This document shows positions 1 to 33,559 of a stretch of 33,559 nucleotides of DNA, piece by piece (the first letter of the stretch is position 1; each line of letters begins with the position of its first letter). The notes under the pieces were generated by a model. The model was not told where the DNA came from. It was given only the letters and a program-made list of their open reading frames with translations, and did not search any database. The DNA is from Gemmataceae bacterium (GTDB taxonomy: Bacteria > Planctomycetota > Planctomycetia > Gemmatales > Gemmataceae), in assembly GCA_009692005.1 (NCBI GenBank), contig SHZZ01000039.1, positions 1 to 33,559 on the forward strand, in the 5' to 3' direction. The translations under genes and the position numbers were made by a program.

Positions 1-31
1 AGCCGCATCGTTAGCCAGAAAGGTACAGCCC

Positions 32-544
32 ATGCCGAACCAATGGTATATCGCCCGTGACGAGAAGGCCCCACTAGGCCCCTACTCCGATGACCAGCTT
101 CACCAGCTCGCTCGGCAAGGCAAGCTCACTTCCGAGATACAAATCGGGCAGGCCAAGGACGGCCCCTGGTTTCCCGCTTCTCGGATAAAAGGGCTATTCC
201 CAGAGTCCGCAACCCCACCCCCTGTCCCACCTGCTCCTTCAAGGGGGCCGCACCGCGCCACAGTTCGTTGGGTGTTTTCCATCGTAAATAAGGTGGCTGG
301 CGCGACGACGATCCTCCTCGGCCTGGTGGCGGGCATCATGCTGTTCAGTGCAGCGGATATTATCTACATGCACGGGGTGAAACTCACGGCCCTGCGTTCG
401 GAAGGTGGCAACTCCATTATGGAAGTCTATTATCAGCAGGTCGGCGGGTATGGGATCGGCCTGGCCAAGCTGACCAGTGGAGTTAGTGCCGTTGTAATTG
501 CTATCTCGTTTGGGCTTGGCGTATCCCAGATCACTCGTGAATGA
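32..544 (+). CDS. GYF_2 (DUF4339)-domain membrane protein
   Basis: This is a 170-residue protein with an N-terminal GYF_2 domain at about residues 3-56. The domain shows the usual W5-Y6, GPYSDDQL (16-23) and a late Trp (W46). GYF_2 domains are thought to bind proline-rich or other peptide ligands, so a protein-binding role for the cytoplasmic part is inferred. A proline-rich linker (61-70) follows, then two hydrophobic segments at about 88-112 and 143-166 that should span the membrane. There is no signal peptide. The ATG is preceded by AAAGG with 8-nt spacing. The gene stands alone and converges on the hisA operon. Its DNA is GC-richer by eye than most neighbours and it is flanked by short motifs resembling integron recombination cores. 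The specific function is unknown. Confidence 0.8.
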   Translation: MPNQWYIARDEKAPLGPYSDDQLHQLARQGKLTSEIQIGQAKDGPWFPASRIKGLFPESATPPPVPPAPSRGPHRATVRWVFSIVNKVAGATTILLGLVAGIMLFSAADIIYMHGVKLTALRSEGGNSIMEVYYQQVGGYGIGLAKLTSGVSAVVIAISFGLGVSQITRE

Positions 545-596
545 TTGCAGCGCCGAGAAAGGCGAACCCGGCCCTGCACCTAACCGTGCTGAGATC

Positions 597-615
597 GCCG
601 CGCTGTGAGCGCGGC
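597..615. repeat. Perfect GC-rich stem-loop after the GYF_2 gene
   Basis: GCCGCGCT, then loop GTG, then AGCGCGGC, forms a perfect 8-bp stem with a 3-nt loop. No T-run follows on either strand, so it is a poor intrinsic terminator by sequence. It lies between convergent genes, 53 bp after the GYF_2 stop. It could stabilise the 3' end of the mRNA or be the apical part of a folded recombination site. Confidence 0.6.
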
Positions 616-656
616 CAATCAATCTGCCAGGCTGGAGCCTTGCGTTCCCGGGAATG

Positions 657-683
657 AAAAAGCCGGGGCAGTTGAGGCCTCGG
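657..683 (-). terminator. Probable rho-independent terminator of the aro/RND/his operon
   Basis: Read on the minus strand, CCGAGGC and GCCCCGG form a 7-position stem with one A-C mismatch around a 7-nt loop. CTTTTTC follows directly. It starts 44 bp beyond the hisA stop, the expected place for the end of the seven-gene minus-strand transcript. A second inverted repeat (GTGCGG/CCGCAC, 686-711) lies between it and hisA. Confidence 0.6.
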
Positions 684-727
684 ATGTGCGGACGGCCCCA
701 TCTTTCCGCACTCTTCGGTAGTCCCGC

Positions 728-1450
728 TTAATCAATTTCACCGGCGGCGGCGAGGGCATCCTCCAAAGTGAGCTTCCCGTCATAAAGGGCTTTGCCCACG
801 ATGCATGCCTGGATGGATGCCTGGCGCAACTGTGCAATATCCCCGACCGTTGTCACCCCTCCCGAGGCAATAACTGGAATGGCCGTGGCTTGCTGCACCA
901 GGCGAGTGGCTTCCACATTGGGTCCTGCCAGCATGCCGTCCTTAGAAATATCGGTAAAAATAATTGCAGCCAAAGGCAGGTGGTTAACTTTTTTCACCAG
1001 TTCATCCACCGTGACCAGAGATTCCTCCAGCCAGCCTTGAACAGCGACCTTTCCCCCGCGGGCATCAATCCCCAGGGCGATCCGCCTGGGGAATTTTCCC
1101 GCCATGCGCCCCAGCCATTCAGTGTCGTGCAACCCCTTGGTGCCAACTATGACGCGGTCGATGCCCCAGTCCAATACCTTTTGAATGGTTTCCTCGGAAC
1201 GGATTCCCCCGCCCAACTCACAAGGGATGGAAACTTTTTCCAAAATGCCCTTAATGGCGGTCCCGTTCTCCACCTGCCCGGTTTTTGCCCCATCCAAATC
1301 AACCAAGTGAAGATACCTGGCGCCAAGTTTTTGCCAATGCAAAGCCATTTCCCAGGGCTGGGAAGAATAGACCGTCTCTTGAGCGTAATCGCCCTGTCGG
1401 AGGCGCACGCATTTTCCATCACGCAAATCAATGGCGGGAATTACCAGCAC
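728..1450 (-). CDS. hisA: Phosphoribosylformimino-5-aminoimidazole carboxamide ribotide isomerase (HisA)
   Basis: HisA catalyses the Amadori isomerisation of ProFAR to PRFAR in histidine biosynthesis, in the cytoplasm. The 240-residue product matches the usual family length. It has the VIPAIDLRDG start with catalytic Asp8, the GGGIR phosphate-binding turn (80-84), the second catalytic Asp129 in GIDAR, and TDISKDGM (166-173), as expected for the half-barrel repeats. The start is a GTG at 1450, preceded by AAAGG with 6-nt spacing. The reading frame is open further upstream, but that extension runs through hisH in another frame and has no HisA similarity. It lies 16 bp after hisH and is the last gene of the operon. 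Its pathway partner hisF is not in this window. Confidence 0.96.
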   Translation of the reverse strand: MLVIPAIDLRDGKCVRLRQGDYAQETVYSSQPWEMALHWQKLGARYLHLVDLDGAKTGQVENGTAIKGILEKVSIPCELGGGIRSEETIQKVLDWGIDRVIVGTKGLHDTEWLGRMAGKFPRRIALGIDARGGKVAVQGWLEESLVTVDELVKKVNHLPLAAIIFTDISKDGMLAGPNVEATRLVQQATAIPVIASGGVTTVGDIAQLRQASIQACIVGKALYDGKLTLEDALAAAGEID

Positions 1451-1466
1451 GGCAGACCTTTCGCAA

Positions 1467-2090
1467 TTACCAGGGGATTTGGGCAAAGCGCTGCAACATC
1501 TCCAAGCCGGTCCGCTGGCTTTTTTCCGGGTGAAACTGCGTTGCCATGCGGCGGTTATCGCCGACCACTGCGGCAAACGGCCCGCCATAATCGCACCACG
1601 CCGCCACCAGCGCGGGATCTTCCGGCACTGCAAAATAAGAATGCACGAAGTACACTGATGAACCGGAAGGACAGCCATCCAATAGGGGAATGTTTTTCGT
1701 CACTTGCAAATCGTTCCAGCCCATGTGGGGAATTTTCATTTCAGCCTGGGGGGTAAAATGCACCACTTCGCCCTTGAAGAAACCCAGGCCAGGGAACTTT
1801 CCCCCTTCATGGCTCCATTCAAATAGCAGTTGCAAACCGAGGCAAATACCCAAGAAAGGCTTATCCTTGGCCCAGTGATCTTTCAGGGCTTCATGCAACC
1901 CCGTCTGGGTGATTTTTTCGATGGCATCGCGAAAGGCGCCAACCCCTGGAAGGATGACATGGGTGGCCTCGCTTAATTGCTGGGGGTCGGCGGAGATGGA
2001 GGCGGGAAAGCCCGTTTTCTCCAGGGCTTTTTGCACGCTGCGCAAGTTGCCCATGCCGTAATCAACCAAAACAATATTGCGTTCTGCCAT
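1467..2090 (-). CDS. hisH: Imidazole glycerol phosphate synthase, glutaminase subunit (HisH)
   Basis: HisH is the class I glutamine amidotransferase that supplies ammonia to HisF, which converts PRFAR to imidazole glycerol phosphate and AICAR. The 207-residue sequence shows the start VDYGMGNLRSV (9-19), the oxyanion region LPGVGAF (47-53), the nucleophile Cys83 in GICLGLQ, and the His187/Glu189 pair in QFHPEKS, so the triad is complete. The ATG lies 7 bp downstream of the RND pump gene and the stop lies 16 bp before hisA, so translation is probably coupled. The HisF partner must be encoded elsewhere. Confidence 0.97.
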   Translation of the reverse strand: MAERNIVLVDYGMGNLRSVQKALEKTGFPASISADPQQLSEATHVILPGVGAFRDAIEKITQTGLHEALKDHWAKDKPFLGICLGLQLLFEWSHEGGKFPGLGFFKGEVVHFTPQAEMKIPHMGWNDLQVTKNIPLLDGCPSGSSVYFVHSYFAVPEDPALVAAWCDYGGPFAAVVGDNRRMATQFHPEKSQRTGLEMLQRFAQIPW

Positions 2091-2097
2091 GTCTGCT

Positions 2098-5000
2098 CTA
2101 GGGGCCGGTTTCCGTTGATGTCATTGATTTATGAAAACGGCGCCGACACCAGATCCCAAAATCATCGAGGAGGGAATAGGCCACGGGAGTCAGGAGCAAA
2201 GTCAACAGTAAAGAAAGGGCTTGGCCACCCATGATAATTTTGGCCAGGCCAGCGCGGGAGGCGGCGCCGTGGCCCTGGCCCAAGGCCATGGGAACCATGG
2301 CGGCAATGAGCATGACGGTAGTCATCAAAATAGGTCGGAAACGGGTCCGGTTCGCCTCCAAGATGGCCTGGGTGCGGTCCACTCCTTGCCGGCGAATTTG
2401 ATTCGTGTAGTCGATTTGTAAAATTCCGTTCTTCTTGACAATGCCGAACAGCATGAAGAGGCCGAACATGGCGTAAATATCCAAGGGGCTGCCAATGATC
2501 AACAAGGAGAGCAGCGCAAAGGGAATGGTCAAAGGCAGTGAAAGTAGAATGCTCACCGGGTGAACGAAACTTTCGAACTGTGCGGCCAAAACCATGTACA
2601 TGAAAAGGAAGCTGAGATTGAAAGCAATGATGAAACTGGAAATCTGGTCGGCCAGAAGTTTCGCCTGACCAATAAATTCCCATTGGTAAGTGGGCGGCAA
2701 TTCCAAAGAGGACAATTTCTCCTTGATAAGATCGACTGCTGGACCGGTGGCCATGCCTTCCAAATTGGCCGAAATCACCACCTGGCGTTGGCGGGAAAAT
2801 CGCTCAATCACTGCCGGCCCCAGCGCCTGAGCAAAGGAGGCGACATTGCCAATTTCCACGCTGCTGACCCCTTCCTTGGCGCTGGGCAGGGGCAGGCGGG
2901 AAATCGATTCCGCGTCCAGGCGATGCCCTTTTTCCGCCCTTAGCCAAATGTCGTATTGCTCATCCTCTTCCTTGTATTTTCCAACCGGTTCGCCGCCCAC
3001 GAGGATATTGACGGTGGCGCTGAGGTTTTCCAGGGAAACGCCGAGGTCGGAAAGGCGATCACGGTCGGGGATAATCCGCAGTTCGGGTTTTCTAAATGTC
3101 AAACTGGTGTCGATATCGACGAAGAAAGGATGCGTTTTCATCCACTCGGTCATTTCCAGGGAAATTTCCTTGAGCTTTTCAATTTCGGGCCCGCGAATAT
3201 TCAGGTCGATCATGACCTGGCGAAACCCAGTCTCCTGAAAAGCAGAGACATCCTGAACGGAAGCGCGGAATTCCGGAAACTCACCCACCAGCCCGCGCAC
3301 TTGCTTCATGACATCAAACTGGGAGAATTTTCTTTGTTTAAGGTCTGTCAGGCGGACATAAATATTGGCAGTGGAAATATCCCCCTGCCCCTTGCCCAAT
3401 CTGCTGGTGGTGTCGCCGACCACCGTGTAGGTTTGCACAACGCTGGGGAATTTCCTGATCTCTTTTTCCAGGAGAAGACATTCCGCTTCCGACCTCTCGA
3501 GGGAGTAGCCTTCGGGCAAAAGAATGGCCACCTGGAATTCCCCTTGATCGTCGCGAGGGACAAATTCCATGCCCACGACCCCCATGAGCCAGGGTGTCAA
3601 GGCCACCAGACCCACGGACACAACCACGACCAGCCAACGGCAATTCAGAGAAAACTTTAAGAGGTGAATGTAGCTGTTTTCCACAAACCGCCAGATCCAG
3701 CCTGATTTACTCCCCTTGGAATTTTCCTCCACGCGCAAGAAGCGGGAACAAAGCATTGGGGTCAGGGTGAGAGAAACAAAAAGGCTCATGAGTATGGCAA
3801 AGGCAATCACCATGCCAAAACTGTTGAAAAACCGGCCTACCTGGCCGCCCATGAAGACGATGGGAAGAAAAATAACCAGCAGGGATAAAGTGGTGGCAAT
3901 GACGGCAAGGGAGATTTCCCGCGTGGCCAGCCCGGCGGCCTGGCTGGCTGGGATCTTTTTTTCCTCCATGAACCGGTAGATGTTTTCATGGACCACGACG
4001 GCGTCGTCGATAACGATGCCCACCGCCAGGATCAATCCCAGGATGGTCATGTTATTGAGAGTCAGGCCGAGAAAATCCATCAGGGCGAAAGTGCCCACGA
4101 TGGAAGCGGGAATGGAAAGCGCCGCGATCGCCGTGGTGCGCATGTCGCGAATAAATAAAAGGATGGTCATGCTGACCAGGAGAACGGCCATCAGGCCGTG
4201 GCGTTTGATTTCATCAATGGCGCCGCGGATAAAACGCGACTGATCGCGAATCACCTGCAGGCGAATATCCGGCGGCAGGGCGGGCTGGATTTCCTGGATT
4301 CGCGCCAGGACCCGGTCCACGACTTGAACGGTGTTGACCCCCGTTTGTTTTTGCACGAATAGGGTCACCGCATTCTGCCCCGTATCCTGATACAGAGGGT
4401 CCGCTTCGTCCTTATTCCAAATACGGCTGAGATTCTGCGGCTCCTCGAAGGAATCCTCCACCCGGGCAATATCTCCAATGCGGATGGCGGCGCCATTGCG
4501 GTTATCGACAATCAAGCGGGAAATCGCCTCAGGGTTGGCAACTCTTCCCAGGGTTCGCAGCGTGAGTTGTGTTTGCCCTTGCTCCACCCGACCGCCGGCC
4601 ATTTCCTGATTCTCTCCGCTTAACACCTTGCGCACACCGGCAATGGTCAGCCCGGGATACTTTTGCATTTTGTCGGGATCGAGGATGACCTGAATGGCGC
4701 GCACCCGGCCGCCCACCAGGGTTACCGTGCCAACACCGGACAGGTTTTCCAATTGCTCCTTGATGTTTTTCTTGGCCAGGTGCGTCACCTCCCGAATATC
4801 CCTGCGGCCAGAAATTGCCAGGGATAAAACCGGCGAGGCGCTGATGTCAAAACGGTCGATGATGGGAGGATCGCAATTTAAGGGGAGCTGATTTAATAGA
4901 GTTTGCACCTTGGCATCGATTTCCTGCGCTGCCATGGGGCCGTTCTTTTCCACCTTGAACTGAATCACGACCTGAGAAATCCCTTCCCTGGTGGTGGAAC

Positions 5001-5241
5001 GCAACTCATCAATCCCTGAAACCGTGTTGACGGTTTCTTCAATCAGGCGAGTAATGCTGGTTTCCATTTCTTCCACCCCGGCGCCGCGCATGGTGGTGGT
5101 TACAATGACGATGGGAATATCGACATCGGGAAAAAGATCGACACCAAGCCTGAAGTAGGAAAAAAGCCCGAGCACGACCGGCACCGCCACCAGCATGGTG
5201 GTAAAAACAGGCCTGCGAATACACACATCCCAGATGGCCAT
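2098..5241 (-). CDS. RND efflux permease, HAE1/AcrB-like
   Basis: This is an inner-membrane, proton-driven pump subunit of the hydrophobe/amphiphile efflux (HAE1) class, 1047 residues long, matching AcrB-type proteins. It begins with the typical IRRPVFTTML segment and transmembrane helix 1, then a large periplasmic porter domain, helices 2-6, a second porter domain, and helices 8-12. The proton-relay residues are present: adjacent aspartates at 412-413 in VIDDAVVVHE and lysines at 936-937 in GIVKKNG. The single-subunit pump with its adaptor suggests export of drugs or lipophilic compounds, but the substrate cannot be read from sequence. It starts 2 bp after its adaptor gene and ends 7 bp before hisH. 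No TolC-like outer-membrane channel is encoded in the window. Confidence 0.95.
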   Translation of the reverse strand: MAIWDVCIRRPVFTTMLVAVPVVLGLFSYFRLGVDLFPDVDIPIVIVTTTMRGAGVEEMETSITRLIEETVNTVSGIDELRSTTREGISQVVIQFKVEKNGPMAAQEIDAKVQTLLNQLPLNCDPPIIDRFDISASPVLSLAISGRRDIREVTHLAKKNIKEQLENLSGVGTVTLVGGRVRAIQVILDPDKMQKYPGLTIAGVRKVLSGENQEMAGGRVEQGQTQLTLRTLGRVANPEAISRLIVDNRNGAAIRIGDIARVEDSFEEPQNLSRIWNKDEADPLYQDTGQNAVTLFVQKQTGVNTVQVVDRVLARIQEIQPALPPDIRLQVIRDQSRFIRGAIDEIKRHGLMAVLLVSMTILLFIRDMRTTAIAALSIPASIVGTFALMDFLGLTLNNMTILGLILAVGIVIDDAVVVHENIYRFMEEKKIPASQAAGLATREISLAVIATTLSLLVIFLPIVFMGGQVGRFFNSFGMVIAFAILMSLFVSLTLTPMLCSRFLRVEENSKGSKSGWIWRFVENSYIHLLKFSLNCRWLVVVVSVGLVALTPWLMGVVGMEFVPRDDQGEFQVAILLPEGYSLERSEAECLLLEKEIRKFPSVVQTYTVVGDTTSRLGKGQGDISTANIYVRLTDLKQRKFSQFDVMKQVRGLVGEFPEFRASVQDVSAFQETGFRQVMIDLNIRGPEIEKLKEISLEMTEWMKTHPFFVDIDTSLTFRKPELRIIPDRDRLSDLGVSLENLSATVNILVGGEPVGKYKEEDEQYDIWLRAEKGHRLDAESISRLPLPSAKEGVSSVEIGNVASFAQALGPAVIERFSRQRQVVISANLEGMATGPAVDLIKEKLSSLELPPTYQWEFIGQAKLLADQISSFIIAFNLSFLFMYMVLAAQFESFVHPVSILLSLPLTIPFALLSLLIIGSPLDIYAMFGLFMLFGIVKKNGILQIDYTNQIRRQGVDRTQAILEANRTRFRPILMTTVMLIAAMVPMALGQGHGAASRAGLAKIIMGGQALSLLLTLLLTPVAYSLLDDFGIWCRRRFHKSMTSTETGP

Positions 5242-5243
5242 GG

Positions 5244-6593
5244 TCAGGGGTTATTTCCAGGCAAGGATTGAGGGGTGATTCCATTGGACATTTTTTCCCG
5301 CACTGGGGTGCCATCCGCCAGGTATTGCTGACCGGACAGCGCCAGGGTATCGTCAGCTTTTAGATCCCCGCTCACTTCGACCCAGGTTTCCAATCGTCCG
5401 ATGGTCAGGACGATTCTCTGACCGGTTTTCACTTCCACCGACTTTGCTTTTCCTTGAAAGATAACAAATACCTTGGCGCTTCCGGCGAAGTGGTAAACAG
5501 CTTCTTGGGGGACCATCAGGGCCTTCTCTTTTTTCCCGGTGGCAATTTGGACGCGGGCAAAAAACCCGGGGCGCAATTCCCCACGGCTGTTGCCTACCGC
5601 CAATTCCACTTGAAAAGTGCGCGTGGCGGGATCGGCCGCCGGGCTAATGCGAGCAATGACCCCTGGAAAAACTTTCCCCGGGTAAGGTTCAACGGATATT
5701 TCGCCCTTCATTCCCAGAGCAATGCGGGAAAATTCCCTTTCCGGCAAGGAAAATTGCAGTTTCAACAACTGGGTGATGCCGAGGCGAAAAACCGGTTCCG
5801 CATGACTGAAGCGGAGTAATTCCCCCTCGCGAACATTTCGGGAAAGAACCACGAAAGGAAGGCGGCCGGGGATTTTTTCCAGGAAGGGGCGAAAATCCAC
5901 GCCCCCTGGCGCCCGCGATTCCGGCGCCACAATTTTGGAATCGCGCAAGCGCTGCTCGGCAATTGCCAGTTGCGCTTCGCGGTAGTTGACTCCGGCCAAG
6001 GCTGCTTTGGCCTCCAAAAGGGAATTTTCCAGGTTGGCCCGCGCTACCTTCGCTTCCGTATCGGCCTGGTCCCGGTCTTCAATTGAAGCAGCTCCTCCTA
6101 ACCGCCTTACCCTTTCCATTTTGGCCAAGGCGTTTTTCTCAAGCAGGCCAGCGCGCACTAGGTTGGGAAGCTTTTCCAGATCCACGGGTCCCTTGGGAGT
6201 TTCCGCCATCCCCAGACGGGACAAGTCGAGTTGCAAGGCCATGCGAGCTTCCTGGATGCCTAAACGAAAATCCGTTTCTTCGGATTCCAGGAGGTAGTCG
6301 CCTGGAAAGACCTCGGCGCCGACCTCGTAAAACACGCTCTTCACCCGTGCTTCAACTTTGGGAAAAACCAGGATGGTTTCCAAAGGAACCAGAGAGCCGG
6401 TGGTATTCAGGAAGGAATCAAGGCCGCGCTCGATGGCTTGGCCGGTCGACACAGGGACAACCAAATCCCTTGGTCCCGTGGGGAGTTTGCCATTGTCATT
6501 TTTTCTAATTATTAGATCTGGTTTATAGATAAAAAACAGCGCCACCAGCAGGGTGATCCAGGTTGCCAGCGGAAGCCATCGTGAACGGAGCAA
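5244..6593 (-). CDS. RND periplasmic adaptor (membrane fusion protein, HlyD/AcrA-like)
   Basis: This adaptor should link the RND pump to an outer-membrane channel. The 449-residue protein has an N-terminal hydrophobic anchor (about 9-22) rather than a lipobox. It then has a lipoyl/barrel-sandwich half, an alpha-helical hairpin rich in Ala, Glu, Leu and Arg (about 105-210), the second lipoyl half, a beta-barrel region, and a membrane-proximal domain near LALSGQQYLADGTPV. The reading frame has no ATG near its 5' end. The upstream-most possible start is TTG at 6593, which gives RSRWLPLATW before the anchor. The ATG visible nearby is out of frame. No good ribosome site is visible, so the start is uncertain. 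It follows the peptidase gene by 40 bp and precedes the pump by 2 bp. Confidence 0.9.
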   Translation of the reverse strand: MLRSRWLPLATWITLLVALFFIYKPDLIIRKNDNGKLPTGPRDLVVPVSTGQAIERGLDSFLNTTGSLVPLETILVFPKVEARVKSVFYEVGAEVFPGDYLLESEETDFRLGIQEARMALQLDLSRLGMAETPKGPVDLEKLPNLVRAGLLEKNALAKMERVRRLGGAASIEDRDQADTEAKVARANLENSLLEAKAALAGVNYREAQLAIAEQRLRDSKIVAPESRAPGGVDFRPFLEKIPGRLPFVVLSRNVREGELLRFSHAEPVFRLGITQLLKLQFSLPEREFSRIALGMKGEISVEPYPGKVFPGVIARISPAADPATRTFQVELAVGNSRGELRPGFFARVQIATGKKEKALMVPQEAVYHFAGSAKVFVIFQGKAKSVEVKTGQRIVLTIGRLETWVEVSGDLKADDTLALSGQQYLADGTPVREKMSNGITPQSLPGNNP

Positions 6594-6633
6594 AGAACAC
6601 CGGGTTTTCCAAGGCTATTGTTTAGGGTTTAAC

Positions 6634-7749
6634 CTATGAATTTCCCTGGCCAGGAGGGGCTTCCGCGCTTCCTTTACCCAGGAGAAAACGGAACGCTATT
6701 CCCAGGGTTCCTAGCCCGACTAATACCATGAGGCCCATCAGGGTCAGAATTTCCGCATCGAAAAAAAACGGCTGAACCTTCGGCGCGATCCAAGGCCAGG
6801 CATAAAGCGTGCCCACGCTGGAAATGGCCAACGACGGCCCGAAGGGAAACGCCTGGCTCCCGCGGAACAGAAGCTGGGCCATACCCATGAAAAAAGCCGG
6901 CAGGACAGAAAGAAAAAAAGCGACCACCACAATTTGCCAGCCGAGAAAAGCCCCGACCATCATCATCAAGTCGGCGTCGCCAAGGCCCATGACTTCAATA
7001 CCCCGACCCACCCCGTAGCAAAACCGGACAATGCGCAGGAGAAAAGTGCCTGCCAGGGCGCCCGCCAAACCTTGAAGAAAGCCATAGAAGAAAGCGCCTT
7101 CACGAAATCCATCGGTGGCAAGGGGAGCCCAAAAAGGCCAGGGGAACCCTCCAAAAGGCAACACCGGGGCGAAGGGCCATTTGTTTTCCACCCCTTCCTT
7201 GATGACTAATTGGAAATTCTCCTCGGGAAACGGCCAAGGAAACAGGGACGAATAAATGAGGCCTAACACCGTTCCCCACACAGTTATTCCCAAGGGGATT
7301 TCCATGCAATCGATGTCAGTGAGCGAGGCGGTAATCAGGAAGGAAGCCAGCAGGGCATGTGAAAGGAAAAAGGCCCAACCTTCCCAGGGGATGAGGCCAT
7401 TGGAAATATGCCAGGATTTGTTAGAGAGGAAGGCCAGGCCAAAATGATTTCCCAAAAGGTCAACATAAAATAAACAGGTAAAAACGATTCCAACAAAAAG
7501 TTCTACCAAAAAGTAGCGAAGGGAAAAACTGGCCTGACAGCTCCGGCATTTTCCCCCAAGGATCCAGTAACTGAGCAAGGGAATATTGTCGAGCCAGCGG
7601 ATGGAACTGAAGCATTTGCCACAATGGGAACCGGGCCAAAACACACTTTTTTCCAACGGCAGCCGGTAGACGCAAACATTGATAAAGCTGCCCACGCAAC
7701 AACCCATGATGAATACCAGGATTAACCAAATGGCAATAGGTAAGGACAT
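6634..7749 (-). CDS. Prepilin peptidase / N-methyltransferase (PilD/GspO type)
   Basis: This aspartyl membrane protease (family A24) cleaves the leader of type IV pilins and pseudopilins, and family members then N-methylate the new N-terminus. It shows GSFINVCVYRLP near the start, the zinc-type pairs CGKC (43-46) and CRSC (68-71) of the methyltransferase domain, Asp147 in TDIDCMEIP, and Asp258 in GLGD, plus several membrane helices. At 371 residues it is longer than typical enzymes of about 290. Much of the excess lies between the two catalytic aspartates, which are 111 residues apart against about 64 in well-studied members. The ATG has AGGA 5 nt upstream. No pilin or secretion gene adjoins it. 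It lies between aroK (9 bp) and the RND adaptor (40 bp). Confidence 0.94.
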   Translation of the reverse strand: MSLPIAIWLILVFIMGCCVGSFINVCVYRLPLEKSVFWPGSHCGKCFSSIRWLDNIPLLSYWILGGKCRSCQASFSLRYFLVELFVGIVFTCLFYVDLLGNHFGLAFLSNKSWHISNGLIPWEGWAFFLSHALLASFLITASLTDIDCMEIPLGITVWGTVLGLIYSSLFPWPFPEENFQLVIKEGVENKWPFAPVLPFGGFPWPFWAPLATDGFREGAFFYGFLQGLAGALAGTFLLRIVRFCYGVGRGIEVMGLGDADLMMMVGAFLGWQIVVVAFFLSVLPAFFMGMAQLLFRGSQAFPFGPSLAISSVGTLYAWPWIAPKVQPFFFDAEILTLMGLMVLVGLGTLGIAFRFLLGKGSAEAPPGQGNS

Positions 7750-7758
7750 TGATTCCTG

Positions 7759-8322
7759 CTAGCGAGCAACCCGGGTAAAATTTTCCTGAATCATCCTGGC
7801 AGTTTCCTCGGGGCGTATGTCATCGGTCGGGCATTCAAAATCGGCGCACTGACGGTAAAACGGTTCGCGGGCCGGGACGACCGCCAACGCTTCTTGCTGC
7901 AACCGTGCCAGAGGATTATCCGAAGCCGGTTCCACAAGGTTGGGCCTTTTTTTTCCGGACTTTTCATCCTGCAAGAGACGGCTAACCAGGTTAGCCAGGC
8001 TGGTTTTAAGCCAAACCGCATAACCGCTTTCCTGAATAACTTTCCGGTTGTTTTCACAAAGGACCACGCCCCCCCCGGTTCCAATCACCACCCGCGCCAT
8101 GGCCGCCAGTTCCGTAAGGATTTTGGATTCCAGATCCCGGAAGCACTTTTCCCCCTCCACCGCGAAAATCCCAGCAATGGTCTTCCCCGTGGTTTTTTCC
8201 AAATACTCGTCGGCATCGAGGAAGTTCCACCCCAGGTTTTCGGCCAGCACCCGGCCTACTGTGGTTTTCCCTGACCCGCGCGGGCCAAGAAGAAATATCC
8301 GTTCCTTTTTACTCACCCGCAA
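7759..8322 (-). CDS. aroK: Shikimate kinase
   Basis: This cytoplasmic enzyme phosphorylates shikimate to shikimate 3-phosphate with ATP, the fifth step of the chorismate pathway. Counting from the TTG at 8322, the protein has a Walker A loop GPRGSGKT (13-20), the substrate-binding DADEYLE (36-42, Asp38), Arg62 in CFRDLE, and the GTGGG loop (81-85). The length of 187 is close to the normal 170-190. The start is ambiguous between the TTG at 8322 and a GTG at 8316. The ATG at 8330 is out of frame and soon hits a stop. It follows the aroD-aroE fusion by 10 bp, so three consecutive pathway steps are encoded together. Confidence 0.94.
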   Translation of the reverse strand: MRVSKKERIFLLGPRGSGKTTVGRVLAENLGWNFLDADEYLEKTTGKTIAGIFAVEGEKCFRDLESKILTELAAMARVVIGTGGGVVLCENNRKVIQESGYAVWLKTSLANLVSRLLQDEKSGKKRPNLVEPASDNPLARLQQEALAVVPAREPFYRQCADFECPTDDIRPEETARMIQENFTRVAR

Positions 8323-8332
8323 CCCGCCATTT

Positions 8333-9826
8333 CTACCCGCCTGTTTGCAATTTCTCCAGGACCACTTGCCTCATCATTTCCAAAGGCGGGTCCTGCCCGG
8401 TAAACAACTTAAACTGAATTCCCGCTTGTTGCACAAACATTTCCACCCCGGTAATGGCCGGAACCCCCGCCTCCCCCGCCTCCCGCAGAAACCGGGTTTG
8501 CACGGGATTGTAGACGGCATCGAAGGCCAGGTGTTTTTTCGTGAACCACGCTTTTTCCCAGGCGGTGCTTTCCAGATCCGGTTTCATCCCCAGGGAGGTG
8601 CAATTAACCAGGATGCCTTCCTTAAAACCCGCTCGATCCTGCCAGGGAAGGGTTTGCACTCCAGCCTCCTTGGCTAGGCGGGCCGCCTTTTCCTCCGACC
8701 GGTTGGCAAGAATTACCTGGTAGCCAGCCTCTTTGAGCGAGAAAACCGCTGCTCGGCCCACACCACCCGCACCAAGGACCAAAACTTTTCTCCCGCCAAC
8801 GGAACCGCCGCCCTGGGTTTCCAGGGAACGGACAATGGCTATGGCATCAGTATTTTCCGCGTGAAAACCCTTTTCCCTGCGCAAAAGAGTGTTAGCCGAC
8901 CCCAATTTTTTAACCAGGGGGGAAGAAGTCGCAGCCAGGCGCGCGGCATTTTCCTTATGCGGAATTGTCACACTATAACCCATCACAGGTATTTTCTCGA
9001 GGACCGCGAGAGCGTTGGCAAATTCATCCCTGCCAACCTGAAAGGGAAGATAGCAGGCATCGATTCCCAAATCCCGGAAACCACAGTTGTGAATTAAGGG
9101 GCTCATGCTGTGGCTAATGGGATCGCCAACGACGCCAAAAATTTTCCCAGAAACCGCCGGGCCCCGGGGACCATAAATTTGGGCTAATTCCTCCAAGCTG
9201 GGGATACCTGGAGCGTTGATCACTGCCTTGGGGCTGGTTGAATAAAGCCAGGGGCTGCCCATTTTCAAAGCAAGCAATCGGGTGGAAAACCCCCGCCCTC
9301 CAAGGCAAAAACCGAGCAAGGGGATTTTTGCCAATGCGTAAAGGTCCAGCATCCGGCCATTGTCGGCAAAGGAATTCGCCATGCAGGCGATTTTGACAAA
9401 GTCCGGATTAAGCTCTTCCAGGGAGCAATGCAGGTTTTTCAATTCCCCTGGGGTGTGTGAAAAGTCGTGGAAACTGACTATGCGGGCACAGGGAAGGTCC
9501 CGTGGAATTTGTTGAAAAATGTCCGCTTCCACATCAATGGCGCTGGCCGAGGATTTTCCCAAGGAAATCAGTAATTGAATTCGATCCTCCTCGGAGGATT
9601 TCCACATTCCGCCATCCGCTTTTCGGCGGGCGGTGGCGATGGTCGGCAAAGGCGAATTAGCCAGGATGGTTTCCAAGCCGACAGTGGCTTGAAGGAAATC
9701 CGCGCGCACTTCTACCAGGCTGGCGCCCCATTTTGCAGCCTCGTGAATTTTTTCCAATACAAGGCCAAGGCTGTTTTCAGCTATGACGCCGCAAAGGCCT
9801 TGACGAATTTTTCGGATGTCCCGCAT
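8333..9826 (-). CDS. aroDE: Bifunctional 3-dehydroquinate dehydratase (type I) / shikimate dehydrogenase
   Basis: This fusion protein (497 residues) carries out steps 3 and 4 of chorismate synthesis. Residues about 10-215 form a type I dehydroquinase with LVEVRAD (37-43), His120 in SFHDF, the Schiff-base Lys145 in FVKIACMA, and the closing APGI (205-208). Residues about 228-490 form NADPH-dependent shikimate dehydrogenase, with GDPISHSMSPLIHN (234-247), the catalytic Lys291 in TIPHKENA, NTDA (325-328) and the nucleotide loop GAGGVG (352-357). The order AroD then AroE is the same as in plant and chlamydial fusions. The ATG has GGAAGAGG 4 nt upstream. It is the first gene of the seven-gene operon and diverges from the rhomboid gene. 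Confidence 0.96.
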   Translation of the reverse strand: MRDIRKIRQGLCGVIAENSLGLVLEKIHEAAKWGASLVEVRADFLQATVGLETILANSPLPTIATARRKADGGMWKSSEEDRIQLLISLGKSSASAIDVEADIFQQIPRDLPCARIVSFHDFSHTPGELKNLHCSLEELNPDFVKIACMANSFADNGRMLDLYALAKIPLLGFCLGGRGFSTRLLALKMGSPWLYSTSPKAVINAPGIPSLEELAQIYGPRGPAVSGKIFGVVGDPISHSMSPLIHNCGFRDLGIDACYLPFQVGRDEFANALAVLEKIPVMGYSVTIPHKENAARLAATSSPLVKKLGSANTLLRREKGFHAENTDAIAIVRSLETQGGGSVGGRKVLVLGAGGVGRAAVFSLKEAGYQVILANRSEEKAARLAKEAGVQTLPWQDRAGFKEGILVNCTSLGMKPDLESTAWEKAWFTKKHLAFDAVYNPVQTRFLREAGEAGVPAITGVEMFVQQAGIQFKLFTGQDPPLEMMRQVVLEKLQTGG

Positions 9827-9879
9827 GGAGCCTCTTCCCGATTTGTTGAAAAAATACCCTATGGATTTTCCCCCAGGCT

Positions 9880-9923
9880 CCAGGTTATTCTAATAAGAGT
9901 AAAGGGTTGAAAGCATAACCTGG
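9880..9923. promoter_or_regulatory. 9-bp perfect inverted repeat in the aroDE/rhomboid divergent region
   Basis: CCAGGTTAT at 9880-9888 is exactly reversed and complemented by ATAACCTGG at 9915-9923, with a 26-nt AT-rich spacer. A T-G wobble and one more C-G pair extend the arms outward. It occupies most of the 113-bp gap between two divergently transcribed genes, where both promoters must lie. It may be an operator or a leader hairpin. No specific regulator is implied by the sequence. Confidence 0.45.
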
Positions 9924-9939
9924 GGAATACATTTAGGCG

Positions 9940-10845
9940 ATGGGGATTTACGACCGAGATTATTACAAGACCCCGCCAACACCCTTCCTGGAGTTTGGGA
10001 TAGGTGGAGTATCCATCTGCAAGATCCTGATATTTAGCAATATTGCCTTGTTTATCCTGCAACTGCTGACGCGAGAAGGAAACCCGGCCTTTTCCGAAAG
10101 GGGCCAGGTCGCCGATTGGTTGATTCTAATTCCCAAGTTGGTTTGGGAAGGGGAAATTTGGCGGGTATTCACTTACGGTTTCCTCCATTCTGTCAGCAAT
10201 CCCTTTCACATTGTTGTCAACCTTTTGGTTTTGTGGTTTTTTGGCAAGGAGATTGAGAATTGCCTTGGGAGTCTTGAGTTCCTCTTATTTTATTGTTTTT
10301 CAGTCCTTGCTGGAGGGCTGGTGTTTGTACTCGGCGTGTCATTGAATATTCATAGCAGCCTGACCCCCTGCCTTGGAGCTTCTGGCGGAGTCACCGCAGT
10401 TTTGATCCTTTATGCCTGTTGGTTCCCCTCCCGGACAGTATTGCTTTTCTTTGTGATTCCGATGCCCATCTGGGCACTAGCCATTTTGTTCGTGGCCATG
10501 GACGCGTTTAGTTTACTCACGCAAAACCACCAAGGGGTGGCGGTGGATGTTCATCTGGCGGGGGCCCTTTTTGCTTTTTTGTATCACAAGTTGGACATTC
10601 ATTTCACGCGCTGGGATTTAACGAGCTGGTGGAAAAAGAGAAATCAACCGAAATTAAAAATCTACTTTGAAGAACCACCACCCTTGCCAATGACTCTGGA
10701 AAACCAAGACACTTATCAGGGTTCCCAGGTTGACATAATTCTTGAAAAAATCTCTCGGTCGGGCAGGGATAGCTTGACCGCCGGGGAAAAAGAAGCGCTG
10801 CTGCGGGCCAGTGAGGCGCTGCGGAAGAAAAAACCATTGAACTAA
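9940..10845 (+). CDS. Rhomboid-family intramembrane serine protease
   Basis: This inner-membrane serine protease cleaves transmembrane helices of unknown clients. The 301-residue protein has about six membrane helices. The motif WRVFTYGFLHS (74-84) is followed by HIVVN (90-94), the catalytic Ser148 lies in GASGG, and the catalytic His205 in VDVHLAG, so the Ser-His dyad is intact. The N-terminus MGIYDRDYY and the soluble C-terminal tail (about 265-300, ILEKISRSG and then LTAGEKEALL) are features I associate with planctomycete rhomboids. The tail resembles the small DUF6576-type helical domain. It is transcribed away from aroDE and precedes ptsP on the same strand by 165 bp. Confidence 0.93.
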   Translation: MGIYDRDYYKTPPTPFLEFGIGGVSICKILIFSNIALFILQLLTREGNPAFSERGQVADWLILIPKLVWEGEIWRVFTYGFLHSVSNPFHIVVNLLVLWFFGKEIENCLGSLEFLLFYCFSVLAGGLVFVLGVSLNIHSSLTPCLGASGGVTAVLILYACWFPSRTVLLFFVIPMPIWALAILFVAMDAFSLLTQNHQGVAVDVHLAGALFAFLYHKLDIHFTRWDLTSWWKKRNQPKLKIYFEEPPPLPMTLENQDTYQGSQVDIILEKISRSGRDSLTAGEKEALLRASEALRKKKPLN

Positions 10846-10865
10846 CCCGGGAAGGCAATCCGGGT
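10845..10865 (+). repeat. Short hairpin after the rhomboid gene
   Basis: ACCCGG, a 9-nt loop and CCGGGT form a perfect 6-bp stem that begins at the last base of the rhomboid stop codon. No T-run follows, so it may only slow or weakly terminate transcription before ptsP. Confidence 0.35.
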
Positions 10866-10917
10866 GTTGCAATGCCATGCATTTTCGGAGAAAATGCCCT
10901 GGGAAATAAGTGGGCAA

Positions 10918-10945
10918 GGCAAACTGCCTCTCCCTTAGGTTTGCC
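10918..10945. promoter_or_regulatory. 7-bp inverted repeat upstream of ptsP
   Basis: GGCAAAC (10918-10924) and GTTTGCC (10939-10945) form a perfect inverted repeat with a 14-nt spacer, ending 65 bp before the ptsP ATG. It lacks a T-run. The position suits an operator or leader hairpin, which is inference only. Confidence 0.35.
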
Positions 10946-11010
10946 GAAATTTATGTATTTCTTCAGAAAAAACGGGGATCAGAATTCTCGATGGACCAGC
11001 CAAGGATGCC

Positions 11011-13281
11011 ATGAGCAGCCAAACCACAGAACCTGCAAACTCGTTGCTTTTAACTTTGGAAGAAACCAGCAAGCTGGTTTCCCACAGCCACGATCCAGGA
11101 GACACCCTGGGCAACATCGTGGAGTTGGTTTCCACGCGCTTTAAAACCGATGTTTGTTCAGTGTACTTTCTTGAATCTGCCAGAAACGAATTAGTGCTTG
11201 GCGCCACGGTGGGGTTGCGAAAAGATTCCATTGGAAAAATCCGTTTAAAAATACAAGAGGGCCTGGTTGGACTTGTAGCGGAAACGATTCGGCCGGTCAT
11301 GGTGGAAAACGCCTTTTCCCATCCGAGGTTCAAGTATTTTCCCGAATCGGGAGAAGACCCTTTCCATACTTTTCTTGGCGTGCCTTTGATCAAGGCTGGG
11401 TCGCTGATCGGTGTCTTGGTGGTTCAAACAATTGACCCGCGAATTTTTTCTGGGGATGAAATTCGAACGCTTGTTGCAGTGGGCAGCCAGGTCGCCACCA
11501 TCGCCGGCGATGCCAGGCTGCTGGCGCAGTTAATGGCGGCAACCCACGGTAATGGTGGCCCAGCCCTGGCGGAAAACCGGGAATATCCGGCCCGACTTTT
11601 GAGCATGGGGGTGGGGGTAGGCAGTTCTTTCGCTTTGGACCGCCTTGAGGAATGGAGGCAAACCGCACCGAAGGTCTCGCTGGGAAAAGTTCAGGAATGG
11701 GAACGGTTAAAAAAGGCCATGGATCGGTCGCGGATCGACTTGATTTCCATGGGGAAAAAAATCGGCGAGATGGTGGGCCAGGACCATGGCGCCATTCTTG
11801 ACGCTCAGTTGATGATCCTGCAAGATCGCACTATTGAGCGGGATTTGGACGAAAAACTCCAGGGCGGCTTGTCTGCGGAATTAGCCTTGATTGAGACTCT
11901 GGACCGTTATGTCGCTGCTTTTCACCGAATTCAGGCGCCGTTCTTTCAAGAGCGGGTTTTCGACATCAAGGATGTCTTTCTCCGAGTCTTGTGGCATTTG
12001 CGGCCGGAAAAAAAGAACCCGACCGGGGAAAACAGGGTGGTCCTGGTTTGCAAGGAAGCTTCAGTGATGGAACTTTTTTCCGTCAGCCCGGAAAACCTTG
12101 GCGGAGTGATTGTCGAAAAGGGCGGGCCCGAGTGCCATGCCGCTATTCTGGCCCGGGCCTTGGGTATTCCCATGGTGCAACTGGGGGAAGGATTTCAGGA
12201 TTGCCTTTATCCCGGGCGGACCTTGATGATTGACGGCCCCCGTTCCCGGGTTGTGATTGAACCCCTCGACGCGCAGGTGCTTTCCTCCATGCCGGAAATT
12301 CTGGTCCTGGAACCGCTGCCCAAGGGTTTGAAAATTTCGACAAATGCCCCGAAGGTTTATGTGAATATCAATTTGCTCTGGGAAGTTCCCACGGCTTTGC
12401 ACCTGGGCGCTGACGGGGTTGGACTGTTTCGCAGCGAATTCATGCTCCTGGCAAGAAGGATGGTTCCCACCGAAGAGGAACAACACGCCCTGTATTGGAA
12501 ACTGCTGCGAAATATGCAAGGCAAGCCCACAACCATCCGCACTTTCGATCTGCGGCCGGACAAACTGGCTTCCTTCTCCGATATCGGTGGAGCGGCGGCA
12601 AAAGCCTACGATTGGCGCATGGTGCTCGAGTCCCCGCCATTGCAAAAATTATTTTTAGAACAGCTCCGGGCCCTCATGCGCGCGGGGATACATGGGCAGC
12701 CAAAAATCATGATTCCCCTGGTGGGATCCACGGAGATCTTGGAATTTGTTCTGAAAAGCTATAAGGAAGCCCGCGAATCATTGGGAGTGGAAACCAGGGA
12801 ATTCAATCCCGACATACCCCTGGGGCTCATGGTGGAAACCGCCGCCGCCGTTACCTTGATGGGATTCTGGTCGGCACAGGCAAATTTTTTCGCCTTGGGT
12901 ACCAATGATTTATTCTCCTCCGTCACCGGGCTCGACCGCAATGATGAATCCTGCGCCGGGCTCTGCGACCATTGCCACCCGGGATTTTTGCGCATTGTGG
13001 CCCAGGCTATTCAATCAGCCAAGAAATCAGGCAAGCCAATCACGGTATGCGGGGAAATGGCGGCTGATCCCGTGGGTACGGTTTTCCTGGCGGCATTCGG
13101 CGTGGATTCCCTGAGTGTAGCGGTACCGAGATTGAACTCAGTTCGCCGCACCCTGGCCGCGATGGATTGGGACAAGGCCCGGGCCTTCACACAGGAATTC
13201 CCTAGCCTCCATCATGCGGCGGAAATAAGAAAAAAATTAATCGGGGTGCTGGATTGCATTGCCCCGGAAAAGAAATCTTGA
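11011..13281 (+). CDS. ptsP: Phosphoenolpyruvate-protein phosphotransferase with GAF domain (enzyme I-Ntr, PtsP)
   Basis: PtsP takes phosphate from PEP onto an active-site histidine and passes it to an HPr/NPr protein, classically in the nitrogen-related PTS. The 756-residue protein has an N-terminal GAF domain (about 15-175), expected to sense a small molecule. A helical HPr-binding region and the phosphohistidine swivelling domain follow, with His376 in GGPECHAAILAR. The C-terminal PEP-binding barrel contains LFRSEFMLL, GTNDL and Cys680 in VCGEMAADP. The length fits PtsP (about 750) rather than sugar-PTS enzyme I (about 575). The usual TSH around the active histidine is ECH here. The ATG has AAGGA 5 nt upstream. 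No HPr or EIIA gene is nearby. The stop lies 4 bp from the 3' end of a convergent tRNA. Confidence 0.93.
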   Translation: MSSQTTEPANSLLLTLEETSKLVSHSHDPGDTLGNIVELVSTRFKTDVCSVYFLESARNELVLGATVGLRKDSIGKIRLKIQEGLVGLVAETIRPVMVENAFSHPRFKYFPESGEDPFHTFLGVPLIKAGSLIGVLVVQTIDPRIFSGDEIRTLVAVGSQVATIAGDARLLAQLMAATHGNGGPALAENREYPARLLSMGVGVGSSFALDRLEEWRQTAPKVSLGKVQEWERLKKAMDRSRIDLISMGKKIGEMVGQDHGAILDAQLMILQDRTIERDLDEKLQGGLSAELALIETLDRYVAAFHRIQAPFFQERVFDIKDVFLRVLWHLRPEKKNPTGENRVVLVCKEASVMELFSVSPENLGGVIVEKGGPECHAAILARALGIPMVQLGEGFQDCLYPGRTLMIDGPRSRVVIEPLDAQVLSSMPEILVLEPLPKGLKISTNAPKVYVNINLLWEVPTALHLGADGVGLFRSEFMLLARRMVPTEEEQHALYWKLLRNMQGKPTTIRTFDLRPDKLASFSDIGGAAAKAYDWRMVLESPPLQKLFLEQLRALMRAGIHGQPKIMIPLVGSTEILEFVLKSYKEARESLGVETREFNPDIPLGLMVETAAAVTLMGFWSAQANFFALGTNDLFSSVTGLDRNDESCAGLCDHCHPGFLRIVAQAIQSAKKSGKPITVCGEMAADPVGTVFLAAFGVDSLSVAVPRLNSVRRTLAAMDWDKARAFTQEFPSLHHAAEIRKKLIGVLDCIAPEKKS

Positions 13282-13285
13282 TCAG

Positions 13286-13369
13286 TGCCGAAGAGAGGAC
13301 TCGAACCTCCACTCCCTTACGAGAACTAGCTCCTGAAGCTAGCGCGTCTGCCAGTTCCGCCACTTCGGC
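13286..13369 (-). tRNA. tRNA-Leu (anticodon CAG)
   Basis: Read on the minus strand, an 84-nt class II tRNA can be folded. The acceptor arms are GCCGAAG and CTTCGGC with discriminator A. The D-arm contains the AACTGGCAGACGC consensus of leucine tRNAs. The anticodon stem is CTAGC/GCTAG around the loop TTCAGGA, giving CAG, which decodes CUG. There is a long variable arm, and a T-arm with TTCGAGT. The CCA end is not encoded. The 3' end is only 4 bp from the ptsP stop on the other strand. Confidence 0.96.
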
Positions 13370-13378
13370 AATAACTCA

Positions 13379-13406
13379 ATCCTAAAACCTGGGAGATCTT
13401 AGTCAA
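13379..13406 (-). promoter_or_regulatory. Sigma-70-type promoter of tRNA-Leu
   Basis: On the minus strand TTGACT (13401-13406) and TAGGAT (13379-13384) are separated by 16 bp. The -10 box ends 9 nt before the mature tRNA 5' end. Box quality, spacing and position all fit a housekeeping promoter for the tRNA. Confidence 0.6.
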
Positions 13407-13431
13407 GGCAGCGTGGAAAACCTATTGGGGA

Positions 13432-14304
13432 TTATTTTCCCAAGCCAGGTTCAATGGGAAGAGGGTTGTCAGTTCGAAAAGACGGTTTTCGCGCCACCAG
13501 GGAAAAATCCCCGAAAAACCACGGGTCTGGTTGGCAATTGAACCGGGTTAATTCCCGGTCGTCTGCCTGCCATTCCTCTTCGGCCAGGAAAAGACCGGCA
13601 AAATTGGCCTTGGCAGGAATTTCCAAGTGGCAGAAATTCCCTTCCGACTGGATGGGAATGTTGCTCAAAATCTCCCGGCGTAAAAACCGGAAGGGCAACA
13701 ACGGATCGTGAAATTTCAAGCCAAAAACCCAATCGGCAACCCATGCAGGAAACCTTTCCCGAAGCCGCTGGGGGCCCAGTATTTTCCCCATGGGAAAGCT
13801 TAGCAAAACTCTCTTGAATAACCCTGCGCCCAAGTGAACCATCCGCATCCAAAACGAGTAATTCCGCATGACTCTGCACAACCCGGCCAAGTGGGCTTTA
13901 TCCATGGTTTTTCGCAAACGGTCGAAAGTCTTTTCTTGAACCATCCCAGGATGGCCGGTGGTGTAAAAAAGCAAACCATGCTGGCAAATCTCGAAGGCTT
14001 TTCGCAGAGCAGAACCAGGGCCAGAATAAACGCCCGGGATCCATCGGATGGCATAACCACTTCCTTCAGGTGGCCCTGGTATTGATTCCTCCGGTTTGCA
14101 AGTGGCTTTGGGGTCCACTCTTACCCCGATCATTTCAAAGTCGGAAAAACGCTTGGAAAGAAGGTCGGCCCAACGCTTCAGCGTCTGCGGCAGGGTGGCA
14201 TTTTCACCGGGTAAAACCAGAAATATCGCACTGAGTGGCAATTTAGAAACTGGAGCCAAAGATTGGTCATTTTCCCGTTGTGATTGCATGAACAGATTCA
14301 ACAT
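13432..14304 (-). CDS. GT2-fold protein lacking catalytic acidic motifs (dolichyl-phosphate-mannose-synthase-like)
   Basis: This 290-residue protein follows the layout of polyprenyl-phosphate glycosyltransferases of family GT2. It has a VLPGENATL start (29-37, normally VLPAYNE), a DFEMIGVRV strand (55-63) and GPGSALRKAFE (95-105). Its C-terminal part VFGLKFHDPLLPFRFLRREIL (193-213, given as positions) and IPIQSEGNFCHLEI resemble the normal 'D-FKLFRR' and 'IPIQS-G-F-H-EI' blocks. The residues that bind nucleotide-sugar and metal are changed. The usual DDGS region is VDPKA, and the expected DGD after FYT is TGH (116-118). It may therefore be a non-catalytic or unusual relative. There is no C-terminal membrane anchor. 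It overlaps the end of the GT39 gene by 38 bp, though a second ATG at 14289 is possible. The function is unproven. Confidence 0.7.
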   Translation of the reverse strand: MLNLFMQSQRENDQSLAPVSKLPLSAIFLVLPGENATLPQTLKRWADLLSKRFSDFEMIGVRVDPKATCKPEESIPGPPEGSGYAIRWIPGVYSGPGSALRKAFEICQHGLLFYTTGHPGMVQEKTFDRLRKTMDKAHLAGLCRVMRNYSFWMRMVHLGAGLFKRVLLSFPMGKILGPQRLRERFPAWVADWVFGLKFHDPLLPFRFLRREILSNIPIQSEGNFCHLEIPAKANFAGLFLAEEEWQADDRELTRFNCQPDPWFFGDFSLVARKPSFRTDNPLPIEPGLGK

Positions 14305-15838
14305 GGTTGTCAGGGATCAATTCCACAAATACAAAGGGACGGCTAAAACCTTTTGTCTCGTTTTCTAGACGGGAATACCTTTCACGAACAAGGCATCCAG
14401 GCAATTTTTCTTGCAGGTGATTATAATCCTTTCCGGGCACGATCAGGTAACGGATACTTCCCAATCGTGCGTTTTCCGCCAAGGCATCCCACCCGGCGAC
14501 CGAACCCACAGGCGCGCCGCAATGAAACGCCAGGGCGTGCATTTCCGAATTGAAAAACCAGATTTTCTCCGTGGTGATTTCCCGAATTCTCCTGGCGGGG
14601 GATTTCATTTCCCGGTGAGGCTCCAACAGGGGCAGATAGCGATCTACGAACCCCCACCAGGAAATACTGAATACCAGCAAGGTGGCCACAACAGCCAATT
14701 TCCAACCGTTTTCCGACCTGGAAAGAAATCGCCATTGATTTTGCTTGGCGCCTATCCAGCCTCCAAGAAAAAGGGCAGCGCCCGGGTAGGCGGGCAATAG
14801 GTAATCGGCCCTTTTATAACTGACCAACGAAAGGACCGTGAACATTGCGCAAAGCCAAACCAGTCCAAAGCGTTCCATTGGGCCGCACGAACTCAGCCCC
14901 CTTTTCAAACTTTGATAAAGGGCAAAGCAAAGCAAAGGAGACCAGGGCAGAAAATCCAAAGGAAACTGGTAAAAATAAAATCCCCAAGGGTGGGAACGCA
15001 AGGCGCCATTTCCCAAGGCCCGGTTCCAATGATGGTAGCCCAGGAATTCCTGAAAAAAGACTCCTTGGCTTTCCCATTCCAGCCAAAGAAAGAACAAACA
15101 AGAAAGGAAAACCACAACCGCCAAGCCAAGTGGCAAGCGAAGAGTTTTCACCCCTGTTTTCCACAACCTATCGCGCCAAGTCGACTGAGAGCATTCTTCC
15201 CCAACCACCAGGCATAATCCCAGGAGAACGGGAACCGCAAGGGCGAGGGCAATCAACCCCTTCAGGAAAACTCCCAGGAGAAGGAAAACATAAGTCCCGA
15301 CAACCCAACCTCCTTTACCCTGGCGGTTTTGTTTAGCCAAAAAGGCACAAGCCAGGGAGCAAGTGATAAAAAAAGTCAGGGTCATGTCCATGCGGCCGAT
15401 GCGCCCCAGCCAAGTAAAATGAATTGCAGTGGCCAAAATCAGCCCGGAACAAATCCCTGTCAGCCCGCCGTGAAACCTGAATCCAAGGTAACCAATCAAG
15501 ATTACCGTGGCGGAAGCTGCCAATGCCGAGGGAAGCCGAACGGAAAGTGCGTCGGTTTCTCCCCCGCGAAGCCAGGAAATGGCGGCAACAAACCAATAAT
15601 ACAAAGGTGGTTTCTGAAGTTCTTCCCGCCCATCGAGGATTTTGGGAAAAATCCCGCCGTCTTGGAGCAAACTATTGGCATCCATGGCGGCTCGGGCTTC
15701 ATGGCTGCTCCAAAAATCCCGCGTGCTCAAGTGATGAAAAAAAAGAAAGTAAAACCCCAAGAGCGCCGCGGCCAGCAAGAAGATGTCCATCTTCCGGATT
15801 TTTTTTACCGCACCCGGCAGCAGGAAGGCTCCATCCAT
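14267..15838 (-). CDS. GT39/ArnT-like membrane glycosyltransferase family protein
   Basis: This 523-residue integral membrane protein of the PMT/ArnT superfamily moves, in characterised relatives, a sugar from a polyprenyl-phosphate carrier to a lipid or protein on the outer face of the inner membrane. It has TM1 at about 18-36, then a periplasmic loop with RDFWSSHEARAAMDA (40-54) and QKPPLYYW (75-82). These correspond to the PDE-x-R and EKP-x3-YW blocks of ArnT. About ten more membrane helices and a soluble C-terminal domain (about 410-523) follow. The catalytic Asp of the DE motif is His46 here, with Glu47 kept. The ATG at 15838 was chosen because GGGAAAG precedes it and it sits 16 bp after the ABC gene. 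The frame is open further upstream inside that gene. The sugar and acceptor are unknown. Confidence 0.85.
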   Translation of the reverse strand: MDGAFLLPGAVKKIRKMDIFLLAAALLGFYFLFFHHLSTRDFWSSHEARAAMDANSLLQDGGIFPKILDGREELQKPPLYYWFVAAISWLRGGETDALSVRLPSALAASATVILIGYLGFRFHGGLTGICSGLILATAIHFTWLGRIGRMDMTLTFFITCSLACAFLAKQNRQGKGGWVVGTYVFLLLGVFLKGLIALALAVPVLLGLCLVVGEECSQSTWRDRLWKTGVKTLRLPLGLAVVVFLSCLFFLWLEWESQGVFFQEFLGYHHWNRALGNGALRSHPWGFYFYQFPLDFLPWSPLLCFALYQSLKRGLSSCGPMERFGLVWLCAMFTVLSLVSYKRADYLLPAYPGAALFLGGWIGAKQNQWRFLSRSENGWKLAVVATLLVFSISWWGFVDRYLPLLEPHREMKSPARRIREITTEKIWFFNSEMHALAFHCGAPVGSVAGWDALAENARLGSIRYLIVPGKDYNHLQEKLPGCLVRERYSRLENETKGFSRPFVFVELIPDNHVESVHAITTGK

Positions 15839-15854
15839 GCAACTTTCCCAAGGT

Positions 15855-17951
15855 TCAGGCGGATATTTTTCGACCATGCATCTCGAACAATCTCTGGTAG
15901 TGGGGACTGGTTTTGAGTAATTCCTGCTGGGTTCCCACGGCAACAATGCCCCCTCCATCCAGAACGACAATGCGATCAGCGATTTCCAGAGTGTTCAGGC
16001 GATGGGTGATGACAAAGGAAGTCCTTCCTTTGAGAAACTCGCGCATAACTTGGTGGATCAACGCTTCACTTTCCGGGTCGGACTGGCTGGTAAACTCATC
16101 CAGGATCAAGATGCTGGGATCGCGAAGGATGGCCCGGGCAAGTGCAATTCTTTGCTTTTGTCCACCGGACAATTTGCTGCCCCCTTCTCCAACCAGAGTT
16201 TCATACCCTTTGGGAAAGCGGGAAATAAAATCCTGAGCATGGGCATGGACCGCCGCCGCTTCCACTTTTTCTCTCGATGCCCCACGGGTTCCGTAAGCAA
16301 TGTTGTTAAAAATCGTGTCGTCAAAAAGAACGGTTTCTTGCGTTACGATACCCAGCCGCTGGCGGATGCTACGCAAGTTGATTTTGCGCAAGTCTTCGCC
16401 TTGAATCAGCACTGTTCCATGATCTGGATCATAAAACCTGGGAATTAAACCCAGGAGCGTGCTTTTGCCCGAACCGTTATGGCCCAGGAATGCCACCGTT
16501 TCGCCTTCATAAATGGACAGGTTGATGTTGGTCAAAATTGGCCGTCCCGGGTCATAACTAAAGCAAACTCCGCGGAACTCGATCAAAGGTGTTTTGGGTT
16601 TTCCCACGACATTTTCATCTTGGGTCACCCGAGGATTCCTGGAGGACTCCAAATTGAGGCCATACTCCGACCGAACTAATCGGGGTCCTTCCGTGTTCGG
16701 CGTCACTCGCGGTTGTTTATCCATGAAATGAAAAATCCGGTCTGCAGCAGCGCATCCTGACTGAATTTTCGTAAAAACACTCGACAATTTCCTCACGGGA
16801 TCGGCAACGGCCGCCAGCAAAACATAAAGTTGCAGAAGCGATTCTGGTTCCAACGGCTGGTGGCTCATCCGCATGCCAAACAACATGGTTTCTTTGTTTA
16901 AGACCAGGTAAGACCCGGCCAGCAAGGCGGCAGCAACAGCGGCCATGCCAAGCACCTCAATAATGGGGCTGGCGGCAGCGTCAATATTTACCACGATCAT
17001 CGACCGTTTGTAGTAATCCAAAGTGGCAGCGCGGAATTTCCGCCTTTCATAAGGCTCCATCGTGTAGCTTTTGACAACCTTAATTCCCTGAAAGGTTTCC
17101 TGGAGAATTTTGTAAATACTCGACATACGCTCCAGGAGTTTTCGAGTGGCAAGTTTCATCATGCGGCCGATTTTCCCAAGGATGAAGGCTGCTACAGGCA
17201 CCAGAATAAAAAACACCAGGGTTAGTTGCCAGCTGATGCAGGCTGCGAAAATCACACAACTCAATGCACGCAACGGTTCCGCCACTACCTTCCCAAACAA
17301 AGTCTTGATCCCCGTTCCCACAGCCTCCATTTCATTGGTGAATCGAGCCATCAATTCGCTGGTCCCTTGTTCCCCGAATTGATCCACATCCAAATGCACT
17401 ACATTCCGGTAAAACTTGTTCCGAAAGTCGAACAGAGTCAGGTTGACCACGCTGCCCACCAGCGATTCCTGGAAAAACTCAAACACACATTTGATTAACA
17501 CACCAATCATGACCAGACCCAGGACATAGACCAAAGTCTTGAAACTGTCGGGCGGTAAAAGCGCGTAAATGTATTTCTTTCCCACCAGGTACCAATTCAA
17601 TTGCCTTCGCGCGGAAACCAGTTTGCTTTCCACCTTGACCAGAGAGTTTGTGTTTTCCCGTTTTTGCTGCTCAATGAAGTTGGTGATGGGCTTGCGCTCC
17701 AGGCCGCGGAATTTTTGGGTCAACGCTTCCGAAACGACCTCAATCTCTTCGATTTCCTTTTGGGTTTGGGAAATACATTCATCAATCCATTGATGCGGGC
17801 TCTTATCCGTGTGAAGCAATTTCAAAACTGGGTAAATTGATGTGAAATTCAGGCCCCAAAGCACGGCAGCAAGCAAGGCAAAGAAAAATGATACGCAAAG
17901 CCGAACCCGATAAGGCCAAGCGTAGCGAAGCGCCCTGAGGAAATTCTTCAT
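15855..17951 (-). CDS. ABC exporter, MsbA-like (fused membrane and ATPase domains)
   Basis: This half-size ABC exporter should form a homodimer that flips a lipid or exports a lipophilic molecule across the inner membrane. It has six predicted helices, and an ATPase domain from about 450 with Walker A GHNGSGKST (about 487), signature LSGGQKQR (about 590), Walker B ILILDEFTS (about 613) and the H-loop VITHRL. At 698 residues it is over 100 longer than E. coli MsbA (582). Most of the surplus is a charged, coiled-coil-like stretch of about 90 residues (46-135) between TM1 (about 17-37) and TM2 (about 138-158), which should lie in the periplasm. It is the first gene of a three-gene unit with GT39 and GT2-fold proteins, which suggests a glycolipid or polymer substrate. 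Confidence 0.92.
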   Translation of the reverse strand: MKNFLRALRYAWPYRVRLCVSFFFALLAAVLWGLNFTSIYPVLKLLHTDKSPHQWIDECISQTQKEIEEIEVVSEALTQKFRGLERKPITNFIEQQKRENTNSLVKVESKLVSARRQLNWYLVGKKYIYALLPPDSFKTLVYVLGLVMIGVLIKCVFEFFQESLVGSVVNLTLFDFRNKFYRNVVHLDVDQFGEQGTSELMARFTNEMEAVGTGIKTLFGKVVAEPLRALSCVIFAACISWQLTLVFFILVPVAAFILGKIGRMMKLATRKLLERMSSIYKILQETFQGIKVVKSYTMEPYERRKFRAATLDYYKRSMIVVNIDAAASPIIEVLGMAAVAAALLAGSYLVLNKETMLFGMRMSHQPLEPESLLQLYVLLAAVADPVRKLSSVFTKIQSGCAAADRIFHFMDKQPRVTPNTEGPRLVRSEYGLNLESSRNPRVTQDENVVGKPKTPLIEFRGVCFSYDPGRPILTNINLSIYEGETVAFLGHNGSGKSTLLGLIPRFYDPDHGTVLIQGEDLRKINLRSIRQRLGIVTQETVLFDDTIFNNIAYGTRGASREKVEAAAVHAHAQDFISRFPKGYETLVGEGGSKLSGGQKQRIALARAILRDPSILILDEFTSQSDPESEALIHQVMREFLKGRTSFVITHRLNTLEIADRIVVLDGGGIVAVGTQQELLKTSPHYQRLFEMHGRKISA

Positions 17952-18193
17952 TGGAGACCATCCATGGCCTAAAGTCCTTCCCTGAAAGAGAGGAAGTTAG
18001 CAAAATTGTGAAGTTTGAAACAAGGTTAACTTGGGTTTGGAAGAGCAGAAAGCAGAGCAGGAACCTTAAATGTAACAACGGTTTAGGGAGAAAAAGGTAG
18101 GGATGGTAGTGGCAGGCCATAAATTCGATTCAATCCGAACAATCTTATTGGTTTTACTATTTTAACCATGCTTCCTGTTTTATCCTGATTGAC

Positions 18194-18742
18194 ATGTCGA
18201 CCCAAGCTAGCTTAAATTCGATTGGTTGGCACCAGGAGCTAATTTTGAGCAACACCATGGCCTTACCGGCAGAAACCAGTCAGTTCGATCATTTGGCCCA
18301 GCAAATTGTTGAACTCAATAATGCCATTGCACTTTCTCAGCCTCGTTTTCGAAGGCAGAAGAAAGGCCTAAAGGAAATGGAATTCCTGACCCTTTGTTAT
18401 TTGCGCCACCGTAATTCCATGAATGTTGGCGACATTCAAAAACTCCTGGGGGTATTGCCGGCGCAAATGTCTCGCATCATCCGGGCCCTGGAAAACCGCG
18501 AGAACCCTTACATTAACTGCAAAATCAACACCATGGATAAACGCAAGATTGATGTGGTGCTGACATCTGCGGGGCAAAAAGCGTTTGAAAGCCACCAAAA
18601 CAATCGGGTGCTATTTGTTCAGGAACTGGTTCAGAAACTGGCTGAAGACGAACTCGATGATTTAAAGCGCCTGGTAGACCGGTTGACTGGCATAATCGTT
18701 GAATCCAGTAAAACCCCAATAAATTACACAACAGTTTATTAA
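18194..18742 (+). CDS. MarR-type winged-helix transcriptional regulator
   Basis: This 182-residue DNA-binding protein has a MarR layout. An N-terminal dimerisation helix (about 30-55) leads to a winged helix-turn-helix (about 60-125), with MNVGDIQKLL, a recognition helix at PAQMSRIIRALE (89-100), a wing around the DKRKIDVVLT segment (115-124), and a C-terminal dimerisation helix (about 126-170). MarR proteins usually repress their own gene and a neighbour and are released by small ligands. It is divergent from the ABC exporter gene across 242 bp, making that operon a plausible target. The start is uncertain. The ATG at 18194 has no ribosome site. A TTG at 18245 has AGGAG exactly 6 nt upstream and would give 165 residues. 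An ATG also occurs at 18257. Confidence 0.85.
   Translation: MSTQASLNSIGWHQELILSNTMALPAETSQFDHLAQQIVELNNAIALSQPRFRRQKKGLKEMEFLTLCYLRHRNSMNVGDIQKLLGVLPAQMSRIIRALENRENPYINCKINTMDKRKIDVVLTSAGQKAFESHQNNRVLFVQELVQKLAEDELDDLKRLVDRLTGIIVESSKTPINYTTVY
18234..18238 (+). promoter_or_regulatory. Strong ribosome-binding site pointing to a TTG start for the MarR gene
   Basis: AGGAG lies 6 nt upstream of the in-frame TTG at 18245. Nothing comparable precedes the ATG at 18194. This favours an initiation site 17 codons downstream of the first ATG, before the conserved DNA-binding domain begins. Confidence 0.5.
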
Positions 18743-18935
18743 TTGAAAAACTCCAAAGGACCGTAAAATCCCTTCGCTTCCTGCAAACAATTTCCCGTTA
18801 AGCAGTGGACCTTTAGAACCTCATCCCTTTTAATAGGATAAATTCTTGTAGGCGGGAAACCCGGTAGCGGATGAACCCATTGTCGGCGGTTTTGCATTGC
18901 GGATTTTGAGAGAACTGGCGCGGAAAGGGCTCTCC

Positions 18936-19118
18936 ATGGAAAAAGGATTATGTTGGAGCGCCATGGGGGCAGCCGGGATTGTTTCCCTACTTTTCATTCT
19001 CGACTTGGCCATTCAAATTCCCTTTGGCCGTTCCAATCTTTTGGTTGATGTTTTCGCTTTGGTTTGTTCGGTGCTGGTATTGCTTTTGGCATGGGATGCC
19101 TTCCGCGATTTAGCTTGA
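18936..19118 (+). CDS. Small two-helix membrane protein
   Basis: This 60-residue protein is nearly all hydrophobic. Membrane segments lie at about 8-29 and 35-53, joined by a short polar turn (PFGRSN), with a charged end DAFRDLA. The ATG at 18936 is preceded by GGAAAGGG with 6-nt spacing. An upstream in-frame start at 18897 would add 13 residues of positively charged leader without a ribosome site. I recognise no family. Its 3' end overlaps the end of the convergent cobA-hemD gene by 9 bp. The coding call rests on the ribosome site and the membrane-protein composition, so it is moderately sure. Confidence 0.6.
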   Translation: MEKGLCWSAMGAAGIVSLLFILDLAIQIPFGRSNLLVDVFALVCSVLVLLLAWDAFRDLA

Positions 19119-20684
19119 AACCCGTTTTGCCCAATCAGCAATCACCTGATCAATTAAGCCATTCATAGTAAATACCTTCGCCTCCAGAGCCGGGTTCACG
19201 CCCAACTCTCTTAAGGCGGTAGAAGTAATCGGACTAATGGAAACCACTTTGGTTTTTCCAATTTCCACGGCTTTGAGCAAACTCTCTCCTGCCAAATCCA
19301 CCAGGTTTTTTGCAATGTTGGAACTGGTGACCAACAAGTAATGAATTAGTCCATTTTCCAGGTGAGAACGAAGGAATTCCAGATCGCCCCTTCGAGGCGG
19401 TTGCTGGCAATATACCGCCACCTGGGTCAAATTAGCCAAGGGATCCAAAGCATCTTTTAGGACGGCCCTGCCTTGTTCGGCGCGTACCAGCAATATTTTT
19501 TTCCCCTGCACATGCGGAGCCAGGGATTCCGCAAGTCCTTCAGAACTATAGGTGGCGGGAACCTGGTCCGCTTTCAGGGAATAACTGGCCAAAGCTTTGG
19601 CGGTGGCCGGGCCAATGGCAGCGATTTTGCAACTTCCCATTTTTCGCAAATCGAAACCCAATTCCAGTACCCGGGTAAAAAACCGCCTGACCCCATTCAC
19701 GCTGGTAAACACGATCCAATCAAAGGCCTCGAGGCGCAAAATAGCCTGGTCAACATTTTCCCATGACTTAGGGGGCCCGATATTCATGGAAGGAACCGAA
19801 AAGACATCCGCTCCTAAAGACGACAATTGTTCACTGGATTCCCGGTTCTGCCCCTGGGGCCTGGCTAATAAAATAGCAGCGCCCTTGAGGGGAAGATGCT
19901 GCCGCCAATCCAATAGGCTCGGGGCAGCCGCGGTTTTTCCCACGATAATGACCGCGGGCGGATTGATTTGGTTTTTTTCCACCGCGGGCGGAAGGTCTTC
20001 AAGGGAACACCGGCATACTTTTTGTTTCCCCATTGTGGCCCAGGAAACCACGGCACAAGGAGTGTCGGGCGGCATGCCCTTCGCAATCAGGTTTGAGGTT
20101 AAATAAGCAACCCGGGCAATACCCATGTAAAAAACCAAGGTTCCCGGAAAGCGAGCCAAGTTGCCCCAGTCCAAGAGGGAATCTTCCTTACCGGGTTTTT
20201 CATGGCCGGTTACAAAGGCCACAGCGCTGGCAAGGGTTCGGTCGGTGAGTAAGATTCCGGCAAAGGCGCTGGCGCCAAGCGCAGCAGTTATTCCCGGAAC
20301 CACTTCAAAGGGAATGCCCTCCGCGGCCAGGGGTTCGATTTCTTCGGCGCCCCTGCCAAATAGCAATGGGTCGCCTCCTTTTAAACGGACAACATTGATT
20401 CCGGCGCGAGCTTTTTCCATAAGCAGCACGGTCAGGGCCGGAATTCTTTCCGGGTGGCAGCCGGGAAGCGACTCGGCGCAAATCTTTTCAACTGTTTCTG
20501 GGCATAACTCGAGAATTTGGTGCGATACCAGCCGGTCATAAATGACCAGGCCGGCCTGCGATAGGATTTGCGCCCCGCGCACAGTTATTAATCCTGGGTT
20601 TCCCGGACCGGCGCCGACAAAATAAACCGTTGCTGGTTTTTCCCCAGGCGCCAAGCCGGGCGAAACCCGATCACTAAGACTCAT
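19110..20684 (-). CDS. cobA-hemD: Fused uroporphyrinogen-III C-methyltransferase / uroporphyrinogen-III synthase (CobA-HemD)
   Basis: This 524-residue fusion has two enzymes of tetrapyrrole synthesis. Residues about 17-262 are the SAM-dependent methyltransferase that makes precorrin-2 for siroheme or cobalamin, with VGAGPGNPGL (23-32), YDRLVS (49-54), LKGGDPLLFGRG (101-112) and TGHEKPG (159-165). Residues about 266-515 are uroporphyrinogen-III synthase, which closes and inverts the tetrapyrrole ring. They show the loose HemD pattern WIVFTSVNGVRRFF, AIGPATAKAL and YSSEGLAE. The fusion order is methyltransferase then synthase, as known from several bacterial groups. Its ATG overlaps the tatC stop as ATGA, so the two genes are cotranscribed. 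Other heme genes are not in the window. Confidence 0.94.
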   Translation of the reverse strand: MSLSDRVSPGLAPGEKPATVYFVGAGPGNPGLITVRGAQILSQAGLVIYDRLVSHQILELCPETVEKICAESLPGCHPERIPALTVLLMEKARAGINVVRLKGGDPLLFGRGAEEIEPLAAEGIPFEVVPGITAALGASAFAGILLTDRTLASAVAFVTGHEKPGKEDSLLDWGNLARFPGTLVFYMGIARVAYLTSNLIAKGMPPDTPCAVVSWATMGKQKVCRCSLEDLPPAVEKNQINPPAVIIVGKTAAAPSLLDWRQHLPLKGAAILLARPQGQNRESSEQLSSLGADVFSVPSMNIGPPKSWENVDQAILRLEAFDWIVFTSVNGVRRFFTRVLELGFDLRKMGSCKIAAIGPATAKALASYSLKADQVPATYSSEGLAESLAPHVQGKKILLVRAEQGRAVLKDALDPLANLTQVAVYCQQPPRRGDLEFLRSHLENGLIHYLLVTSSNIAKNLVDLAGESLLKAVEIGKTKVVSISPITSTALRELGVNPALEAKVFTMNGLIDQVIADWAKRVSS

Positions 20685-21769
20685 ACTCCAACCATTTCTT
20701 CCGGATCAGGAAGTTCTACACCGTAGTCAGGTCGAGAAGGGGACAATTTGCAAAGAATAATTCCCAGTTCAAACAACAAACTCATGGGGAACCAAAGAAA
20801 GAACATGCTGAAGGCGTCGGTTGACGGAGTGACCACCGCGGCAAAAACGGCCATGCCAAACCAGGCGTATTTTCTTTTGCCCTGAAAAGATTTTACATCC
20901 ATCACGCCCAGACGCTCCAGAAAAAGCATTACCAAAGGGGTTTGGAAGGAAATGCCAAACACCAAGGGCATGAAAATCGCGAAACTCAACCATTCGTTCA
21001 AGCGCAGGTCAGGCTTCAATCCAAGCCATTCGTTAAACCACAAAAGCGCCTCGATTGCCTTGGGGATCACCAAGAATTCACAAATAACCACGCCAACCAA
21101 GAAAAGGCCGAGACTGAACGGAAGATAATAATGAACCAGGCGCTTTTCATTCGGGTAAAGCCCCACAGCGACAAAGGACCAAATTTGCCAGAAAATCCAG
21201 GGGCTTCCCATTACGATCCCGCTTACCAGGCAGACTTTGAAATAGACCATGAACCCTTCCTGGATGCTGAGGGTGCTCATGGTGTCGAAATCGCCAACTC
21301 GCCTTTGGGCTTCGGAAAGTAATGCCGATTCTTTCAAGGGTTCCGCGTGGGCCACCCACAGGGATAGCTGGTTCGGGTTTGAGGCTTCCTTGTCCAGTTC
21401 TGGCACGGACATTTTGTTGATTTTCTCGGTCGACTCGCCCTTAAACAGGGCCTCCATTTGAGCCCGAGAAAAAAGCATGCGCGTGTAATCGGTCGGCTTG
21501 TTTAATTTGGCCAAATCTTCCGAGCCGTTTTTCAAATCCTCATTGATCGATTTCACTCTGCGTTCGTAAAACTTCTTTAACTCGCTTTTCACCGGCGCAG
21601 TGATGAACTCCACCACATGCCAGCCAACAAAGAAACTGGGAATAAAGGCAATCAAGAAACCCTTGAATGCTAAAAAAAGGTGCTTTCGCAAATCCTCGAT
21701 ATGGTCGCCAAATGACATTCGCGTTTCGGCAAAAAAGTCATCCGGATCCGGAATTTTCCGCTCGGCCAT
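20681..21769 (-). CDS. tatC: Sec-independent protein translocase TatC with an enlarged first periplasmic loop
   Basis: TatC is the signal-peptide receptor of the twin-arginine pathway in the inner membrane. The motif SFGDHIEDLRKHLF before TM1, the PWIFWQIWSFVAVGLYPNEKR block after TM2 (given as a motif, conserved Glu in the NEKR turn), and further helices with TPLVMLFLERLG are typical. The 362 residues exceed the usual 240-270 because the loop between TM1 and TM2 carries about 100 extra charged residues (roughly 55-165 of this protein). The start is ATG 21769, with AGGA 6 nt upstream. A TTG at 21793 is less likely. It overlaps cobA-hemD by 4 bp. No tatA or tatB is in the window. Confidence 0.93.
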   Translation of the reverse strand: MAERKIPDPDDFFAETRMSFGDHIEDLRKHLFLAFKGFLIAFIPSFFVGWHVVEFITAPVKSELKKFYERRVKSINEDLKNGSEDLAKLNKPTDYTRMLFSRAQMEALFKGESTEKINKMSVPELDKEASNPNQLSLWVAHAEPLKESALLSEAQRRVGDFDTMSTLSIQEGFMVYFKVCLVSGIVMGSPWIFWQIWSFVAVGLYPNEKRLVHYYLPFSLGLFLVGVVICEFLVIPKAIEALLWFNEWLGLKPDLRLNEWLSFAIFMPLVFGISFQTPLVMLFLERLGVMDVKSFQGKRKYAWFGMAVFAAVVTPSTDAFSMFFLWFPMSLLFELGIILCKLSPSRPDYGVELPDPEEMVGV

Positions 21770-21985
21770 GCTTATTCCTGGAATGGCCGACAAACCGGCG
21801 CATTATTGAAACTTCGGTGGGAGGCCCTGATGCTATCTCACCATGTTCACTTTGTTTTCCAACTCCATTTTAGGGAATGTTCCTGACCTTCACCCCTGGC
21901 ATTCAAGTTTTTTTTCGGTTTTGACGATTATTATGACTAACCCGCTTTGCGGGATTTGGACTTGGATCCAGGGGGTAGCCCGCTG

Positions 21986-22216
21986 ATGAGAAAGCTGCGT
22001 TTGTTTTTGTTTTTTGGCCTTTTTCTGTACAGCGGTTGCCGGGGTATTGAAGGCCCCCGCTACCATAAGCAGCACCCCGAACAATTCGATAATCCCAACC
22101 TGACAATTGAGGACCAAAAGCGGCGCAGCCGGGATTTGATTGCCTTGCCGGAAGGAAACCAAAATTTTGGCCCAAAAACCTATACCGAGACTTACGGCCC
22201 CAATGGCAGGTGGTAA
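21986..22216 (+). CDS. Small predicted lipoprotein
   Basis: This 76-residue protein has a basic MRKLR start, a hydrophobic stretch and a likely lipidation site at Cys18 (YSGC, with a slightly unusual Tyr at -3). It should be exported and lipid-anchored. The mature part is polar, with DNPNLTIEDQKRRSRDL in the middle and several Tyr, Pro and Gly near the end. I recognise no domain. The ATG at 21986 starts exactly at the signal peptide. An in-frame start further upstream would add 13 acidic residues ahead of it and is unlikely. It diverges from tatC and precedes a second lipoprotein gene by 29 bp, so the pair is probably one transcript. Confidence 0.7.
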   Translation: MRKLRLFLFFGLFLYSGCRGIEGPRYHKQHPEQFDNPNLTIEDQKRRSRDLIALPEGNQNFGPKTYTETYGPNGRW

Positions 22217-22245
22217 AATACCTTCACCGGGGGATTGAAGAATAA

Positions 22246-22665
22246 ATGCGCAAACTGTTACCTTTACTGTTGCTAGTTTTTTTGGCCGCGTCTGGCTGCC
22301 AATCCACTCATGAGCGCACAGACGCCATTCAACCGCTGCCGGAATCCCTTCCTCCGCCGCCCTACCCTGAATTGCTTTCCCGAGCCCGTGCCCAAGCGAC
22401 TTTCGCCACCGAAGCCTTTTTCGTGAATAATTGGGAGGAATTGGCAACCGCTGCGGGAAGCCTGGAACAAACAGCCCGGCAGATTTCCCGCACGGGAGAA
22501 ACCCCAACCATCCCGCGCGCCACCGTCCTGACCGCATCGTCTGAATTGAACCGGGATGCTGGTAAGTTAAAAGAAGCGGCGCTGGCAAAGAACGAAACGG
22601 AAACCAATTCCATTCTTCAAAGAATTCACCTGCGAATCAGGGAATTACGAACCGGGCAGGAATAA
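22246..22665 (+). CDS. Predicted lipoprotein, helical
   Basis: This 139-residue protein has a clear lipoprotein signal (MRKLLPLLLL, then AASGC with Cys18). A Pro-rich spacer (PLPESLPPPPYPE, about 30-42) leads to a mostly alpha-helical mature region of about 95 residues rich in Ala, Glu, Leu and Arg. It has no cysteine or heme motif and no family that I can name. The helical pattern could form a small bundle in the periplasm. It lies 29 bp after the first lipoprotein gene and converges on rsmA. Confidence 0.75.
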   Translation: MRKLLPLLLLVFLAASGCQSTHERTDAIQPLPESLPPPPYPELLSRARAQATFATEAFFVNNWEELATAAGSLEQTARQISRTGETPTIPRATVLTASSELNRDAGKLKEAALAKNETETNSILQRIHLRIRELRTGQE

Positions 22666-22688
22666 CTTCTGAAAACTTTTCAAACCTA

Positions 22689-22710
22689 GCTCGTCCCATT
22701 TTTGGCGAGC
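22689..22710. terminator. Hairpin between the convergent lipoprotein and rsmA genes
   Basis: GCTCG and CGAGC pair, continuing past a one-base bulge into CC/GG. They close over an A/T-rich loop, 23 nt after the lipoprotein stop. An AT palindrome (seven T then six A, 22754-22768) abuts the rsmA stop and could supply a U-run for plus-strand transcripts, though it is 45 nt away. This is a weak call. Confidence 0.35.
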
Positions 22711-22768
22711 AGTCGGCCATTGTAGGCTGCTTCTTTGCAGATTTTGAAAACCGATTTTTTTAAAAAAT

Positions 22769-23707
22769 TCAAGAATTACCCAATTCATCCCCATCGTCAA
22801 ACTGGGCCCACAATTTCAAATGTGTTGCAACATCGAGGGTTTCCGCCCGGATTTCCCCGGGTATGCCAATTTTCAACAACTTCTCATCCACTTCCTTTTT
22901 TGTCCAGTTTCTTCCTTGCATGGCCAGTAAGCCCCCGCGCAAGTTTTTCCTGCGATGGGAATAAAGGTTCCGAAGAAACCCTCGTAAATTCTTGGGGGTT
23001 AATTCCCGGGTAGCGCCTTCTACAGTAAGTGGCTGGTTGTGGGGCGTTATGCGAACAATGGCGGAATCCACCTTGGGCTTGGGCCAAAATGCCGTGGCAG
23101 GAATTTTCCTTAGTATTTCAACCTGGGCCAGGCTTTGAACCAAAATGGATAAGGCGCCAAAATCAGGACCCCCAGGAAGGGACGCCATTTTCTGCCCGAT
23201 TTCCCATTGCACCATCACCACCATCAAGTGAATGGGCAAGGGGTTGATTAGCAGATTGGCAATCACCGGTGTAGCGACCGCGAAGGGCAAATTGGCCACT
23301 AACTTGATTTGTTTCAATTGATGCTTTGTTTTTTGTTGCTCCAGTTGGACAAGCACCTCGTCGCGTATTTTGTTTTTTCCAGCCAAGACATCGCATTGGA
23401 TCAGGGAAAAATTCTCCCGGCTTCCCACGACTTCCTGAGCCAGGTCCGCCATGGAAAAATCAATTTCCACTCCAAGGACAAAACCTGCCTGGCCCACCAA
23501 ACGGGAGGTCAAGCTGCCCGTGCCGCAACCTACTTCAAGAACCATGTCGTCGGAATTTAGTTGAGCGGAACTTACAACCAAATCCATCAGGTTGAGGTCA
23601 ATTAAGAGGTTTTGCCCCAATTTGCTGTTGGGACGAATCCTGCGAGAAGCCAGTAAACCGGTCAAATAGGACAGGGTTTGCCTGGGTGGAGTGTTAGTCG
23701 ATTCCAT
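22769..23707 (-). CDS. rsmA: 16S rRNA adenine dimethyltransferase (RsmA/KsgA)
   Basis: This SAM-dependent enzyme dimethylates two adjacent adenosines in the 3'-terminal hairpin of 16S rRNA during small-subunit assembly. The 312-residue protein has KLGQNLLID (29-37), the SAM loop LEVGCGTGSLT (57-67), the acidic VEID (80-83), QCDVL (104-108) and the catalytic NLPF (139-142), where many members have NLPY. A C-terminal helical domain (from about 215) follows. Its length is slightly above the usual 270-ish. The frame starts at an ATG 11 bp after ribE, in a pssA-ribE-rsmA unit. Confidence 0.95.
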   Translation of the reverse strand: MESTNTPPRQTLSYLTGLLASRRIRPNSKLGQNLLIDLNLMDLVVSSAQLNSDDMVLEVGCGTGSLTSRLVGQAGFVLGVEIDFSMADLAQEVVGSRENFSLIQCDVLAGKNKIRDEVLVQLEQQKTKHQLKQIKLVANLPFAVATPVIANLLINPLPIHLMVVMVQWEIGQKMASLPGGPDFGALSILVQSLAQVEILRKIPATAFWPKPKVDSAIVRITPHNQPLTVEGATRELTPKNLRGFLRNLYSHRRKNLRGGLLAMQGRNWTKKEVDEKLLKIGIPGEIRAETLDVATHLKLWAQFDDGDELGNS

Positions 23708-23718
23708 TGGGAATCCGG

Positions 23719-24324
23719 TTAGCGGGATTTTGGAAAATAGATTTTTGCTGCCCGCAATACATATTTCCCCAAGATATCCCCTTCCAAATTAACCGGGTCT
23801 CCTTCCTTCATGCTTTTCAATGTAGTTACTGCCAAAGTATGAGGAATTAGGGCCACTTCAAACCAATTCCTTTTAACTTGAACGATTGTCAGGCTAACCC
23901 CATCCACGGCAATCGATCCTTTCAAAACCAGCAAGGGCGCCAACCCCCGCGGGAATGAAATTCGTAAATTGCGCCAGCCATTATCATCGTTGACCGCGAC
24001 AATATTTCCCACCCCATCCACATGGCCTTGAACAAAATGCCCGCTGAAATCCGAAGCCGGAGACATCGGTTTTTCCAAATTGACCTGGCACCCCGGCGTT
24101 AACACCCCAAGATTGGTTTTATTCAAGGTCTCAGGGCCAAGGGCAAAGGTGGCATTCCGAGGGCTCTTTTTCACCAAGGTAAGGCAAACGCCATTGATGG
24201 CCAGGCTGGCGCCAATTTTTGATTGTTGAAAGAAACCCGGGCAGGTAATCACCAACCCCCGCCCCGAGCCATCAGGGCAATTGGAAACGACTTCACCCGT
24301 TTGTTCAACAATACCCGTAAACAT
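23719..24324 (-). CDS. ribE: Riboflavin synthase, alpha chain
   Basis: This enzyme dismutates two molecules of 6,7-dimethyl-8-ribityllumazine to riboflavin and a pyrimidine. The 201-residue length is normal. The two internally repeated barrels are visible: MFTGIVEQTG (1-10) with SLAINGVCLTL (40-50) in the first, and GHFVQGHVDGVG (95-106) with SIAVDGVSLT (137-146) in the second. The linking pattern VNLE recurs near residues 81 and 178. It lies 50 bp after pssA and 11 bp before rsmA. No FMN riboswitch is evident in the short upstream gap. No other rib gene is nearby. Confidence 0.96.
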   Translation of the reverse strand: MFTGIVEQTGEVVSNCPDGSGRGLVITCPGFFQQSKIGASLAINGVCLTLVKKSPRNATFALGPETLNKTNLGVLTPGCQVNLEKPMSPASDFSGHFVQGHVDGVGNIVAVNDDNGWRNLRISFPRGLAPLLVLKGSIAVDGVSLTIVQVKRNWFEVALIPHTLAVTTLKSMKEGDPVNLEGDILGKYVLRAAKIYFPKSR

Positions 24325-24374
24325 TGGTGAAAAGGTCGGGTCCTAGGGAAAAGGAACCAGGATAATTTTAGGAA

Positions 24375-25208
24375 CTAGCGATGAGAAAAATCATCCAGTT
24401 GGGGAGGTTGCGCTTCCGCGAACCGCCGCCGAAATACCATGTAAGTCACCTGGCGGACCGGCGCGTTCAACGCATAAATCCAAAACAGGGTGAAGAAAAT
24501 TAATTCCGGATAATAAAACAAGACCGGCGCCACCAAAGGCAGGGCAATGGCCCAGCCAACAATTATTTTCTTTCGCAAGATATGCTTGGTTAAATGTCCG
24601 TAAGGGAAGGGTGAAACCATGAGCAGCGCCACCAGGAAGGAGCCGCCCAAACCCCAAAAGCTGACAAAATTCCGTGCGGTTAGCATTTCCATTCCGGGAA
24701 CTTCCGTCGCTCCCAGAGAGCGGACCAAGGCCAGGGAAGCAATGCACCCCCCAGCGCCAGGGGACGGCAGGCCTTTGAATTTTTTGAAAACCCCGGGTTC
24801 GGGAATGGCAATGTCCAAATTGTACTTGGCCAGCCTTACAATTGCGCAGGCCATGTAAAACGCAGCTACGCAAGCAAAAGCGTTTCGCACCAAGGGGTGT
24901 TCCCAATCCCGCCCGAAATTCAAAATGAGAAAGGCCGGGGCTGCGCCGAAGGAAATGGCATCACACAAGCTGTCCAGTTGTCCGCCAAAATCACTGGTAA
25001 CCTTGATCAGACGAGCAACATAGCCATCCAAGACATCGAAAACCATGGCCAGAAAAATCATTCCCGCTGACCACTTAAGCAACAAGGCTTGGCCCGCGCT
25101 ATCCCCGTTGGACAGATCCAGCTTGGCAGCAATGACAATTGCGGAAAACCCGCAAATGGCATTTCCCAAGGTAAACAAGTTGGGGATCACTCCGATTAAA
25201 CGATTCAC
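24375..25208 (-). CDS. pssA: CDP-diacylglycerol-serine O-phosphatidyltransferase (PssA)
   Basis: PssA makes phosphatidylserine from CDP-diacylglycerol and serine, the first step to phosphatidylethanolamine. The 277-residue membrane protein has the complete CDP-alcohol phosphotransferase signature, with DG at 61-62, AR at 65-66, Gly75, Asp79 and Asp83 at exact spacing. About six to eight membrane helices surround it. The start NRLIGVIPNLFTLGN is typical of the PssA branch, not the glycerophosphate branch. It starts at GTG 25208, preceded by GGGAG at 7 nt. The C-terminal tail is a short charged stretch. It heads the pssA-ribE-rsmA unit. A decarboxylase gene is not in the window. Confidence 0.92.
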   Translation of the reverse strand: MNRLIGVIPNLFTLGNAICGFSAIVIAAKLDLSNGDSAGQALLLKWSAGMIFLAMVFDVLDGYVARLIKVTSDFGGQLDSLCDAISFGAAPAFLILNFGRDWEHPLVRNAFACVAAFYMACAIVRLAKYNLDIAIPEPGVFKKFKGLPSPGAGGCIASLALVRSLGATEVPGMEMLTARNFVSFWGLGGSFLVALLMVSPFPYGHLTKHILRKKIIVGWAIALPLVAPVLFYYPELIFFTLFWIYALNAPVRQVTYMVFRRRFAEAQPPQLDDFSHR

Positions 25209-25326
25209 GGAAACACTCCCAAAACCGAGTCATCCTCTTTACCTAGATACAGGATAACCCAAAGTATTTTACCTTTCCAGCAATTTCTGGTGTTGCCGAT
25301 TCCGGAAAGGGCAAAAACGGGCACAC

Positions 25327-25348
25327 CCCTCCTGGCAAACCAGGAGGG
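25327..25348. terminator. Strong hairpin downstream of ahcY
   Basis: CCCTCCTGG and CCAGGAGGG form a perfect 9-bp stem around the 4-nt loop CAAA, 34 bp beyond the ahcY stop. On the plus strand TTTTT follows at once. On the minus strand, the direction of ahcY, the next T-run is nine bases further on, and the A-run precedes the stem. It probably ends ahcY transcription before pssA and may act in both directions. Confidence 0.65.
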
Positions 25349-25381
25349 TTTTTCCCATTATAGGCCTTGGAATCCAGCCTT

Positions 25382-26991
<1,610 letters not shown>

Positions 26992-29900
26992 ATGGAAAAA
27001 ATGGCATCCCAAACTCGGATTTCCCCTTTACCTCCCATCCCGCAAGGACTTTACCATCCCAGCTTGGAAAAAGATGCCTGCGGAGTTGGTTTTATTGCCA
27101 ATATTCATGGGCAAAAATCCCACTCCATTATTCAGAACGGCCTGCAGATCCTTTTCAATCTCCAGCACAGGGGAGCGTGCGGCTGCGACCAAGACACCGG
27201 AGATGGCGCCGGCATTCTCATTCAAATTCCCGATAGGTATTTCCGGGAAATCCTCTCGGCCCAAGGAATAAAGTTACCCAAGGAAAAGCATTACGGGGTG
27301 GCATTTGCCTTCCTCACCAAGGAGGAACCGCTGCGCCTCCAGTGTGAAAAGGTCTTTGAAAACAATCTTGAACACTATGGTTTGAAAATCCTGGCCTGGC
27401 GCGATGTTCCCGTCGATTCCGATTCCATTGGTTGGCTGGCCCGGTCGCAAGAACCGTTGATGCGCCAGGCCTTTATCGCCTTGGATAAAAACCCAGGGAA
27501 AGGCGATTTGGAAACGCTTCTTTACCTGGCCCGCCGACGGACCGAGACCTGGGTGGAGACGCAAACCAAACCCGGGGAAAAGGCTCCGCTTTATTTTGCC
27601 AGTTGCAGCACCCGAACCGTTGTCTACAAAGGCATGCTCAAACCAGATCAGCTTCCCAAGTATTTCAAAGACCTTGGCCAGCCTCTGATGGAATCCGCTT
27701 TGGCAGTCATCCACAGCCGATACAGCACCAACACTTTCCCCCAGTGGAGCCTGGCGCAACCCTTCCGGTTCTTGGCCCACAACGGTGAGATTAACACCTT
27801 GCAGGGGAACATCCACTGGCTCAAAGCCCGCTCTTCAATGATGAAATCCCCAAAGTTCGGTAAGGACATCGACAAAGTCGTCCCCTTGCCGGACAAGGGC
27901 CTTAGCGATTCGGCAATTTTGGACCAAGGACTGGAGTTGCTAATTCAGGCAGGCAGGGCGCTTCCCCATGCCATCACCATGATGGTGCCCGAAGCCTATG
28001 AAGGCCAGCCCGAAATGGATCCCCGCAAGCGGGCTTATTACCAATACCACAGTTGCCTGATGGAGCCCTGGGATGGTCCGGCCAGCCTTTGCTTTTCGGA
28101 CGGCACTTTGGTCGGCGGAATGCTGGATCGCAACGGCTTACGCCCCAGCCGCTATGTAATTTATTCTGATGGCACTGTTGTTTTAGCGAGTGAATCGGGC
28201 GTGTTGCCCATTCCCATCGACCGCATCGTTGAAAAGGGCCGCTTGCAACCTGGGCGAATTTTCCTGGTGGATACTGCCGCTGGAAAGATCATTCCCGACC
28301 ACGCGGTCAAGGACACCCTCGCCAAGCAAGCCCCTTATCTGGAATGGCTGGAACAAAACCACTTAACTATCGACAGTCTGCCGGAAGCGCCCACCGATGA
28401 CCAGGTTCGCGATTTCACCCCATTGATTCAAAGGCAGCAGGCCTTCGGATTCACTCAGGAAGACATCAACCGCATCCTGTTGCCCATGGCCAAGGACGGC
28501 AAAGAACCGGTGTCCAGCATGGGCACCGATATCCCCTTGGCGGTGTTAAGCAACCGCAGCCAGTTGCTCTTCCATTATTTCAAGCAGTTGTTCGCGCAGG
28601 TCACGAATCCCCCCATTGATGCCCTCCGCGAAGAAGTGGTTATGTCGACGGAAACGCTGGTGGGCAGTGAAGTCAACTTGCTGGATGAATCCCCGTTGCA
28701 CGCCCGCTTGTTGCGCCTGGAAACCCCAACCATCACCGGGCCGGAACTGGAGCGCATCCGCCGTTGCACTCTGCCAGGGTTTGAAAGCCAAACCATCAAG
28801 ACCCTATTCAAGCGGTCGGAAGGCGAAGCGGGCTTAAAGAAGGCGATGGATCGCATCCGCGAGGAAGCGGTCAAGGCGGTAAAAAAGGGTGTTTCGATTG
28901 TGATTTTGTCCGACCGGGGCGTGGACCAGGATCAGGTTCCCATTCCTTCCCTGTTGGCCACAGCCGGCGTGCACCATGATCTTTTGAAAAAAGGCCTGCG
29001 CGGAAAATGCGGCATCCTGGTAGAAACTGGCGAAGCCCGGGAAGTCATGCATTTCGCACTGCTGGTTGGCTACGGCGCCAGCGCCGTACTTCCCTATTTG
29101 GTCTTCGAAACCTTTGAGGGCTTGAACCGCGAAAACATGATGGTCGACAACAATGGCGCGCCCCTGAGCCTCGGCTCCGCCATCAAGAATTACATCAAGT
29201 CGATCGACCAGGGCATGATGAAGATTTTCAGCAAAATGGGCATCAGCACGCTGCTCAGCTACCGGGCCGCGCAAATCTTTGAAGCCATCGGCCTGGGCCA
29301 AGAGGTCACCGAGGAATTCTTTACCGGAACACCCAGCCGGATTTCAGGCATCGGCCTCGACCTCATTGCCAAAGAAAGCCTGCAGCGACACGCACTCGGA
29401 TTTCCCCAGGAAAGCGGCAGCGAGGGAAATGAACTTGATCCCGGTGGCGAATACATGTGGCGACGGCGCGGGGAATACCACATGTGGAACCCGGAAACCA
29501 TTCAGTCCCTTCAGCACGCCGTCAATCAAAAAGAGTATTCCACCTACAAGGAATTCTCCGACCTGTGCAACGAGGATCAGGCCAATCTCTGCACTATCCG
29601 CGGCTTGCTTGAAATCAAGAAAGCCAACCGGCCCATCCCCTTGGAATTAGTGGAATCGGCCAAGGACATCGTCAAGCGGTTTTGCACTGGCGCCATGAGT
29701 TTCGGCTCCATTAGCAAGGAAGCCCACGAAACCCTGGCTATAGCCATGAACCGGATCGGCGGGCGCAGCAACACGGGCGAAGGGGGCGAAGACCCCGCCC
29801 GCTTCAAAAAAGATGCCAATGGCGATTCCCGAAACAGCGCCATCAAGCAAGTGGCGAGCGGCAGGTTTGGCGTCACTTCCAACTACCTGGTCAACGCTTT

Positions 29901-31572
29901 GGACCTGCAAATCAAAATCGCCCAAGGCGCCAAGCCAGGGGAAGGCGGCCAGTTGCCAGGCCACAAGGTCGATAATTTCATCGCCAAAACTCGCTACAGC
30001 ACACCGGGCGTGGGCTTGATTTCCCCTCCGCCTCACCACGACATTTACAGCATTGAGGACTTGGCCCAACTGATTTTCGATCTCAAGAATGCCAATCCTC
30101 ATGCGGAAGTTAGTGTCAAGCTGGTCGCCGAGGTCGGGGTCGGCACCATCGCCGCCGGAGTGGCCAAAGGTTTCGCCGACCGCGTCCTGATCAGCGGCGA
30201 TTCCGGCGGGACCGGCGCTTCACCCCTTTCCAGCATCCGCCACGCAGGCATTCCCTGGGAACTTGGCCTGGCGGAAACCCAGCAAACTTTAGTCCGCAAC
30301 GGACTGCGCGGACGCGTTCGCTTGCAAACCGATGGCCAGATTAAAACCGGCCGCGATGTCGTCATCGCCGCCTGCCTTGGCGCTGAGGAATACGGCTTCT
30401 CAACCGCTCCCCTCATCGCCATGGGCTGCATCATGATGCGCAAGTGCCACTTGAACACTTGCCCAGTGGGAATCGCCACTCAGGACCCCTACTTGCGCGC
30501 CCAATTCCAGGGCACGCCCGAGCAGGTGATCAACTACCTGTTTTTCGTGGCTGAAGAGGTTCGCGAAAACCTGAGCGCCATGGGATACCGCAGCCTCGAT
30601 GAGATTGTCGGCCGCATGGATTTGCTCAAGCAAAGAACAGTTGATCACTGGAAGGGCAAGCATGTGGACCTTTCCGCCATGCTGGAAATTCCCAAGGCGG
30701 CGACCGGCATGCCCATCCGCTGCATCGAGAAGCAACCTGATCGCATCGCCGAGCAGATTGACTGGGAATTGATCAAGATTTGCAATCCAGCCATTGAGCG
30801 AGGTGAGCGCGTTCAGCATGAGATGCCGATCTTCAACAGCAACCGCACTGTGGGAACGCTGCTGAGTTACTTCGTGACGGCCAAACATGGGGAACCCGGG
30901 CTTCCCGAAGATTGCATTGATTTGCAATTCAACGGCAGCGCTGGGCAGAGCTTTGGCGCCTTTGTCACCAAGGGATTGACGCTGCGTGTCCGTGGCGACG
31001 CCAACGACTACATTGGCAAGGGCCTTTCCGGCGGGAAAATCGTGGTGGCGCCTCCAGCCGAGGCCCGCTTCATCCCCGAGGACAATATCCTCATTGGCAA
31101 TGTGGCCTTGTATGGCGCCACCGGGGGAGAAGCCTTTTTCCGCGGCATGGCCGGGGAGAGGTTTGCTGTGCGCAACAGCGGCGCCAAAACCGTGGTAGAA
31201 GGGGTAGGCGACCATGGCTGCGAGTACATGACAGGCGGGGTGGTGGTGGTCCTGGGGAAAACCGGACGCAATTTTGCTGCTGGCATGAGCGGCGGCCTGG
31301 CCTTTGTTTACGATGTGGAGGGGGACTTCCGCGAAAATTGCAACCTCGAGATGGTCGATCTGGTTCCCATAGTCGATTACAAGGACATCGCCACCATCAG
31401 CAACTTGGTAAACCGGCATGTGCTTTACACCGGGTCCACTGTGGCCAACGGCATTGTCAACGACTTCTCCACCGCGCTTTCCCATTTCAAGAAAGTGTTT
31501 CCAAAAGACTACCGGCGGGTTTTGGAACAAAAGCGGGTGGCGCAAAGGCAATGGGAACTCGTCAACGGCTAA
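26992..31572 (+). CDS. gltB: Glutamate synthase, large (alpha) subunit
   Basis: GltB transfers glutamine amide nitrogen to 2-oxoglutarate, giving two glutamates. The 1526-residue length is standard. A 29-residue leader precedes Cys30 in KDACGVGF, which in homologues becomes the N-terminal nucleophile of the class II amidotransferase after processing. Other glutaminase motifs include HSRYSTNTFPQW and HNGEINTLQGN. A central domain, the FMN-binding synthase barrel and a C-terminal GXGXG beta-helix follow. The 3Fe-4S ligands Cys1146, Cys1152 and Cys1157 keep the C-x5-C-x4-C spacing. The ATG has AAGG 4 nt upstream. It is followed by gltD, 66 bp from this stop. Confidence 0.97.
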   Translation: MEKMASQTRISPLPPIPQGLYHPSLEKDACGVGFIANIHGQKSHSIIQNGLQILFNLQHRGACGCDQDTGDGAGILIQIPDRYFREILSAQGIKLPKEKHYGVAFAFLTKEEPLRLQCEKVFENNLEHYGLKILAWRDVPVDSDSIGWLARSQEPLMRQAFIALDKNPGKGDLETLLYLARRRTETWVETQTKPGEKAPLYFASCSTRTVVYKGMLKPDQLPKYFKDLGQPLMESALAVIHSRYSTNTFPQWSLAQPFRFLAHNGEINTLQGNIHWLKARSSMMKSPKFGKDIDKVVPLPDKGLSDSAILDQGLELLIQAGRALPHAITMMVPEAYEGQPEMDPRKRAYYQYHSCLMEPWDGPASLCFSDGTLVGGMLDRNGLRPSRYVIYSDGTVVLASESGVLPIPIDRIVEKGRLQPGRIFLVDTAAGKIIPDHAVKDTLAKQAPYLEWLEQNHLTIDSLPEAPTDDQVRDFTPLIQRQQAFGFTQEDINRILLPMAKDGKEPVSSMGTDIPLAVLSNRSQLLFHYFKQLFAQVTNPPIDALREEVVMSTETLVGSEVNLLDESPLHARLLRLETPTITGPELERIRRCTLPGFESQTIKTLFKRSEGEAGLKKAMDRIREEAVKAVKKGVSIVILSDRGVDQDQVPIPSLLATAGVHHDLLKKGLRGKCGILVETGEAREVMHFALLVGYGASAVLPYLVFETFEGLNRENMMVDNNGAPLSLGSAIKNYIKSIDQGMMKIFSKMGISTLLSYRAAQIFEAIGLGQEVTEEFFTGTPSRISGIGLDLIAKESLQRHALGFPQESGSEGNELDPGGEYMWRRRGEYHMWNPETIQSLQHAVNQKEYSTYKEFSDLCNEDQANLCTIRGLLEIKKANRPIPLELVESAKDIVKRFCTGAMSFGSISKEAHETLAIAMNRIGGRSNTGEGGEDPARFKKDANGDSRNSAIKQVASGRFGVTSNYLVNALDLQIKIAQGAKPGEGGQLPGHKVDNFIAKTRYSTPGVGLISPPPHHDIYSIEDLAQLIFDLKNANPHAEVSVKLVAEVGVGTIAAGVAKGFADRVLISGDSGGTGASPLSSIRHAGIPWELGLAETQQTLVRNGLRGRVRLQTDGQIKTGRDVVIAACLGAEEYGFSTAPLIAMGCIMMRKCHLNTCPVGIATQDPYLRAQFQGTPEQVINYLFFVAEEVRENLSAMGYRSLDEIVGRMDLLKQRTVDHWKGKHVDLSAMLEIPKAATGMPIRCIEKQPDRIAEQIDWELIKICNPAIERGERVQHEMPIFNSNRTVGTLLSYFVTAKHGEPGLPEDCIDLQFNGSAGQSFGAFVTKGLTLRVRGDANDYIGKGLSGGKIVVAPPAEARFIPEDNILIGNVALYGATGGEAFFRGMAGERFAVRNSGAKTVVEGVGDHGCEYMTGGVVVVLGKTGRNFAAGMSGGLAFVYDVEGDFRENCNLEMVDLVPIVDYKDIATISNLVNRHVLYTGSTVANGIVNDFSTALSHFKKVFPKDYRRVLEQKRVAQRQWELVNG

Positions 31573-31638
31573 ACCTCGCGCCCTTCAAGGCAATACCAGG
31601 CAAACGCACCAGGAAGATTGGAAATTACGGTTGAGATT

Positions 31639-33132
31639 ATGGCTGACCCACGCGGATTTTTGAACATTGAACAGCAGAAGCCGACCCCAAGGCCGGTCTT
31701 CCAGCGCATCAAAGACTACAACGAAGTTTATCAGCCTTTCCCCGAGGAGAGCATCCGGGCGCAGGCTTCTCGCTGCATGGATTGCGGCGTGCCCTTTTGC
31801 CACACCGGCTGCCCTTTGGGAAATTTGATTCCCGACTGGAATGACATGGTTCACCGCAACCGCTGGGCGGAAGCCCTGGCGGAACTGCACAGCACCAACA
31901 ATTTCCCGGAATTCACTGGCAAGACCTGCCCCGCCCCCTGCGAAGCTTCCTGTGTTCTCACCATCAACACGCCTCCCGTTATAATAAAGAATATTGAACT
32001 CGCCATTGTAGATAAAGGCTGGGAAATGGGCTGGATCAAATCCGTCCCCCCGACCAGGGAATCTGGAAAGAAAGTCGCCGTTATTGGCAGCGGGCCCGCC
32101 GGCCTGGCCGCCGCTCAGCAACTTCGCCGCGCTGGCCATGCCGTTACCGTTTTCGAACGAGACGACCGCCTCGGCGGGCTTCTCATGTACGGCATCCCCG
32201 ATTTTAAAATGGGAAAGTACTACATCGACCGCCGCATCCAGCAACTGGAAGGCGAAGGGGTCCGCTTCCAGACTAACGCTGAAGTCGGCCGCAATATCGA
32301 CGCCCACGAACTGACCAAGAAATTCGATGCCTTCCTCCTTGCCATTGGATCCGGCCGTGCCCGCGAGCTTGATATCCCTGGCAGGGATTTGGCCGGCATC
32401 GAACTGGCCATGCCCTTTTTAACTCAGCAAAACCGCAGGTGCCTTGGGGAAAAAGTTGAAGGCAAGGAACTCACCGCAACCGGGAAGAATGTGATCATCA
32501 TCGGCGGGGGCGACACTGCCGCTGACTGCCTCGGCACCAGCCACAGGCAATTGGCCAAGTCGATTCTGCAAATCGACTACAATCCGCGCCCACCGGAAAA
32601 CTTGAACCCGGAAACTCCCTGGCCTCTTTGGCCAAAAATCCTGCGCTTTTCTCCCGCTCATGAAGAAGGCGGAAGGCGCGACTGGCAAATCAAAACCACC
32701 CGCTTCGTAGGCGACAAGGCTGGCAATACCAAGGAATTGCACGCCGTGCGCGTCAATCAATACTACGATGAAACCGGTGAAAGGCAGTTTGAGGAAATCC
32801 GCGGCACCGACCTGGTCTTCCCTTGCGACCTGGTGCTGATTGCCATTGGTTTTTCTGGGGCGGAACAACGCCTTCCGGCGCTGTTGGGGATCGACCTGGA
32901 CACCCGGGGAAATATTGCCACGCCCAGGGGAAGCTACCAGGCTTCCCGGCCGGAAGTTTTCGCCGCTGGGGATTCTCGACGCGGGCAGTCGCTGGTCGTA
33001 TGGGCCATTGCAGAAGGGCGAGAAGCGGCCAGGGAAATCGATGAATATCTCATGGGCAAACCGAGCCAGTTAAAATCCCGTGATTCATCCCTGCTGCAAC
33101 TGGGCCGAAATGAAAAGCGCAAAAGCAATTAA
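31639..33132 (+). CDS. gltD: Glutamate synthase, small (beta) subunit, NADPH-type
   Basis: GltD takes electrons from NAD(P)H through FAD and passes them to the iron-sulfur clusters and FMN of GltB. The 497-residue protein begins ADPRGFLNIE, as the family does. Its N-terminal cysteines at 46, 49, 54 and 58, and at 97, 101 and 105, bind the 4Fe-4S clusters. GSGPAGLAAA (150-159) is the FAD loop and GGGDTAADC (from 289) the second nucleotide-binding loop. A C-terminal VFAAGDSRRGQSLVVWAI segment completes it. The ATG at 31639 is chosen over a TTG at 31618, which would add seven residues absent from relatives. The gltB-gltD order is usual for a single operon. Confidence 0.97.
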   Translation: MADPRGFLNIEQQKPTPRPVFQRIKDYNEVYQPFPEESIRAQASRCMDCGVPFCHTGCPLGNLIPDWNDMVHRNRWAEALAELHSTNNFPEFTGKTCPAPCEASCVLTINTPPVIIKNIELAIVDKGWEMGWIKSVPPTRESGKKVAVIGSGPAGLAAAQQLRRAGHAVTVFERDDRLGGLLMYGIPDFKMGKYYIDRRIQQLEGEGVRFQTNAEVGRNIDAHELTKKFDAFLLAIGSGRARELDIPGRDLAGIELAMPFLTQQNRRCLGEKVEGKELTATGKNVIIIGGGDTAADCLGTSHRQLAKSILQIDYNPRPPENLNPETPWPLWPKILRFSPAHEEGGRRDWQIKTTRFVGDKAGNTKELHAVRVNQYYDETGERQFEEIRGTDLVFPCDLVLIAIGFSGAEQRLPALLGIDLDTRGNIATPRGSYQASRPEVFAAGDSRRGQSLVVWAIAEGREAAREIDEYLMGKPSQLKSRDSSLLQLGRNEKRKSN

Positions 33133-33150
33133 ACACTAACAGCGCCTTGC

Positions 33151-33180
33151 GAACCTTGAGGGTCAGCGGCCGGTTTTTTT
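33151..33180 (+). terminator. Possible terminator of gltBD
   Basis: A weak stem (GAACC with GGTTT) encloses a G/C-rich interior and runs straight into seven T residues on the plus strand, 18 bp after the gltD stop. The position is right but the stem is poor. Confidence 0.35.
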
Positions 33181-33268
33181 AATACACCCGTCGGTCACCT
33201 GCACCCTTGAGGGTGCTCTGGGCTTGGCCCCACGGGCCTCGGATGATTTGCCGGGCCCGTCCCTATCC

Positions 33269-33304
33269 CCCCTCTCCACGCTGCGAAGCAGTGGTGGAGA
33301 AGGG
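33269..33304. repeat. REP-like composite hairpin
   Basis: The arms CCC, one mismatch, TCTCCAC then CTGC pair with GCAG, GTGGAGA and GGG around a GAA tip. The arms contain three, seven and four base pairs, with small bulges. Its size and C/G strand asymmetry resemble dispersed intergenic palindromes of other bacteria. Only one copy is visible here, so repetition in the genome is unproven. Confidence 0.4.
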
Positions 33305-33427
33305 TCCAAAAGAACAAATCCCGCCGCGCCTTCCGAACCGTCCGCGGCCTCCCGAAATTGCCTTTGCACTTCCATATTTTAGACATTAAATTGGTCGCGC
33401 CATCATTTCTATTTGGAGACCCATGCC

Positions 33428-33559
33428 ATGCCTGTCCCCGCGCATCCGCCCTCGCCCGAACGCAACCTCCTCTTCGCCGGCCTCGGCCTGACCCTTGGCC
33501 TCCTGACCCGGGAAAAAATTACCCGCGCCTTCAGCGAATGGCTGCTCAATAAAACCCAG
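33428..33559 (+). CDS. Partial gene: probable N-terminus of a planctomycete-type Ser/Thr kinase or related protein
   Basis: An open frame of 44 codons starts at ATG 33428, with GGAG 9 nt upstream, and runs off the end of the window. It begins MPVPAHPPSPERNLLFAGLG and continues with LTREKITRAFSEWL. I associate the SPERNLLF motif followed by a short helical segment with the extension found ahead of the kinase domain in many planctomycete serine/threonine kinases. No kinase motif is included, so the identity is an inference. An overlapping frame from an ATG at 33423 stops after 22 codons and is rejected. Confidence 0.5.
   Translation, partial: MPVPAHPPSPERNLLFAGLGLTLGLLTREKITRAFSEWLLNKTQ

Follow-up and report, generated by a model that had tools for sequence, protein, structure and literature searches.

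A candidate GT2-derived pseudoenzyme encoded beside an ArnT-like transferase and an MsbA-like exporter in Gemmatales

Here we describe a gene of a Gemmataceae bacterium, located in the window (the whole 33,559-nucleotide stretch of contig SHZZ01000039.1 that was analysed), whose product we read, with a probability of about 0.5, as a pseudoenzyme derived from a GT2 glycosyltransferase that would hold a (poly)prenyl-phosphate or a phospholipid for the adjoining exporter/ArnT-like module; lipid binding is something we infer from the conserved sequence. The term pseudoenzyme refers to the combination of lost catalytic residues, a predicted fold that is kept and, in the relatives, purifying selection. 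In most of the sampled Gemmatales the family looks like a conserved pseudoenzyme and not like a dying gene. The original prediction, made from the window sequence, had proposed a selective loss of catalysis on a preserved scaffold, with either a regulatory or a lipid-carrier-binding role. The latter role agrees with the invariance of R144 and with the presence of an ArnT-like and an MsbA-like gene next door, both described below, and the results reported here lend no support to the former.

The gene, its predicted fold and its relatives

The features of the window that bear on this reading are collected in Table 1. The likely start of the ArnT-like gene is the ATG at 15790, because the TTG at 15970 with which the listed open reading frame begins falls within the ABC gene. 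Scans for promoters and terminators gave nothing in excess of shuffled sequences. The position of the ptsP-like gene is retained in the closest relatives.

Table 1. Positions of the genes and motifs discussed in the text, counted from the first nucleotide of the window
Feature	Position	Strand	Remarks
MsbA/ABCB-like ABC exporter gene	15855..17951	(-)	First gene of the three-gene module
ArnT-like (PMT_2, GT-C) membrane transferase gene	14267..15790	(-)	Directly upstream of the candidate pseudoenzyme gene; its 3' end overlaps the start of that gene
Candidate GT2-derived pseudoenzyme gene	13432..14304	(-)	290 aa + stop; first ATG 14304, second in-frame ATG 14289
Residues 62-68 (RVDPKAT)	14101..14121	(-)	Corresponds to the VDDGSxD nucleotide-binding motif, with R and V in place of its Asp pair
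Residues 116-118 (TGH)	13951..13959	(-)	Place of the DXD motif; neither Asp present
R144	13873..13875	(-)	Invariant in 95/95 family rows; aligned with GtrB R122
D200	13705..13707	(-)	Invariant in 95/95 family rows
C-terminal conserved block, residues 205-233 (FRFLRREIL ... IPIQSEG ... HLEIPAKA)	13606..13692	(-)	E228, A231 and K232 invariant
C-terminal tail motif, residues 266-276	13477-13509	(-)	Lies past the GT fold
tRNA-Leu	13285-13369	(-)	Downstream of the candidate pseudoenzyme gene
GAF-PtsI (ptsP-like) protein gene	11011-13281	(+)	Adjoins the module

Searched alone, the window protein has no significant match among Pfam, NCBIfam or PDB sequences, and PF00535 (Glycos_transf_2) does not match it at E ≤ 1. 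One homologue each was found at E ≤ 1e-3 in 29 of 41 genomes (its own and 40 relatives), and a family profile was built from 26 of these 29 homologues, with L035-L037 omitted. Sixteen of the 26 members match PF00535 at E ≤ 0.1, and among PDB sequences the profile matches ArnC (2.6e-16), GtrB (3e-14), chondroitin synthase (6e-11) and dolichyl-phosphate mannose synthase (DPMS; 3.2e-10). An AlphaFold2 model of the window protein, generated from an alignment of 24 sequences, has a pLDDT of 83.9 and a pTM of 0.84. Structural comparison of this predicted model returns the P. furiosus DPMS (PfDPMS) as the best solved match (Z 19.7, rmsd 3.2, 216 aligned) and gives ArnC a Z of 18.6, while Foldseek ranks ArnC first (E 2.5e-9). 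The soluble glucosyl-3-phosphoglycerate synthase (GpgS) reaches a Z of 18.3, on a par with ArnC, so the structural likeness is not specific to lipid-using enzymes. The fold predicted for the window protein is GT-A, near those of DPMS and ArnC.

Sequence identity between the window protein and its relatives is low, at 21-28% in one alignment and 31% at best in the tree alignment. A C-terminal transmembrane helix was sought in the window protein and not found, the top 19-residue hydropathy past residue 240 being 0.05, and the C-terminal 19-residue hydropathy exceeds 1.6 in one of 81 family rows. DPM1-type enzymes are likewise not known to have C-terminal transmembrane helices. When residues 149-170 of the window protein were tested as an amphipathic helix at the membrane surface, their hydrophobic moment was not significant, being matched or exceeded by 0.38 of shuffles; the corresponding fraction was under 0.05 in three of the eight family rows tried.

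A family-level match was found by score in 91 of 102 Gemmatales genomes, and 88 of these were also recovered by alignment, the matches in G052, G081 and G103 lying outside it. At E ≤ 1e-3 every one of the 102 genomes is matched by the family profile, which catches canonical GT2s as well; since the scores of family and canonical proteins overlap near 120 bits, membership was decided by motif and alignment. Eleven genomes have no match above the canonical-GT2 level; the two of those matches that were inspected (L186 and L187, from genomes G005 and G058) carry DAD, cluster with canonical GT2s and were excluded from the family counts. The 88 aligned Gemmatales rows are made up of 81, window included, and a further 7, and together with 7 homologues from other orders they give 95 family rows. 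Homologues in open frames of 591-1301 aa, which might be read as fusion proteins, were taken to be chance stop-free frames in G+C-rich DNA.

The original prediction had advised a search for a catalytically normal paralogue, and the genome of the window proved to contain such proteins with their DXD intact: it has 17 matches to PF00535, including ArnC-like proteins with intact MDGDLQ, LDADLQ and MDADLQ motifs, although the NCBIfam ArnC cut-off is reached by none of its ArnC-like paralogues. The presence of GT2 paralogues with intact motifs makes it plausible that a normal enzyme supplies lipid-linked sugar within this cell. The top family-profile score among the compared GT2s of this genome (125 bits) belongs to a fused GT2-PMT protein in an 815 aa frame (G000:C31:74117-75877; L194, L201), in which TDADSQ and GESK are intact. 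Frames of ~740-920 aa with a GT2 match occur in other genomes too, and one of them (841 aa, genome G152) also matches PMT.

The donor side and the putative lipid-phosphate side

In the window copy, T116-G117-H118 takes the place of the DAD found in ArnC and in the canonical paralogues, R62-V63 aligns with the two Asp of VDDGS, and the R..G.SK acceptor loop is missing, all of which bears out the view that the donor and metal motifs of this copy are gone. The suggestion that TGH might be an invariant site did not hold up, as the position is variable, with PLL or PCQ in the closest relatives and a family consensus of P-L-D. Among the 88 Gemmatales rows, the first Asp of the DXD occurs in one (L145, with Arg at the third position), the second in 58, the Gln of DADLQ in 15 and a VDD-like pair in 49. 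The acceptor loop occurs in none of the 88, versus 6 of 8 canonical comparison rows, which have all four Asp in 8/8 and the Gln in 7/8. Orthologues mostly carrying an intact DXD had been named in advance as the sign of a merely decaying copy; both Asp were found together in 0 of the 88 rows.

The extent of the loss differs between members. We call donor-poor the 26 of 88 rows in which the VDD-like pair, the second Asp and the Gln are all missing, and donor-null the 14 of 88, window copy among them, which have lost all five donor residues, meaning no acidic residue at the five positions, no Asn at the first VDD place and no Gln at the Gln place. Of the 26 donor-poor rows, 12 still have an Asp or Glu in at least one of the five places. 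Parsimony over 103 rows gives 11 changes for the donor-poor state and 6 for the donor-null state, but because many forks are weakly supported we describe the erosion of the donor site as repeated and attach no number to it. Two of the 7 homologues from other orders, both from family f5 of the class, are acidic at the first position (L176 has Asp; L177 has Glu, with Asp at the third). The homologues of family f3 (L171-L174, L178) have largely lost the donor motifs.

In the PfDPMS study (PMC5526996), the metal is held by the second Asp and the Gln, the sugar is contacted by the first Asp and by R117, and the donor is locked by R202 and K208, which lie in the acceptor loop; the D89A and D91A variants show residual activity. 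The window copy has lost the counterparts of all the donor, metal and acceptor-loop residues described there, and many relatives miss only some of them. Given the residual activity of D89A and D91A, and given that R117 is also at the sugar, the loss of Asp residues is no proof of inactivity. Moreover, since the residues that hold the metal in the DPMS account persist in 58 (second Asp) and 15 (Gln) of 88 rows, some members of the family may have kept their activity. The claim that the metal motif is gone is therefore sound for the window copy and the other donor-null rows, and has to be given up for the family as a whole.

These observations bear directly on the main alternative, namely that the protein is still an active glycosyltransferase whose donor site is unusual, having one Asp or none and perhaps being metal-free, and that it glycosylates a lipid which the ABC exporter then flips. 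The residual activity of the DPMS variants is in its favour, as are the 37 of 88 rows that combine a VDD-like pair with the second Asp, with the Gln besides in 8 more; set against these are the near-absence of the first DXD Asp (1/88), the lack of any intact DXD or acceptor loop, and the 14 donor-null rows to which the window copy belongs. We regard this alternative as somewhat improbable overall; it is a real one for members with half of the donor site intact, and less likely for the window copy.

The residues R144, D200, E228, A231 and K232 are identical in all 95 family rows. In the alignment of the profile with PDB sequences R144 falls on GtrB R122, the numbering of which follows from 94-DADLQD-99 as given in PMC5526996; the DPMS authors consider GtrB R122 the probable counterpart of PfDPMS R117, which is a ligand for the phosphate of the carrier lipid. 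At the level of sequence, then, a putative lipid-phosphate Arg of the DPMS/GtrB type is present in 95/95 rows. Conservation of E228, A231 and K232 may instead serve folding.

The C-terminal blocks singled out by the original prediction, FRFLRREIL (residues 205-213), IPIQSEG (216-222) and HLEI (226-229), are indeed kept, with R209 in 87, Q219 in 82 and E228 in 88 of 88 rows. IPIQSEG, though, is specific to this family and not general to polyprenyl-phosphate transferases, the canonical paralogues differing there. The by-eye impression of a well-kept C-terminal part can be quantified by mean pairwise identity in the N-terminal (residues 24-135) and C-terminal (139-245) halves, which is 0.225 and 0.351, respectively, in the donor-poor rows (23 of 26, after omission of three near-copies), 0.391 and 0.443 in the 62 other family rows, and 0.366 and 0.248 in 8 canonical GT2s. 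The tail of the family carries the motif D/E-x-x-x-V-F-x-x-P-x-F, with D/E at 266 in 81/81 rows, P274 in 79/88 and F276 in 88/88.

It is also conceivable, if unlikely, that the protein has been kept as a structural or regulatory partner, a scaffold for protein contacts only that binds no lipid, for example in a hetero-oligomer with a normal ArnC-like GT2 or in docking to the exporter. Several chains are present in the ArnC and GtrB entries, normal paralogues exist in the genome and F276 of the tail is kept throughout, all of which would suit such a partner, but the invariance of R144 in 95/95 rows is left unexplained by protein contacts alone.

Gene neighbourhood and selection in Gemmatales

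At 61 of 88 loci the same strand carries an ArnT-like gene no more than 2.5 kb upstream, with a median domain gap of 51 bases, and an MsbA-like exporter lies within 5 kb at 66 of 88, the two occurring together at 57. Neither was found at 18 loci, five of which have less than 4.5 kb of upstream sequence. Gene order is conserved, with the exporter followed by the ArnT-like gene and then the candidate pseudoenzyme, and in five of the closest relatives (L128, L131, L135, L137 and L142) synteny extends both ways, from tatC to at least aroK. The ArnT-like gene also precedes the homologue in both of the loci read from family f5 of the class, whereas the five homologues read from family f3 are without an ArnT-like neighbour, and their genomes give no match above 155 bits.

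Twenty-five genomes have a homologue without an adjacent ArnT-like gene, and in 11 of these a cassette-type ArnT-like gene lies elsewhere, with an exporter alongside in 10 and the eleventh at a contig end. No cassette-type ArnT-like protein above ~190 bits was found in the other 14 of these 25 genomes (three of them less than 90% complete), which means that the homologue cannot be a subunit of ArnT only. The idea of a pure ArnT subunit is weakened further by G028, where an exporter and an ArnT-like gene are present and the homologue is absent beside them despite several kb of unbroken downstream sequence. A search of 18 ArnT-like loci with the family profile found no homologue; in several cases the contig breaks off inside the ArnT-like gene or shortly past it. 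In each of the 14 genomes where no cassette ArnT-like protein was found, the copy falls outside the donor-poor group, and an exporter is upstream in 9 of them; donor-poor rows of known status have a cassette ArnT-like gene, adjoining or elsewhere in the genome, in 25/25 cases. This association (Fisher p 0.008, confounded by kinship) is a further point in favour of the active-enzyme alternative.

In ArnT the Asp of the PDEGR motif is catalytic. The cassette ArnT-like profile matches the solved ArnT 5ezm with an E of 3.8e-41, and the neighbour is a GT-C transferase in which His replaces the first-loop Asp: it has a SHEAR-type motif, with H90 and E91 of the 567-aa ORF in 55/55 of the rows that have the residue (58 rows in total), at the site where 5ezm reads PDEGR and where PDETR or PQEAR stands in other PMTs from this genome. 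The module may have altered chemistry on both the pseudoenzyme and the ArnT-like sides.

Nei-Gojobori dN/dS values for 14 close pairs lie within 0.085-0.263 in 12 cases, the remaining two being 0.40 and 0.47 (the latter at a dS of 0.04), and the values for five pairs out of donor-null clades span 0.15-0.26. All of these were measured on relatives, the nearest relative of the window gene being only 31% identical to it. The ArnT-like neighbour gives 0.10-0.36 (nine pairs), and the exporter value is below that of the candidate pseudoenzyme in 12 of 12 usable pairs, disregarding that of L080-L081, which came from 37 codons of another ABC gene. Most dN/dS values indicate that the relatives are under purifying selection, donor-null clades included. 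Together with the absence of an intact DXD from all 88 rows, this supports the proposed loss of the donor side on a kept scaffold, as a trait of the family and not decay. That the window copy is decaying and functionless is very improbable: all five scored donor residues are gone and its identity to relatives is low, but its ORF is intact, family-level matches occur in 91 of 102 genomes, and distribution, invariant columns over 95 rows, selection in relatives and conserved gene order led us to reject the decay of a single copy.

We therefore prefer to describe the protein as a lipid-holding pseudoenzyme, and suggest how it might operate. On the simplest account, a GT2 would once have made lipid-linked sugar for the module, or in some lineages would still do so; in this lineage it would have turned into a pseudoenzyme with the lipid-phosphate side retained, acting at the cytoplasmic face of the MsbA-like exporter and ArnT-like GT-C module. 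The retained half would bind the phosphate and first isoprenes of the carrier lipid, or else the exported lipid by its phosphorylated head, and might pass that lipid, or a glycosylated form of it supplied by a normal GT2 elsewhere, to its membrane neighbours, or gate them. A more specific and tentative version, which we consider possible, is that the dead GT2 serves as a chaperone dedicated to the carrier lipid, receiving a polyprenyl-phosphate sugar, or else the phospho-lipid to be exported, at the cytoplasmic face and handing it on to either the exporter or the ArnT-like enzyme. If so, a whole bacterial order would split the making of a lipid-linked sugar from the holding of it, and the donor sites, eroded repeatedly, would form a natural series leading from an enzyme to a lipid-binding subunit. 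The family points to an envelope-lipid module in Gemmatales, and its graded series from half a donor site to none, within one pathway context, makes the step from enzyme to pseudoenzyme directly testable.

Comparison with known systems

Searches of the open-licence PubMed Central literature yielded no dead glycosyltransferase of the ArnC/DPMS type, and an exporter/ArnT-like envelope-lipid module in Gemmatales is not named in the titles or abstract openings of the Gemmata and Planctomycetes papers that they retrieved. Where the retrieved papers use the term pseudo-glycosyltransferase, they refer to VldE and the acarbose enzymes, which are a different thing.

ArnC, the undecaprenyl-phosphate Ara4FN transferase, is the pathway partner of ArnT. 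The family resembles it (PDB 9bhc, 9bhe, 8vxh, 9hwj) in that ArnC is the top profile match, with a GT-A fold, an Arg at the same place and, here, an ArnT-like neighbour; unlike ArnC, the window protein has no DXD, VDD, acceptor loop or hydrophobic C-terminal stretch. The P. furiosus DPMS (PDB 5mlz) is the best structural match, and R144 is tied to its R117 through GtrB R122, but its D89, D91, Q93 and R202/K208 loop (PMC5526996) have no counterpart in the window copy. GtrB sll0501 (PDB 5ekp) is close in profile score (3e-14) and shares the aligned Arg, but unlike the window copy it carries the DADLQD motif (PMC5526996). A glycosyltransferase working with a partner protein has a parallel in EryCIII and EryCII, although EryCII is a P450 homologue (PMC3391682) and not a dead GT2. 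The nearest comparison within the genome itself is the fused GT2-PMT protein, the closest of its compared GT2s to the family profile, which suggests that a normal GT2 is paired with a PMT domain in this organism; unlike the module described here, it keeps both DAD and the GESK loop intact and joins its two parts in a single polypeptide.
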